Source: Acidobacteriota bacterium (GTDB lineage Bacteria; Acidobacteriota; Terriglobia; Bryobacterales; Bryobacteraceae). From it: a DNA stretch of 64,000 bases. The notes under the pieces are model-generated. The model was given only the letters and a program-made list of their open reading frames with translations, was not told the origin of the DNA and searched no databases. The stretch is from positions 56,580 through 120,579 of the forward strand of contig VFZU01000005.1 in NCBI GenBank assembly GCA_016870995.1, written 5' to 3'. Both the position numbers and the translations under genes were made by a program. Shown piece by piece: positions 1-64,000 of the stretch. Each line of letters begins with the position of its first letter. Position 1 is the stretch's first letter.

Positions 1-2
1 GT

Positions 3-122
3 GCCGCAGAATTTGCTCTGCTGAATGGAGTTGGCGAAGTTCGCATCGTCCACGGCTCCACTCCGGATGTTCTGGCCCGTGTCCAGTCAGGAGAACCCCT
101 TGGCACTGCCTTCCTCCGCTAA
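3..122 (+). CDS. argB: Acetylglutamate kinase-like (amino-acid kinase), C-terminal fragment, truncated by window edge
   Basis: Frame 3 reads AAEFALLNGVGEVRIVHGSTPDVLARVQSGEPLGTAFLR*, resembling the ArgB C-terminus (GVxxVxIxxG...GT). Confidence 0.6.
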   Translation, partial: AAEFALLNGVGEVRIVHGSTPDVLARVQSGEPLGTAFLR

Positions 123-141
123 AACTGTTCGCAAGGCGAAC

Positions 142-684
142 ATGACAGATATCCCCGCCATTCTGGAATTGATTAACGGATATGCGGCCAATGGAATCAT
201 GTTGCCACGTACAGAATTCGAATTATCGGAATTTATCCGCGATTTCACAGTGATTTACGGTGGAGATCAGCTTCTAGGGTGTGCGGCTTTGCACTTTTAT
301 GGCCCTGGAATCGCTGAATTAAGGTCTCTCGCAGTCAATCCAGAGTTTAAGGGTACTGGAGCGGGTAGACTTCTCATGGAGGCAATCAACCAGGAGGCGA
401 TCGAGTTCGGTCTTCACTCTTTGTTCGCCTTTACGTACGTACCTGACTTCTTCGCAAAAATGGGATATTCCCTTGTAGACCGCAATGAACTACCCCTAAA
501 GGCATGGAAGGACTGCTTGCGCTGTCCCAAATTCCAGGCCTGCGACGAAATTGCTGTTTTGAAACGGCTAAAGTCAGTTCCGGTCCAATCACCGGATTCG
601 AATCCCTTTCGTATTTTCTCCGCCGATTCCACCCCTGGTGTTGCCTTCCATGGAATCTCCTTACCTCATCCAACTGGTCACTAG
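142..684 (+). CDS. GNAT-family N-acetyltransferase (ArgA/NAGS-like short form)
   Basis: MTDIPAILELINGYAANGIMLPRT...AELRSLAVNPEFKGTGAGRLLMEA...FFAKMGYSLVDRNELPLKAWKDCLRCPKF; lies just after the ArgB-like end; start codon uncertain. Confidence 0.75.
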   Translation: MTDIPAILELINGYAANGIMLPRTEFELSEFIRDFTVIYGGDQLLGCAALHFYGPGIAELRSLAVNPEFKGTGAGRLLMEAINQEAIEFGLHSLFAFTYVPDFFAKMGYSLVDRNELPLKAWKDCLRCPKFQACDEIAVLKRLKSVPVQSPDSNPFRIFSADSTPGVAFHGISLPHPTGH

Positions 685-728
685 TGCTCAAAAAATCAAC
701 TTCTCAAAAATAAAATGAGAATTTTTGG

Positions 729-756
729 TTGATGAGAGTACTAGAACGAGTATAAT
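729..756 (+). promoter_or_regulatory. sigma70-like promoter TTGATG-N16-TATAAT upstream of molybdopterin-binding gene
   Basis: Exact -10 TATAAT at 751-756, -35-like TTGATG at 729-734. Confidence 0.5.
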
Positions 757-816
757 TGGGTTGTTTATTGGGGCGATTGTTAAAAGCCAGCAGCCCTAAA
801 CGAGGAGACCGTTGCC

Positions 817-1788
817 ATGCGGGCGCAAACCGTCGATATTCAAGAATCTTCCGGAAGAATTCTCTGCTGCACTATTTTCCGTCCCTGCGGAAAAAAGCTG
901 CTCTCCAAGGGCCACATCTTGAGCGAAGAAGACGTTCGCTTACTTAAGACGGAAGGAATGTCCCAGGTTTGGGTCACGCAACTGGAAGAAGGCGAAGTCT
1001 CTGAAGACGATGCAGTCCTCACGGTGGGTCGTGAAGTCGGCTGTGGTTGCCTGGAGATTCGACCTGCTCCCGGTGGGCGCGTCAACCTGGTGGCGACCGA
1101 AGACTGTTGCGTGCTCGTGGACGATGAGCTGCTCAAGCAGATTAATTGCACGGCCAGTGTCGTGATCGCCACAATGCCCAACCTCAGCTATGCGCAGGCC
1201 GGCCAGCGCATTGCCACGGTCAAGAGCACTCCCTTCGCGGTCGCCCAATCCCAACTCGAAGCCATCACAACCATTCTCAAAGAGCGCGGCGCGATTCTTC
1301 AGGCCCGCCCGATTCGCAAGCCCACCGTCGGAGTACTCTACACCGACCCAATTAATGGCGAGCGTGCCCGTATGCTTTTTGAAGGGATCGTGCGCCAACG
1401 CCTGGAGCGTTATGGCACCAACGGTACCTACGCGCTGGCTGCGCTCGAAGATGAAGAAGAAGTCACCCGCGGCTTGCACCATCTGGTCAGAACGAAGCCA
1501 ACTGTCATTTTGGTGGCTTCAACCACCGCCCCGGCAGGCCCTGAGGATGTAGTGGGACGCGCAATCGACCGCCTCGGCTGCCACATTGAACGCTTGCTCG
1601 CTCCGGTGGAACCCGGCAATCTTCTCTTGCTGGCCTACAAGAACGACATCCCGATTATTTCTGCACCCGGCTGCCACCGCTCGGCAAAACCGAACGTTGT
1701 CGACCTTCTCATGCCTCCGGCCCTGGCGAAATATCGCGTATCAGGCTGGGAAGTGGCTTGCTTGGGACACGGTGGCCTGCTCGGTTAG
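817..1788 (+). CDS. Molybdopterin-binding (MoeA/MoCF-like) protein
   Basis: 323 aa; LLKTEGMSQVWV, PTVGVLYTDPI, VILVASTTAPAGPEDVVGRAI, GNLLLLAYKNDIPIISAPGCHRS pattern of MoCF-domain proteins. Confidence 0.65.
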   Translation: MRAQTVDIQESSGRILCCTIFRPCGKKLLSKGHILSEEDVRLLKTEGMSQVWVTQLEEGEVSEDDAVLTVGREVGCGCLEIRPAPGGRVNLVATEDCCVLVDDELLKQINCTASVVIATMPNLSYAQAGQRIATVKSTPFAVAQSQLEAITTILKERGAILQARPIRKPTVGVLYTDPINGERARMLFEGIVRQRLERYGTNGTYALAALEDEEEVTRGLHHLVRTKPTVILVASTTAPAGPEDVVGRAIDRLGCHIERLLAPVEPGNLLLLAYKNDIPIISAPGCHRSAKPNVVDLLMPPALAKYRVSGWEVACLGHGGLLG

Positions 1789-1804
1789 TTTACCCCTCCT
1801 CAAA

Positions 1805-2635
1805 CTAGCCGAGCTTACGCCGGAGATACTTGGCTCCTTCCCAGGCGATGTCCGCCGGGGAAGGGGCCAGATCTCTCCAAATACAAGCCGCGGCAGCGAT
1901 CTCTTTGATATTGAAGCCAAAGCTCTCGATCACACACCATCCGTCATAGGCCGCCTCCCCCAGTCCGGCAAACAGCCGATCCCAATCGACATGCCCGCTC
2001 CCTGGCGCACCGCGATCGTTTTCGCAGGTGTGCACGTGGAACAGCTTGTCCCCCAGCATTGCCGCCGCATCCCCAATCCGCTTTTCCTCAATATTGGCGT
2101 GGAAGCTGTCAAATAACACTCCCACATGGCTTGAGCCAACCTGCCCAACCAGCTCGTGAGAATCCGCAGCCGTATTCAAAAAATAGGTCTCAAACCGATT
2201 CAGCGGCTCGATCGCCATTCGAATATTGGCCGCTTCAAAGTGCGGTGCGATCTCACTCAGACCTGCAACCACCTGCTTCCATTCCTCGGCGGTTCGTCTC
2301 CGCCCGGGCAAATAGCCGACCGGAGTGCAAAATGGCCCGACGAGAGTTTTCGCTCCAATCGCCACGGCTGCATCGCAAGCCTGCTTCAGAAAGTCCTTCG
2401 CCTTGCCAGGATTGTCTCCGGCCAAAGAGAGATCGCCCGTAAAAGCAGAGCAGAGAATCAATTCGAGGCCCGCATCCGCTGCGCGAGACCGGACCGTGGC
2501 GGCAGGGAAATCCTCAAAATCAAACCGGGCAACTTCCACCCCGTCAAAGCCGTGGGCCGCGATTTCGGGAAACAGCTCCGTGTGAGACGCCTCAAAGCGA
2601 GCCGTCCAAATCAGGGTATTGACGCCAAGCTTCAT
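1805..2635 (-). CDS. Sugar phosphate isomerase/epimerase (xylose isomerase-like TIM barrel)
   Basis: MKLGVNTLIWTARFEASHTELFPEIAAHGFDGVEV...GHVDWDRLFAGLGEAAYDGWCVIESF. Confidence 0.85.
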   Translation of the reverse strand: MKLGVNTLIWTARFEASHTELFPEIAAHGFDGVEVARFDFEDFPAATVRSRAADAGLELILCSAFTGDLSLAGDNPGKAKDFLKQACDAAVAIGAKTLVGPFCTPVGYLPGRRRTAEEWKQVVAGLSEIAPHFEAANIRMAIEPLNRFETYFLNTAADSHELVGQVGSSHVGVLFDSFHANIEEKRIGDAAAMLGDKLFHVHTCENDRGAPGSGHVDWDRLFAGLGEAAYDGWCVIESFGFNIKEIAAAACIWRDLAPSPADIAWEGAKYLRRKLG

Positions 2636-2637
2636 TC

Positions 2638-4977
2638 TTAGCGACCGCCACCCGTGATCAAAGCGCCAGAGGTCGTCATTGTTTTCGGGCCTTTCACCTT
2701 CAGCACGATTGCTTCCGGAGCGGCATAAACCGTTTGCTGCGGGCTGCGTGTTTCAATCGCACCGCCGACATAAATCACCTGCTCGAGGCTCTCGGTGCCG
2801 GGCAGCACCGCCAGCGTAAAGCTGCGTTCTGTCTCGTCTTCGTTGATCAGCACGCCGTTCAAGCCCACATCGAGTACGCGCACCGAGGGCGGCAGGTTCA
2901 TCACGTTCACAGGTACGCGGCCCTGAAATCCGTTATCGCGCGAAATCTTCAAACTCACCTCTGCAGTGGACCCAGCTTCTACTTCCACCACCTTCGTGAT
3001 CGCCGATACCGTGATGTCCGCTTTCGGCATTGCGGAAAGCAGCTTCATGTTGTCTTCGGGATTGGCATGTCGCATCAGTTGCATCCCGCTGGGAGTCACA
3101 GCGCGGCCTGCGATCTCAATTCGCGGAGCACCACTCACTGCACGGCCATCACTCTTCAGCAGAATGGTCGCGAAAACCTGCCCCGGCGGAATCAGCGCTG
3201 CCGTCGCAGTGATCCCCGACGGCAGGCCTTCCACATTCAGCCCAATTGGGCCATCAAATCCATCCATACGAAATGCCTGCACGGTAACCGGTACGGCGCC
3301 GCCAACCGGTACCGCCGGATTGCGAGGCGTCATGCTCAAGCGGAAGTCTGGCTCAGGCCGGCGAGCCGTCAGCCGGTATGGCTGCGCTGCCGCAAGCTTG
3401 CCGCGCACATCCCGCAGCACCAATTGATACTCGCCATCAGCCGGAGCGGTGAAGTGCAACAGCGAATCTTTGCTGTAGCCTGGCCCGCCATCATCGTTGC
3501 GATAGTACAAGCGCACCAACGGCAAACCATTCGGTGTGAACTGAGTTCCAGCCGGATGTACCTGCGCCTTGTAAAGACGCTTCTCGATCGCGTGAGCCTC
3601 GGCGGTGGTATCGAAGTAGGTCAACCGCTGACCATTGAAGCTCTCAAAAATCATGTCGTCGTCGGGGGTTTTCGGGATGGCGCTGATCTTAAGAACTTCG
3701 CTGCCAACCAGCACATAGTCGCCCACCTTCATGGCATTCCAGGAATTGATCCGGATGCCGCGCGTCGCGCTATCGTGGTCGCGCAACGTTGTCGTGGTCT
3801 CCCAAACCGGACGAACCACACCACGCTCGATCGGCTTTCCCGCTGCATCGAGCACTTCGAGCGAAGAATCCACATCACTGCCCGCCCGTCGAGCTATCAC
3901 TTCAAATACCAGCGCCTCGCCCTTGCGGGCTGCAAAGCGAAACCGCGCCGCTTCCTCCAGCTTTCCGTTCACTGTTGAAGGAATGCTGATCTTGACATTG
4001 GCTTCAGACTCCGGATGGCTGCCCAATTCGAGTCGCACATCGGCGAACGCTTTGGCCGGCCGCACCATGGTCGCAAAAGGATCGCGCGCATCGGGCGTAC
4101 CCTGTACGGCCAACTTGGTCTCTACCAGGTTAAATCCTTCGAGCGTCACCGTGCCAGCTTTTCCCTTTTCGAGTCCCAGCGGATAAACCGAAGTTACCGC
4201 CGCAAAGTCGCCTGCCTTCAAACGATACGTGTGGCTACCGAGCCCACTCTGCTGAAAGTCGGTGATCTGCAAATAGTAGATCCCCCCGCGGTCAAACCGG
4301 TGCGCGAACTGCCGCACACTGTCCGGCCCATCTTCGCCAAAGGTCGCCACCACGCTTTGGTCTTCCCGCAAAATTTTGACGATCGGCTGCAGCGTGCTCC
4401 CCAGCATCACCGCGCCGTTCTCGAACACCAACTGCTGCCCGGCTCGCGCCTTGATCTTGTAGGTATCGATGTCACCATTGCGCGAGATGGCCCCAGCGAA
4501 GATCGCCGGCAGATACACCTCAGGCGCATTCTCAACCGAGTCATTCGGCTCAGCATCATTCACCTCGCCATAGAACGGCTCCACCAGAAACGTTCCCATC
4601 GGGCTGGTCCCGAGCGGCGTCAACAGGCGGAAGTTCACCGCTCCCACCTTGGCCTCCGGGCTCACATCAATTTCAACCGTCACTTGATTGCGTGGCGGAA
4701 TCGGACCCAGATCAATCGTCGACACTCCGCCATTGGAACCCAACCGCACCTCAGCCTGATCAGGCAGCTCTTTGATGCGCAGAATCTTGCCGGTCACGCC
4801 CTTCTCGGAGAAGTAAATTGCCGAGGCTTTGGCCAGATTAAAGCCCTCGATCTCCATCTCGAGTGTCATGCCCCGGGCAACGCCCTGTGGTGAGACACGG
4901 GCAATCGTCGGCGGTGTGGTGCGCTGCGCGGTCAACATTCCCGCCAGCATCAAGCCCATCGTCAGCATCTTCTTCAT
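2638..4977 (-). CDS. Secreted pre-peptidase C-terminal (PPC)-domain protein
   Basis: Signal peptide; EPNDSVENAPEVYLPAIFAGAISRNGDIDTYKIKARAGQQLVFE; ATGA overlap with upstream gene. Confidence 0.7.
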   Translation of the reverse strand: MKKMLTMGLMLAGMLTAQRTTPPTIARVSPQGVARGMTLEMEIEGFNLAKASAIYFSEKGVTGKILRIKELPDQAEVRLGSNGGVSTIDLGPIPPRNQVTVEIDVSPEAKVGAVNFRLLTPLGTSPMGTFLVEPFYGEVNDAEPNDSVENAPEVYLPAIFAGAISRNGDIDTYKIKARAGQQLVFENGAVMLGSTLQPIVKILREDQSVVATFGEDGPDSVRQFAHRFDRGGIYYLQITDFQQSGLGSHTYRLKAGDFAAVTSVYPLGLEKGKAGTVTLEGFNLVETKLAVQGTPDARDPFATMVRPAKAFADVRLELGSHPESEANVKISIPSTVNGKLEEAARFRFAARKGEALVFEVIARRAGSDVDSSLEVLDAAGKPIERGVVRPVWETTTTLRDHDSATRGIRINSWNAMKVGDYVLVGSEVLKISAIPKTPDDDMIFESFNGQRLTYFDTTAEAHAIEKRLYKAQVHPAGTQFTPNGLPLVRLYYRNDDGGPGYSKDSLLHFTAPADGEYQLVLRDVRGKLAAAQPYRLTARRPEPDFRLSMTPRNPAVPVGGAVPVTVQAFRMDGFDGPIGLNVEGLPSGITATAALIPPGQVFATILLKSDGRAVSGAPRIEIAGRAVTPSGMQLMRHANPEDNMKLLSAMPKADITVSAITKVVEVEAGSTAEVSLKISRDNGFQGRVPVNVMNLPPSVRVLDVGLNGVLINEDETERSFTLAVLPGTESLEQVIYVGGAIETRSPQQTVYAAPEAIVLKVKGPKTMTTSGALITGGGR

Positions 4978-6191
4978 GGCTTCACCTCAGTGATTACAAA
5001 CGATCCATCCATGCGGCCCAAGGCCACCTTTGCCCCATCGGGCGAATACTCAACGGCATAGGCCCAATCCGGCTGTTTGCCCACCATCTTCAATTCGGCC
5101 AGGTCCCCGGCACGAAACAGCTTCAGGCTGCGATCGGCCGAGCTCGAAAGCAACGTCTTGCCATCGCGGCTCCAGAGGATCTTCAAGATCGCGTCTTCAT
5201 GGGCAATCATCGACGCTTCAAGCGTCGCGCCCTTATCTTCGAGCTTCCAAACGCGAATCGTCTTGTCTTGTCCGGCTGCAGCGACGTGTTTGCCATCGGG
5301 CGACACGGCGATCGTGTTTACGCCATCGGTAGGCTCGCTCATCGTGAACAACCGCTCGCCTGTTTCCACCAGCCACACCTTGATCGACCGATCTGCCGCT
5401 CCGCTCACAAGCCGCTTGCCATCCGGCGTAAAGCCAATCGAGTAGATCGCGTCAATGTGATCTTTGAGTGTGCGCAATTCCTTGCCCAATTCGGCGTCCC
5501 ACAGCTTGATCAGCTTGTCGTAGCTGGCTGTTGCCACGGTCTTGCCGTCGGGCGAAATCGCGACGCTATAGATGCAATCTGCGTGGCCTGAAATTGTTGC
5601 GGCCAGCGTGCCATCGGCCTTCCAAAGTTTCACTTCTCCCTTGCGACCGGGTACGCCACCAGCGGCTGCTAGCACTTGGCCATTTGGGCTCCAGGCCAAC
5701 GATCGCACGGCATCGGCGTGGCCCGTGAGCTTTGCCGTTCCCGCATTGCCGCTGCCATCCATCAGCCGCACGTCGGTGTAGCCACCGAGCGCGATCGCTT
5801 TGCCATCAGGCCGCCAAGCGAGTGAATAAATCTGCCGCGGCTTTTGTGTTTCTCCTGCGGGAGCACCCTCGTCGATCCATTCGCGGATGGTCTCGATCTC
5901 TTCGTCCGGCATCGGTTCGTTGGAAAACGGCATGCGCCCGATATCGGGCCGCTTGCCCACCAGGCTGAGATACATCGTGCTCTCTTGCGATTTGCCCGAC
6001 ACCATCACCGGCCCATTGTTGCCGCCCTTCATCAGGCCTTCCATCGTTTCCAGATTCAACGAGCCCATGGTTGCTGTTGCCGAATGGCAACCTGTACAAC
6101 GCCTTTCGAGGATTGGTCGAATGTCGCGCGTGTAGTCGCGCGCCGCCCCAAGCGGCAGGCAAAACAGAATCGTCAGCCAGCGGCGTCTCAT
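4974..6191 (-). CDS. Planctomycete-type cytochrome c (PSCyt1) + WD40 repeat protein
   Basis: RRCTGCHSATATMGSLNLETMEGLMKGG...MPDEEIETIREWIDEGA followed by WD40 repeats; start at 6191 gives ATGA overlap with the 6188 stop. Confidence 0.85.
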   Translation of the reverse strand: MRRRWLTILFCLPLGAARDYTRDIRPILERRCTGCHSATATMGSLNLETMEGLMKGGNNGPVMVSGKSQESTMYLSLVGKRPDIGRMPFSNEPMPDEEIETIREWIDEGAPAGETQKPRQIYSLAWRPDGKAIALGGYTDVRLMDGSGNAGTAKLTGHADAVRSLAWSPNGQVLAAAGGVPGRKGEVKLWKADGTLAATISGHADCIYSVAISPDGKTVATASYDKLIKLWDAELGKELRTLKDHIDAIYSIGFTPDGKRLVSGAADRSIKVWLVETGERLFTMSEPTDGVNTIAVSPDGKHVAAAGQDKTIRVWKLEDKGATLEASMIAHEDAILKILWSRDGKTLLSSSADRSLKLFRAGDLAELKMVGKQPDWAYAVEYSPDGAKVALGRMDGSFVITEVKP

Positions 6192-8626
6192 TGGTTGAAC
6201 AAGAACTCCTTGCTGGTCAGCAGCGCCCACAGCAGATCCTCAGCGCCTTGCCGGCGCGATTGCAGCATCGCCTCGGTGGTGCCCTTTTCCAGCCGGGCGG
6301 CCTTCAACAACTCCACTGACCGTTGCTTCTCGCTATCGCTTGGGAATCGTCCGAACGCCGACAGATATACCTGTTCGATCATGCGGCCATCACCCAGACC
6401 CAGCTTTTGAAACAAGCTCACCACGCCATTCGGCGCCATCAGCTTGCGGTTCAACGTATCGCCATTGATCACGTGCAGCGCCTGTGCGATGCTCGGGTCG
6501 CTCGAGCGTTCTCCTGCGTCACAGATCACGCGCTTCGGCCGCCCAAACACATTCAAGAATTCACTCTTGATCTGCACATCCGGCAATTGCATGGCACGTG
6601 TTCCTGCTGCGAAGCCATCGAACGCGGTCGGAACACCGGTCACCTGGCTCATCGCGTCCAGCAACACTTCGGCCGGCAGCCGCTTCAGAATGTAATGCGA
6701 ATAGTATTTACCGTCGAATTGATTCGATGCGTTTGGCTCGCTCGACAGCTGATAGGTCGAGCTGTTGAGAATCGTTCGCATCAGTCGTTTCACATCGAAG
6801 TCCTTTGTGAAATCCGCTACCAGCGCGTCGAACAACTCGGCGTTCGATGCCGGGTTGGTGGCGCGAACGTCATCGATCGGGTCCGTGAGGCCGCGGCCCA
6901 TAATGCTGCCCCAAACACGATTCACAAGGTTCCGTGCGAAGAACTGGTTCTTCGGCGAAGTGAGCCACTTGGCGAAATGCGCGCGGCGGTCATCGGTGCT
7001 GTCCAGGTTCATCTCGTCGCCATCGAGCGGCGTCGGGTTCAATGGCTTCAGCAAGCGCGGATGATTCACATCGCCGCTGGTGCGTGCAAACACCACCGTC
7101 TCGCCCATCGTGTTTCCATTCTTCAGGCCGACGCGGGCAAACAGATTCGCCATCTGGTAATACTGCTTTTGCGTCCACTTCTCAAGCGGATGATTGTGGC
7201 AACGGGCGCAGGTCAGGCGCTGCCCAAGAAAGGCCTGCGTCACATTTTCGGTGAGGTCGATCGGGTCTTTGTGCAACACAAAGTAGTTGAGTGCCCCGTT
7301 CTGCCGGGTGCTACCGCTTGAGGTCAGAATCTCCGTAGCGAATTGGTTCCAGGGCTTGTTCTGCTTCACGCTCTCGCGGATCCAGTTATAAAAGCTCTGC
7401 ATGCCCACCGCGCCCAGTTTGCGCGAGCTCACCAGCATCAGGTCGCTCCACTTGTAAGCCCAGTAGTCGGTGAATTCTTCTTTGTTCAACACGGCCTCGA
7501 TCAGCCGTTCTCGCTTGTTGGGGCTCTTGTCAGCAAGGAAGTTTTCAACTTCTTCCGGAGTCGGCAACACGCCGGCTGCGTCCAGAAACACGCGACGCAC
7601 AAACATCTCGTCGCTTGCCACAGGCGAAGGCTCGATGCCCAGGCCCTTGAGTTTGGCCATCACCAGCTCGTCAATGTAATTTCGCCGCCGGATCTTTGAG
7701 TAAACCGCCGGGTCTGCCGCATTTGTAAACGGCACAGCCAGCCGAGTGTAGAGCACCTTGCTCGAATACCAAACCGTGATCGCAGCCTCACCATTGCCGA
7801 GCATCTTCACGCGGCCAGTGCCGTCATCCACCTGTGCCACGCCTTCATCATTTGAGCTGTATTTGGCCCAGCGCGTCACGTCTTCCATGCGGCCGTCCCC
7901 ATACTTGGCACGCACTACCAGCTGCTGCTCGGCGCCCGGCTTGAGAATGGCGCTCTTTGGGAACACCTCAAGGTCCACCACTTCCACATCAGCCGCAGTC
8001 GGTGCCGGGGCACCCTGCTCAATCCACTCGCGAATCACGCGGTATTCAAACGAATCCTTCTTGAGCAGCCTGCCTCCACCATGCGGCGTGGCAAAGCTTG
8101 CCTTCTGCAGCAACAGGCTCTTGTCAGGGTCGGCCAGCACAATCCGGCGGCCCTGGCTCTGGCGGGTGAGCACGTCATAATCCACTTCGGGGTCATAGCC
8201 GCGCAGCGTCAGCTTAAAGCCGTTCTTGCCGGCGAGAGCTCCATGGCAAGCGCCCTGATTACAGCCGCGCTTGCTCAGCACCGGAACCACATGCTCTCGA
8301 AAGGCCCAGGCAAATGGCTTCCCGTAGCCATCCACCTTCACCTTCAGGCTTGCTGTTGTGTCGCCAAATTTGGCGGTGACGATCACGTCCCCGTCGCCTT
8401 TGGGGACTAGCATTCCTGCCGCGTCCACTTCGGCCACTGCCGCGTTAGACGAGGTCCATTGTGCCTGCCGCGTCCAGTCTTCTCCGCAGCCATCGACCAG
8501 CGCCTGGGCCAGCAGTTGCTGCCGGCTCTCGCGGGAATTCAGGGTCACCTTCTCGGGGTAAATCGAAAGCTTCGCAGGGGCAGCCCAAGCCGCCGCCGCC
8601 AACATCAATCCAATTGCAAACCGCAT
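6188..8626 (-). CDS. DUF1549/DUF1553 domain protein with Ig-like (Big2) and CX4CH cytochrome motif
   Basis: GCNQGACHGALAGKNGFKLTLRGYDPEVDYD; RCHNHPLEKWTQ; start chosen at MRFAIGLMLAAAAWA. Confidence 0.85.
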   Translation of the reverse strand: MRFAIGLMLAAAAWAAPAKLSIYPEKVTLNSRESRQQLLAQALVDGCGEDWTRQAQWTSSNAAVAEVDAAGMLVPKGDGDVIVTAKFGDTTASLKVKVDGYGKPFAWAFREHVVPVLSKRGCNQGACHGALAGKNGFKLTLRGYDPEVDYDVLTRQSQGRRIVLADPDKSLLLQKASFATPHGGGRLLKKDSFEYRVIREWIEQGAPAPTAADVEVVDLEVFPKSAILKPGAEQQLVVRAKYGDGRMEDVTRWAKYSSNDEGVAQVDDGTGRVKMLGNGEAAITVWYSSKVLYTRLAVPFTNAADPAVYSKIRRRNYIDELVMAKLKGLGIEPSPVASDEMFVRRVFLDAAGVLPTPEEVENFLADKSPNKRERLIEAVLNKEEFTDYWAYKWSDLMLVSSRKLGAVGMQSFYNWIRESVKQNKPWNQFATEILTSSGSTRQNGALNYFVLHKDPIDLTENVTQAFLGQRLTCARCHNHPLEKWTQKQYYQMANLFARVGLKNGNTMGETVVFARTSGDVNHPRLLKPLNPTPLDGDEMNLDSTDDRRAHFAKWLTSPKNQFFARNLVNRVWGSIMGRGLTDPIDDVRATNPASNAELFDALVADFTKDFDVKRLMRTILNSSTYQLSSEPNASNQFDGKYYSHYILKRLPAEVLLDAMSQVTGVPTAFDGFAAGTRAMQLPDVQIKSEFLNVFGRPKRVICDAGERSSDPSIAQALHVINGDTLNRKLMAPNGVVSLFQKLGLGDGRMIEQVYLSAFGRFPSDSEKQRSVELLKAARLEKGTTEAMLQSRRQGAEDLLWALLTSKEFLFNQ

Positions 8627-8636
8627 GTTGTGATTC

Positions 8637-10016
8637 CTAGGCAAAAAGTTGAGAGATGGGTTCGACGCCGCGTTCGACGATCGGGATTGGCCGGCCTTGT
8701 GCGCCCGGCAGTTCCAGATGCAGGTCGATGTTGATGCCCTTGTAAATGGTTGCTGCCACTTCAGCGGGCGTGGTGGGCCGGTCCTTGGGGTAAGCACCGA
8801 TTTCATCGGAAGCGCCCACGATCGTGCCGCCCTTCAGCGGGCCGCCGCCCATCAGGATGCTCCAGCATTGCGGCCAGTGGTCGCGACCACCGGCGGGGTT
8901 GATCTTCGGTGTGCGGCCAAACTCACCACAAGCCACAACCATTGTGTTCTTCAGCAGTCCGCGATCGCTCAGGTCTTCAAGCAGCGAAGCATAAGCGTGG
9001 TCGAACATCGGCCCCACCAGATCCTTGTAGCAGCTGATCGGCGAGAACGGCTTCGAGCCATGAATGTCCCAGGTGATTTCGTCGAACACTGTCTCGAACA
9101 TATTGACAGTGACGAAACGCACACCCGCTTCCACCATGCGGCGTGCCAGCAGGCAGCTTTGTCCAAAGCGGTTCAGACCATACTTTTCGCGCACTGCCTC
9201 GGGTTCGCGATGCAATTCAAAAGCCTCGCGCGCCTTGGCGCTCGACATCAGCGTATAGGCCTGATGAAACGTGTTGTCCATCAGCCGCGCATCTTGAGAA
9301 GTCTCAAAGCGATTCACTGCCTTGTCGACGGCTTCACGCCAGTTGCGGCGCCGATCGACGCGCATCGCCGACAAGTAGTCGGGCGGCAGCATGTCGGGCA
9401 CGCGGAAGTTCGGGTCGCTCGGGTCGGCATTGAGTACAAACGGGTCGAACGTCTTACCGAGGAAGCCGGCGCTCTGCCCATGCGGCATGTTGCCACCGGT
9501 GTTGCCGATCGGCCGCGGTAAGAGCACGTGCGCGGGCACGTCTCCCTTGGGCCCCTTCAATTTGTTCAGCACGCACCCAATGTGAGGATGCTCAACGCCA
9601 CCTTGGAACAGACGGCCTGTCTGCATCATCTGGTGGCCAGTGTCATGCACTGCTGCGGCCGTATGATACATGCCGCGGACGATTGAATACTTGTCGGCAT
9701 GCTTGGCCATGCGAGGGAAGTTCTCGCTGATCTCAATGCCCGGCACGTTCGTCTTGATTGCCTTGAATGGTCCGCGGATCTCCGCCGGAGCGTTCGGCTT
9801 CATGTCCCAGGTGTCGAGCTGGCTGGGAGCGCCAACCAACATCAAAAAGATGCAATTGACGTCGCTCTTGGCCTCGTCGACAGCACCCAGCGCCTTCAGC
9901 GCTGTGAACTGCGTCATCCCCAGACCGAGGGTCGAGAGGGCTCCTGCATGGAGAAAGTCGCGCCGCCGCGTACCATCGCAAAATTCAGCTGGCTTGTCTG
10001 CGTCAAATCGGAACAT
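8637..10016 (-). CDS. DUF1501 domain-containing (sulfatase-like) protein, Tat-type N-terminus
   Basis: CDGTRRRDFLHAGALSTLGLGMTQF; GGNMPHGQSAGFLG; CGEFGRTPKINPAGGRDHWPQCWSILMGGGPLKGG. Confidence 0.9.
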   Translation of the reverse strand: MFRFDADKPAEFCDGTRRRDFLHAGALSTLGLGMTQFTALKALGAVDEAKSDVNCIFLMLVGAPSQLDTWDMKPNAPAEIRGPFKAIKTNVPGIEISENFPRMAKHADKYSIVRGMYHTAAAVHDTGHQMMQTGRLFQGGVEHPHIGCVLNKLKGPKGDVPAHVLLPRPIGNTGGNMPHGQSAGFLGKTFDPFVLNADPSDPNFRVPDMLPPDYLSAMRVDRRRNWREAVDKAVNRFETSQDARLMDNTFHQAYTLMSSAKAREAFELHREPEAVREKYGLNRFGQSCLLARRMVEAGVRFVTVNMFETVFDEITWDIHGSKPFSPISCYKDLVGPMFDHAYASLLEDLSDRGLLKNTMVVACGEFGRTPKINPAGGRDHWPQCWSILMGGGPLKGGTIVGASDEIGAYPKDRPTTPAEVAATIYKGINIDLHLELPGAQGRPIPIVERGVEPISQLFA

Positions 10017-10075
10017 GGACTCAAATCTCCAAAATAGGATTTGTCCAAATTCTATATCTTTTGTATGAGTTTTGC

Positions 10076-11164
10076 TTACTTGCGCGAGCCAACCTCGGCA
10101 TTGGCGCGATCCGCATAAGCTCGCATCCAGGCCACGGTATAAGCCACCGGAACGCGGTTGCCGCCCACCATCGTCGGGAAGTGATCTCCAGTCACAATGC
10201 CGTCAAAATTCACCTCGCGCAGGGCGCGCATCGCCGCATACATGTCGTAATAACCGTTGTCGACAAACGTCTCGACGAAGTGCGGCAGCGGAGCGCTCAT
10301 GTTGCGGAAGTGAACCTTCCAGATCTTGCCCATCTCGCCGAAGTATTTGATGGCCGTCACCACATCGGCACCCATCAGCTCGCCACCTTCAAGCCAGGTG
10401 CCAATGCAGAAGCAGACCCCGATGTTGGGCGAGTTCGCCATCGCGATCGCTCGCTTGTAGCCTTCAAAATTTCCGAAGATGCAGCGGGGAACGCCAGCCA
10501 GCATCGGCACTGGCGGATCATCCGGGTGGATGCCGATAAACACATTGTTCTCCTCGGCAACCGGAGCTACCTTGCGGATGAAGTACTCGTAGTTGTCCCA
10601 AAGTTCCTGCTCGGTATAGAGACGACCATGCGAGAGAGGACCCTTGAAGATCTTGCCCGCCCACAAGCCCTCGCCGCCCTTGTCCAGGTTGTAGCCACGC
10701 GCCGAAGCACTGCCGCGAGTGGTTTCGCGATCCGTGTGCCAGATACCGTTGCCCATGTGCGCATACGTCACATAGTTGATACCGGCCTTGCCGCAATTTT
10801 TCAGGTATTGCTTGTAGGCTTCGATGCGAGCCTCACGGCCCGGCAGGTTCAGCACGATCTCTTCCTGGTTGCGGTTTCCGTCGTGGCCGATATTCCACAC
10901 CCTCAGGCCAGCTGAACCGAGCTTGGCCTTGATTCGGAGAAAGTTTTCGACGTTGTCGTCCTTGCGGTCGATCGTCACCGAGGCATAGCGCACCCCGATC
11001 TGATTCATGAACTGCAAATCTTCATCCGACGGGTTTGCGCCCAACTGCACTGCAATCTTAATCCCGGGGGACCAGGGCGTCTTGCCAACAGCGGCTTTCA
11101 TCTCGGGCGCCGCGGCCAAGCCAGCCAGCGCCAATCCAAAGTTCCGGCGATTGATCGGTTCCAT
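10076..11164 (-). CDS. Mannonate dehydratase-like / TIM-barrel sugar isomerase, Tat-type signal
   Basis: MEPINRRNFGLALAGLAAAPEMKAAVG...FVGIHPDDPPVPMLAGVPRCIFGNFEGYKRA (UxuA-like HPDDPP motif). Confidence 0.75.
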   Translation of the reverse strand: MEPINRRNFGLALAGLAAAPEMKAAVGKTPWSPGIKIAVQLGANPSDEDLQFMNQIGVRYASVTIDRKDDNVENFLRIKAKLGSAGLRVWNIGHDGNRNQEEIVLNLPGREARIEAYKQYLKNCGKAGINYVTYAHMGNGIWHTDRETTRGSASARGYNLDKGGEGLWAGKIFKGPLSHGRLYTEQELWDNYEYFIRKVAPVAEENNVFIGIHPDDPPVPMLAGVPRCIFGNFEGYKRAIAMANSPNIGVCFCIGTWLEGGELMGADVVTAIKYFGEMGKIWKVHFRNMSAPLPHFVETFVDNGYYDMYAAMRALREVNFDGIVTGDHFPTMVGGNRVPVAYTVAWMRAYADRANAEVGSRK

Positions 11165-11300
11165 ATTTTCCTTCCCGTGAGAATTGTACATTGCCGAAAC
11201 TGCTTTTGCTGCATCGACGAACTTTTTTCCCATTACTTTGGTTTTTCCCCTCAAGTTTTCCCGTTTCCTCGTCGATCTGATCCTTGAGGGCAATTGTCGA

Positions 11301-11633
11301 ATGGCACTTGTGTATGACCCAACCAAACACGATATCGAGATAGTACACGCGCAGTTCAACCGTTTACTGAACGAACTCATCAAGGGCTCAATCAACCGCA
11401 ACACTTTCCAATCGTGGGAAGTCGAACTGATGCTCGACATCCAGGCTTGTGACTTTGGCGACATACCGCAAAAGGAAATGCTCAAGCGCTATCAGAAGGC
11501 CGTCCAACGCGCCTACGATAAGGGCGTCAAAATGCCCATGAAGCTCTCTGAATACATCAGCAGCCTCAAATCCCGCCGGATTGCTGCAGCCGTTGAGTCG
11601 GGCGAAGAGGCTGTCCACCAGATCGCTATCTAA
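11301..11633 (+). CDS. Hypothetical protein
   Basis: MALVYDPTKHDIEIVHAQFNRLLNELIKG...; open frame just upstream of the YggX-like gene. Confidence 0.45.
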   Translation: MALVYDPTKHDIEIVHAQFNRLLNELIKGSINRNTFQSWEVELMLDIQACDFGDIPQKEMLKRYQKAVQRAYDKGVKMPMKLSEYISSLKSRRIAAAVESGEEAVHQIAI

Positions 11634-11650
11634 CCAGTTATTCTGGTTGT

Positions 11651-11938
11651 ATGAGTGAAGCGGCCGCACGCACGGTCTTTTGTGTCAAATTGCAGCAGGA
11701 GCTGCCCGGTCTCAAAGAAATCCCCTTCGATGGTCACCCCCTAGGTCAGCGAGTCTTCGAAAACGTGTCGCAAGACGCCTGGAAGCAGTGGGTTGAGCAC
11801 ATGAAGATGCTCATGAACGAATACCGTTTGAACCTCGGCACGGCCGAAGCCCAGCAGTTCTTGCTCGATCAGATGGAAAAGTACTTCTTTGGCGAGGGCT
11901 CAGCAGCCCCTCCGGACTTCGTGGCCCCCGCTCAGTAA
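11651..11938 (+). CDS. Oxidative damage protection / Fe(II)-trafficking protein YggX family
   Basis: TVFCVKLQQELPGLKEIPFDGHPLGQRVFENVSQDAWKQWVEHMKMLMNEYRLNL. Confidence 0.9.
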   Translation: MSEAAARTVFCVKLQQELPGLKEIPFDGHPLGQRVFENVSQDAWKQWVEHMKMLMNEYRLNLGTAEAQQFLLDQMEKYFFGEGSAAPPDFVAPAQ

Positions 11939-11941
11939 CTG

Positions 11942-13288
11942 CTAGTCCCTGGCAAAGTACAGGTTGACGGCCCGCTCGAGATCTTCGCGGCTCGCTTCGA
12001 CGGCGCGGTGCTCGTAGCGGCTGATCGAAACCAGCAAGTTGCAAATGTCCATCGGGTAACAGGCGCGTAGATACTCGCGTCCGTCCTGCAGACATAGATT
12101 CCGCAGGTACTCGGGAGAATCCTCGCTGTACGGCACCTCTCGCGATCGGAAAACGCGATGGAAGATCTGGTCGAATACATGCGGTTCAACCGGTTCGATC
12201 AGGATTTTGTTCTGAATACGGCGCAGGAAGGCTTCGTCGGCAAGATCCGAGGGATCGAGGTTCGTCGAGAACACGACCATCATTTCAAAGGGAATCTGGA
12301 ATTTCACGCCGTACCGCAACGATAGGTAATCCACACGCCGGTCGAGCGGCACAATCCAGCGATTCAGCAGGTCGCGCGGTGAGATTAACTGCCGGCCAAA
12401 GTCGTCAATGATGAAGATGCCGTTATTGGACTTCATCTGCAGCGGCGCAGCGTAAAAGCCCGACGCATCATCGAGGCGCAATTCCAGCATGTTCGGAACC
12501 AGTTCACCGCCCACCACAATGCAGGGGCGCTTACACAGAATCCAGCGCGGGTCGATTTCCGGGTCGTCCATGTCAATGCGCTGGTGCACAACCGGGTCAT
12601 AAAGCTGAATCACCTGGTTATCCACTTCCACTGCGTACGGCATCAAAATGCCATCCTGGTAAACGCGCAGCATCCTCTCGGCGATCGAAGTCTTACCATT
12701 GCCCGACGGGCCATAAAGAAAGATCGAATTCTGGCTGATCAATGCCGGGCCTAATTGATCAAGCAATCGGTCGGGCACCACAAGGTCGCTAAACGCCATT
12801 CGCAGAGTGCGACGATCGACAAATACCTTGGCCGACTGGATCTTGGTCGCCGCCACGTAATCCTTCAAACTCACTGGAGCGGCGCTGGCGTACTGCACAA
12901 TCGCGAAACGGTCGCTGGCGAGTTGCCGGCCCGCCTGGCTCAAAACAAAGGAGTAATCGTTGCCGATCATGCCCTTCACTTCGATCAACTGTTGAGCCCG
13001 TAAGTGCTTGAAAATAATATCAATAATCGGTACAGAGAGCTTGAGCGTCTGGCTCAGGCTGGTCAGCGAACTGAAACCTTCAAGCAGCAGTCGCCGCAGC
13101 ACCAGATCCGTCACAAAGCTCTGTGAAAGGCCCAGATCCTCGAAATTTTCCGGCACAGCCGGCGCGAAGCGGTTCAAATTTCCACCGCCGCCGATACCGC
13201 CAGCACCACCGGCGCCGGTCATGCCCGTTGACGACGGCTTGGTCGCTCCTAGTCCGAGGCTGTTCAGGCTGCTCGTGAATGGTCCCAT
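11942..13288 (-). CDS. AAA-family ATPase
   Basis: Walker A FLYGPSGNGKTSIAER; Walker B-like NGIFIIDDFGR; start chosen at MGPFTSSLNSLGLG to avoid divergent overlap. Confidence 0.75.
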   Translation of the reverse strand: MGPFTSSLNSLGLGATKPSSTGMTGAGGAGGIGGGGNLNRFAPAVPENFEDLGLSQSFVTDLVLRRLLLEGFSSLTSLSQTLKLSVPIIDIIFKHLRAQQLIEVKGMIGNDYSFVLSQAGRQLASDRFAIVQYASAAPVSLKDYVAATKIQSAKVFVDRRTLRMAFSDLVVPDRLLDQLGPALISQNSIFLYGPSGNGKTSIAERMLRVYQDGILMPYAVEVDNQVIQLYDPVVHQRIDMDDPEIDPRWILCKRPCIVVGGELVPNMLELRLDDASGFYAAPLQMKSNNGIFIIDDFGRQLISPRDLLNRWIVPLDRRVDYLSLRYGVKFQIPFEMMVVFSTNLDPSDLADEAFLRRIQNKILIEPVEPHVFDQIFHRVFRSREVPYSEDSPEYLRNLCLQDGREYLRACYPMDICNLLVSISRYEHRAVEASREDLERAVNLYFARD

Positions 13289-13360
13289 GCGCGGGCTATC
13301 GGTCAAACTCCAGCGAAAGTTTATGCACGATCGGCCCGGCTGGCTCGTCAAGTCTATGGG

Positions 13361-14887
13361 ATGGCTCCGACTTTGATACTCCTGGCGGGTGTGTTGCTCG
13401 CCCAGGATTCGCCTTTCAACGATCCGCGATCGCTGGTTTGGCGTGCCCAGGCGTATGAGGAGCGGGGCGAGATTACCCAGGCCTGGCTGCTCTACAATCA
13501 GGCTGCCTTCCTGGACCCTCGCAACACGCTCGCCTCCGGTAAAGCCGCTCAATTGCGTACGAAGGCGCTTGAGGGCGCAACCGTCTCAAGCAACAAGCCT
13601 GCCCCTGCTGAAGTGGATCCCAACGACCCGCTCATCAAGATTACCGATCAGGACCTTCGCGAAATGGAACGTCTGGCTCCTCCCCCAGATCTAGCCCCCA
13701 AAGATACCCGCCTTACGCTCAACCTCACGAGTAATGGAAAAACCATCTACACCCGCCTGCTCACTCACTTCGGCATCGACATCCTCTTCGATGGTGATTT
13801 CGATAACCCAACCAACCGCCAGATCAAGCTCGAAAACGCCACCTTCGATGAGGCAATCTACATCGCAAACATCACCACAGGCTGTTTTGTAAACCCGATC
13901 TCTCCAAAGATCGCCATGGTGATCCGCGATACCGATCAGAAGCGGCGTGAGCAGGAGCGCACGGTCTCGATCACGCTGCCGATGCCAACCACCATTTCCT
14001 CGCCCGAAGCTCAGGAACTCGGCCGTGCCATCCAGCAGATCTTCGAGCTACAGCGCATCTCAATCGACACCGTGCGCGGCATGATGTTGATTCGTGATCG
14101 ATGGTCCAAGGTGAAATTCGCTGAGCTTGCCTTGAATCAGATGCTGGGCTACCGGGGCCAGGTGATGCTCGATGTTGAGTTCTACGAAGTCAACGAACAA
14201 TCAAACCTCAGCTACGGCTTTGCGCTGCCCACCTCAGCACGTCTGATTCCGCTGATCCAACAGGCGACGCTGAAGACCTTGGGCACCTTCGGGATCGGCA
14301 TCACCTCTGCCAATCTGTTTGCGAGCATGACGCATTCCAACACCCAAAGCCTCTACGAAAGCCAGATTCGTTCGCTCGATGGCTTGCCCGCCACCGTCCA
14401 CATCGGAGACCGCTACCCGATCATCACCCAGACCACCAGCTTCGGCGGCGACAGCAGCGTCGGCGGACTTGCCACTGCACCGCAGGTTCAGTTTGAGGAT
14501 CTCGGGTTGTCGCTCAAGATCACGCCCCATCTGCATGGCAACGGCGAGATCTCGCTCGAGCTCGAATCTGACTTCAAAGTGCTCACCGGCGAAAGCAACA
14601 ACAACATCCCCGTCATCGCCAATCGCAAGTACACCGGCACGGTGCGTCTCAAAAAAGGCGAGTGGGCCGTCGCCGCCGGCTTGATTACGAAAAACGAGTC
14701 CTTCAGTCGCATCGGGTTGCTAGGCTTATCGCGCATCCCGGGCCTATCCACTACCGGCAAAGATCGCCGAATCGGACAGACGCTGCTGGTAGTCAAGCCC
14801 CGTATCATCAGCGCCCCACCTTCAGAACATCCCACCCGCGATATCTTCACCGGTCCGGAACAGAAGTTCCTCGCCCCCACACACTAA
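13361..14887 (+). CDS. Secretin-like type II/III secretion or type IV pilus outer-membrane protein
   Basis: IDILFDGDFDNPTNRQIKLENATFDEAI (STN-like), RGQVMLDVEFYEVNEQSNLSYG, VQFEDLGLSLKITPHLHGNGEISLELE. Confidence 0.8.
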   Translation: MAPTLILLAGVLLAQDSPFNDPRSLVWRAQAYEERGEITQAWLLYNQAAFLDPRNTLASGKAAQLRTKALEGATVSSNKPAPAEVDPNDPLIKITDQDLREMERLAPPPDLAPKDTRLTLNLTSNGKTIYTRLLTHFGIDILFDGDFDNPTNRQIKLENATFDEAIYIANITTGCFVNPISPKIAMVIRDTDQKRREQERTVSITLPMPTTISSPEAQELGRAIQQIFELQRISIDTVRGMMLIRDRWSKVKFAELALNQMLGYRGQVMLDVEFYEVNEQSNLSYGFALPTSARLIPLIQQATLKTLGTFGIGITSANLFASMTHSNTQSLYESQIRSLDGLPATVHIGDRYPIITQTTSFGGDSSVGGLATAPQVQFEDLGLSLKITPHLHGNGEISLELESDFKVLTGESNNNIPVIANRKYTGTVRLKKGEWAVAAGLITKNESFSRIGLLGLSRIPGLSTTGKDRRIGQTLLVVKPRIISAPPSEHPTRDIFTGPEQKFLAPTH

Positions 14888-15296
14888 GCGGGTGCATCGG
14901 GCACATCACAATCAGCTCTTGCGATACCCCTTTACCTTCGATGTGAATCGGAATGTACCGCGTCTCAAACGGATCACCCTCCAGCATGCGCACAGCTTCA
15001 ATCCATACCTCCGCAACCGGAATGTCCTTGGACTGAAACGGCCGTAGGCGTGACGTGCTCACCCGAAAACCTTTCGCCACCTCGCCCACACGCAAGCGCG
15101 TTCCAGGATCGAAGGGTCCTTGTGCATAAACAGGGACAGCAAAACGCCTCGGCAGACGCTGTTGCTTCAGAGAGTCGTAGCGTAAAAAAGCGTAGTTTTT
15201 CCAAACTTCAAATGGATGCCCGGACAAATCCTCGGCCAAATCCTTGGGGTTCAGTCGCAAGCGCGTCCGGTAATCTGCCTTCCAGTCCGCCGGCAC
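14847..15296 (-). CDS. Hypothetical protein
   Basis: MPADWKADYRTRLRLNPKDLAEDLSGHPFEVWKNYAFL; convergent 3' overlap with secretin gene. Confidence 0.35.
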   Translation of the reverse strand: MPADWKADYRTRLRLNPKDLAEDLSGHPFEVWKNYAFLRYDSLKQQRLPRRFAVPVYAQGPFDPGTRLRVGEVAKGFRVSTSRLRPFQSKDIPVAEVWIEAVRMLEGDPFETRYIPIHIEGKGVSQELIVMCPMHPLSVWGRGTSVPDR

Positions 15297-15302
15297 CGCG
15301 GG

Positions 15303-15689
15303 TTAATCCTTTTCTCCGCAAACCTGCAATCCTTCAAAGTCCCAATTTTCATCTCTAAAGGCTCGAATCGGCTCTGCGGGAAACACCAATCGAACCGTCA
15401 TTTGCGCGAATTGCAAAGGTACCGCACCTCGCGCGGCCATCTCAATCCGACGGCCCGTAATCGCCGAAATCAACCGGCCTTGCACCCGGCAATGACCGCC
15501 ATTGGTTTCCATCTTCCAAAAGACTTCAACCAGATCCGCCAAAAATTTTCCATCCCGACGCAGGGGCCTGATCTTGGCAGTCGAATGCGACGGGTCCACC
15601 TTGACGTTCCGAATGATACGGTCCAAGCTCAGCGGCCGATTCGCCTCACTGGCAAATCCAACATAGAGCGGGTATGGCATCCCGCTCAC
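15303..15689 (-). CDS. Hypothetical protein
   Basis: MSGMPYPLYVGFASEANRPLSLDRIIRNVKVDPSHS... Confidence 0.35.
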   Translation of the reverse strand: MSGMPYPLYVGFASEANRPLSLDRIIRNVKVDPSHSTAKIRPLRRDGKFLADLVEVFWKMETNGGHCRVQGRLISAITGRRIEMAARGAVPLQFAQMTVRLVFPAEPIRAFRDENWDFEGLQVCGEKD

Positions 15690-15704
15690 TCTGGCCGTCG
15701 CACG

Positions 15705-16747
15705 TTAAGGGAGGCCGTCTTCGCCCGTCATGTTGAAGAGTTTGCGGTCGTCCAGCGGAACCCTGACAGTTTGCTTTCCCGGTTGCAGCGCAAATTCTAT
15801 CCTGGACAATTCCAGCCAGGGATTGAACACGGAATTCCTCGCTTCGGCCCCCAGTTGATAGGTACCGCCGAGTTCCACATCCAGATCCAGTTCCAGCCCA
15901 ATCCCCTCTCGTCGGCGCACTGCCTGAATGAGGGCGGCCCTTTTGCTGACTGGCAACCAGCGAGAGGTTCCAAGCGCCGTCCATCCCTTCTGGCTGGCAT
16001 CCGCGATGCGATGCGTGATCCGCATAGCGCCACCGAATGGAGGCACAAACGCAACCTGCCCCAGGTCCCCGCTCAGCTTGCTCTCGAATCGTTCGATCTT
16101 CGGCTGTGGAATCCCATTGCTGGGCATCGCCGGCAGGCACTCAACCGTTGTCGCAACGGTCAAATCCCCACTCGGCTTCTGGCCCATCAACGCAAACCTC
16201 GAAATCGATCTGCGGCCGGCCTCCGGCCATTCTGGATCCTCATTGGGCCCAGGAATGTTCACCCAAGCCTTAGGCCATTCCGATTCCGGATACGGTGTAA
16301 CCCCGCTTCGCTTGCGGATTTCCCCATAGGTCAAGATTGCAAGGGCTGGAGCAGGCGAGGCGCCGCTTTGCGCATCCAGTTGATATTCGCCGCCAGCGTT
16401 GAGTGGGCCCAGTTCCCAATTGCACTCTGCAATGGAATTCCATGCATGGCCTCTCGATCGTCTTTGCAATCCGCCGCTGCTAGCGCGATTCCGTCCAGCC
16501 CCTTCACGCTCCAGTTCAGACCGGTCTCGCCGATCTTCAGGCTGAGAGTCCGGCCCACAGTCGACGGTGGCCCACCGGCAACCCGGATTCGTTTCGAGCC
16601 AACTTCCTCTGGAGCAAAAGACAGCGACGCGCTCGCCCGTGGCAACCAATATGGCCCCACCCCGAAAATCATCACATCCGCATAAGACAGCAGCAAGGCA
16701 GCATCCTTCCGGTATACGTAAGTCTGCCGACCAAACAGCGCAATCAC
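15705..16747 (-). pseudogene. Possible frameshifted hypothetical (secreted) protein
   Basis: Protein-like sequence in ORF 16331-16747 switches to the frame of ORF 15705-16775 near 16.40-16.45 kb. Confidence 0.35.
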
Positions 16748-16805
16748 CTAGCAAACCACCCCAACAGCAAACCATTTCGCCATCGGCCGGTTGCGCATCG
16801 ACCTG

Positions 16806-17216
16806 CTATGAGTCTTTCTTCAGCCGCTTCTTCACCGGCTCCAGCTCGCTCGCCGTCGCCACCCGCATCAGCATCTGCGGCGCTTCTTCCCGGAACCCCT
16901 GCTGCATATGCTGCGACATCTCCTGATTCATCGCCGAAACAAACTGCTCCATCTGCTTCTGCATCGCCGCCATCTTCTCGCGCATGTTCAGGATGATCTC
17001 GACACCCGCCAGGTTCACACCCAACTCGCGCGTCAATTGCAGGATCACCTCAAGCCGCTCGATGTCCTCATCCGTGTAGAGCCGCGTATTGCCGTCCGAC
17101 CGGCTGGGCAGCAGCAACCCCTCGCGCTCATATAAGCGCAAGGTCTGCGGATGGATTTCATACATCTCGGCAATTGCCGAGATCATGTATGCGCCTCTGC
17201 CCTTCGGTTTCGCCAT
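16806..17216 (-). CDS. hspR: MerR-family heat shock repressor HspR
   Basis: YMISAIAEMYEIHPQTLRLYEREGLLLPSRSDGNTRLYTDEDIERLEVILQLTRELGVNLAGVEIILNMREKM; downstream of dnaK-dnaJ. Confidence 0.9.
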   Translation of the reverse strand: MAKPKGRGAYMISAIAEMYEIHPQTLRLYEREGLLLPSRSDGNTRLYTDEDIERLEVILQLTRELGVNLAGVEIILNMREKMAAMQKQMEQFVSAMNQEMSQHMQQGFREEAPQMLMRVATASELEPVKKRLKKDS

Positions 17217-17218
17217 CG

Positions 17219-18418
17219 CTATTTTTCACTCGTCTGCTGCCACATGGCTGCGCGCGGATCTTCGCCTTCCACCTGCGCCAGCTCTCGCAACAATTCTCGC
17301 GTTCGCTCGTTCTGCACGTTCGGCGCCTGGATGATCACTTCGACAATCTGGTCGCCTCGCACACCCTTGCGGGCATTTTCGACGCCCTTCTCGCGAAGCC
17401 GGAACCGCTGCCCGTTCTGCGTGCCTTGCGGCACCTTGAGCAAAGCCCGGCCATCAATCGTTGGTACTTCAATTTTAGCGCCGAGGCCCGCTTCGCTCAC
17501 CGTGATCGGAACCTGAATTTCGATGTTGTCGACTTCCCGTCTAAAGAACGGATGCGTTTCAACCCGAATCGTGATGTAGAGATCCCCGGCCTGCCCGCCG
17601 CGCGTACCAGCATTACCCTTGCCCGCCACGCGCAAACGGCTACCGGTCAGCGTTCCTGCCGGGATGCGTACTTCCACCTGGTCTGGCCGCGAAAGTACTC
17701 CTGCGCCACGGCACTTCGGGCAAACATTGTTCAATTTCCCTTTGCCCCCGCAACGCGGACACGTGAGGTTAAACTTCATCGCCCCAGCCATCTGCGTTAC
17801 CTGCCCCGAACCGCTGCACTCAAAACAGCTCGTGCCTCCACCGGCCGAGCCCGAGCCTTTGCACTCATCGCAAGCTTCGTTGCGCTGAATCGTCAGCCGA
17901 ACCTGCGTGCCACGAATCGACTGCCAAAAGCCGACATTCAGCGCGTACTCAAGGTCGCTGCCATCTTCCGGCCCGCTGGCTCCCTGCTTGGCCGCCCCAC
18001 CAAACATCTGGCTGAAGAGGTCCTTGAAGCTATTGCCGCCTCCGGGCGGAGGGCCTTGCTTTGCCCCGCTGCCAGGCTTGAAGCCACCGCGGTTGCCGCT
18101 TGCGTTCTGAAAGAAATCCGAAAAATCGAACCCGCCAAAATCCACACCCTGACCACCACCAAATCCGCCCATGCCATCTCCGGCCGCAGCCTGATCCGAA
18201 TAAAAGCCGTACTGGTCATACACGGCCTTCTTCTTTGCGTCGCTCAAAATGTCGTACGCTTCCGTCACCTGCTTGAAGCGCTCTTCGGCCGCTTTATCGC
18301 CAGGGTTCAGGTCGGGATGGTATTTGCGGGCAAGGCGGCGATACGCCTTTCGGATCTCATCGTTGGATACACCGCGAGAGACACCGAGAGTTTCGTAATA
18401 GTCCACCCTGCCCGCCAT
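17219..18418 (-). CDS. dnaJ: Molecular chaperone DnaJ
   Basis: J domain with HPD ([18 protein letters not shown]), G/F region, four CxxCxGxG zinc motifs. Confidence 0.97.
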
Positions 18419-18431
18419 ATACAGCTACCTC

Positions 18432-20345
18432 TTACTTCTTGTCGTCGACGTCAACAAACTCGGCGTCCACAACGTTGTCCTTCGGCTTTTCAGCGCCAGG
18501 AGCATCGGCGTTCGGGGCTGCACCGGGCTGAGCACCCGAGGCTTCCGTCTTGTACATCGCCTCGGCCAGCTTGTGGCTCGCCTGCGTGAGTTTGTCCGTT
18601 GCGCCGCGGATCTGTTCGGACGTAGCCGACTCGTCCTTCAGCACACGCTTCAGCTCTTCCAGTTCGCTCTCGACAGCCTTGCGGTCGTCGGCGCTCACCT
18701 TGTCGCCGTGGTCCTTGATCATCTTTTCGATGTTGTAGGCCATCGAGTCGCCTTGATTGCGGGCCTCGATTGCTTCCTTCTTCTTGCGATCGTCGGCGGC
18801 GTTCAGCTCGGCGTCCTTCGCCATCTTCTCCACTTCCTCTTTGCTCAAGCCAGAGCTGGAGGTGATGGTGATCTTCTGTTCGTTCTTGGTGCCCTTATCG
18901 GTGGCCGACACGTTCAAGATGCCGTTGGCGTCGATGTCAAACGTCACTTCGATCTGCGGCACGCCACGCGGCGCCGGCGGAATTCCAACCAGCTGGAACA
19001 CGCCCAGCAACCGGTTGTCCTTCGCCATCGGGCGCTCACCCTGGAAGATCTTGATGTCCACCGACGTCTGGCTGTCCGCCGCCGTCGAGAACGTCTCGCT
19101 CTTCTTGGTTGGGATCGTCGTGTTGCGCTCGATCAACTTGGTGAACACACCACCCAGCGTTTCGATACCGAGCGACAGCGGAGTGACGTCGAGCAACAGC
19201 ACATCCTTCACTTCGCCGCCAAGCACACCACCCTGGACAGCGGCGCCCACGGCCACCACTTCGTCCGGGTTCACGGTCATGTTCGGTTCCTTGCCGAAGA
19301 AGTTGCGCACCATCTCGCGCACCTTCGGGATACGGGTGGAACCGCCCACCAGCACCACTTCGTCGATCTTCGACGGAGACACACCAGCGTCCGAGATCGC
19401 CTGCTTGCACGGCTCGATCGTCCGCTGCAGGATCAAGTCGACCATCTGCTCAAACCGGCCGCGCGTCAGCTTCTTCTCAAGGTGCTTCGGGCCGCTGGCA
19501 TCCGCCGTGATGAACGGCAGATTGATGTCCACTTCGAGCTTGCTTGACAGTTCGATCTTCGCCGTCTCAGCCGCATCACGCAGCCGCTGCAGCGCCATCT
19601 TGTCCTTGCCGAGGTCGATGCCGTTTTCGTTCTTGAATTCTTCGATCAGCCACTGCACGATCCGTTCGTCGATGTTGTCGCCGCCGAGGTGCGTGTCGCC
19701 ATTGGACGACTTCACTTCCACCACGCCGTCGCCGACTTCGAGAATCGAGATGTCGAAGGTGCCGCCGCCGAAGTCATACACGGCGATCGTTTCGTCCTTC
19801 TTCTTGTCGAGGCCGTAGGCGAGCGCCGCCGCCGTCGGCTCGTTGATGATGCGCTTCACTTCAAGGCCGGCAATCTGCCCGGCGTCTTTCGTCGCCTGCC
19901 GCTGCGCGTCGTTAAAGTAAGCCGGTACCGTGATCACGGCCTCGGTCACCTTTTCACCGAGATAGGCTTCCGCCGCTTCCTTCAACTTCTTCAGAACCAT
20001 CGAGCTGATTTCGGGCGGAGCATACTGCTTGCCCTGTACTTCAATCCGCGCGTCCCCGTTGTCCCCACCCTTCACGGCGTAAGGAACCAGCTTGGCTTCC
20101 TCGCTCACTTCGTTGACGCGGCACCCCATAAAGCGCTTTGCGGAGTAAATGGTATTCTCGGGGTTGGTGACGGCCTGTCGCTTGGCCACCTGACCCACCA
20201 GCCTCTCTCCGCCCTTGGTGAACCCGATAACCGAAGGCGTCGTTCTCGCACCTTCCTGGTTGGGGATCACTACCGGCGAACCGCCTTCCATCACCGAAAC
20301 AACAGAATTGGTTGTTCCAAGGTCAATCCCAATGATTTTTCCCAT
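18432..20345 (-). CDS. dnaK: Molecular chaperone DnaK
   Basis: [22 protein letters not shown]...[17 protein letters not shown]...[19 protein letters not shown]. Confidence 0.98.
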
Positions 20346-20390
20346 ACGTTTGAATCCTCCGGCCTCATTTAGCCTACTCATAGTATTGAA

Positions 20391-20411
20391 TGTGAGTCTT
20401 CTGTTGTCAAG
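20391..20411 (-). promoter_or_regulatory. HAIR-like HspR operator overlapping dnaK -35
   Basis: Minus strand reads CTTGACA-ACAGAAG-ACTCACA; HAIR consensus CTTGAGT-N7-ACTCAAG (10/14 arm matches, exact 7-nt spacer); contains TTGACA, with TACTAT 19 nt downstream. Confidence 0.6.
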
Positions 20412-21120
20412 TCTTAGTGCACAAAATGTGAGGCCCACTCTCACCATTGCCGCCGCGTCCGATTTGGCCCCTCTGGAACCCCTCTTTCGCGAAGCCTTCC
20501 CGCTCGGCGATCTCACCTTCACCTTTTCCTCCTCTGGGGTTCTGGCCCGCCAGATCGAGAATGGTGCTCCTTTTGACCTGTTCCTTTCGGCTAACGAAGA
20601 CTTCATGCGGCAGCTGGTGAAGAAGAATAAGGTGATTCAGGAGGAGATCCAGGTCTATGCGATCGGGCGTATCGGGCTCTGGGCCAAGTCCGGGGCGATT
20701 CGCCAAATTACGGATCTTGATCAACCCGCCGTCCGCGTGATCGCGGTCGCCAACCCCCAACTCGCCCCTTACGGCCAAGCCGCCATGGCCGCGCTTTACA
20801 AAACAAAGCTCCTCGACAAGGTGAAGGACAAGCTGGTTTACGGCGAGAACATTCGCCAGACCCAACAATTCGCCGAAACCGGCAATGCGGACTGCGCGAT
20901 TCTCAGTTGGAGTCTGATCTATAACAAGGGCGGCTATCTGATTCCCGACAACCTGCATCCCGCCATTCGCCAGGTGGCCGCACCCATCCGGCAAAAGGGC
21001 AGCAAGAATACCAAGCTGGCCGACGCCTTCATCAATTTCCTGGTCTCACCTGTCGGCCGCTCGATCTTTGCCCAGCACGGCTTCAACCTGCTGCCGGCCG
21101 CTCCCAGCCTGCGCCGCTAG
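20392..21120 (+). CDS. Molybdate ABC transporter substrate-binding protein (ModA-like)
   Basis: [59 protein letters not shown]; start uncertain (GTG 20392 vs ATG 20332). Confidence 0.85.
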
Positions 21121-21126
21121 CGGCTC

Positions 21127-22143
21127 TTACGATTGCGCCTTGAGGTTACCGATGATGGCATTGGTGAACTGCGTCGTGTTGGCCGTGCCACCCACATCGG
21201 GCGTCAGTTGGTCGCCTTGAGAATAGGTGAGCTCAATCGCCTTCTGTAGCTTCGCTGCCGCAGCCGGCTCCTTCAAGTGTTCGAGCATCAGCACGCTCGA
21301 GCGCAACAGCGCTGTTGGGTTCGCTTTACCTTGGCCGGCAATGTCCGGGGCACTTCCATGCACGCTCTCAAACACAGCGTAGTTGTCGCCCATGTTTGCT
21401 CCCGCCGCCACGCCCAGGCCGCCCACGAGGCCCGCAGCCAGGTCGCTCAGGATGTCCCCATATAGGTTCGGCAGCAACAAGATGTCAAACTGCTCGGGCC
21501 GCGTCACCAACTGCATCGAGGCGTTGTCGACGATCAGCTCGTTGTAGGCCAGATGCGGATAATCAGCCGCAATCTCGCGGCAGCACCGCAGAAACAAGCC
21601 ATCGGCGAGCTTCATAATGTTCGCCTTGTGAATTGCCGTCACCCGCTTGCGCAATTGCCGCGAACCATAGCGAAAGGCCGCTCGCGCGATGCGCGTCGAG
21701 GCCGTCCGCGTGATCACCTTGATTGAAGTGATCACATCGGGCACCACCTCATGCTCAAGGCCTGAATACAGGTCTTCGGTGTTCTCGCGAAAGATCACCA
21801 TATCGAGTGCTACATCGTCGAATCGCGTATGCAAGCCCGGCAGCGACTTCACCGGCCGCACGTTCGCATAAAGGTCGAGCTTCTTACGCAACGCCACATT
21901 GACGCTCTGAAATCCCCCACCCACGGGCGTCGTCACCGGCCCCTTCAAGCCAACTTTCGTTTTCTCAATCGAAGCCACAACGTCGCCCGGCAGCGACTCG
22001 CCCGTCGCCCGGATCCGGTCTCCCGACAGCTCAACCCGCTCCCACTCGATCGCAACCCCAGTTGCGGCCAGTACCCGCTCGGCCGCCTCGGCAACTTCGG
22101 GCCCGATCCCGTCGCCCGCAATTAACGTAATCAGATGTGCCAT
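21127..22143 (-). CDS. Isocitrate/isopropylmalate dehydrogenase family (NAD-IDH-like)
   Basis: LIAGDGIGPEV; VIFRENTEDLYSGLEHEV; NLYGDILSDLAAGLVGGLGVAAGANMG. Confidence 0.9.
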   Translation of the reverse strand: MAHLITLIAGDGIGPEVAEAAERVLAATGVAIEWERVELSGDRIRATGESLPGDVVASIEKTKVGLKGPVTTPVGGGFQSVNVALRKKLDLYANVRPVKSLPGLHTRFDDVALDMVIFRENTEDLYSGLEHEVVPDVITSIKVITRTASTRIARAAFRYGSRQLRKRVTAIHKANIMKLADGLFLRCCREIAADYPHLAYNELIVDNASMQLVTRPEQFDILLLPNLYGDILSDLAAGLVGGLGVAAGANMGDNYAVFESVHGSAPDIAGQGKANPTALLRSSVLMLEHLKEPAAAAKLQKAIELTYSQGDQLTPDVGGTANTTQFTNAIIGNLKAQS

Positions 22144-22172
22144 AGCTCCAGCCTGACAGATACTGATAGAGA

Positions 22173-23705
22173 ATGGCAAAAATCACGCACGCTCTGTTGA
22201 GCGTCACCGACAAGACGGGTCTCGCCGAATTCGCACTCGGCCTATCGAAACTGGGAGTTGAACTGATCTCGACTGGCGGTACCGCCAAGCTCCTGCGCGA
22301 AACCGGCCTCGCCGTAAAGGATGTCAGCGAACTCACCGGCTTCCCCGAAATGCTCGACGGTCGCGTCAAGACCATCCATCCCCGCGTTGCCGCCGGCGTA
22401 CTCGCCATGCGCGCCAAGCCAAACCATATGGCTTCGCTCGCCGAACACCAAATCCCCCTCATCGACATGGTCGTTGTTAATCTGTACGAATTTGAGAAGG
22501 CAGCCGCCAAGCCCGGCGTCACCCACGAAGAACTCATTGAAAACATTGACATTGGCGGCCCCACCATGATTCGCGCCGCCGCCAAAAACTACCAGGACGT
22601 CGCCGTCGTCACCCGGTCTGAGGACTACCCGTCCCTGCTCGCCGAGCTCGAATCAAACGAAGCCAATCTGTCAGCGACTACCCATTGGGATCTGGCCAAG
22701 AAGGCTTTCTCCACCACCGCTGCCTACGACGCCGCGATCACCCGCACCCTCGAGCAGATCCCCACCCCAGTCGCAATGCCCGACCGCCTCGTCATCAACG
22801 TCGCCAAGAAGATCCCTCTGCGCTATGGTGAAAACCCCCACCAGTCCGCCGCCCTCTACGCTGCCGGAAAACACGGCATCGCCAACGCCACCCAACTCCA
22901 GGGCAAAGAACTCAGCTACAACAACCTCGTCGACCTCGATGCCGCCTGGCAGTTGATCTGCGAATTCGACCTGCCTTCGAGCGCCATCATCAAGCACACC
23001 AACCCTTGCGGCTGCGCCAGCGCCACAACTCTCGCCGAATCCTATCGCAAGGCCTTCGCCGCCGACCCCATCAGTGCCTTCGGCGGCGTGCTTGCCTTCA
23101 ACTGCGAAGTCGATGCCGAGACGGCCACCGAAATCGCCAGGACCTTCATCGAAGCCGTCGCTGCCCCGGGCTATTCAAACGAAGCCAGTGCAATCTTAAG
23201 CGCCAAGAAAAACCTGCGTTTACTTGTAGTTGCGCCCGGTGGGCTGGATGAGCCGGTCGTGAAGACCATCACCGGCGGCTACCTCGTACAAAGTGCAGAC
23301 CGCAAGCCGTACATCCGCTCTGAAGCAAAGGTGGCCACCGCTGTTGCCCCCACCGAAGCCCAGTGGGTGGCCCTCGAATTTGCCTGGCGCGTCGTGAAGC
23401 ACGTCAAATCGAACGCGATCGTCTATGCCACCGATGGCCAATTGATCGCCGCCGGCGCAGGCCAGATGAGCCGCGTTGATAGCGTCAAGTTCGGAGCCTC
23501 CAAGGCAATCCTCCCGCTCGAAGGCTGCGTGGTCGCGAGCGACGCCTTCTTCCCCTTCCCCGACGGGCTTGAAGCTGCGGCCTCTTTTGGCGCGAAGGCC
23601 TTCATTCAGCCCGGAGGCAGCGTGAAGGACGAAGAAGTCATCGCCGCCGCCAACCGCCTCGGCGTTGCCATGATTCTCACCGGCTACCGTAACTTCCGTC
23701 ACTAA
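22173..23705 (+). CDS. purH: Bifunctional AICAR formyltransferase/IMP cyclohydrolase
   Basis: ALLSVTDKTGLAEFA; RVKTIHPRVAAGVLA; LRYGENPHQSAALY; KHTNPCGCA; QPGGSVKDEEVIAAA. Confidence 0.97.
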   Translation: MAKITHALLSVTDKTGLAEFALGLSKLGVELISTGGTAKLLRETGLAVKDVSELTGFPEMLDGRVKTIHPRVAAGVLAMRAKPNHMASLAEHQIPLIDMVVVNLYEFEKAAAKPGVTHEELIENIDIGGPTMIRAAAKNYQDVAVVTRSEDYPSLLAELESNEANLSATTHWDLAKKAFSTTAAYDAAITRTLEQIPTPVAMPDRLVINVAKKIPLRYGENPHQSAALYAAGKHGIANATQLQGKELSYNNLVDLDAAWQLICEFDLPSSAIIKHTNPCGCASATTLAESYRKAFAADPISAFGGVLAFNCEVDAETATEIARTFIEAVAAPGYSNEASAILSAKKNLRLLVVAPGGLDEPVVKTITGGYLVQSADRKPYIRSEAKVATAVAPTEAQWVALEFAWRVVKHVKSNAIVYATDGQLIAAGAGQMSRVDSVKFGASKAILPLEGCVVASDAFFPFPDGLEAAASFGAKAFIQPGGSVKDEEVIAAANRLGVAMILTGYRNFRH

Positions 23706-23716
23706 GAGGCACAATA

Positions 23717-24292
23717 GTGTTCATGGTCAAACCCATGAGCCGCCGTGCGGCAATCTTCACAACTGCGAGCCTGGCGCCTGCGCAAACCAGCGCTTCCGAC
23801 CTCGATCGCGTCAAGGTCGGCGCCGCCGCGCCCGCCTTTGAATTGCCCTCCGCCTCAGGGGGCAAGCTGAGTCTTGAAAGCCTGAAGGGCAAGAACACAG
23901 TGCTCGTGTTCTACCGCGGCTATTGGTGACCCTATTGTGCAACGCAGCTAGTTGAGCTGCACAGCCTACTGCCCGCCAACCTGCAGGCGAACACCAACAT
24001 CGTCGCGATCGCTCCTGACCCGCTCGAAAAACTCCGCGACATCATCCCCAAGGTCAAAGCCAAGACTTCCGACAAGTTTCTGATCACACTGCTCGCTGAT
24101 GCCGATCACGCGGTGATTGATCGCTATGGGTTGTTGAACGAACAAGCCGTAACCAGAGGACGGTTTCTTCCGCATCCGACAACCTATGTGCTCGACAAGC
24201 AAGGCATCGTGCGCTGGAAGTTCACCGAGAAGGATTACAAGATTCGCCCGACCAACGAGGCGATTCTGACTGAACTGAAAAAGCTGCCCTAG
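23717..24292 (+). CDS. Probable selenoprotein: AhpC/TSA peroxiredoxin-like protein with in-frame TGA (Sec71) at 23927-23929
   Basis: 192 codons (incl. stop) in one frame; VLVFYRGYW[TGA]PYCATQLVELHSLLP...IVAIAPDPLEKLRDI...DADHAVIDRYGLLNEQAVTRGRFLPHPTTYVLDKQGIVRWKFTEKDYKIRP*; TGA sits where homologues have the catalytic Cys (RGxWCPxC); AAGAGG SD-like 7 nt before GTG 23717. Confidence 0.8.
23944..23960 (+). promoter_or_regulatory. Candidate bacterial SECIS hairpin
   Basis: GCAGCT-AGTTG-AGCTGC: perfect 6-bp stem, 5-nt loop with GU, 14 nt after the TGA. Confidence 0.6.
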
Positions 24293-24900
24293 CCCTCGGC
24301 GCGGCCGACGAGGATGATTCCTAACTTGATGCCACCCGCATTTGTGTAGAGCACCCAGTCGTGCTCGCCGAGCATCTTCAGGCCAGGCTCGAAGCTCTCT
24401 TCTTCTTTCCAGAAGCTGAACACCGAAGGATGCGGCGTACCGCTCGCCTTGTGGCTCATTTCCATCAATTCGTTGAAAGAAGGTTTGGCGGCGAGATCCT
24501 TATCGACGGCAATCGGTGTGAGTAGGAGGAAGTCGCGCTGCGGCGCTGCGCCCTGATGGTCGCCGTTTTGCGGGAAGTAGCTGTAGCGCATGGTGTAAAC
24601 GCCTGGGTTCACCGTCTGGCCACGGCGGTCGTTGAACTTGGCCGTGAACTGGATGATCCCCATGAAAGTGCCATGCTCCACCTCAGGCAGAGTGACGGCT
24701 TGCTCGTCCGATTTCGCGCTCGTCGGAATCGGGCTGCGCATCCAGACTTCGCAAATCACTTTACCGGAGGCATCGACAATCTTTGCCCCTTGCTTTGAGA
24801 CTTGATCGGCGGCCGCCGGAGCGCCTGCCGAGGTCTCAAGTTTGTACTGGCCAAAGGTCAAGGTCTGGCTCAGCAATGCGATCGCGAACAAAAACTTCAT
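24289..24900 (-). CDS. Secreted hypothetical protein
   Basis: 203 aa with signal peptide MKFLFAIALLSQTLTFG. Confidence 0.65.
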   Translation of the reverse strand: MKFLFAIALLSQTLTFGQYKLETSAGAPAAADQVSKQGAKIVDASGKVICEVWMRSPIPTSAKSDEQAVTLPEVEHGTFMGIIQFTAKFNDRRGQTVNPGVYTMRYSYFPQNGDHQGAAPQRDFLLLTPIAVDKDLAAKPSFNELMEMSHKASGTPHPSVFSFWKEEESFEPGLKMLGEHDWVLYTNAGGIKLGIILVGRAEG

Positions 24901-24904
24901 ACTT

Positions 24905-25810
24905 TTATTTTAAGAGGGGCAGCAGCACCGCGTCGACATTGGCGTCGTTCCATTCCGCAATGCGCACCCCCCGATGTAAACTCCAGTTCTCAATCAGTTC
25001 GACGCTCTCCTCAGGCCCAAGTTTCACGAGTGGACCAAAGGTTTCCAGCTCAAGGAAATCGGCATTGGTAAACGTCTGAAAGCTGCAGAAATACTCCGGA
25101 TATACCTTGCCGGCTTCGGCCTTGTACTGCTTGAGAAAGAGCTCTCCATTCAGTAGATACGCGCCGAACGTGTGTGGATTGAAAAGTCCTACCTTTTGCG
25201 GAGAGGTGGCGTGCCGGTCCTGCCGCAGGCCGAGGTACTTTTTCATGAAGATCCAGCGCGGATCGCTGAGATCCGTGTAGGCCCACATCACCAGCGGGTT
25301 GGTGGGCTCAAGCATCTCGGGATGTGTGCCGCGCGGCGGAAAGCCCGTGATGCCGACGCCTCCCTGAGCCATCACCGATGGTGCCCAAGGCGCGAATTCG
25401 AGCGCCATGCGATTTCGGTTGATGATGCGATGCACGACCTTCACTTCGCTGCCGGTCGCTGCAAGATAAATGTCCATCACCTTCTGCAGGCCGGTTTCCG
25501 GCTCCGTCGCTTGCGTCGCGCGAACCATGTCGCCCATCACTTCCACCGTGACGGGCGAGTTGTCGAGCCCGTAGGTGTAGCGAGCGTCTTCAGGGCCGAT
25601 CCAAAGGCGATGGCCGCCGCGGATCTGCCAGCTGGTTTCCCCCGTGCCACCCATTTGCTCGGAGAACTCTTTGAACAGGTTCTGCCCTCCGACAAAGCCA
25701 AAACGGATCACTCGCGGGCCGACGTCAGCCGTCAAAATCAGTTCTACTTGCGCATTTGAAATGCGGTAGCAATTGGGCCAGCCGCCGTAGGAAATCTTCT
25801 CAACTTGCAT
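24905..25810 (-). CDS. Hypothetical protein, possibly galactose mutarotase-like fold
   Basis: MQVEKISYGGWPNCYRISNAQVELILTADVGPRVIRFGFVGGQNLFKEF. Confidence 0.6.
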   Translation of the reverse strand: MQVEKISYGGWPNCYRISNAQVELILTADVGPRVIRFGFVGGQNLFKEFSEQMGGTGETSWQIRGGHRLWIGPEDARYTYGLDNSPVTVEVMGDMVRATQATEPETGLQKVMDIYLAATGSEVKVVHRIINRNRMALEFAPWAPSVMAQGGVGITGFPPRGTHPEMLEPTNPLVMWAYTDLSDPRWIFMKKYLGLRQDRHATSPQKVGLFNPHTFGAYLLNGELFLKQYKAEAGKVYPEYFCSFQTFTNADFLELETFGPLVKLGPEESVELIENWSLHRGVRIAEWNDANVDAVLLPLLK

Positions 25811-25821
25811 CAGCGTCTAGC

Positions 25822-26613
25822 TTATCGAAAGTGGTCCCAACCCTTGGGCGGCAAGGGCGAACCTGGGCGTCCCGCCACCACAATTCCAATCTCGTGAAAG
25901 GGTTTTCCCAGCGGCTTGGGGCTAGCCACTAGCAGCTCATAATCTTCGCCATGGTGCCAGGCCTGTTCAAGCGTCGCACCGCGATGGATTGGTGGCGCGG
26001 CGGTGATCTCGCAGGTCACGCCAGAGGCGAGCAGCATCCGGTCCAGGTCCATTGAAAGACCATCGGTGATGTCCATCGCCGCATGCGCGTTCGCTCTCAC
26101 CGTCTCGATCAAATCAAGTCGTGGCTTGGGCCGCTTCTTCCAGATGCCAAGGGGGCCGCTCACATAAAGCCGGTCGCCCGGCTTTGCGCCGCTGCGCAGG
26201 ATGGCCTTACCTTTGGGCACCGAGCCACAGAGAACTACATCTACGTGTACTTTGTCGCTGCGGGAGAGATCTCCACCCGCAAGTGCAATCTTGTGAGAGA
26301 ACACGCCGCTGAAGAATGGCTTGACGAAGTCCGGGTCTGGTACAGCCAGAGAGATCAAGGCAAAGCGGGGCGTGGCGGCCATGGCGGCCAGATCTGAAAC
26401 ACCGCGAGCCATCGCCTTGTAGCCCACTTCGCGGGGTGTGTAATCAGGCAGCGTGAAGTGGCGGCCTTCGATTGTGAAGTCTGTAGTGAAAACCAGATCT
26501 TCACCACGTGAAGGGCGATACACGGCGCAATCATCGCCAATGCCTACTTCGATTCCCTCGCCAAAGCGGGGAGCCCGCTTGCGAATCCAATCAATGAGGC
26601 CACGCTCGTTCAT
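25822..26613 (-). CDS. thiL: Thiamine-monophosphate kinase
   Basis: GIGDDCAVYRPSRGEDLVFTTDFTIEGRHF; GDRLYVSGPLG; AMDITDGLSMDLDRML; HHGEDYELLVA. Confidence 0.9.
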   Translation of the reverse strand: MNERGLIDWIRKRAPRFGEGIEVGIGDDCAVYRPSRGEDLVFTTDFTIEGRHFTLPDYTPREVGYKAMARGVSDLAAMAATPRFALISLAVPDPDFVKPFFSGVFSHKIALAGGDLSRSDKVHVDVVLCGSVPKGKAILRSGAKPGDRLYVSGPLGIWKKRPKPRLDLIETVRANAHAAMDITDGLSMDLDRMLLASGVTCEITAAPPIHRGATLEQAWHHGEDYELLVASPKPLGKPFHEIGIVVAGRPGSPLPPKGWDHFR

Positions 26614-29219
26614 TCGATAACCAGGCCGCTCGGCAACTCCTCGCCAAATACACGGCCCAGAGCGGCCAATTCGTCCTGACCCTCTCCTTCGAGCATGGCC
26701 AGCAGTTGCGCTTTTTTCGGATGAGATTCAAATGCCTTCTCGATCAGTGTGATCGTCGCCGGTGGTAGGTCTCGCGCGACGTCACCGGTGTGACGTGCCA
26801 TCGCGGCCATCGCCTCAGAGGCGTCGCCGAAGGACAGTACCTGATCGATCCAGCGCGTGACCGTGGTGGATGGAATCACCAGGTTGTTCGGGCCATAGAG
26901 CAGCTTGCGAGCTCCCAATCGGCCCAGGCACCACATCTCGCTGGCCGAATAATCTTTGGCGCGGATGCGCTTCAGCAGGCCATTGCCCAGCTCGGTCTTG
27001 ATGCCTACTGGCAGCAGTTCAAGCGAGCTGGCGCAGCGCCACATCTCGCGGGCGAGCGAGGGGTTGAGGCGCTTGGGCTTCGCGCCTTTCGGGATCAGCG
27101 CGCCCGAGAGGCGCTGATAAAGATCCTGTTGTTGATTGCGGTTTAGGCCGCCCGAGACGCGGCCAGAGAAGATCCACCAATCAATTTCATTCTGGGCCTG
27201 ATTGCCAAATACGAGGCCTGAAGCAAAGATCCGCCGGGCCTGTTCAATTCGCAGATCGTCACCCGAGGCACCGAAGCCAGGGCGCAGGCAGAGCCCACAA
27301 AGATTGAGCCAGCGCAGTTCGTGCGCCGCCGACTTCTTGCGGCCTTCAGCGCACTCGAGAAAGACATCGGCCAACTTGCGAATGGCACTCAGCGGCCAGG
27401 ACGCACGACCCAGCGAAAGGGCTTGTTCGAGCTTTTGCGGCAGCGCTTCGGGCTCGATCGAAAAGCCGCCCGAGAAGGTTTCACGAACCAGTTCGCACGC
27501 CGTTGCCAGCGCCGATTCCGCAACCGTCGCGGTGGGCTTCGCTACCGTGCTCTTCGCGCTTTGGCGGCGCAACTCAAACTGCAGACGCCAGGAGTGTTCG
27601 CTCACCTTGCTGACGGCAAAAATCTCAAGCGTGCCAACCTCGGTAAGGTGCGCGCGCAACCGTACCGGCACGTTGCGCTCCATGTTCGGGTTACCGAAAC
27701 GGATTACCGCATCGAGGGGCGCATGCAGGTGGAAGCCTTCGTCGATCTCGACACCCTGCCCGGCTACATCTTCCGTCCGCGTCAGCGAGCTGTAGAGCTT
27801 GAAGCTGACCAGCTTGTTGGCCAGCAGGTTCAGGCCTGGAACATCGAGCTCCAGGGTCGAACCTTCTTCAGAGCCACGCGGCACAAGGCAGATCGACTGC
27901 CTATCTCCCGTGCCGATAAAGTAAGCGCGCGGCAGGCCGCCACGCACCAGAAAGCCATGGCCACCACCGCGAACATGCGCGTAGTAAGCAGCCCCCTGGG
28001 CCACCGCCAGATCTAGATCCTGATTTTCAAAAACCAGCGGAGTGGTACCGAACCAACTGCCCACCACGCTCTTCACGCGCTCCCGCAACAGATCGGGGAT
28101 GAAGAAGCCGCCGTTGAACAGGATCGCGTCGGGCCGCACATTGCCGCTCTCGCTCAAGAACTGGGCGAGGTGTTTCGTAACTGCAGGGTCGCTGACGTAA
28201 GGCAGGCCCAACTCGCGAAAGGCCGACTTCTTGTCGACATTCGGCGTGTCGGTTAGCGCGCACTCGGGTAGAAAACCATCGAGCGCCAACTCGCGGGCCT
28301 CGGCTCGTGTGATCTCCGTACGCAGCGTGCCACCAATCAGCGAGCTGCCCGCACCAAGCACGGTAATCTCGACAGATTCCGGGCCGTCGGCTGAAAGAAG
28401 TTTTTCCTTGGCTGCGGCGCATTGCCGTCGCAAAGCGCTGCGCTGGCGCAGAGAGAGCTGCGTGTTGAGCTTGGTCTCCACCAGCCAGCTCAACGTTAAA
28501 TCGAGATTGTCGCCGCCCAGCAGCAAATGCTTGCCTACTGCCGTGCGGGTGAATTGAACGTGGTCGCCAGTACGGCTCACCTGGATCAACGTAAAGTCTG
28601 AGGTGCCGCCGCCGACGTCGACGATCAGCACGTTCATGCCGTCGGTGAGATTCTTCTGCGATTGCGAAAGGTGGCGCGCGATCCACGAATAGAAAGCTGC
28701 AGCAGGTTCTTCAATCAGCGTGAGCTTTTCCATGCCGGCCGCGCGTGCAGCCTGCACAGTTAACTCTCTCGCTTCTTCGTCAAAGCAGGCGGGTACGGTC
28801 AACACAACATCGTGGTCACCGATCGGCGAGCCATGCGCAGCCTTCCAGGCTCCCGCAATGTGCGCAAGATATCTTGTTGAAGCTTCAACCGGCGAGTAAA
28901 GCCTGCCGGCTTCCTGCGCGTCCCAGGGCAGAATCTTGGCATTGCGATCGACTTCACTGTTCGACAGCCAGCTCTTGGCGGCATAGACGCTCTTGGTCGG
29001 CACCAGCGCGCCTTGCTCACGCGCAAAAACGCCCACATACTCCTGCTGGTCGAGATAGAGAAAGCTGGGGAGTGTGCGGCGCTTTTCCTGCCTGCCTTGC
29101 GCCACGTACTGCTCGATGTCGAGCACCTGGATGGGAGTGTAATCGGCCTCGGCCGCCTCTACCGGGTCCACCCAGGCCAGGGCAGAATTTGTTGTTCCTA
29201 AGTCGATGCCAATCTTCAT
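26610..29219 (-). CDS. Hsp70 family protein with long C-terminal extension (possibly DUF3731-like)
   Basis: [60 protein letters not shown] overlap with thiL. Confidence 0.85.
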   Translation of the reverse strand: MKIGIDLGTTNSALAWVDPVEAAEADYTPIQVLDIEQYVAQGRQEKRRTLPSFLYLDQQEYVGVFAREQGALVPTKSVYAAKSWLSNSEVDRNAKILPWDAQEAGRLYSPVEASTRYLAHIAGAWKAAHGSPIGDHDVVLTVPACFDEEARELTVQAARAAGMEKLTLIEEPAAAFYSWIARHLSQSQKNLTDGMNVLIVDVGGGTSDFTLIQVSRTGDHVQFTRTAVGKHLLLGGDNLDLTLSWLVETKLNTQLSLRQRSALRRQCAAAKEKLLSADGPESVEITVLGAGSSLIGGTLRTEITRAEARELALDGFLPECALTDTPNVDKKSAFRELGLPYVSDPAVTKHLAQFLSESGNVRPDAILFNGGFFIPDLLRERVKSVVGSWFGTTPLVFENQDLDLAVAQGAAYYAHVRGGGHGFLVRGGLPRAYFIGTGDRQSICLVPRGSEEGSTLELDVPGLNLLANKLVSFKLYSSLTRTEDVAGQGVEIDEGFHLHAPLDAVIRFGNPNMERNVPVRLRAHLTEVGTLEIFAVSKVSEHSWRLQFELRRQSAKSTVAKPTATVAESALATACELVRETFSGGFSIEPEALPQKLEQALSLGRASWPLSAIRKLADVFLECAEGRKKSAAHELRWLNLCGLCLRPGFGASGDDLRIEQARRIFASGLVFGNQAQNEIDWWIFSGRVSGGLNRNQQQDLYQRLSGALIPKGAKPKRLNPSLAREMWRCASSLELLPVGIKTELGNGLLKRIRAKDYSASEMWCLGRLGARKLLYGPNNLVIPSTTVTRWIDQVLSFGDASEAMAAMARHTGDVARDLPPATITLIEKAFESHPKKAQLLAMLEGEGQDELAALGRVFGEELPSGLVIE

Positions 29220-30934
29220 GCCTTGCGTTCTCTCACACTAAACTCCAGCTTCCAACGATCGCCGCTAGCGGCGACACAAAACAACTCCAGCACGCCCGTG
29301 TCAGTGACATGCGATTCGAGCGTCACAGGCACCAAGCCACCCGGGGTTTTTTCAGTTGGCGCGAGCGTCATCTCCATCGCGGGTAACTCGCGCAGGTCGC
29401 GCGGCATCGGCTCCAGTAGTTCCCCGGGTTCATCTCCGCGGCGCTCGGTCGAACTGAAGATGCGAAACTCAACGGGCTCGCCGACGTACAAACCAAACTT
29501 GCGGCCGGGGAAGCGATGGGACATCCCTTCCTCCATGCCGAATGGTACGACCGTGAGCGCCTTCATTGGAGGCGGCAATCCGGGCACCGCCGGCATGGCG
29601 TCTTCGATACCGACGTAATAGCTTCTCGGCACACCGCCCCGGATGCGAATGCCCTTGCCTTGTCGTGCAAGGCCAAAGTAGGCCGCCCCTCGAGCGACAG
29701 CGAGCATCAGGTCTTCGCCATCGAGCACCTTGACAGGCTTGCCCAGCCAAAGGTTCAAACTGTTCAGAATTCGATCGCGTACGAGCCCCGCTTGCAGCAC
29801 GCCGCCATTAAAGAGCACATGCGTCGGTTGCGCTCCGCCCTGCTTTACAAAGTGGGCGAGATGAGCTGTGATCCGCGCATCGCTCGCATAAGGAAGAGCT
29901 AGTTCCTGCAGTGCCGATCGGCGCGCACGTTGCGGCGTTTCGTCGAGCGGCACATGCGGAAAGAACCCTTCGACGAGAATCCGTTCGACTTCCTCACGAG
30001 TGAGCTTCGATTTGATGGTTCCGCCGATGAGGCTGCTGCCGCGTCCGAGGATGGTGACCGGTTGCTCGGTTGTGGTGTTCTCAGGGTCGAGCAAAGCTTC
30101 TTTTGCGGCGCGGCATTGCTGCCAGAGCGCTTGCAATTGCTGCGCATCGAGCTTTGGCAGCTTCGTTTCCAGGTGGCGTGCCAGGGCAAGATCCATGTTG
30201 TCGCCGCCGAGCAGAATGTGGTCACCCACCGCGACTCGTTCGAGCTCCAGCGAACCGCCAGCATCCTTGACGTCGATCAGCGTGAAGTCTGTGGTGCCAC
30301 CGCCGATGTCGATGATCAGAATCCGGTCGCCCGGGCCGACGCGCTCGCGCCAGTCGAGATGTTTGGCGATCCAGGCGTAAAACGCGGCTTGCGGTTCTTC
30401 GAGCAGAACCATTTTTTCGATGCCAGCAGCGCGGGCGGCTTTCTCCGTGAGTTGACGCGCGACAGCGTCAAAGCTGGCTGGAACTGTGAGAACAACTTCG
30501 TGCTCCGCAAGAGGAGTCTGACCCGAGTGCTCCCAAGCGGCTGCCAGATGCTCGAGGTAAGCACGCGAGGCGGCAACCGGTGAAACCTTCTCAACACCTT
30601 CGGGCGCATGCACCGGCAGAAACGCCTCATTGCGATCCACACCCGCAAAGCTCAGCCAAGATTTCGCACTCGAAACCAGGCGGCCCATGCTCTCGGCGCC
30701 ACGGCGTCGGGCAAGGGCTCCGGTGACCCACGTCGGGTTCTCATCCCAAGGCAGAGAAGTCGCGCCGGGCGCAAAATCCTTGGGGCCGGGCAAATACAAG
30801 AAAGAGGGCAGCAGAGGTTCAGCGCGAACTTCATTTGGCTGTACGGCCTGCTCCACAAGAAAAGCCATTACGGTTTCACCATCCGCGTAAGCCAGCGCGC
30901 TGTTGGTGGTGCCGAGATCGATTCCAATAACCAA
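29216..30934 (-). CDS. Hsp70 family protein
   Basis: [61 protein letters not shown] overlap with the next Hsp70. Confidence 0.9.
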   Translation of the reverse strand: MVIGIDLGTTNSALAYADGETVMAFLVEQAVQPNEVRAEPLLPSFLYLPGPKDFAPGATSLPWDENPTWVTGALARRRGAESMGRLVSSAKSWLSFAGVDRNEAFLPVHAPEGVEKVSPVAASRAYLEHLAAAWEHSGQTPLAEHEVVLTVPASFDAVARQLTEKAARAAGIEKMVLLEEPQAAFYAWIAKHLDWRERVGPGDRILIIDIGGGTTDFTLIDVKDAGGSLELERVAVGDHILLGGDNMDLALARHLETKLPKLDAQQLQALWQQCRAAKEALLDPENTTTEQPVTILGRGSSLIGGTIKSKLTREEVERILVEGFFPHVPLDETPQRARRSALQELALPYASDARITAHLAHFVKQGGAQPTHVLFNGGVLQAGLVRDRILNSLNLWLGKPVKVLDGEDLMLAVARGAAYFGLARQGKGIRIRGGVPRSYYVGIEDAMPAVPGLPPPMKALTVVPFGMEEGMSHRFPGRKFGLYVGEPVEFRIFSSTERRGDEPGELLEPMPRDLRELPAMEMTLAPTEKTPGGLVPVTLESHVTDTGVLELFCVAASGDRWKLEFSVRERKA

Positions 30935-30940
30935 GAAAAC

Positions 30941-31483
30941 CTACTCAACCTCAATTTCAGCGGGGGCCAGGATCTTCAAATTCGCTTTGGCAGGGTAGGC
31001 GGGCAATTCGATTTTCTCGACCTTCCAACCCTTGTGGCGAAGTGTTCCAGCCTTGACATTACCGTCGGCCGGGACGTTGCCGATTAGCTTGATCGCGCCA
31101 GGGTCGTTCTTCAGCGCGCCCGCGGCCGAAAGCTGCGTCACTGCGCCTTCCACCCCATCGATCACCGGCTGCAGCGAGAGATAACGCTGCAATGTGGCGC
31201 GCGAGCTCTCATGGATATTGCGCACTGCTGCACCCACTTGCTCGTCGGTATACGGTGAGACATCTTCCATCAGAAAGTCGATCAGCCGGGCATCGCGCTG
31301 CAGCAGCGACAGCAACTGCAAGGCCCCTTCGCTGACATCCACCTTGGGCGGCGGGGCCGCTGCGGCGGGAGCGGCTTTGGCCGCGCGCTTGGAAAGCCCA
31401 AGAGCGAGGATCACAGACTCGGGAAGTTGTCCGCCAAACAGCAGACCAAAAAATGAAGAAAATGCAAGCGAAATACGGCTCAA
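30941..31483 (-). CDS. DUF2760 domain-containing protein
   Basis: ALQLLSLLQRDARLIDFLMEDVSPYTDEQVGAAVRNIHESSRATLQRY; directly upstream of the Hsp70 pair. Confidence 0.8.
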   Translation of the reverse strand: MSRISLAFSSFFGLLFGGQLPESVILALGLSKRAAKAAPAAAAPPPKVDVSEGALQLLSLLQRDARLIDFLMEDVSPYTDEQVGAAVRNIHESSRATLQRYLSLQPVIDGVEGAVTQLSAAGALKNDPGAIKLIGNVPADGNVKAGTLRHKGWKVEKIELPAYPAKANLKILAPAEIEVE

Positions 31484-31565
31484 GATTGGCTCGAGCCTCC
31501 GTTTCTATTGGGGATTCGCGGCTGAATTAACCGCATCTTCCATTCTAGCGCTAGGATAAGCACAG

Positions 31566-31892
31566 ATGGCCGAACCCGAGATCAAATGGAAACGCGGCGA
31601 GCTGGCTGAGGCTTGCGGTGTCAACAGCGAAACGTTGCGCTTTTATGAAAAGGCTGGATTGCTCAAGCCCGAACGCGCAGCCAACGGATACCGACTCTAC
31701 GGGATGGCTGACGCCAAGCGAATCCGGCTGGCGCAACGGGCGGTGGGAGTGGGGTTTAGCCTCGAAGACGTGAAGAGCTGGATTGAGGGCGACAGTGTCC
31801 GAATGGAGAAGGCGCTGGTCCGGGTTGAGGCCAAAATCGATGAGTTGGAGCGGCTCCGGAAGAGCCTTCGAAAAAAATTGAAAAAAGTTTGA
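31566..31892 (+). CDS. MerR family transcriptional regulator
   Basis: WKRGELAEACGVNSETLRFYEKAGLLKPERAANGYRLYGMADAKRIRLAQRAVGVGFSLEDV. Confidence 0.85.
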   Translation: MAEPEIKWKRGELAEACGVNSETLRFYEKAGLLKPERAANGYRLYGMADAKRIRLAQRAVGVGFSLEDVKSWIEGDSVRMEKALVRVEAKIDELERLRKSLRKKLKKV

Positions 31893-31946
31893 GCTATTTT
31901 TCGTCGATCTACCGCTATCCCTGATGAAGACGATTGCAACACCTAA

Positions 31947-31996
31947 TTACAGAGGGTGGCGGCGTGTCGGAGGGATTTCTCTGCCACTCTCTGTAA
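31947..31996. repeat. 14-bp inverted repeat (22-nt loop) between merR and sigma-factor gene
   Basis: TTACAGAGGGTGGC (31947-31960) / GCCACTCTCTGTAA (31983-31996), one G-U; followed by CCTTTTT. Confidence 0.75.
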
Positions 31997-32027
31997 CCTT
32001 TTTGCCTTCTGCCGGAACGTAACGGTT

Positions 32028-32486
32028 GTGAAGCAAGACGGGGCGGCGCTTTTCGAAACCCACGGCCAGGATCTATATCGGTTCGCCTACCGCCTTTCCG
32101 GCATTCGCGAGATTGCCGAAGACGCAGTCCAGGAGTGCTTTGTTTCCCTGATGAAGACGGCCAGGCCGATTCCTGATCCCGCGCGGCCCTACCTTTTTGG
32201 AGTAGTGCGCAATCTGGTCTTCAAGACCCTGAATCGGCCCACTGCCCTGCCAGCGTTGCGCGATCCTGCAATCCCGCCCGATCAATCAAGCGACGTGCAC
32301 ACGATGCTCTTGCGTCTTCCCGAGGAAGCCCGCGCGGCACTAGTGCTCATCTCGATCGAAGGCTTCACCTACGAAGAGGCAGGACAAATCCTCGACGTTG
32401 ACCCCGCAACGCTCCGCGTGCGCATTCACCGTGCTCGCCGCCAATTGAAGCAGGAACGCGGATACGAGGTAACCACTCATGACTGA
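32028..32486 (+). CDS. RNA polymerase sigma factor, sigma-70/ECF family
   Basis: LYRFAYRLSGIREIAEDAVQECFVSLMKTA; LPEEARAALVLISIEGFTYEEAGQILDVDPATLRVRIHRARRQLKQ; GTG 32028 preferred over GTG 31956. Confidence 0.85.
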   Translation: MKQDGAALFETHGQDLYRFAYRLSGIREIAEDAVQECFVSLMKTARPIPDPARPYLFGVVRNLVFKTLNRPTALPALRDPAIPPDQSSDVHTMLLRLPEEARAALVLISIEGFTYEEAGQILDVDPATLRVRIHRARRQLKQERGYEVTTHD

Positions 32487-33399
32487 CCAAGAACTCGACC
32501 TGAGGCTACTCGCAATCCCGGTACCCGATCCAAACCCGGAATGGAGAATTCGCATGCAGAAAAAACTAAAGCACAATCCCTGCAATCGAAGGCTGTTACT
32601 CGCTGGGCTGGCCGCCTGCGCGGTGCTGGGCGCGAGTCTCCAAACCAACGAACTCTTTAAGACGCGTCTCGGCATCCCTGGAGCAAATTTGATCATCACT
32701 ACTCGTACCGAATCGATCAGTTCAAGAATCCAGTGGAGGGGGCTCGGGAACTCGGTGTATCCTCGCAAGAGCCCGGACTGGATTCGCCGCTACACGTATG
32801 ACAATTCCACTCAAACGGTTTGGGGCTACGAAACGCGTTTAGCTCCCGTGAGTAGCGGCCGCTATCGCATCGAATTCCGGGCTCTCACTGAGGATCCGCG
32901 CCCGAATCTACAGGCTGCCGTGAAGAGCTTTCGATGGATTGCCCCAGACCAGATCCCACAGTCTCGCGAAGTTCAGTTCGGCGAAGTGGTCACTGTCGAC
33001 CTGAGGCCTCAGCTGAGAGATGAACTCCAAGTGAACCCGGGACCGGATTCGATCGTCGATGAAATGAAGAAAGATCCCCTCCGCATCATGAATCCTGTTC
33101 TTGAGGAAGGTGGCATCCGCATCAGCGGCGAGACCGCTGCGGGTCTGTCCGGAAAGGCTCTGATGATTTTCTGGCCGGGACAGAAAACTCTCACAATTCG
33201 GCTCGACAAAGGATTCAAGGAAGACCATACCGAGATCGGATTTGTGGATGGAAAAATGCTGGAATTCGATCTGGACGGACATCACTACGTGCTCAAGTCG
33301 GACTGGGTCATTGCCGATGGGGGTCGCCGGTCCATCTACGGATTGGTGAGTCCCAACCAAGAAGAAAAAGGCCCGGTTTTCTTCGGTTCAAGGGACTAA
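32479..33399 (+). CDS. Hypothetical membrane protein, possible anti-sigma partner
   Basis: 8-nt overlap with sigma gene; N-terminal cytosolic segment then TM RRLLLAGLAACAVLGASL. Confidence 0.55.
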   Translation: MTDQELDLRLLAIPVPDPNPEWRIRMQKKLKHNPCNRRLLLAGLAACAVLGASLQTNELFKTRLGIPGANLIITTRTESISSRIQWRGLGNSVYPRKSPDWIRRYTYDNSTQTVWGYETRLAPVSSGRYRIEFRALTEDPRPNLQAAVKSFRWIAPDQIPQSREVQFGEVVTVDLRPQLRDELQVNPGPDSIVDEMKKDPLRIMNPVLEEGGIRISGETAAGLSGKALMIFWPGQKTLTIRLDKGFKEDHTEIGFVDGKMLEFDLDGHHYVLKSDWVIADGGRRSIYGLVSPNQEEKGPVFFGSRD

Positions 33400-33449
33400 C
33401 TCAGTCAGGCTCCGGAGGTTGGTTTCTATGGCTAATACACTCGCCTGAA

Positions 33450-35942
33450 GTGCAACCGCTTCCCAGATTCGGCATCTATCAGGCCACAACCCTGCTTGGC
33501 CAGGGTGGGATGGGAAGCGTTTATCTTGCCGAGCGCGCCGATGAGCTGTTCAGCCAAAAGGTCGCCATCAAGGTGTTGGCCGCCCATCTCAGTGGCAATG
33601 ACTTTGAAAAGCGTTTCCGTGTCGAACGGCAACTGCTTGCGCAGATGCACCATCCCAACATCGTTCAGTTGCTCGATGGTGGCGTCACCGAAAGCGGCGA
33701 AGCATTTCTTGTCACCGAGTATGTGGATGGAGCTCCGATCGACCGTTTCTGCGATCACCGCCGCTTGAACGTGGTGCAGCGCATCGAACTCTGCCTGCAG
33801 GTCTGCGCCGCCGTCGAGCACGCGCATCAGAACCTCGTTGTACACCGCGATCTGAAGCCATCGAACATCCTCGTCACACTCGAACAGGCGATTGTGAAGC
33901 TCCTCGACTTCGGCACCGCTAAACTCCTCAAGAGCGCCGAGGCCGCCACCGTGACTGAGGTCATGCTGCTCACGCCGCAGTACGCTAGCCCCGAGCAACT
34001 GCGCAAAGATCCGATTACCACCCGCGCTGACATTTATTCGCTGGGTATCATCTTGTTCGAGTTGCTGAGCGGCCAGCGTCCCTTCGCCGGGACAGGCGAA
34101 GTGATGCATGAACTGGCCCGCGCCTACGAGTACTCGAAGCTGAAGACTCTTGGCACGGACATCACCGAAGAAATCGCCGGTCGTCGGGCCGCCTCCACCC
34201 GTGAGCTAAGTCGCGCGCTATCCGGCGATCTCCGCGTGATCTGTGCCAAGGCGCTTGAGCATGAACCAGCCCGGCGCTATGCAACGGTGCGCGAGTTCAT
34301 GGACGATCTTGAGGCTTACCTGGGCTCACGGCCTGTCAAGGCCCGCCCGGCGACGCTGCTTTATCGAGCTGGTAAATTCATTCACCGGGAGCGCATTGCC
34401 GTAGCCGCCGGAGTGCTCGCCGTAGCCGCGATTTCAGGCGGCATTGTTGGCACGCTGCGCGAGAAGCAGCTGGCCGAGAGGCGCTTTGAAGATGTTCGCC
34501 GCCTGGCCAGGTATCAGATCTTCGATCTCTATGACCAGCTTCAGGACGTTCAGGGAACCACGCGGCTCAGAGCGGGCATGTCGGCCGTAGCACTGCGATA
34601 TTTAAATGCCCTCGCCGCCGAGGCAACCCAGGATGAATCTCTCGCTGTCGAGATAGCAAAGGGCTATCTGCGTGTCGGTGATGTGGAAGGCAATTTCGCC
34701 ATGCAGTCGCTCGGCAATTGGCGCGATGCGCTTGAAACCTATCAAAAGGGTTTGAAGGTATTGGGTCAGTTTCAAGGCTTGCCTGCCCGTCAGGCCAGGG
34801 CCTGGTTGCAGTACAGCAGCCTCAACGCCAGGCTGACTCTTGAGCCTGCCAAAGATGGCGCAAACCAGATCGCTCCCATCGTCTATGACTACGAAGCGCT
34901 GGTGCGCGAAGCACCCCGAGATGCAGAGAACCATCTTCGGTTGGGCAAGGTTTATCAGGCTGTGGCTCGGGCCCTGCCATCGGGCCAGTTCGGGGACAAA
35001 AGCGCGGAATGGGTGGATAAAGCAAAGGCGGCATTCGAAAAGGGCCTTGAACGCGAGCCAAAATCGAACAAGCTTCTCGCCGCCATGGCCAGTCTGGCCG
35101 GTGAGCGGGCTGGATGGCTGGTACAGACTCGGCCGCAGGAGGCTTTGCGATGGATCGCCGAGGCCGAGATGTGGTACCTCCAACTGCCCGAGCCGATGCG
35201 AAGAAAGATCTCGACACAACGCGATCGAGCGAGCAGCCTCGTCATGCGTGCCACGGCGTTGTTCTCAAGCGGACGCAAGGAAGAAGGTCACGCCGAGATG
35301 TTGAAGGCGCTGACTCTATTTGAGGATCTTGCGCGCGACCCCGATAACCTCGCCGCGAAGATGGATCTTTTCAGCACAATCCACAACCTTGCGCTGATGG
35401 AGGACGGCGAAGGGAATGCGGCCGCCTTTCTGAAGCTCTCCGAACGAATGCTGACTCTGATCGAGGACATTCTGGCTCGAAGCCGCAGCGCTCGCAGTGA
35501 GTCTTACTTTGAAAGCGCGCTGTACAACCTCAGCTATGCCTATTCGCAGGCGAATGACCCGCGCGCCACAGCAACCTTGAAGCGGACCTTTGCGGTCCTC
35601 GAAGCCAAGGTGAAGGCCAACCCGAAAGAAGTTTCAAGCCGTGTTTTGTTGTCAGACCTGATTCTCAACCTGGCGCATCCAGGTTTTGACAAAGCTGAGG
35701 TGGCACTGGACTACACGCGTCAGCTGACCGAGATTGCTCCCGGAGAGCTGAACAGTTGGGAGCTGTTAGCCGCTGCGCATCTCAAGTTGAAAGCCTACCC
35801 GGAAGCAGTGCAGGCGCTCGAGAAGGGCATTGCACTCATTCCTGCTCCGAAGCCAGGAGAGCCACCTTCGAACGTCTACCAAAACCTGACAGAGCGCTTG
35901 GGTCGCTACCGGGAAAAATTGGCAACCGCAGCGCGCCAGTAA
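33450..35942 (+). CDS. Serine/threonine protein kinase with TPR-like C-terminus
   Basis: LLGQGGMGSVYLAERADE; VVHRDLKPSNILV; LLDFGTAKLL; TM near residue 315; TPR-like C-terminus. Confidence 0.92.
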   Translation: MQPLPRFGIYQATTLLGQGGMGSVYLAERADELFSQKVAIKVLAAHLSGNDFEKRFRVERQLLAQMHHPNIVQLLDGGVTESGEAFLVTEYVDGAPIDRFCDHRRLNVVQRIELCLQVCAAVEHAHQNLVVHRDLKPSNILVTLEQAIVKLLDFGTAKLLKSAEAATVTEVMLLTPQYASPEQLRKDPITTRADIYSLGIILFELLSGQRPFAGTGEVMHELARAYEYSKLKTLGTDITEEIAGRRAASTRELSRALSGDLRVICAKALEHEPARRYATVREFMDDLEAYLGSRPVKARPATLLYRAGKFIHRERIAVAAGVLAVAAISGGIVGTLREKQLAERRFEDVRRLARYQIFDLYDQLQDVQGTTRLRAGMSAVALRYLNALAAEATQDESLAVEIAKGYLRVGDVEGNFAMQSLGNWRDALETYQKGLKVLGQFQGLPARQARAWLQYSSLNARLTLEPAKDGANQIAPIVYDYEALVREAPRDAENHLRLGKVYQAVARALPSGQFGDKSAEWVDKAKAAFEKGLEREPKSNKLLAAMASLAGERAGWLVQTRPQEALRWIAEAEMWYLQLPEPMRRKISTQRDRASSLVMRATALFSSGRKEEGHAEMLKALTLFEDLARDPDNLAAKMDLFSTIHNLALMEDGEGNAAAFLKLSERMLTLIEDILARSRSARSESYFESALYNLSYAYSQANDPRATATLKRTFAVLEAKVKANPKEVSSRVLLSDLILNLAHPGFDKAEVALDYTRQLTEIAPGELNSWELLAAAHLKLKAYPEAVQALEKGIALIPAPKPGEPPSNVYQNLTERLGRYREKLATAARQ

Positions 35943-36677
35943 GGGCCCATCTCTCGTGCGGCAAACGCGGTAAAACCAATCTCGTTCAGCTCGCCCAAGG
36001 TCTGGCCGTAATGCTCAAGGATCGGGTCGGCGAACGTACGCCGGCCGAAACGAAGTGTGTTGAGCGCCACTGCGGTTGAGACTTCCATCAATGGCTTGCG
36101 CTGAGAAACGGCCGTCTGCCTGAGGAGTTCCCAGTCGGCTTCCACCTGCTCGCGCGTCGCTACTACCTTCTTTAAGGATTCCCACTCCTTGAGCAGCGCC
36201 TCGCGATTCAATGGCGGCGTGTTGAAGCTCTCCGCCAGATGGCCACTGCCGCGTTCGAGGGCGTCGAGCAGGTCGGTGATCGAACGAATCGAGCCAGCAC
36301 CGGTGAGCCAGCCTTCTTTTTCGAGCATGCTGGCAATCTCTCCGAGCAACTTGCCACCAGTGCCGGAAACGTCGGATAGTGCCGCCAATACCCAAACGGG
36401 CGAGGCATGAAACACGGCGAGTGAAAGAAAATCGATTCCGTTGCCGGCCGTCCGTCTCACGAGGAAATCGGCAGGCAGATCGGCACCCTTTTCATAAGTA
36501 CCCTCTACCTTCCCCACCTTTTCGATGAGAAAACGTAGCGACTGCTCAACAATCGATTGATAAACACGAGTGGACCGAAAGGCCGGTGGCAGCGTCACTT
36601 CGCTGCTCTCTCGCAACAGCCCCGCAGCCAGCGCGGTTACCGCACGGAGTGTCCTCTCTGGCAGACTCAGCAGGTAG

Positions 36678-36694
<17 letters not shown>
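35906..36694 (-). CDS. Hypothetical protein
   Basis: 262 aa ORF, convergent 3' overlap with kinase, next to ABC transporter. Confidence 0.6.
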
Positions 36695-37417
<723 letters not shown>

Positions 37418-37418
<1 letters not shown>

Positions 37419-38839
37419 TAAGATTCCGCCTTTGTTGTGGTCTTATTGTCTACTTTAACCTTTGCGTCGTTGCGAAGGGTTCGAATTACTTTGTAGGAAC
37501 CCGTAATAATCTCTTCGCCTTCCTTCAAGCCACTGGTGACTTCGATGTCGGTCGCCCCGGTGATGCCGGTCTCCACCTTGCGGTATTCTGCCTGGCCATT
37601 CTTGATGATGAAGACGCCCTGGATTTCTTCTTTTGCGGCTTTGATCTCAGCCGGATTGGTCGGTTCGGGCTTCTTCTCGCCCGGCTTCAGCGCTGCGAGG
37701 TCGCCCTTCTGCCGCACGGTCAGCGCCTGAATCGGGATCGACAGAGTCTTCGGACGCGTCGCCGTGGTGATGCGAGCCGTGCACGAGAGGCCCGGGCGAA
37801 TTTCGTCCGGGGGATTCTCAAGGGCAACAACTACCTTAAAGTCCTTGGCTTCCTGCGAGGAGATCGCGCTCTGGCTGGCCGCGAGGCCCGTCGAGCGCAG
37901 AATCGCCGTATTGCCGATCTCGATCACCTTACCGACAAACTTCTTGCCGGGGATCGCGTCGATGGTGACCTCGGTCGTCTGGCCCAGAGACACATTGACG
38001 ATATCCGTTTCGTCCACCTTCACCTCAGCGGTGATGATCGACATGTCAGCAATGGTCATGATCAGGCTGGCTGCGGAATTCTGGATACCGGGCACAACCG
38101 TTTCGCCCACGCGAACCGGGAGGTTGGTGACCACGCCATCGATGGGGCTGGTGGCGAAGGTACGCTGTAGCACGTCGGCGGCCGAGCGAAGATTCGCCTG
38201 GCTTGCGGCAACCCGGCGCTGCGCTGCGTTGATCTGCGCCATCTGCTGCGTACGGGCGGCAACCAACTGGCTCAGCCGCGCTTCGGCTTCGCGAACAGCG
38301 GCCTGGCTCGATTCTGCAGCGCTCTTCTTGGTTTCGAACTCCTGGCGGGCGATCAGCTTTTCTTCAAACAACTGCTTGGTGCGGTCAAAGTCTTGGCGGG
38401 CTCGTTCTGCGTCAGCCTTCGAACGGTCGATCGACGCCTGAGCGGACCGGATGTTTTCTTCAGCGGCTCGCAAGCCAGCTTCTGTTGCAGCTGATTCTGC
38501 TTCGCTCGTAGCCACATTCGCGCGCTGGGCGGCGAGCTGGGCTTCGGGCTGAACACTTTCGAGCTTGGCCAACTGCTGGCCCTTGCGGACGCGCTGACCT
38601 TCGACCACATTGATTTCCGTAATGCGGGAGGGGGCATTGGCGTTTGAGCCAATGTTGATATAGTTGCGGGGCTTGATTTCGCCCGACGCGGTTACCAGCG
38701 AAACGAGGTCTTGCCGTGCCACCATGGCGGTGGTTACAGACACGATCGCTCCCTGTTTCATCTTATAGTTGGCGAACGCTCCAGCGCCGCATACTGCCAA
38801 TACGCCAATGCCGATGGCGACTTTCCACTTAGTTTTCAA
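37418..38839 (-). CDS. Efflux periplasmic adaptor subunit (MacA/HlyD-like)
   Basis: TM N-terminus, long coiled coil, lipoyl/beta-barrel motifs ([36 protein letters not shown]). Confidence 0.9.
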
Positions 38840-38949
38840 CGGTGACTCCCATCGATTTAGACGACACTACAGGGTGAGAAGTTCGAAAAAGTATGCGCTC
38901 TACATTTAAAGACGCTAAAACGGACTAAATTATTACAGGGGCGCAAAGG

Positions 38950-39228
38950 CTATTTGCCCTTGAGCCACTTCACGCTTTTCGGTTGCGTGGCGCTGCAGGC
39001 CATGGAATTGGTCATTCCGGACGAAATGGTCGAGCAGGCCAGGTCCACAGCTGAGCGTAGTGCCAGTTCCTCTGTCGCCCCCAGGGCGGTACGGCAATTC
39101 TGCCGTCCTTCGAAGTCCATGCAGACTTCAACCCGGTATTGACCATAAGACATGGAGTTGTAGAACAACATACCGATGAAACCGATTGCGGCTAGTGCAA
39201 TGAGAAGACCCCACTTCAGATTCTTCAT
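38950..39228 (-). CDS. Small membrane-anchored hypothetical protein
   Basis: MKNLKWGLLIALAAIGFIGMLFYN..., Cys-rich C-terminal part. Confidence 0.55.
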   Translation of the reverse strand: MKNLKWGLLIALAAIGFIGMLFYNSMSYGQYRVEVCMDFEGRQNCRTALGATEELALRSAVDLACSTISSGMTNSMACSATQPKSVKWLKGK

Positions 39229-39231
39229 CGC

Positions 39232-40107
39232 TTAGCCCTCAAAAAACGGAGCCATGCGCCGGAATTTCAGATAGCGATGGTCGACCAGTTCTTTCGGCGT
39301 CATTGCCGAAAGCTCGGCGAGAGCCTTGCGGATCGAATCGCCCAGCAATGCGGCTGCGGCGTCATGATCTTCCTGCGCTCCGCCGGGCGGCTCTGGCACG
39401 ATCTCATCGATAATGCCCCGCTCGAGCAGGTCAGGACCCGTCAACTTCAGCGCTGCAGCGGCCAGTTCGGCCTTCGCCGAATCGCGCCAGATGATGGCAG
39501 CGCAACTTTCCGGAGAGATGACACTGTAGTAGGAATTCTCGAGCATCAAGATCTTGTTGCCGACACCCATCCCGAGCGCCCCGCCCGATCCACCCTCTCC
39601 AATCACCACCACAATAACCGGCACACCAAGCCGGGCCATCTCGCGAAGATTGTAGGCAATCGCCTCGGCTTGTCCGCGCTCTTCGGCATCAATCCCGGGG
39701 TACGCACCCGGAGTATCGATAAAAGTGATCACCGGTCGGTGAAACTTGTCGGCCATAAACATCAGCCGCATCGCCTTGCGATAGCCTTCCGGCTTGGGCA
39801 TGCCAAAGTTCCTGGCCAGCTTCTGCTTGGTGTCACGGCCCCTTTGTTGGCCAATCACCATTACCGGTTGGTCATCAAAAAACGCATAGCCGCCAACGAT
39901 GGCGAGGTCGTCGCCATAAGCGCGGTCGCCATGAAGCTCAGTAAACCCCGTGCAAAGACGCTCGATATAGTCGAGCGCATGCGGTCGCTTTGGGTGTCGT
40001 GCCAATTGAACTTTCTTGTAGGCCGGGTTCGATTCCGTCGCGACGGGCGCGGGAGCGCTGTCGGGATGGAGCGCGTGGATGCGCGCGGTGATATCGGGAT
40101 TGGACAT
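39232..40107 (-). CDS. accA: Acetyl-CoA carboxylase carboxyltransferase alpha subunit
   Basis: [94 protein letters not shown]. Confidence 0.95.
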
Positions 40108-40110
40108 GGG

Positions 40111-43100
40111 TTAGGCGTCGCCGGAGGTTTCGAAGGATTTGGGGCCGAACAACTTCGACAACTCGCCCTGAAATTCCTTGTCCGCGCGAACTTTGCTTGA
40201 CAGATCTAATGTTAGCGAAAAGTCACGGGGCTTTTCGAGAACAATGCGGACGCTCGCCGGGCCGGGCTTGCGGCGAACGAGCTCTTCAAGGGCCAGCGCT
40301 CGTGTTTCCTCTTCGCTGGTAAGGCGGATTCGCAGGTTCACCATCGAGGGCAGTTTGACGCGGGCGTTGTCGAGCGCAACCAGATCCTGAATCGAAAGCC
40401 TCGGTGCCGAACCCTCATCCACCAGAACCTTGGCCGTGATCATGACGGCTTTGTCTTCTTCCAGATACTTCGACAAATCAGCGAATTTACTGGCGAAGAC
40501 CATGCAATCCACGGTGCCGTGAAGGTCCTCAAGCTGCATGGCACCCCAAAGCTCCTGCTTTTGATTCCGCTTGCGTTGAATTCCTGTGAGCAACCCGCAG
40601 ACCTTCACCTCGACACCTCGCTCGAGGCCGGCCAGGGTAGAGGTGTTGTGTGTGCCGAGGTCGTTTACCTTATCCCGGTATTGATCGAGTGGGTGGCCGC
40701 TGACGTAAAACCCCAGAAGTTCCTTTTCGCCAGTGAGTTTTTGCGCGGCATCCCAATCCGGTACCCTTGGCAGTTCGTCCTCGGTGTGCTTTTCTTCGCT
40801 CCCCCCGAAGAGATCTCCAAACAATCCCGATTGTCCCGAGTTGCGATCCTTGGCGGCGCGGATACCCGTTTCGATCGCCGCATCGAGAATCGCCATCTTC
40901 TGCGAACGCGTGCCCTTCAGGTCATCCATCGCCCCGCAACGGATCAGCGATTCGATGACGCGCCGATTCACGGCTTGCATGTCGACCCGCTCACAGAATT
41001 CGTAAAGAGAGCTGAATTTGCCGTCCTTGTCTCGCACCTTGATGATCGCCTCTACCGCCCCAGATCCAACGTTCTTGATCGCGCCAAGTCCAAACCGGAT
41101 GCCGTCGCCCGAGGGCGTGAAGTTGAGGTCGGAGATATTCGCGCTCGGCGGCAATACCTGGATCTGCCGTTCGCGGCACTCATTGATGTAGCGCACCACC
41201 TTGGCTGTGTTGCCAGTTTCTGACGTGAGCAGGGCGCTCATGAACTCGAGCTTGTAGTTTGCCTTCAGGTAGGCCGTGACGTAAGCGAGGTAAGCGTAAG
41301 CCGCCGAGTGGCTCTTGTTGAAACCGTAGCCGGCGAACTTCTCCATGTGGTCGAAGACCTTCTCGGCCTTCTTGGGGTTGTAGCCCTTCTTGATCGCGCC
41401 TTCGAGGAAACGGGCCCGCTGCGCGGCCATTTCTTCGAGTTTCTTTTTGCCCATCGCACGACGCAACAAATCCGCGTCTCCAAGCGAATAGCCAGCCAGC
41501 AGGTTGGCCATCTGCATTACCTGCTCCTGGTACACCATGACGCCGTAAGTCTCTTCGAGAATCGACTTCATGTCAGCGATCTCGTAGGTGACTTCTTTGC
41601 GGCCATGCTTGCGATCGATGAAGTCGTCGATCATGTCCATCGGGCCTGGCCGGTAGAGAGCATTGAGAGCGATCAAATCTTCCAACCGGTCTGGCGCGTA
41701 ACGGATTAGAATGTCCCGCATGCCGTCCGATTCAAATTGGAAGATCCCTGAAGTTTGCCCATCGCAGAAGATCTTGTAGGCCGCCTTGTCATCGAGCGGA
41801 ATGTCTTCAATGACCAGCTTGATGCCCTGATGGCGCTCGATCAGCTTTTGCGTATCGGCGATGATCGTCAGCGTGGTCAGGCCGAGGAAGTCCATTTTGA
41901 GCAGGCCAAGTTTTTCAAGGCCCACCATGTCGTACTGCGTGACAATTTCGTCCTTGTTGGTCCTGTAGAGCGGTACGAGTTCCTTGAGCGGTTTGGGCGA
42001 AATCACGACGCCTGCGGCGTGGATCGAAGCGTTACGGGCCATGCCCTCAAGCCGCAGGGCAATCTCGAGCAACTCCTTCACCTTGGGGTTTGCCTTCGAC
42101 ATTTCGCCGAAGGTAGGCTCCATTTCCATTGCCTGCTTCAGCTTGATATTGAGCGGTTGCGTGGGCACGAGCTTGGTGAGCTTGTCGACGTCGGCGAAGC
42201 TCATGTCCATCACGCGGCCGACGTCCTTGATCGCCGCGCGTGCGCCGAGGGTGCCGAACGTGATGATCTGAGCCACCTGTTCGCGGCCGTATTTCTCGGT
42301 GACGTATTTGATCACGTCGCCGCGGCCGCGTGTGCAGAAGTCGATATCGATATCCGGCATCGAGATGCGTTCGGGGTTGAGAAAGCGCTCGAACAGCAGG
42401 TTGTAAGGCAGCGGGTCGATGTCGGTGATCTCCATCGCATAGGCCACCAGAGAACCCGCCGCCGAGCCGCGTCCTGGTCCTACGGGGATGCCGGTCTGCT
42501 TGGCGTGCCGGATGAAATCCCAAACGATCAGGAAGTAGCCCGGGAACTTCATCTGCTGGATGATGCGAATCTCGCGCGTTAGCCGCTCCTCATAGACTTC
42601 GAGCGGATGACGCAGCCGGCCTTGCGCGGCGAGCACTTCCAGTTTCGACCGGCGCTTTTCAAACCCGGCACGGGCCACCCATTCGAAGTAGCTGTCGATC
42701 GTGTGATGCTCGGGGATCTGAAAGACAGGAAAAGGATCCTTGACGTTTTCGAGCTTCAGCTTGCAACGCTGCGCGATGTCCCAGGTTGCGTCGAGTGCCT
42801 TGCCGTCCTGAGGGAACAGCTTCTCCATTTCAGCCCGCGTCTTCAGATAAAACTCGGGAGTGTCGAACCGCATGTGGTTCGGGTCAGACAGTGTCCGACC
42901 GGTCTGGATGCACAGCATTGCCTCATGCGCATGTGGATCGCCGGCTCGCAAATAGTGGGCGTCGTTGGTTACAACCAGCGGCATCCCGGTGTCGAGCGCA
43001 AGCCGCCGCAACTCAGGGATCACTTTGCGGTCGGGCTCGAGGCCGTGATCCTGCAACTCAAGATAGAAGTTGCCTTTGCCGAAAATTTCCTCGTACTCGC

Positions 43101-43581
43101 AGGCCAGGCGCTTGGCTTCGTCGTACTTGTTATCGAGCAGAGCCTCCTGCACGTCTCCGCGCAAGCAGCCCGAAAGGCAAATCAGACCCTTCGAATGGCG
43201 TGCGAGCAGCGACTTGTCAATTCGCGGTTTTTGATAGAAGCCATCGATGTAACCCGTCGACACCAGCTCGATCAGATTGCGATAGCCCTCCTGGTTTTCA
43301 CACAACAGCACCAAATGGTTATAACGATTGCCTGCGGACTTCACCGTGTAAGGCTGCTGGGTGACGTACATCTCGCAGCCGATGATGCCGTTGATGCCCT
43401 GATTCTTTGCGGCGTTGTAAAACTCCGATCCGCCAAACAGGTTGCCATGGTCCGTCATTGCGATAGCAGGAGCTTTCTGCTCGGCCACCACTTCCATCAT
43501 TTGCGAGATTTCGCACGCACCATCGAGCAGCGAGTAGTCGGTATGGCAATGCAGGTGAATAAAAGGTGCTTTGTCGCCCAT
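40111..43581 (-). CDS. dnaE: DNA polymerase III subunit alpha
   Basis: FIHLHCHTDYSLLDGA PHP domain; GPGRGSAAGSLVAYAMEITDIDPLPYNLLFERFLNPERISMPDIDIDF. Confidence 0.97.
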   Translation of the reverse strand: MGDKAPFIHLHCHTDYSLLDGACEISQMMEVVAEQKAPAIAMTDHGNLFGGSEFYNAAKNQGINGIIGCEMYVTQQPYTVKSAGNRYNHLVLLCENQEGYRNLIELVSTGYIDGFYQKPRIDKSLLARHSKGLICLSGCLRGDVQEALLDNKYDEAKRLACEYEEIFGKGNFYLELQDHGLEPDRKVIPELRRLALDTGMPLVVTNDAHYLRAGDPHAHEAMLCIQTGRTLSDPNHMRFDTPEFYLKTRAEMEKLFPQDGKALDATWDIAQRCKLKLENVKDPFPVFQIPEHHTIDSYFEWVARAGFEKRRSKLEVLAAQGRLRHPLEVYEERLTREIRIIQQMKFPGYFLIVWDFIRHAKQTGIPVGPGRGSAAGSLVAYAMEITDIDPLPYNLLFERFLNPERISMPDIDIDFCTRGRGDVIKYVTEKYGREQVAQIITFGTLGARAAIKDVGRVMDMSFADVDKLTKLVPTQPLNIKLKQAMEMEPTFGEMSKANPKVKELLEIALRLEGMARNASIHAAGVVISPKPLKELVPLYRTNKDEIVTQYDMVGLEKLGLLKMDFLGLTTLTIIADTQKLIERHQGIKLVIEDIPLDDKAAYKIFCDGQTSGIFQFESDGMRDILIRYAPDRLEDLIALNALYRPGPMDMIDDFIDRKHGRKEVTYEIADMKSILEETYGVMVYQEQVMQMANLLAGYSLGDADLLRRAMGKKKLEEMAAQRARFLEGAIKKGYNPKKAEKVFDHMEKFAGYGFNKSHSAAYAYLAYVTAYLKANYKLEFMSALLTSETGNTAKVVRYINECRERQIQVLPPSANISDLNFTPSGDGIRFGLGAIKNVGSGAVEAIIKVRDKDGKFSSLYEFCERVDMQAVNRRVIESLIRCGAMDDLKGTRSQKMAILDAAIETGIRAAKDRNSGQSGLFGDLFGGSEEKHTEDELPRVPDWDAAQKLTGEKELLGFYVSGHPLDQYRDKVNDLGTHNTSTLAGLERGVEVKVCGLLTGIQRKRNQKQELWGAMQLEDLHGTVDCMVFASKFADLSKYLEEDKAVMITAKVLVDEGSAPRLSIQDLVALDNARVKLPSMVNLRIRLTSEEETRALALEELVRRKPGPASVRIVLEKPRDFSLTLDLSSKVRADKEFQGELSKLFGPKSFETSGDA

Positions 43582-43745
43582 AGGAAGACTCCAGTTTAGC
43601 GAGGAGTGAACACAAATGACTTTAACTGCATCTTGGGCGCAACGAACTCTCTCGGCATCTGAAGGTGTATGCGGACTTCGAGTTCGTCAAACTCATCAAT
43701 TTTGGGATCGGACGGAGAAGAGAATAGGATCGTCTGCGCTCCGAC

Positions 43746-44780
43746 TTAGGGTTCGATCGGCTTTCTGCCGAAGGACTGCCGATCGTGAGGCACATTGGAG
43801 TTTCCGGCAATCAATTCCATCGTCAGGGACGGGTGATAAGTATCGCTGTTCTCCAGCTTTACTGCAATCGACGAGAGTCGGCGCATGGGATAAGTCTGGC
43901 CAAAGGTCTGATGAGCCTCAAATCGCAGTGGCGTCCGTCCATCGTCCGAGCTGTACTTCTGAGCCGCCGGAGTGCCACGGATCACCGGTGCATTCTCAGG
44001 CGGCCTTATTAGAGGCCGCTGAAACATCCAGTAAACCCCGCGGAAGGGGATCTCCACCGGCTCGGCGAATACCTGCCTGAAGGCACGGATTTTCAAGTCG
44101 GGCGGCGGCGGAAGCTTCTTTTCTTCACTCTTCAAGTCCGGTCGGAAGATCAGCCCAAGGTAGGCACTGTTTGATCGCCCTCCCTGAACTCGATTGGTGT
44201 CTTCAGGTGCTGGCTTCGAACCCGCCGACGCCGAGCTAGGATACAGAAGCGGCGGTGGTCTCATCAGAAATAGCACCACTGCCACAGCTACCGCGGCCGA
44301 GAACAGGCGAAATCGCCACTGCTTCTCACTTTGTTCTTTTGCCCAGAGGATCAGCAAAACCCCAAGCGTCCCCGGTATCAAAGCCAGGATCGTCTTCCCT
44401 GCCAGGCTCAGCGCAAAGCCAGCTTGAAGCAAGACGGCGGATTGAAACGCGTGGCCCCTGGGGGGCGGCGCTTTGGGCAGGTAGTGCCGCAGCGCAAAGC
44501 ACAGCGGGATCAGACACAAAAACGCAAGCCCGTTCTGGTGTTTTGCCAGAATCAGCGCGGCCAGCAACCACATCGCCGCAACCGAAACATCGCGCAGAAT
44601 CTTGCGATTCCCACGCGTGATGAGCCAAAGTATTGCAAGTCCACCTAGCGTCACCACGATCAGATAGATCGCCCAGGCGGTAGTGCCGGTTAGCATCGCT
44701 CCGGGCACAATCCGCACAAGTCCGACCGCCAGAAGCAGCAGGATCACGAATGGAACCGCGGCTGGATTGCGAGCGATCAC
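43746..44780 (-). CDS. Hypothetical multi-pass membrane protein
   Basis: Several TM segments then soluble C-terminus. Confidence 0.5.
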   Translation of the reverse strand: MIARNPAAVPFVILLLLAVGLVRIVPGAMLTGTTAWAIYLIVVTLGGLAILWLITRGNRKILRDVSVAAMWLLAALILAKHQNGLAFLCLIPLCFALRHYLPKAPPPRGHAFQSAVLLQAGFALSLAGKTILALIPGTLGVLLILWAKEQSEKQWRFRLFSAAVAVAVVLFLMRPPPLLYPSSASAGSKPAPEDTNRVQGGRSNSAYLGLIFRPDLKSEEKKLPPPPDLKIRAFRQVFAEPVEIPFRGVYWMFQRPLIRPPENAPVIRGTPAAQKYSSDDGRTPLRFEAHQTFGQTYPMRRLSSIAVKLENSDTYHPSLTMELIAGNSNVPHDRQSFGRKPIEP

Positions 44781-44852
44781 GATGGGGGCTAAATTGCTCC
44801 GACACCAAACGTGTTCGCCAGGTTCCTAGGCGAAGAAGGGAGAATAGAGGTA

Positions 44853-45761
44853 ATGACGTTGATTTGGATCTCGATCTTCGCCGCGCTCGAGGCACAGGCC
44901 CAAGCCTGCCCGGCCAAGACCGTGCTCGCCAACATGCTGATTGAGGTAATTGAGCGTGGCATCGATGAACCGGTCAAAGGCCTGGAGTTAGGTGACCTCA
45001 CTTTGATCGGCAAAGGGGCGGAACCGACCCCGATTGGCCTCGCGACTGCTTTGCCTGCGGACATAGTCGTTCTCGTTGAAGATCGTTCTCGTGGCGGCTT
45101 GCTTGCTGGCGCAGCTGATCTTCTCGTGAAGTCTCTCCAGCCCGCCGATCGGGTCGCGGTGCTGACCTACGGAGTGTCTTCAAAACGTCAACTCGAGTTT
45201 TCCAAGGACGGGGAGGCCATTCGCGTCGCTATCGAGAAGGGAGCCGACAGCCTTCAACTGCAAGTTGCGCGCCCCCTCTATGGAATTGTCGAAGCCATGA
45301 AGTTGTTCAATAAGCCCGAGCCTGGCCGCCTGCGCGCCATTTTTCTGTTGGGCGACAACATGGATTTCGGTTCGCAGATCCGCATCGAACAGCTGGCGAC
45401 CAACCTGATCGAAGATCGCATCTCGGTGGATCTGGCAATCGACCCCGCCCCTCGGCGCATCATTCCGCGCGTGAATGTTCCGCCGCCCACCGTTGGCAAC
45501 GATTCCCCCGCGATGCGGCCCGTTCTGGTCGGCCAGCAATCCGTCTCGAGCCTGGCTGAAGCTACTGGAGGCACAGCATCAGCTTATGTTCGCGCTGAAT
45601 TTTTCAAGGCCATGCGAGAACGGCTCGCACAGAGGTTCGCCGTTCAGTATTGCGTCGAGAAGAAACTGATGAGCCGTCCACCCGTGGTGGAATTGAGCGC
45701 CGCTGGCAAGCGCAAGTTTCCGAGCGCCGATGTCAGAGCACCCGGCCGGGCAACGCGCTAG
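44853..45761 (+). CDS. Secreted VWA-like domain protein
   Basis: DIVVLVEDRSRGGLLAGAADLLVKSLQPADRVAVLTYG...LRAIFLLGDNMDFGS. Confidence 0.55.
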   Translation: MTLIWISIFAALEAQAQACPAKTVLANMLIEVIERGIDEPVKGLELGDLTLIGKGAEPTPIGLATALPADIVVLVEDRSRGGLLAGAADLLVKSLQPADRVAVLTYGVSSKRQLEFSKDGEAIRVAIEKGADSLQLQVARPLYGIVEAMKLFNKPEPGRLRAIFLLGDNMDFGSQIRIEQLATNLIEDRISVDLAIDPAPRRIIPRVNVPPPTVGNDSPAMRPVLVGQQSVSSLAEATGGTASAYVRAEFFKAMRERLAQRFAVQYCVEKKLMSRPPVVELSAAGKRKFPSADVRAPGRATR

Positions 45762-48294
45762 TCGATTCGCAGCGAAGTCGATGGGTTAAGGCGTGAAGCG
45801 TGCCGCGCCGGTAGGTAGCAGGAGACTGCCGCAATTGCTGCCAGCAACAGTGAAACCAGCGAGTAAGCGTAGGGGTCGAAGGCGCGGATGCCCAGAATCG
45901 AAGATGCGGCGAGCTGCGAGAAAACCCGGCAGAGTGGCAAGCCGATAGCGATGCCGATGAAGACACCGCGGAGGCCTTCGAGTACGAGGCGAGAGGTGAC
46001 CTGGCGCGGCAGCGCACCAAGGGCCATGTGGATGCCGATTTCCCGGGTGCGTTGTACGACCGAGTAACTCACCGTGCCGAAGAGGCCGATGCAAGTGAGT
46101 ACGAGGCCGAGTAAGCCAAGAACGCTCGAGACGAGGGCGGCAGCAGTGAAGGGAAAGCGCTGAAAGCTGGACATGTCACGGAAGCTGCGAGGCTGGCAAT
46201 AGGTGGGGATGGCGGAATCGACGCAGAACTGGCGCAAAGCGCTGAGAAGCTCTGGGGTGGCTTGAGTGGTGCGGAGAATTACGCGCTGGGCAGCGCCGTC
46301 CAGCGGCAGATACAGCATGTGCGGGTCCTTCTCTTCCCAGATCCAGGAAGTGCTGATGTCAGGAACGACTCCAACGATTTGGACAAAGTTGGTTTCTTTC
46401 TCGGAGCCAAGCTTAAGAGATTGACCGAGAATTTGAGAGTGGGGGACTTGGGGCCAGAGGCGCTGCGCGGTGGCGGCCGAAATTACAGCGGCGCCGCACT
46501 CGGCCGGGCGAAGGAAGCGACCCGCGAGTGGGCGCAGTTGCAGAGTTTCGAAATAGTATTCATCGACCTGGTTGGAGCGGAGGTTTTGAGCGGCCCCGTT
46601 GAGCGTGACTTCGCTGCGACCTGTCCAGCCGTTGAGCGGAGTGCAATCGATGGCTGAGGCGCTCAACACGCCAGGCACGCGGCGGAGTTTGAGAAGATCG
46701 GCGTTGGACAAGGGCTCGTTGATTCCCAGATCGACGATGCGGTCGAGGTCGTAGCCGGGGCGGAGCTCTTCGAGGCGATGGGCATTTGAGATCAAGATGC
46801 CAGAAAGCAGCAAAAGGACGAAGCTAGCGGCGGTTTGGCCAGCGAGCAGTGCGGTACGGAAAGGATGGGGTCCTCGCCGGAGGGTCAGTGAAGGGGCCGT
46901 AGATTCGAGGGCAGGGAGAAGGCCAAACGCGAGGCCTGCCAAGAGGCCTAGGAAGCAGCTGAAGAGGAACACCCGCCAATCGACCGAAACGGGAACAACG
47001 ACAAGGCCGAGGCGGGTCGCTTCAGAGAAGAGATAGTTGTAAACCCAGTGAAGCCTGAAGGTAGCCAGGAGCGGGCCCGCAGCGGATCCGAGGAGAGAAA
47101 GAAGGATGCTCTCCGTCAAGAGTTGAGAAACGATGCGACTGCGCGAAGCGCCGAGCGCAAGGCGCATCCCGATTTCGACTTTGCGAGCGGCTGCGCGAGA
47201 CAACTGGAGGGCAGCGAGATTGGTGCAGGCGATCCAGATCAGGAGCAGAAAAATGAGGAAGAGCATCGCAACAACGGCTTTCTCCATGGGTCCGGTGGGT
47301 ATGGCGCTTTGGCGGGGCTCGAGTTCTAGGCGAAGAACTTTTTCATCCGCAGGGCGAGGGAAAGCAGTGGCGACTGCAGTAAGACGAGCGATGGCTTGAG
47401 CGGGAACGAGGCCGGGGGCAAGCAGGATGGAGAGGTCGAGTGAGTTCGCAATGGCGGAAGGACGCAACGCATGGTTGAATTCAACGGGCAGCCAAAAATC
47501 GGGGACGACCATTTCAACACTGACGAAGGTGGGATCCATGATGCCGATCACAGTGAACGCGCGGCTGCGCATCGTGACAGAACGGCCAATGGCTTTGGGG
47601 TCTTGGGCGAAGAGGCGACGCCAGCCAGAGTCACTCAGGACCACGACCGGATCACTGGTGTGGACGGGGAAGGTTTGGCCGAGTCGCGGTGAGGCCGCGA
47701 GGGAGGCGAAGTAGTTGCGGGATGCAAGCGTGACGAAGGCGGCATGGGTTGCGGAGCCACGATTGGGATCTGCACGGTGCTGTCGGAGTAGAGGCCTTGG
47801 GCGATGGAAGAGGCGTTGGCGACCAGGGCCGCGTACTCTTCGGGAGACCAGTTGTTCGCAGTGCGTCCGTTCTGCTGAACGGCATTGATCCAGTAGTTGC
47901 GTTCAACGCCCTGAATCGGAAGTGGTTTGAGAATGAACTGATTGAAGAGGGAAAAGAAGCAGGTGTTGACGCCGATGGCCAATGCGAGGATGGAGACGGC
48001 GGTAAGGGTGAAGCCGCGGTTGGAGCCCAGGACGCGAGTCGCGAATCGGAGATCGAGACGGATTTGATCCCAAAGTCGGTAGCCGAGCGAGGCGCGGCAT
48101 TCTTCGCGGAAGTGCTCGGTGCCGCCGAATTCGATTTTGGCCTGGCGGTAGGCCTCGGCATGCGAGAGCTGGGAATTGCGGCCGAGGAGATCTTCAGTGC
48201 GCGATTCCAGATGGAACTGGAATTCACGTTCCATCGAGGATTCAAGGGAGTTGCGATTGAGTAAGCGCGAAAGGAAAGCAGGGATCAGCTTCAT
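45758..48294 (-). pseudogene. ADOP-type FtsX/MacB-like ABC permease, frameshifted
   Basis: N-terminal part in ORF 47635-48456 (LESSMEREFQFHLESRTEDLLGRN...DLRFATRVLGSNRGFTLTAVSILALAIGVNT), C-terminal part in ORF 45758-47644; frames switch near 47.72-47.79 kb with AAFVTLASRNYFASLAASPRLGQTFPV in the second frame. Confidence 0.8.
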
Positions 48295-48295
48295 G

Positions 48296-48640
48296 TCAGG
48301 CCTCAGTAGGGTCGATTTGGGCATTGAGCACATGGGACATGCCATCGACGATGTGGCGCCAGGAAGAGAGTTCTTTTTCGAGGCGTTGTTGGCCAGAGAG
48401 AGTGAGAGTGTAGATTTTCGCGGGGCGATTGTTTGACGTGGTCTGCCAATCGGCACTCAGGAATCCTTGGGTTTCGAGGCGGTAGAGCGCGGGGTAGAGA
48501 GCGCCCTGACCGATTTCGAAGTGTCCCTGGGAAGTGAGCTCGATGCGCGACAGAATGCCGTAACCGTGCTGCGGGCCGAGAGAGACGGCCTTGAGGATGA
48601 GGAGATCCAGGGTGCCGGGAAGTATGGTTGAAATTGCCAG
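48296..48640 (-). CDS. PadR family transcriptional regulator, probable CTG start
   Basis: 115 codons (incl. stop): (CTG)AISTILPGTLDLLILKAVSLGPQHGYGILSRIELTSQGHFEIGQGALYPALYRLETQGFLSADWQTTSNNRPAKIYTLTLSGQQRLEKELSSW; SD GAGGAG 6 nt before CTG; absent from ORF track. Confidence 0.85.
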   Translation of the reverse strand: MAISTILPGTLDLLILKAVSLGPQHGYGILSRIELTSQGHFEIGQGALYPALYRLETQGFLSADWQTTSNNRPAKIYTLTLSGQQRLEKELSSWRHIVDGMSHVLNAQIDPTEA

Positions 48641-48756
48641 GGTTGACTCCTCAGGTAATTAGGAGTCTAAAGGGTAATACCTGAACGACAAGGCAAAGAA
48701 ATGGCGAACTTTAGATTAGGCTGGGCCTAGACGGTCAGCTGAAACTCAGTCCACGC

Positions 48757-50160
48757 TCAGGATTCTTTCACCCAGGGGTGAGGCGGTTGCGTCTGTGAGC
48801 GTGGCGGAGTGCGGGCAGAATCGAGAAGTGCGGTGAGCTGTGCAAGACGCCTCGGCTCATTGGCTGCGAGGTCTCTACTTTCGGCGATGTCGGATTTCAG
48901 GTTGTAGAGCTCGAGCGGTGCGTTGGCTTTGGGGCGGATGACCTTCCAGTCGCCTTGGCGCAAACAGGACATGACCTTCTCTTCGCGGAAGGTGCCCGAT
49001 GCGCCGACATAGCTGGGGAGTTCCCAGTAAAGGTAATCGTGCGGTTTCTGTTTCTTCCCGTAAAGCGTGGGGAGGATGCTGAAACCATCAACATTCGAAG
49101 GAGCGGGTAGGCCAGCGAGTGCGGTAGCAGTGGGGAGGAAGTCCATGAAGTTCCAGGCGAAGGAAGAAACGCGGCCCGCAGGAATGCGCCCCGGGAAGCG
49201 GGCGACCATCGGGACGCGGATGCCACCTTCGTAGAAGTTCGTTTTGAAGCCACGGAAGGGACCGTTGGTGCGGAAGTAATCTTCGGTGTCGATTCCCTTG
49301 AAGTGGCCGCCGTTATCTGACGTGAAGATGACGAGCGTGTTGGCCGAGGCGCGCTTCTCATTGAGCTTGGCGAGCACCTGACCAACGTAGCGATCCACGC
49401 GAGAGACCATCGCGGCGTAGGTGGCTCGAGGCCGCGGATTTGAGGCGAGGCGGCCGGACTTGTCGCTCCAGGGAAGGGGATCGGGAATGGTGGAGTAAGG
49501 AGCGAGTTCTTCACTGGGCGCCAGGGGTTCCCAATGAGGAATGGTGAGCGGTAGGTAACAGAAGAAGGGTTGAGAAGAAGACGTGCGGTCGAGCCAGGAA
49601 AGGGCGCGCTCCATCATGAAGTCATTGGCGTAGACACCCCGCTGGCGGCCTTGATTGCCACGGATGGGGGTGAGGCGATCGTTGATGTAAAGGCGCTCGG
49701 GGTATTGATAATGGGCGTGCATCTGATGCAGGAAGCCGCAGAATTCATCGAAGCCCTTCTTCCAGGGCACGCCGTCAGTGCCGATGTCGCCGAGGCCCCA
49801 CTTACCGAAGCAGCCTGTTTGGTAGTTGGCCTGTTTGAGGTGTTGAGCGACCGTCATGTCGCTTGGCAAGAGCGAGACGCCACCGGGATTGGAACGCACA
49901 CTGGTATGGCCCATGTGCTTGCCGGTCATCAAGACACTGCGAGACGGGGCGCAGACCGTACAGCCCGCGTAGGCATCGGTGAAGCGCATGCCTTGGGAGG
50001 CAAGTTGGTCGATGTGAGGAGTGCGGATGTGCTTCTGCCCGTAACAACCCGGATCGCCCCAACCCATGTCGTCGGCCATGATCCAGACGATGTTGGCAGG
50101 TGTCGCAGGCGCAGCAAGAGCAGCGCCTGCAGAAGACAGGAAGCTTCGGCGAGAGAGCAC
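48757..50160 (-). CDS. Sulfatase (arylsulfatase-like), secreted
   Basis: ANIVWIMADDMGWGDPGCYGQKHIRTPHIDQLASQGMRFTDAYAGCTVCAPSRSVLMTGKHMGHT (C-A-P-S-R sulfatase signature). Confidence 0.95.
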   Translation of the reverse strand: MLSRRSFLSSAGAALAAPATPANIVWIMADDMGWGDPGCYGQKHIRTPHIDQLASQGMRFTDAYAGCTVCAPSRSVLMTGKHMGHTSVRSNPGGVSLLPSDMTVAQHLKQANYQTGCFGKWGLGDIGTDGVPWKKGFDEFCGFLHQMHAHYQYPERLYINDRLTPIRGNQGRQRGVYANDFMMERALSWLDRTSSSQPFFCYLPLTIPHWEPLAPSEELAPYSTIPDPLPWSDKSGRLASNPRPRATYAAMVSRVDRYVGQVLAKLNEKRASANTLVIFTSDNGGHFKGIDTEDYFRTNGPFRGFKTNFYEGGIRVPMVARFPGRIPAGRVSSFAWNFMDFLPTATALAGLPAPSNVDGFSILPTLYGKKQKPHDYLYWELPSYVGASGTFREEKVMSCLRQGDWKVIRPKANAPLELYNLKSDIAESRDLAANEPRRLAQLTALLDSARTPPRSQTQPPHPWVKES

Positions 50161-50170
50161 GCCTAACAGT

Positions 50171-50953
50171 CTAATTCTCTCCAGCCAAAGCCTTCAGCCT
50201 GGCCAGGTTCGCCTTGATGCCATGCACGCCGTCGAAGTACAAATTGCTGAAGTTGATAAACCGGTAGCCCTGCCGCCAGGCCTTCTCAGCTGCTTCGTAG
50301 CTGCCCAGCGCGATGCCCGGTATCTTGCCCATGGCTGCGACGCGGGCTGGAAACGCCTCGAGAAAACGCTGCACATCCTCATGGCCGGTTTGGCCGATGT
50401 GCCCGGTTGCGGCGGAGAGATCCATCGGGCCAGCCAGCACGATATCGATGCCATCGACGGCGGCGATCTCTTCTACCTTCCCCATTGCCTCAGAGGTTTC
50501 CACCTGCGCCACCAGCATCGTCTCGCCGTTGGCGTAAGGCAGATAATCGCTCCACTCGATGTCGTTGTAGTAGGTCCACATCGGCGAGACGCCGCGATTC
50601 CCCATCGGCGGATACTTCGCATACTTCACGGCCAGTTTCGCCTGCTCCGCATTGTCGATCTGCGGAATCATCACGGCTTGCGCCCCAATGTCGAGAGCCT
50701 TCTTCATCAGCACCGGGTCGAGGCCGGCGATACGCACCACAGGCAGCGCACCCGTGCGCCGTACCGTCGTCGGCACCACCTCAATCGACTCCGTACCAAA
50801 GCTCGCGTGTTCAGTGTCGATCCAAACCCAGTCGACGCCCGTCGAGGCCGTCAACTTGGCTGCCAGGGCCGTCGGGCCCATCGTCGCCGCGCCCCAGGCA
50901 GTGCCGCCAGCCGCGAGTTTTTTCTTGATCTTGTTTTCAAATGGATTTTGCAT
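50171..50953 (-). CDS. HpcH/HpaI aldolase family protein
   Basis: TGVDWVWIDTEHASFGTESIE; AVMIPQIDNAEQAKLAVKYAKYPPMGNRGVSP; GPMDLSAATGHIGQTGHEDV. Confidence 0.92.
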   Translation of the reverse strand: MQNPFENKIKKKLAAGGTAWGAATMGPTALAAKLTASTGVDWVWIDTEHASFGTESIEVVPTTVRRTGALPVVRIAGLDPVLMKKALDIGAQAVMIPQIDNAEQAKLAVKYAKYPPMGNRGVSPMWTYYNDIEWSDYLPYANGETMLVAQVETSEAMGKVEEIAAVDGIDIVLAGPMDLSAATGHIGQTGHEDVQRFLEAFPARVAAMGKIPGIALGSYEAAEKAWRQGYRFINFSNLYFDGVHGIKANLARLKALAGEN

Positions 50954-50954
50954 T

Positions 50955-51926
50955 TCAAACCTGTGCCAGGAAAGATTGAAGGGCCACAAATTCAGAGGTG
51001 ATGTCGATGGTTGCACTATCTGCCTCGGCGCTGGCCCCTCCGTACACGCCTGTCACCAACCAGGAGCCATCGTCGTTTTGCAACGCTGCAAGACCCCGCG
51101 CCACAGCCCCTACCAGGGCCAGTTCCTCCGGCGCTTTTGTCATTCGATACGTCCAGGCCGCTCCCCAGCCGATCTTGCCGCTCTGCGGCGTCTGGTACCG
51201 GTCGGGCCCGGCAAACTCACTGGCACGCAGAAAGCTCTTTGCCAACTCGAGCCACTTTAAATCCCCTGTCATTCCGGCAGCGCTGGTGAGTAAAGCCGCA
51301 CTGATCCCGTATTGAAAGTAATATTGACGGGTTTTAGCGGAATCGACGAACGCACCCGGATCCTGCATGTCGAGCACCAGGCCATCGCGCCAGCTCGTGT
51401 ACAAGCCACTGCGCAAGTCTGGCTGACTCGTGTACAAACGCTCGAGCCAACTCGCTGCGGCCAGCCCCAGATCGTGGCGGCCTGTCCAGAGGCAGGCAAG
51501 CCCGGCCATGCTGGTCGTCATGACTTCTTCGATCGTATGCGCCGCATCGGCATAAAATCCACCGCTGGCCGCATTGTGATGTGTCGCGATGTAGCCCGTC
51601 AGTTCCCTTGCCAGTTCGAATCGGCCGCTCATCATGGCAGCCACAGCAATCCACGAGTGTGGATACGTGCGGTAGAGATCGATCCACGGCACTCCCTGCC
51701 CATCCAGGTCTCCCGCGCTGCGCAGATAGCGGGCCTCAATGTGATCCATCACGCGGTGCGCATCGATCGAGTGGCCGCTGGCCAGCAGCGCCGCCGGTGT
51801 CTTGTAATAAGCGCGTAGGTCACTGCCACCGCGAAACGAGCCATCCGGCTGCAACAGTTGCCGCAGCCAGTCAGCCCCGCGTGCGGCGGATTCGAGGCTG
51901 ATGCGAAGGTTGTCATTCGTTGTCAT
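50955..51926 (-). CDS. Alpha/alpha-toroid-like protein (possibly terpenoid cyclase-like fold)
   Basis: ADWLRQLLQPDGSFRGGSDLRAYYKTPAALLASG...ARGLAALQNDDGSWLVTGVY. Confidence 0.55.
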   Translation of the reverse strand: MTTNDNLRISLESAARGADWLRQLLQPDGSFRGGSDLRAYYKTPAALLASGHSIDAHRVMDHIEARYLRSAGDLDGQGVPWIDLYRTYPHSWIAVAAMMSGRFELARELTGYIATHHNAASGGFYADAAHTIEEVMTTSMAGLACLWTGRHDLGLAAASWLERLYTSQPDLRSGLYTSWRDGLVLDMQDPGAFVDSAKTRQYYFQYGISAALLTSAAGMTGDLKWLELAKSFLRASEFAGPDRYQTPQSGKIGWGAAWTYRMTKAPEELALVGAVARGLAALQNDDGSWLVTGVYGGASAEADSATIDITSEFVALQSFLAQV

Positions 51927-51965
51927 GAGGCGAAATGATATTGTACGGGTTTCTCATCTCACCAC

Positions 51966-52334
51966 ATGCAATTCATCGATTCCGACCTTGATTTTCCCAT
52001 CAGCTCCGCCGTAGTTCACAACGGCCGCGTCTTCGAAGCCGTTGTCACGGGGATCCCGGATGGACACTCGAAACCCGTAGCAGGTGGAGCTGCCGCTGAG
52101 ATGACTGAATGCTTTCGGCAACTCGACATCCTGCTTGCCACCGCTCGCGTGGATCGCAATTCCATCTGCACCGCGAGACTGTATCTGGCCGATGTACTCA
52201 ACGAAATTGCTGAGGTGAATCAGGTTTGGAAGCAATACTTCGGCTCGCATCCCGTTGTGCGAAGAGCCTACGGGGTTCAGCTACAGGCGGGCATGCGCGT
52301 TGAGGCCGCCTTCACCGCTGAGCTTCCAGAATGA
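51966..52334 (+). CDS. RidA/YjgF family protein
   Basis: VVHNGRVFEAVVTGIPDG...ATARVDRNSICTARLYLADVLNEIAEVNQVWKQYFGSHPVVRRAYGVQLQAGMRVEAAFTA. Confidence 0.75.
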   Translation: MQFIDSDLDFPISSAVVHNGRVFEAVVTGIPDGHSKPVAGGAAAEMTECFRQLDILLATARVDRNSICTARLYLADVLNEIAEVNQVWKQYFGSHPVVRRAYGVQLQAGMRVEAAFTAELPE

Positions 52335-53560
52335 TGGCGCCCCGCTGGCAAACTGTTCTGCTGCTTGCTGGCGCCGCCGCCTTAAACTATGCGGATCGTA
52401 CTTCTCTCTCCACGGTCTACCCTCTTCTTCAGGCCGATCTAAAGCTGAGCGACATCGAGCTGGCTTCGATCGGAACCCTGTTTCTCTGGAGCTACGCCGC
52501 TGCCTCTCTCCCCGCGGGCTTCATCGCCGACAGGATGCCCAGAAATCGCGTGATCGCCTACAGCCTGCTGGCCTGGAGTCTCGTAACACTCTTGACTGGA
52601 CTGGTGCGCAATACGGGAGAGCTCCTCGCCACTCGAGTGGCACTCGGCCTGGCGGAGTGCTTCTATCTTCCAGCCGCCGTTGCGCTGATTGCTGATCACC
52701 ATCCACCGTCGAGCCGTGCCCGGGCCACATCCTTTCACCTCTGCGGTCTCTACGCCGGCCTCATCGGAGGCGGCACGCTCGCCGGTTATCTGGGTGAAAC
52801 TCACGGCTGGCGCATCGGCCTTCTGCTGCTGGGTGGTGTTGGTGTTGTTTTCGCCGCCATCTGTTATCGAGCTCTGCCAGAAGCTCCACGCTCCAATCCT
52901 GCTCCTGCTGCCGCAAGCCAACAATTGCTTCAGCTGCTTGGCCATCGCGGCTTTCTGCTGCTGGCGATCCAGGCCATGCTGATCGCCGTGGGCACCTGGA
53001 TGTTCTTCAACTGGATGCCCCTTTACTTCAAGGAGACCTTTGGTTTGAGCCTCGCCGTCGCCGGATTTTCCGGTACTGCTGTGCTGCAGGTAGCCTCGAT
53101 CGCCGGGGCGTTGATTGGTGGCAATCTTTCGGATCGTATCGCCAGAGTCTCGCCCCGCGGCCGCTTTACGATGATGGCCGGCTGCTATTTGCTTTGCGCT
53201 CCTTGCCTATTGGTGTTTCTCTCCGGTGGAGGCATGGCAATCATCTCGATGGGTGTGATCCTGTTTTCCTTCTTGCGCCTGGTAGCTACCGCCAACGAGA
53301 CTGCGGCTCTTTGTGATCTGGTCTCGGGTGAGAATCGCGCCACGGCGCAAAGCCTCATGAACACTCTGAATACGTTGGGGGGCGGAGTGGGCGTGTTTCT
53401 TGCCGGATACCTCAAGCAGGATTGGGGCCTGAGCGGTGTCTTTGCTGGCGTGGGCTTGCTTGTGGTCTTAGCCGCCGCTCTCACCTGGCTCGCCCGTCAA
53501 GGTGTATCCGGGTCGGTAATCAACTGCGATTCCGAGGCGAACTTGCGGTGGTTAAAGTAG
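52331..53560 (+). CDS. Major facilitator superfamily transporter
   Basis: 12-TM-like hydrophobic pattern; ALNYADRTSLSTVYPLLQADLKLSDIELASIGTLFLWSYAAASLPAGFIADRMPRNRVI. Confidence 0.92.
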   Translation: MMAPRWQTVLLLAGAAALNYADRTSLSTVYPLLQADLKLSDIELASIGTLFLWSYAAASLPAGFIADRMPRNRVIAYSLLAWSLVTLLTGLVRNTGELLATRVALGLAECFYLPAAVALIADHHPPSSRARATSFHLCGLYAGLIGGGTLAGYLGETHGWRIGLLLLGGVGVVFAAICYRALPEAPRSNPAPAAASQQLLQLLGHRGFLLLAIQAMLIAVGTWMFFNWMPLYFKETFGLSLAVAGFSGTAVLQVASIAGALIGGNLSDRIARVSPRGRFTMMAGCYLLCAPCLLVFLSGGGMAIISMGVILFSFLRLVATANETAALCDLVSGENRATAQSLMNTLNTLGGGVGVFLAGYLKQDWGLSGVFAGVGLLVVLAAALTWLARQGVSGSVINCDSEANLRWLK

Positions 53561-54261
53561 CGCAATTCGTTTAAGAAACTGCCTGACTCGGTGCGATCCT
53601 TCGCCACCGTCCACACGCCATCCGGCAGTCGCTGTAACTCGGTGGTGGTCCTCGCGCCCTTACGCAATTCCCCCGTGTTTACGATGTTGTTCGAATACGG
53701 GTAGCTCAATCTTCCAACCGCAAACTGGTGAAACAGCCATTTCACATCTCGCACTACTTCGATTTCAGCTCGCGTCCAGTGCAACTCTGCCACATCGATC
53801 CAAAGCTTGTAGCGGTACGAGGCCAGGATGCGCGATTGCAACCCCTGTTTGGGTTGTGTCGCGATCACGTGGTTGCGGCGGCCTGCCAGCACTTCTTCGC
53901 CGAGGTACTTAGCGTCATGCGCGTCCGGCAAGAGCTCCAGATACTGGCGCTCATTGCGCCAGTCATAAGCTCTTCCGGGGTTAGCGAGATGTTGTGAGAG
54001 CCTTGCCTTCTCAGTTTCAAGCTCTTTGCCCGTCACGTTCAGCTTGCGCCAGTACAAAGCTCCAGAAACGAGGTTCACCTCGAACTGCTACTCACGCGGC
54101 AATTGGCCCTTGCGGAACGACTTTTCCTCTGACGTCCAGACATAGCCACGCAACTTGCCCAGGTTGCCCTCGTCGAGAGTGACCGATTGATCGAGAATCG
54201 TCCTGACGTCGGGCCTTGTCGCCTGGCTGGCCAACAACGATAGAAAGAAGCTTCGGGTCAT
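53497..54261 (-). pseudogene. Hypothetical secreted protein, tandem paralogue interrupted by in-frame TAG (54088-54090)
   Basis: 255 codons in one frame: MTRSFFLSLLASQATRPDVRTILDQSVTLDEGNLGKLRGYVWTSEEKSFRKGQLPRE[TAG]QFEVNLVSGALYWRKLNVTGKELETEK...; aligns with the neighbour through its full length. Confidence 0.65.
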
Positions 54262-55058
54262 TGGGGTTCGGTAAGCAATTGCGATTCGGAGGTGAACTTG
54301 CGAAACTTCGAAAACGAAAGTTCCGATAAGACGCCAGGTTTTTCGATCCGGTATAGCTTCGGAGCCCAAACTCCATCCGCGAGCCGCTGCGTTCGAATTG
54401 TCAGAGTGGTACCCGGCAAGAGTTCGCCCCGGTTAATCAACCCCGGAGAGTAGGGCAGCGAAATCCTTCCTAATAGCAACTGATTCAGCGTAAAGGTCGT
54501 GCGCCTCTCAATTTCGCAGACCGCCTCCAACCAGTGTCCCGTCTCCGGATCGAGAGAGAGGCGGCATCGCGCGGCACTGAGAAATGCCAGCGAATCGTCC
54601 CTTGTTTTGGGAGGCTTCGATTCGATCACCACTACTGTGTGGCCGTCCAGCTTGCGCGTGCCTTTCCATTCGAATCGATGCGCTGCGGCCCACTGCGCCA
54701 GGATCTCCCGCTCCTTGCGCCAAACTTCCTGGCCTGCGCTTTGGCTTGCTTTAGCCAGATGCAACCGCAAACGTTCTATTTCCAAACTCGCTTGCTCGGG
54801 CGAAAGATCCCGTTCGTTGTGCTTCACCTTGCGGAAGTACATGCCGGGGCCAACAAGGTTGATCTCATAGCTCTGCGTCTCGCCTAAGAACCGGGAGGCT
54901 CGCGACTGATCGTAAACCTCAAAGACATAGCTGCGCAGCCGGGCGAAGTTCTCTTCGTCGTGGGTCAAGGCCCGGTCGAGCAGCGAACGCCAATCCGGCT
55001 CGGCGGCCAAAGCCCACAGCATCCATCTTCGTGTCCACAACATCGGCTTGCATCTCAT
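54258..55058 (-). CDS. Hypothetical secreted protein (intact paralogue)
   Basis: RSLLDRALTHDEENFARLRSYVFEVYDQSRASRFLGETQSYEINLVGPGMYFRKVKHNERDLSPEQASLEIERLRLHLAKASQS...; start uncertain. Confidence 0.65.
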   Translation of the reverse strand: MRCKPMLWTRRWMLWALAAEPDWRSLLDRALTHDEENFARLRSYVFEVYDQSRASRFLGETQSYEINLVGPGMYFRKVKHNERDLSPEQASLEIERLRLHLAKASQSAGQEVWRKEREILAQWAAAHRFEWKGTRKLDGHTVVVIESKPPKTRDDSLAFLSAARCRLSLDPETGHWLEAVCEIERRTTFTLNQLLLGRISLPYSPGLINRGELLPGTTLTIRTQRLADGVWAPKLYRIEKPGVLSELSFSKFRKFTSESQLLTEPQ

Positions 55059-55080
55059 GCTAGCAGCGCTATGATTCCAG

Positions 55081-55353
55081 ATGATGCGGAAACTAGGCGA
55101 TCTCAGCGGCATTGGCAAGGCCGCACTCAAAGACTTTGAACTGCTCGGTGTCGGCAGCGTCGAAGACCTTGCCCGCCGGGATGGCATGAAGCTCTACCGG
55201 GCGCTCGAGAAGAAAACGGGTGTGCGGCAGGACCCTTGTGTCCTCGACGTCTTTCGTTGCGCTATCGCACAAGCCAAGGACCCGCAACTCGATATCGAGC
55301 GTCGCAACTGGTGGTGGTGGAGCCGCGAGCGAAAGGCTGGCCGGCTCGCATGA
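55081..55353 (+). CDS. Helix-hairpin-helix / Cdd1-like protein
   Basis: MMRKLGDLSGIGKAALKDFELLGVGSVEDLARRDGMKLYRALEKKTGVRQDPCVLDVFRCAIAQA. Confidence 0.75.
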   Translation: MMRKLGDLSGIGKAALKDFELLGVGSVEDLARRDGMKLYRALEKKTGVRQDPCVLDVFRCAIAQAKDPQLDIERRNWWWWSRERKAGRLA

Positions 55354-55859
55354 ATCGCCGCGAGGCCGCATCGATGATTGCTGCCGCAATGGCTCCGCCA
55401 CAGCCCGAGCGCCTCTGGTTCAAACCAAACGGTGCTATGCCGAACAACGAGCGCCTGCCCGTGCTGTTGTATCGGAGCCTCGATACCGCGACGATCGAAG
55501 CCGTGATGGGAAAAAACGGCTGGCCCGTGCAATGGCGCAACGGCGTCTATACCTTCCACCACTATCACTCGACCGCTCATGAAGTGCTGACCTTTGTTCG
55601 CGGCGAGGCCAGGCTATTGCTCGGCGGGGAACTTCCCAAAGGCGTCGAAGTCCATGTTCGTTCGGGTGACATGGCGGTGCTCCCCTGCGGCACTGGACAT
55701 TGCAAGTTGTCTTCGAGCTCTGACTTTCTGGTGCTTGGTGGCTACCCTCTCAAGCAGGATTGGGATCTCTGCCGCGAAGCCCCCTCTACCGCCATGATCG
55801 AAGCCATGCGGCAACTGCCCTTCCCCAAACTCGACCCCATGGGCAATCCCTGGAAGTAG
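55350..55859 (+). CDS. Cupin domain protein
   Basis: TFHHYHSTAHEVLTFVRGEARLLLGGELPKGVEVHVRSGDMAVLPCGTGHCKL; ATGA overlap with previous gene. Confidence 0.85.
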   Translation: MNRREAASMIAAAMAPPQPERLWFKPNGAMPNNERLPVLLYRSLDTATIEAVMGKNGWPVQWRNGVYTFHHYHSTAHEVLTFVRGEARLLLGGELPKGVEVHVRSGDMAVLPCGTGHCKLSSSSDFLVLGGYPLKQDWDLCREAPSTAMIEAMRQLPFPKLDPMGNPWK

Positions 55860-55861
55860 CT

Positions 55862-56692
55862 CTACTTCACGCGCAGCCGCAACGTGCCGAAGTTGTTCAA
55901 TTGCGTCCGTGTCTTTGGGCCACCCGAAAACCAGTCTTCGTGATGGAAGTTCCCAAAATTCCCCACACCCTTCTCGGGTGTATCGAGATCCCCCAACGCA
56001 ATGTTGATCCCGACTTCACGCTCGCCCATCGCAGGGCTCCAGAACTTTCCTGGCTCCACCTCTACGCATGGATCAAAAGCGATCGACCACTCGATGATGT
56101 AGCCCTTGCGATTCGGCTTCACGCTGGTCGCAGCGATCATGGCCCCGGAATCGATCCAGCTTGAATAGGTTGCGAACGCCTTGGCATCGCGCCGCGGTTC
56201 GCCTTCGAGTAACCCGCCCTTACCCAATCCGCCCAAGCGGCTCTTGGTGAGATTCACAACCATCTGCCACGAGCGGCCATTGCCTTCGACGGACTCATTC
56301 CCCTGAAACGTGTTCGTCGCGTTCAACAGAATTTCCATCTCGTCGCCAAACCAGGGAAAGGCTTCGCGTGATGGTTTGCCATCAACAAAATCGTGTGCCT
56401 TGGGGTTCTCCTTCGGCAGCCACCGCGGCGTATCGATGCCGTAAAGCAGATCATCGTCGACCTCAAAGGCGAAGTAGAGGCGCTTGCCATCGTGCTTCAC
56501 CCAACCTTTCAGGTTGAGATCTTTCGGATCTGTCGTGGGAGAAAAAGTGTGGGTCCAATCGAGCACCCCTCGAATGGGCGTTGCGTCACTCCATTCGCCT
56601 TTATCCAGCTTGCCATCAATTTTGGGAGTCTTGCCCGGCACCGCGTCGAGCGTCTTTCGAGGCTGCCCGCAAACCAGGGCAGCGGTGAACAA
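55862..56692 (-). CDS. CBM9-like carbohydrate-binding secreted protein
   Basis: PKIDGKLDKGEWSDATPIRGVLDW...LKGWVKHDGKRLYFAFEVDDDLLYG...WFGDEMEILLNA. Confidence 0.75.
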   Translation of the reverse strand: MFTAALVCGQPRKTLDAVPGKTPKIDGKLDKGEWSDATPIRGVLDWTHTFSPTTDPKDLNLKGWVKHDGKRLYFAFEVDDDLLYGIDTPRWLPKENPKAHDFVDGKPSREAFPWFGDEMEILLNATNTFQGNESVEGNGRSWQMVVNLTKSRLGGLGKGGLLEGEPRRDAKAFATYSSWIDSGAMIAATSVKPNRKGYIIEWSIAFDPCVEVEPGKFWSPAMGEREVGINIALGDLDTPEKGVGNFGNFHHEDWFSGGPKTRTQLNNFGTLRLRVK

Positions 56693-56712
56693 CAGAATGG
56701 CCGCAGCGCGTC

Positions 56713-57600
56713 TCAGCGCTTTTTCCTTCCAGCAGGCGGGGCGGGAGCGCTGCTCGACATGCCCAAAGCCTTAAGCTCGTCCTTGGCCAAGGTGGCCTGC
56801 GCCGAATTGGGCGACTTCTTCACCAGATTGCGGAACTCCGTTACTGCTGCTGTACGTTGGCCGCTCTTGGCGAGCGCACGGCCCTTTTCAAGTTGCGCAT
56901 CGAGGGCCTTGGGGAAATCCGGATACTTCTCAAGCACGGCGTCTAGTGCTGCCACTGCGTCGTCGTAGCGATTTAAGCTCATCAGCACAAGGCCGAGATT
57001 GAAATGCGCATTGGGTGCATAAGAGTCGTTGGGGAAAAACTTCAGATAATCTTCAAACTGCTTGGCGGCGAATTCGAGCTGACCCGAATTGCGGGCCTGA
57101 ATCGCATTGGTGTAGAGGCTCTCACCAGTCACACCAGCGGGCGGCCCTGTGGGTGCGGTAGGTGCCGGAGCTGCGGGCGGTGCCGACATCGTAGTGACTG
57201 CATTCTTCACGTCGCCCAATTGCGACTGAACCTTCTTGATCAACTCGGCCAGTTCCGCAACCGATTCCTTGAGCAGTGCAAACTCGGTGGTCATCTGATC
57301 CACCTTCGTATTCACCCCAGCCACCGGCGCGGTGAGCGCCGTTTGCTGGTCTTTCAACTTGTCTCCCATGGTCTTGTCGAGAATCGCCAGTGCAGTGTTG
57401 GATTTGTTGGCTGTATCAAGCGACTGCTGCACCAGGACATTCAACGCGGCAAACTTTTCGTCCATCGAGCTCTTCATGCTGCGCACTTCGTTCTGCAGTA
57501 ACGCGACGTCGCGTTGGATCTCCAGAATCTTGTCCTTCTGCCCGAAGGCAGGTAGACAAAGAGCGGTAGCAAGCGTGAAGAGCGCGATGGATCGAATCAT
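56713..57600 (-). CDS. Tol-Pal system protein YbgF/CpoB-like (coiled coil + TPR)
   Basis: GESLYTNAIQARNSGQLEFAAKQFEDYLKFFPNDSYAPNAHFNLGLVLMSLNRYDDAVAALDAVLEKYPDFPKA. Confidence 0.85.
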   Translation of the reverse strand: MIRSIALFTLATALCLPAFGQKDKILEIQRDVALLQNEVRSMKSSMDEKFAALNVLVQQSLDTANKSNTALAILDKTMGDKLKDQQTALTAPVAGVNTKVDQMTTEFALLKESVAELAELIKKVQSQLGDVKNAVTTMSAPPAAPAPTAPTGPPAGVTGESLYTNAIQARNSGQLEFAAKQFEDYLKFFPNDSYAPNAHFNLGLVLMSLNRYDDAVAALDAVLEKYPDFPKALDAQLEKGRALAKSGQRTAAVTEFRNLVKKSPNSAQATLAKDELKALGMSSSAPAPPAGRKKR

Positions 57601-57615
57601 GGGAGCCTTTCCGGT

Positions 57616-58413
57616 TTAGTTGGCGCTGAAGTGAGCGCGACGGTTCTTCTGCCAGCAAGCTTCGTTGGCTTCGGTGCACGTCGGCTTTTCATTGCCGTAG
57701 CTGATTACCTTCAACTTGTCGCCAGGCACGCCCAGGTTCACAAGGTAATCCTTGATTGAAGAAGAGCGGCGATCGCCCAAACCGAGGTTGTACTCGGCCG
57801 AACCGCGCTCGTCGCAGTGGCCTTCCACAGTGACGATTCCACTCGCGTGCGCTGCGAAGATCTGCTTCAGCGCCTCGGCGTTCTTGTTCAGAATCGCCCG
57901 GCCATCTTCACGAACATCGCTCTTGTCGTAGTCGAAATAAACGTCGCTCAGCATTGAGGTCACCATCTCGGACAAGCTCTTGGTGACGGTGCGGACCGGT
58001 TCGGGACGCGGCGGCGGGGGCGGTGCCGAAACGCTCAGCGTGACGCTGCGCTCGGTCGGGCCACCGGGGCCGCTTGCCGTCAGGCGGTAGGTCGTCGTCG
58101 AAGTCGGGCTCACCGAACGGTTACCCGTTGCCTGTACAGATCCGATGCCAGCCGAGATCGTAATGCTATCTGCGTTCTCGACGGCCCAGCTCAGCGTGGC
58201 GCTCTGGCCAGCGGTGATCGAGCCCGGTTCCACAGTGAATGAGCGGATCGTCGGAGCCGGCTTGGGTGCCGGTGCGGGTGCCGCTGCAGGCGGCGGTGGC
58301 GGTGGTGCGGGTGCGGGTGCTTTCTTCTTGCAACCAACCGCAAAGAGAGACAGCGAAAGAGCGAGTAGCGCGGTACTCAGTTGTTTACGCGACATGATGT
58401 GAGAGACCTCCAA
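57616..58413 (-). CDS. Peptidoglycan-associated lipoprotein (Pal/OmpA family)
   Basis: Lipobox LFAVGC; DVYFDYDKSDVREDGRAILNKNAEALKQIF...VEGHCDERGSAEYNLGLGDRRSSSIKDYLVNLGV. Confidence 0.92.
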   Translation of the reverse strand: MEVSHIMSRKQLSTALLALSLSLFAVGCKKKAPAPAPPPPPPAAAPAPAPKPAPTIRSFTVEPGSITAGQSATLSWAVENADSITISAGIGSVQATGNRSVSPTSTTTYRLTASGPGGPTERSVTLSVSAPPPPPRPEPVRTVTKSLSEMVTSMLSDVYFDYDKSDVREDGRAILNKNAEALKQIFAAHASGIVTVEGHCDERGSAEYNLGLGDRRSSSIKDYLVNLGVPGDKLKVISYGNEKPTCTEANEACWQKNRRAHFSAN

Positions 58414-58458
58414 AGTTCAACGGGCAGCAATTGAGACTTCTAAAGCGACAGCAAAATT

Positions 58459-59790
58459 CTAGTGAGTCCAGACCGGCATTTCGTTCCGCCCTGCCGTAGT
58501 TAACGGGCGGAGCTGCGTGCCGTCGGCAAGCATCGTCCAAATCTGTGATGTGCCGTTACGCGTCGAGCTGAACGCAATGTGCAAACCATCCGGGGCCCAT
58601 ACCGGGTTCAGATTGCGCCCCGCGCCATGCGTCAGCTGCGTGATCTCGCGTTTCGCGACATCCATCATGAATATATTAAAATCTCCCGGCTCAAGTCCAC
58701 GAGTCCAGGCAAATGCAATCAAACGTCCATTCGGGTGCCAAGCCGGGTTGGCGGCCTGCCCCGTTCCATCTGTCAGCCGTTCGACGTCTGACCCACTACT
58801 ATTCATTCTATAGAGTTGTATGGGCCCCGATCTACCTGAAACGAAAACAACTTCAGAAGAATTTTTGGGGTTCACTTTCGGTTCCGTCTCCACCGCCCGA
58901 GCCGTCGTGATCCGGTTCAGGTTCGACCCGTCGACATTCGCGGAAAAAATGTTCGGATAACCGCCGCCTATCTTCGTCGAAAAGAGCACGGACTTCCCGT
59001 CCGGTGTGAAATCCGGCGAGGCGACAATGCTCGACACCGGGTTGACGAAGGTGAGCTTCCTCCCGGAATCGGCCGTCATCAAGGTGATTCCGGGATTGCC
59101 TTGCAAAAAGCTCGTGAAGGCCAACTTCGAGTTGTCCTGGCTCAGCGTTGGAGTCGTGCAAATGCTGTTATAGCGAGTGACCGGTTTCTGTCCCGACCCG
59201 TCATAATCCATCGTCCAGATCTCTTTGGATCCGCTCCGGTTTGAAACGAAGTATAACTTCGAACCTAGCAGCGACTTCACACCAAACCGGTTCAGAATGT
59301 CAGCCGCAAACTCACGAGCCACCTTTTTCACTCCACCCTCGTCGATCGGGCCGAAGTAGAGCTTGCCGAACATCTGTGCATTGGTAACGTCGGCTTGAGT
59401 TACGTCATAGAGCCAGCCGAACAAAACGAATTGCCCGTTTTGAATCGCGGTGTAGCCCATCGCGAGGTAGTTTGTGTTCACAGGTGAGCCGGCCCAATCG
59501 GTCAGCCACGGCCCCTGGGACCGGCCACCAACAGGCGGCTTCCAATCCTGCGGCTGCTGCGGCACCGAGGTGGGAAAGAAGCTCTTGGGTGCCATCTTAA
59601 ACAAACCCGCTCCTACAATCTCGTCATACAGGGCCACGTTGAACACCTGCATCCAGGGCTGCGCCTCACCCGCGCCACGAAAGTCGGGGATCGCAATCAC
59701 GGGCTGCCTACCGCCCGTGATAATGCCAATCATGTCCTGGCTATATAGGGAAGGCGCCAGACAGGTCAAGAGTGCGGAACGGCGGTTCAT
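58459..59790 (-). CDS. tolB: TolB beta-propeller protein
   Basis: SKLYFVSNRSGSKEIWTMDYDGSGQKPVTRYNSICTTPTLSQDNSKLAFTSF...AANPAWHPNGRLIAF. Confidence 0.9.
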   Translation of the reverse strand: MNRRSALLTCLAPSLYSQDMIGIITGGRQPVIAIPDFRGAGEAQPWMQVFNVALYDEIVGAGLFKMAPKSFFPTSVPQQPQDWKPPVGGRSQGPWLTDWAGSPVNTNYLAMGYTAIQNGQFVLFGWLYDVTQADVTNAQMFGKLYFGPIDEGGVKKVAREFAADILNRFGVKSLLGSKLYFVSNRSGSKEIWTMDYDGSGQKPVTRYNSICTTPTLSQDNSKLAFTSFLQGNPGITLMTADSGRKLTFVNPVSSIVASPDFTPDGKSVLFSTKIGGGYPNIFSANVDGSNLNRITTARAVETEPKVNPKNSSEVVFVSGRSGPIQLYRMNSSGSDVERLTDGTGQAANPAWHPNGRLIAFAWTRGLEPGDFNIFMMDVAKREITQLTHGAGRNLNPVWAPDGLHIAFSSTRNGTSQIWTMLADGTQLRPLTTAGRNEMPVWTH

Positions 59791-59799
59791 TCTCAGGGA

Positions 59800-60561
59800 T
59801 CACCTCTTCAGTTCAAACCAAAATTCTATGTTCGCAGAGTTCTTTTCAAAGCCCTGCGGCAATGGCGGCATCGGATTGGAGTCTCGCACCGCCCTCTCGA
59901 CCGATTGATCGAGAGCATAGTTGCCAGAGGATTGGATGATCTTCACGTTCGATATGTTTCCATCCTTGGCAATCGCAAATGTAATGATGCAGGTGGGAGC
60001 GGTACGCAATCGCATGTCGACATCCTGCGTGTTCCAGCGCTGCGCCACCCGTTCGCGAATCAACTTCTCGTACCAGCCAAAGCGGTTGCCAAAAGGCGAA
60101 GAGGCCGCCGCGCCTACACCACCAGAACCCGGAGCTCCAATCAAGGGCGACACCGCGGCCCGCCCCAGAGTTGAAGTGACCTGATTCGGCACAATTGGGT
60201 CTTCGCGATACTTTTGCTTCGAAGCGATGACTTCCTGCTTCGATTTCTTCTCGCGCTTCTTCAACGGAATCGCATCCGGGTCTTCCTGCTTCTCGGCGGG
60301 CTTCTTTTCTGTCTTCTCCGGCGGTGCCACCTGCGAATCGGTATCGTTCGCTATCCGATTGATACGGCCTTCACGCCTTGGCAGTGGAATCTGCGAAACG
60401 GCCGAAACCCCGGCTGACGCCCCCAAAGAGTTCGGATCACCGAACCGGTCTCGTGCCATCTCACTCCAATACCCATATCCGATCAGCGCTGCAATTACGC
60501 CCACGTGCAGCAGCACCGAATTGCGAAAGCCATGCGGACTAGCGTCGTGACTTGCTGTCAT
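59800..60561 (-). CDS. TonB/TolA-like C-terminal domain protein
   Basis: Single TM N-terminus, charged linker, TCIITFAIAKDGNISNVKIIQSSGNYALDQSVERAVRDSNPMPPLPQGF. Confidence 0.88.
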   Translation of the reverse strand: MTASHDASPHGFRNSVLLHVGVIAALIGYGYWSEMARDRFGDPNSLGASAGVSAVSQIPLPRREGRINRIANDTDSQVAPPEKTEKKPAEKQEDPDAIPLKKREKKSKQEVIASKQKYREDPIVPNQVTSTLGRAAVSPLIGAPGSGGVGAAASSPFGNRFGWYEKLIRERVAQRWNTQDVDMRLRTAPTCIITFAIAKDGNISNVKIIQSSGNYALDQSVERAVRDSNPMPPLPQGFEKNSANIEFWFELKR

Positions 60562-60985
60562 CGGTCTGCGTTACCAGTCGCACGCCAATCTTTCCATCAG
60601 TCAGTTCGGCCACCACTTTGGCGATCGGGTCATAAGGCGTCGCCTTGTCGGCGCGGACGAAGACGATAGCCTCTTTCGCTTTCTTGTTCGCCTTCACCGC
60701 CCCTACCAGCTCATTGATGTTCACTGGCTTGTCGTTGAAATATAGCTCCCCGGTCTTGGTGATGTTGACGACATTCAGATCCTGCGCGGAAGCCCTTTCG
60801 GTCTTTACCTTCGGCACTTCAATCTCAAGCCCAAACTGCATAGCCTGCGCCGTCAACATAAAGATGATCAGCAACACGAGCACCACGTCCACCAACGGAA
60901 CGACGTTCATCTCCGACATCGTGGTGCCGCCGTAGCGCCGCCCGCGCCGTCCGCCCCCCGCCAAACTATCGATCGAGAATCCCAT
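60539..60985 (-). CDS. ExbD/TolR biopolymer transport protein
   Basis: MSEMNVVPLVDVVLVLLIIFMLTAQAMQFGLEIEVPKV. Confidence 0.95.
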   Translation of the reverse strand: MGFSIDSLAGGGRRGRRYGGTTMSEMNVVPLVDVVLVLLIIFMLTAQAMQFGLEIEVPKVKTERASAQDLNVVNITKTGELYFNDKPVNINELVGAVKANKKAKEAIVFVRADKATPYDPIAKVVAELTDGKIGVRLVTQTDDSKSRR

Positions 60986-60987
60986 CG

Positions 60988-61665
60988 CTAGCCTTCGAAA
61001 GTCCGTTCCACAAAGTTCATGAACTCCAGCGAAAAGTCCTCAAGCCGCATGCCGATTTCTTTGATCTGGCCGCCGAGGTAGTTGTAGGCCACAGCCGCGG
61101 GGATCGCCGCTGCGAGGCCCGCGCCCGTTGCCACCAGCGCATCCGCAATGCCCGGTCCCACCGTCCGCAGGCTCACCGAAGCCGACATCGACAACGCCTC
61201 GAAAGCATCAATGATCCCCCAGACCGTGCCGAACAACCCGATAAACGGAGTCACCGAGGCAATCGTCGCCAGCCAGTTCATACTCCGCTCCAGCTTCTGA
61301 ATTTCTTCGCTAATCCCCAATTGCAGATTTCGCTCGATCATCGGCTTGTTACGGATTTGATTCCGCCCGCGCGCCTGCCGTTCCACCTCGGCGTATCCAA
61401 AATCGAATACGGCCACCATCGGCGCCGTTGAAAACTGCTCGGCTGCGGCTGTAATCGCATCAAAGCCTGTGGCCTTGCGGAACACCTTTAGGAATCCGCG
61501 ATTGGCCTCGATCGCTTTCTTCAGCATGCTCATCTTGCCAAAGATGATGGACCAACTCAGAAGCGACGCCCCAATCAACAACAACAGAACAGCCAGCGGA
61601 ATGGGCTTGGATGGGTTAAAAAGCTCGCTCAACTTGAGCTGGAGGATGAATGCGATCATTATCAA
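60988..61665 (-). CDS. MotA/TolQ/ExbB proton channel protein
   Basis: MNWLATIASVTPFIGLFGTVWGIIDAFEALSMSASVSLRTVGPGIADALVATGAGLAAAIPAAVAYN. Confidence 0.95.
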   Translation of the reverse strand: MIMIAFILQLKLSELFNPSKPIPLAVLLLLIGASLLSWSIIFGKMSMLKKAIEANRGFLKVFRKATGFDAITAAAEQFSTAPMVAVFDFGYAEVERQARGRNQIRNKPMIERNLQLGISEEIQKLERSMNWLATIASVTPFIGLFGTVWGIIDAFEALSMSASVSLRTVGPGIADALVATGAGLAAAIPAAVAYNYLGGQIKEIGMRLEDFSLEFMNFVERTFEG

Positions 61666-61714
61666 ACTTCATTATCACCGCCAATCGGACGCGACTGCCA
61701 GTAAAATCAAGCTG

Positions 61715-63394
61715 ATGCTCGTCGAATTGCTGGTCGAAAACTTCGCGGTGGCCGATCGCGTGCGCGTCCGCCTGCATGCGGGCCTAAACGTGCTGTCTGG
61801 AGAAACCGGTTCCGGCAAGAGTCTCATCGTCGATTCGCTCGGTCTGCTGTTCGGCGGCCGGGCCAGTGCCGAAGTCATTCGCAGTGGTGCTGACAGAGCC
61901 CGCATCACCGGCATCTTTGAGGCCGTCCATTCCAAAGAACTGCTTGCGCTGCTCGAGGCCGCGGGCCTCGAAATGGAAGACGGCGAGCTGCTTGTTGAAC
62001 GCGAGATCCTTTCGAGTGGTAAATCCCGCGCCTTCGTCGGTTCGCGCCCCGTCTCAGCCGGCCTGCTCAAAGAACTCCAGCCCTTTCTCGGCGACATCCA
62101 CGGCCAGCACGATCAGCAGCGCCTGTTCAGCCCAGCCGAGCAGCGCGCCATGGTCGACGAATTCTCAAAGAACGAAGCCCTTCTCGACAAAGTCTCCGCC
62201 CTCTGGTCTCAACTGCGGTCGGCCGAAACCGAACTCCGCCAGCTCGAAGAGCGCGAGCAGGAGATGCTCCGCCAGCGCGACGTGTGGAGTTTTCAAAAGC
62301 AGGAAATCGAAGCGGCCCACCTCAAGCCCGGCGAAGATACGGCCCTCGAACAGGAACTGCGTGTCCTTGCCAACATCGTCAAACTGAAAGAACAGGCTGG
62401 CTGTGCATTTGAAGCCTTGCAGGAAGGCCCGGAGAGCGCCATGTCCACTCTCAGCGTTGCGATCAAACGCCTGGCCGAGCTGCGCCGCATCGACGAATCG
62501 CTCGACAGCGTGCTCGACACACTCAAGTCAGCCAGCGTCCAGATGGACGATGCCGCCCGCGAACTCGGCCGCTACGTCGATCGTCTTGAGGCCGACCCCG
62601 GCCGCCTGCAAGTTGTGGAATCCCGTCTTGCCGAGATCGACAAGCTTCGCCGCAAGTATGGCCACACCGTCGAAGATATCCTCGCCTTCTTCGCCCAGGT
62701 CAGCAAAGACCTCGCCGTTGTCGAGCGCGCCGATGAGCGACGCGACGAACTCGCCAAACTGGTCGCTAAACTCCGCGCCGACTATCAAGCTGTCGCTACC
62801 GAACTCACCACAAAGCGCCGTAAAGCGGCCGACAAGCTGGCCACCAAAGTGATCCATGAGCTGAAAGATCTCAACATGGAGCGCAGCCGCTTTGTCATCA
62901 CGGTGGAAGCCGCCGAATGGGGGGCTTCCGGTATGGATGACATCCGCTTCCTGATCTCAACGAACCTGGGCGAAGAGCCGCGTCCTTTAGAGAAAGTTGC
63001 GAGCGGCGGCGAACTCTCTCGTCTTGCTCTCGCTCTCAAGGTCTCTCTGGCCTCCAAGGGCGGTCGAACCATGGTCTTCGATGAAGTCGACGCCGGCATT
63101 GGTGGCAGCGCAGCCGAACAGGTCGGCAAGAAGCTCAAAGCCCTGGCCGACAAGAACCAGCTTCTCTGCGTCACGCACCTTGCCCAAATCGCTGCTTTTG
63201 GTGATCATCACTACTCGGTATCGAAGCAGGAAACCAATGGCCGCACCCATAGCGTCGTCGAAGAACTCGAAGGAGAGGCCCGCGTCAAGGAGGTTGCGCG
63301 TATGATCGGTGGCCAGCGTCTCACCGGCGAAGCTCTCCGCTACGCCGGGCAACTCATCGAGATGGGCGCGGCACTCTCCACAAATTCGCTATAA
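61715..63394 (+). CDS. recN: DNA repair protein RecN
   Basis: MLVELLVENFAVADRVRVRLHAGLNVLSGETGSGKSLIVDSLGLLFGGRAS; VASGGELSRLALALKV; VFDEVDAGIGGSAAEQVGKKLKAL. Confidence 0.97.
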   Translation: MLVELLVENFAVADRVRVRLHAGLNVLSGETGSGKSLIVDSLGLLFGGRASAEVIRSGADRARITGIFEAVHSKELLALLEAAGLEMEDGELLVEREILSSGKSRAFVGSRPVSAGLLKELQPFLGDIHGQHDQQRLFSPAEQRAMVDEFSKNEALLDKVSALWSQLRSAETELRQLEEREQEMLRQRDVWSFQKQEIEAAHLKPGEDTALEQELRVLANIVKLKEQAGCAFEALQEGPESAMSTLSVAIKRLAELRRIDESLDSVLDTLKSASVQMDDAARELGRYVDRLEADPGRLQVVESRLAEIDKLRRKYGHTVEDILAFFAQVSKDLAVVERADERRDELAKLVAKLRADYQAVATELTTKRRKAADKLATKVIHELKDLNMERSRFVITVEAAEWGASGMDDIRFLISTNLGEEPRPLEKVASGGELSRLALALKVSLASKGGRTMVFDEVDAGIGGSAAEQVGKKLKALADKNQLLCVTHLAQIAAFGDHHYSVSKQETNGRTHSVVEELEGEARVKEVARMIGGQRLTGEALRYAGQLIEMGAALSTNSL

Positions 63395-63402
63395 TCGTGA
63401 GC

Positions 63403-63492
63403 GGTGAGGTGCGAGAGTGGTTGAATCGAACGGTCTCGAAAACCGTCGTACCCGAAAGGGTACCGTGGGTTCGAATCCCACCCTCACCGCCA
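63403..63492 (+). tRNA. tRNA-Ser (CGA), CCA encoded
   Basis: Acceptor GGTGAGG/CCTCACC, AC stem ACGGT-CTCGAAA-ACCGT (anticodon CGA), long variable arm, T arm GTGGG-TTCGAAT-CCCAC, discriminator G + CCA. Confidence 0.97.
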
Positions 63493-63896
63493 GTTCATAT
63501 TCGTCAGAGTAAGCCCCTTCAGATCAACGCAGTCCTCCTTAGATTTAGTACTCGTTTACTCCAAGAGCGCGCCTCGTGTGATCAAAAATTCTGGTGCGCC
63601 ATGTCACATGCTGCCCCCAACCTCTATCGCAGTCACACCAGAACTTGCAGCCCAAAGTGCAATTCTCGAGTCCAAACAAGACAACCTTAAGAGGGTTCTA
63701 TATGGACGGATGCAAAGCACCTACCGATGGTTGCCGCCCATAAGGGACTTCTTTTCTAGGAGCCTGTTGAAAAAGCCCCTGTTCGTCAGTTCTGGTTTTT
63801 TCTTGATCGTTTCTTAGGCATTCGAGAAGGTTTTTGCGGCCGGGCAGAGCTCCGCCGGAAGCCGCAAAGCTTCGGTTTTTGCCCTATTTTCTGCGT

Positions 63897-64000
63897 TTAG
63901 GCACACTGCTCCTCGAGGGTTTTGAGTCGAAGCAGATTGTAGGCGGCCGCCGTGTACGTCACCAGCCATTCCACCTTGTCCAAGCCCCGCAGCTTGACCT
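63897..64000 (-). mobile_element. Transposase C-terminus (IS1182-like DDE transposase), truncated by window edge
   Basis: Minus strand: VKLRGLDKVEWLVTYTAAAYNLLRLKTLEEQCA*; possible IS end AGGAGCCTGTTGAAAAAGCCCC near 63759. Confidence 0.65.

Follow-up and report, generated by a model that had tools for sequence, protein, structure and literature searches.

The window, the whole stretch of 64,000 nucleotides that was analysed, very probably carries on its forward strand (23717..24292) a selenoprotein gene of the peroxiredoxin-like (Prx-like) UxxC family, with an AhpC/TSA domain (PF00578). The product has 191 residues when the in-frame TGA at 23927..23929 (forward strand) is read as selenocysteine 71 (Sec71, or U71). 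The frame, the Pfam match, the TGA and Cys homologues and the selenocysteine (Sec) machinery of the genome give high confidence, as far as sequence can, both in the Sec decoding of this TGA and in the family membership.

The frame starts at GTG 23717 and runs for 70 codons to the TGA (23927-23929), then for another 120 codons to the TAG at 24290-24292. The TGA, in the motif WUPYC, is the sole break in this 191-codon AhpC/TSA frame. Standard ORF calling returns the 70-aa piece (23717..23929) alone, and the 3′ half is not listed among the ORFs of at least 60 aa. The gene annotation is corrected here, as standard calling cuts the 191-aa product to 70 aa. Many homologues across the Acidobacteriota have the same in-frame TGA and are open to the identical mis-annotation. 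A comparison of the read-through product with Pfam finds AhpC-TSA (PF00578, E value 2.3e-28) over residues 34-167, a single domain that spans the TGA. This confirms a first, sequence-only reading of the DNA, which had described one thioredoxin-fold AhpC/TSA domain interrupted by the TGA. No NCBIfam family scores above its cut-off for the 191-aa protein.

At least 29 further loci have TGA at precisely the homologous codon, and 7 loci have TGC or TGT there (the count excludes L022, which is the window itself). The site flagged by the sequence-only reading is thus occupied by Sec or Cys in homologues, and the alignment of an in-frame UGA with Cys is a mark of bacterial selenoproteins. The context of the TGA in the homologues is FYRG-x-W-U-P-[YFW]-C, with the close variants WUAYC, WUVFC and WUMWC. 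The nearest named relatives of the gene are in Bryobacteraceae/Bryobacter MAGs (Acidobacteriota), with 72-78% identity. A plasmid search gives distant matches alone, with less than 60% identity. In the homologue of the Bryobacterales MAG TGS_ACI1 (L059), the TGA and the hairpin described below are kept and the frame ends 63 codons on, which indicates a frameshift or an assembly error.

The source genome (5.7 Mb in 215 contigs, 99% complete) contains the entire set of Sec genes that the sequence-only reading had proposed to look for. The scores are 358 bits for selB (cut-off 242), 468 bits for selA (cut-off 268) and 369 bits for selD (cut-off 125). The tRNA-Sec (selC) scores 73 bits against a gathering threshold of 47, and its anticodon is tca according to ARAGORN. 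The earlier proposal that the UGA is decoded as Sec71 is supported by this machinery and by the conserved TGA/Cys site, and each refuting condition named in that reading was checked and failed. The selD gene of the same genome (L019, G000:C3:70063-70986) is also a TGA gene, with the canonical GUASK site (AAG-U-ASK). The gene at 23717 is therefore not the sole recoded gene of the genome.

In the best-match set, tRNA-Sec is present in nearly all of the 29 genomes, for TGA and Cys types alike, and the distribution test was therefore redone within the class of the window (46 genomes). tRNA-Sec is found in 10 of these. Single-TGA homologues are present in five of the 10 genomes with tRNA-Sec (G023, G073, G121, G210 and G257); the 36 genomes that lack tRNA-Sec have none (p ~2e-4, on the assumption of independent genomes, which holds only in part). 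The matches in G073 and G121 are weaker and were counted without position-by-position reading. A distant homologue at G210:C129:26143-26595 has two TGA and one TAG codons in frame, and is a pseudogene or a misread. Two other Prx-like genes are located next to a tRNA-Sec gene. One is a TGA gene with the motif FYRGYFUTGC (L068, G291:C60:96800-99600), about 40 nt from tRNA-Sec(UCA) on the opposite strand, and the other is of the Cys type with the motif FMCTQC (L069, G235:C152:7800-10200), about 110 nt away.

A bSECIS-like hairpin, GCAGCU-AGUUG-AGCUGC, is located just downstream of the TGA (23944..23960, forward strand). It has six base pairs and a 5-nt apical loop, AGUUG, which starts 20 nt after the UGA and has G at its second position. 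The published constraints for bSECIS elements are a loop of 3-9 nt, a stem of 4-16 bp, a G in the first two loop positions, a spacing of 16-37 nt and a minimum free energy of at most -7.5 (PMC13188914). The hairpin agrees with all of them, with a small margin in energy (-7.9 kcal/mol when folded alone), and in some relatives with the same hairpin the energy falls short of -7.5. The loop G[G/U] in the TGA genes also agrees with the published bSECIS model (PMC13188914).

This hairpin covaries in the TGA genes. The fourth pair is G-C in the window and A-U in near relatives, a double synonymous change. All six pairs are in register in 20 of the 26 TGA genes and in none of the seven Cys genes (p 4e-4), although the two groups code for similar residues there; the remaining six TGA genes have no hairpin in this register. 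Over the 26 TGA genes, 92.9% of the cells pair; shuffles reach 82.0% and slid partners no more than 38.5%. Double-sided changes are seen in 19 cells compared to 6.3 in shuffles, although these sequences are related and the counts are not independent events. In the seven Cys genes the pairing is not above that in shuffles. With longer context around the hairpin, the folding stability is no better than in shuffles. An Rfam search gives no match in the hairpin region, because bacterial SECIS elements are too variable. In the proposed mechanism, this hairpin would direct SelB and tRNA-Sec to decode UGA 23927 as Sec71. A 2006 survey credited few selenoproteins to the Acidobacteriota (3 families, 4 proteins; PMC1794560), and the hairpin is a further, well-supported bSECIS example with covariation for this phylum. 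The literature on selenoproteins of Bryobacter and Solibacter was also searched, and nothing relevant was found.

The active site is encoded by codons 23915..23938 (forward strand), RGYWUPYC, with U71 and C74 as the redox pair. Phe65, Arg67, Trp70, Sec or Cys71, Pro72, Cys74 and Arg177 are invariant in 29 sequences. C74 is the sole Cys of the protein, and U71-C74 is therefore the only possible internal redox pair. In the AF2 model (mean pLDDT 88.4), the nearest folds are those of Bcp4, PrxQ/Bcp and AhpE (3hjp, 2ywn and 5c04).

The conserved peroxiredoxin set is P-x3-T-x2-C (T/S) plus an Arg (PMC5719442). In the alignment with solved peroxiredoxins (2ywn, 5enu and M. tuberculosis AhpE), C74 is at the peroxidatic Cys and U71 at the Thr, R67 is at the Pro and P154 is at the conserved Arg. 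The Pro, Thr/Ser and Arg of a peroxiredoxin proper are thus replaced, by R67, U71 and P154 (P154 is Ala in some homologues, hence it is no strict signature). In the alignment with the thioredoxin-family protein 3hdc and with ResA, U71 is at the first Cys of WCxxC. The sequence-only reading had assigned the TGA to the peroxidatic Cys; homologues do have Cys or Sec at the TGA codon, but the peroxidatic position belongs to C74. Together, the alignments and the model describe a predicted peroxiredoxin fold that carries a thioredoxin-like UxxC active site.

This combination matches a described family, the Prx-like thiol:disulfide oxidoreductases, which are selenoproteins with PF00578 and UxxC or UxxU (PMC13188914 Table 1, PMC9312934, PMC1088965). 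The protein has the PF00578 domain and UxxC (WUPYC) in place of TxxC/U, and as a result of this match the gene joins a kind of selenoprotein known since the mid-2000s, as a further member. Cys homologues, a downstream bSECIS-like element and Sec-decoding bacterial hosts are shared as well. There is no categorical difference from that family; the N-terminal export-type signal and the acidobacterial branch are particular to the protein here, which is placed by domain and motif, not by direct comparison with the reference WP_010940744.1. Sec-containing peroxiredoxins (TxxU; first in Eubacterium acidaminophilum) also have an active-site Sec in a thioredoxin-fold AhpC/TSA domain. However, Sec is the peroxidatic residue in them, whereas here it is at the Thr position and C74 takes the peroxidatic one. 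Thiol-disulfide oxidoreductases of the ResA/TlpA type share the export signal predicted here and a WCxxC that aligns with WUPYC, but the fold and sequence of the window protein are nearer to PrxQ/Bcp and AhpE. The Bcp/PrxQ and AhpE peroxiredoxins provide the closest solved folds, but their active-site Pro, Thr and Arg are not conserved in the window protein.

The predicted function is that of a thiol:disulfide oxidoreductase, as in the literature. The selenolate of U71 would attack a disulfide, or possibly a peroxide, C74 would resolve the intermediate to give a U71-C74 selenenylsulfide, and a thiol reductant would then reduce it. Alternatively, the same selenoprotein might be a functional peroxiredoxin, in which U71 or C74 attacks peroxide and thioredoxin reduces the U71-C74 bond. 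Selenolates react well with peroxides, and the best fold matches as well as the PF00578 hit (E value 2.3e-28) point to peroxiredoxins. On the other hand, only the Cys of the Pro/Thr/Cys/Arg set is kept. Disulfide exchange appears to be the somewhat favored reaction, and peroxide reduction is a serious but lesser contender.

An export signal is predicted at the N terminus (23717..23791, forward strand; MSRRAAIFTTASLAPAQTSA). By inspection, the protein starts with MSRRAAIF, a twin Arg followed by a hydrophobic leader, and residues 1-30 have low pLDDT in the AF2 model. The relatives L052 and L053 combine SRR or R-R with a hydrophobic stretch, and L054 and L056 have a plain hydrophobic leader. The leader suggests that the protein is probably exported, possibly via Tat. 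More speculatively, the protein could represent an exported UxxC sub-branch built on the peroxiredoxin fold and frequent among Sec-decoding Acidobacteriota, with a peroxidase site converted to an extracytoplasmic site of selenol/thiol exchange.

The frame alone cannot identify the residue inserted at the UGA. An altered genetic code or a suppressor tRNA could insert an amino acid other than Sec, but TGA is an ordinary stop here, ending 17 of the 47 long frames of the window, and Cys at this site in homologues and a tRNA-Sec(UCA) in the genome make such a reading very improbable.

Downstream of the TGA, comparison of the window with six near relatives gives dN of 0.12-0.19, below that upstream of the TGA, and dS greater than 1.6 or saturated, a pattern that places the 3′ half under purifying selection at the protein level. 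A chance TGA is excluded by this selection and by the TGA at the same codon in the other loci, and a sequencing error is very unlikely, as the relatives with this TGA come from independent assemblies. The rival reading, in which the locus is an ordinary Cys gene with a nonsense mutation or an assembly error and yields a 70-aa fragment or a pseudogene, could draw on the existing TGC/TGT homologues but is refuted by the same TGA in many independent genomes, and also conflicts with the purifying selection, the Sec machinery and a TGA distribution that tracks tRNA-Sec, so that it is the least credible reading of all.

The selenoprotein gene lies 11 nt downstream of purH (22173..23705, forward strand), and a Shine-Dalgarno-like AAGAGG (23704..23709, forward strand, by inspection) is 7 nt before GTG 23717, both as the sequence-only reading had stated. 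The purH linkage was not found in the relatives that were read (L052, L053 and L054), and purH adjacency was dropped as a functional clue for this reason. Elsewhere in the window, two adjacent tandem Hsp70/DnaK-like genes (869 and 572 aa, judged from their translations) are located on the reverse strand at 26610-30934, apart from dnaK at 18432-20606.
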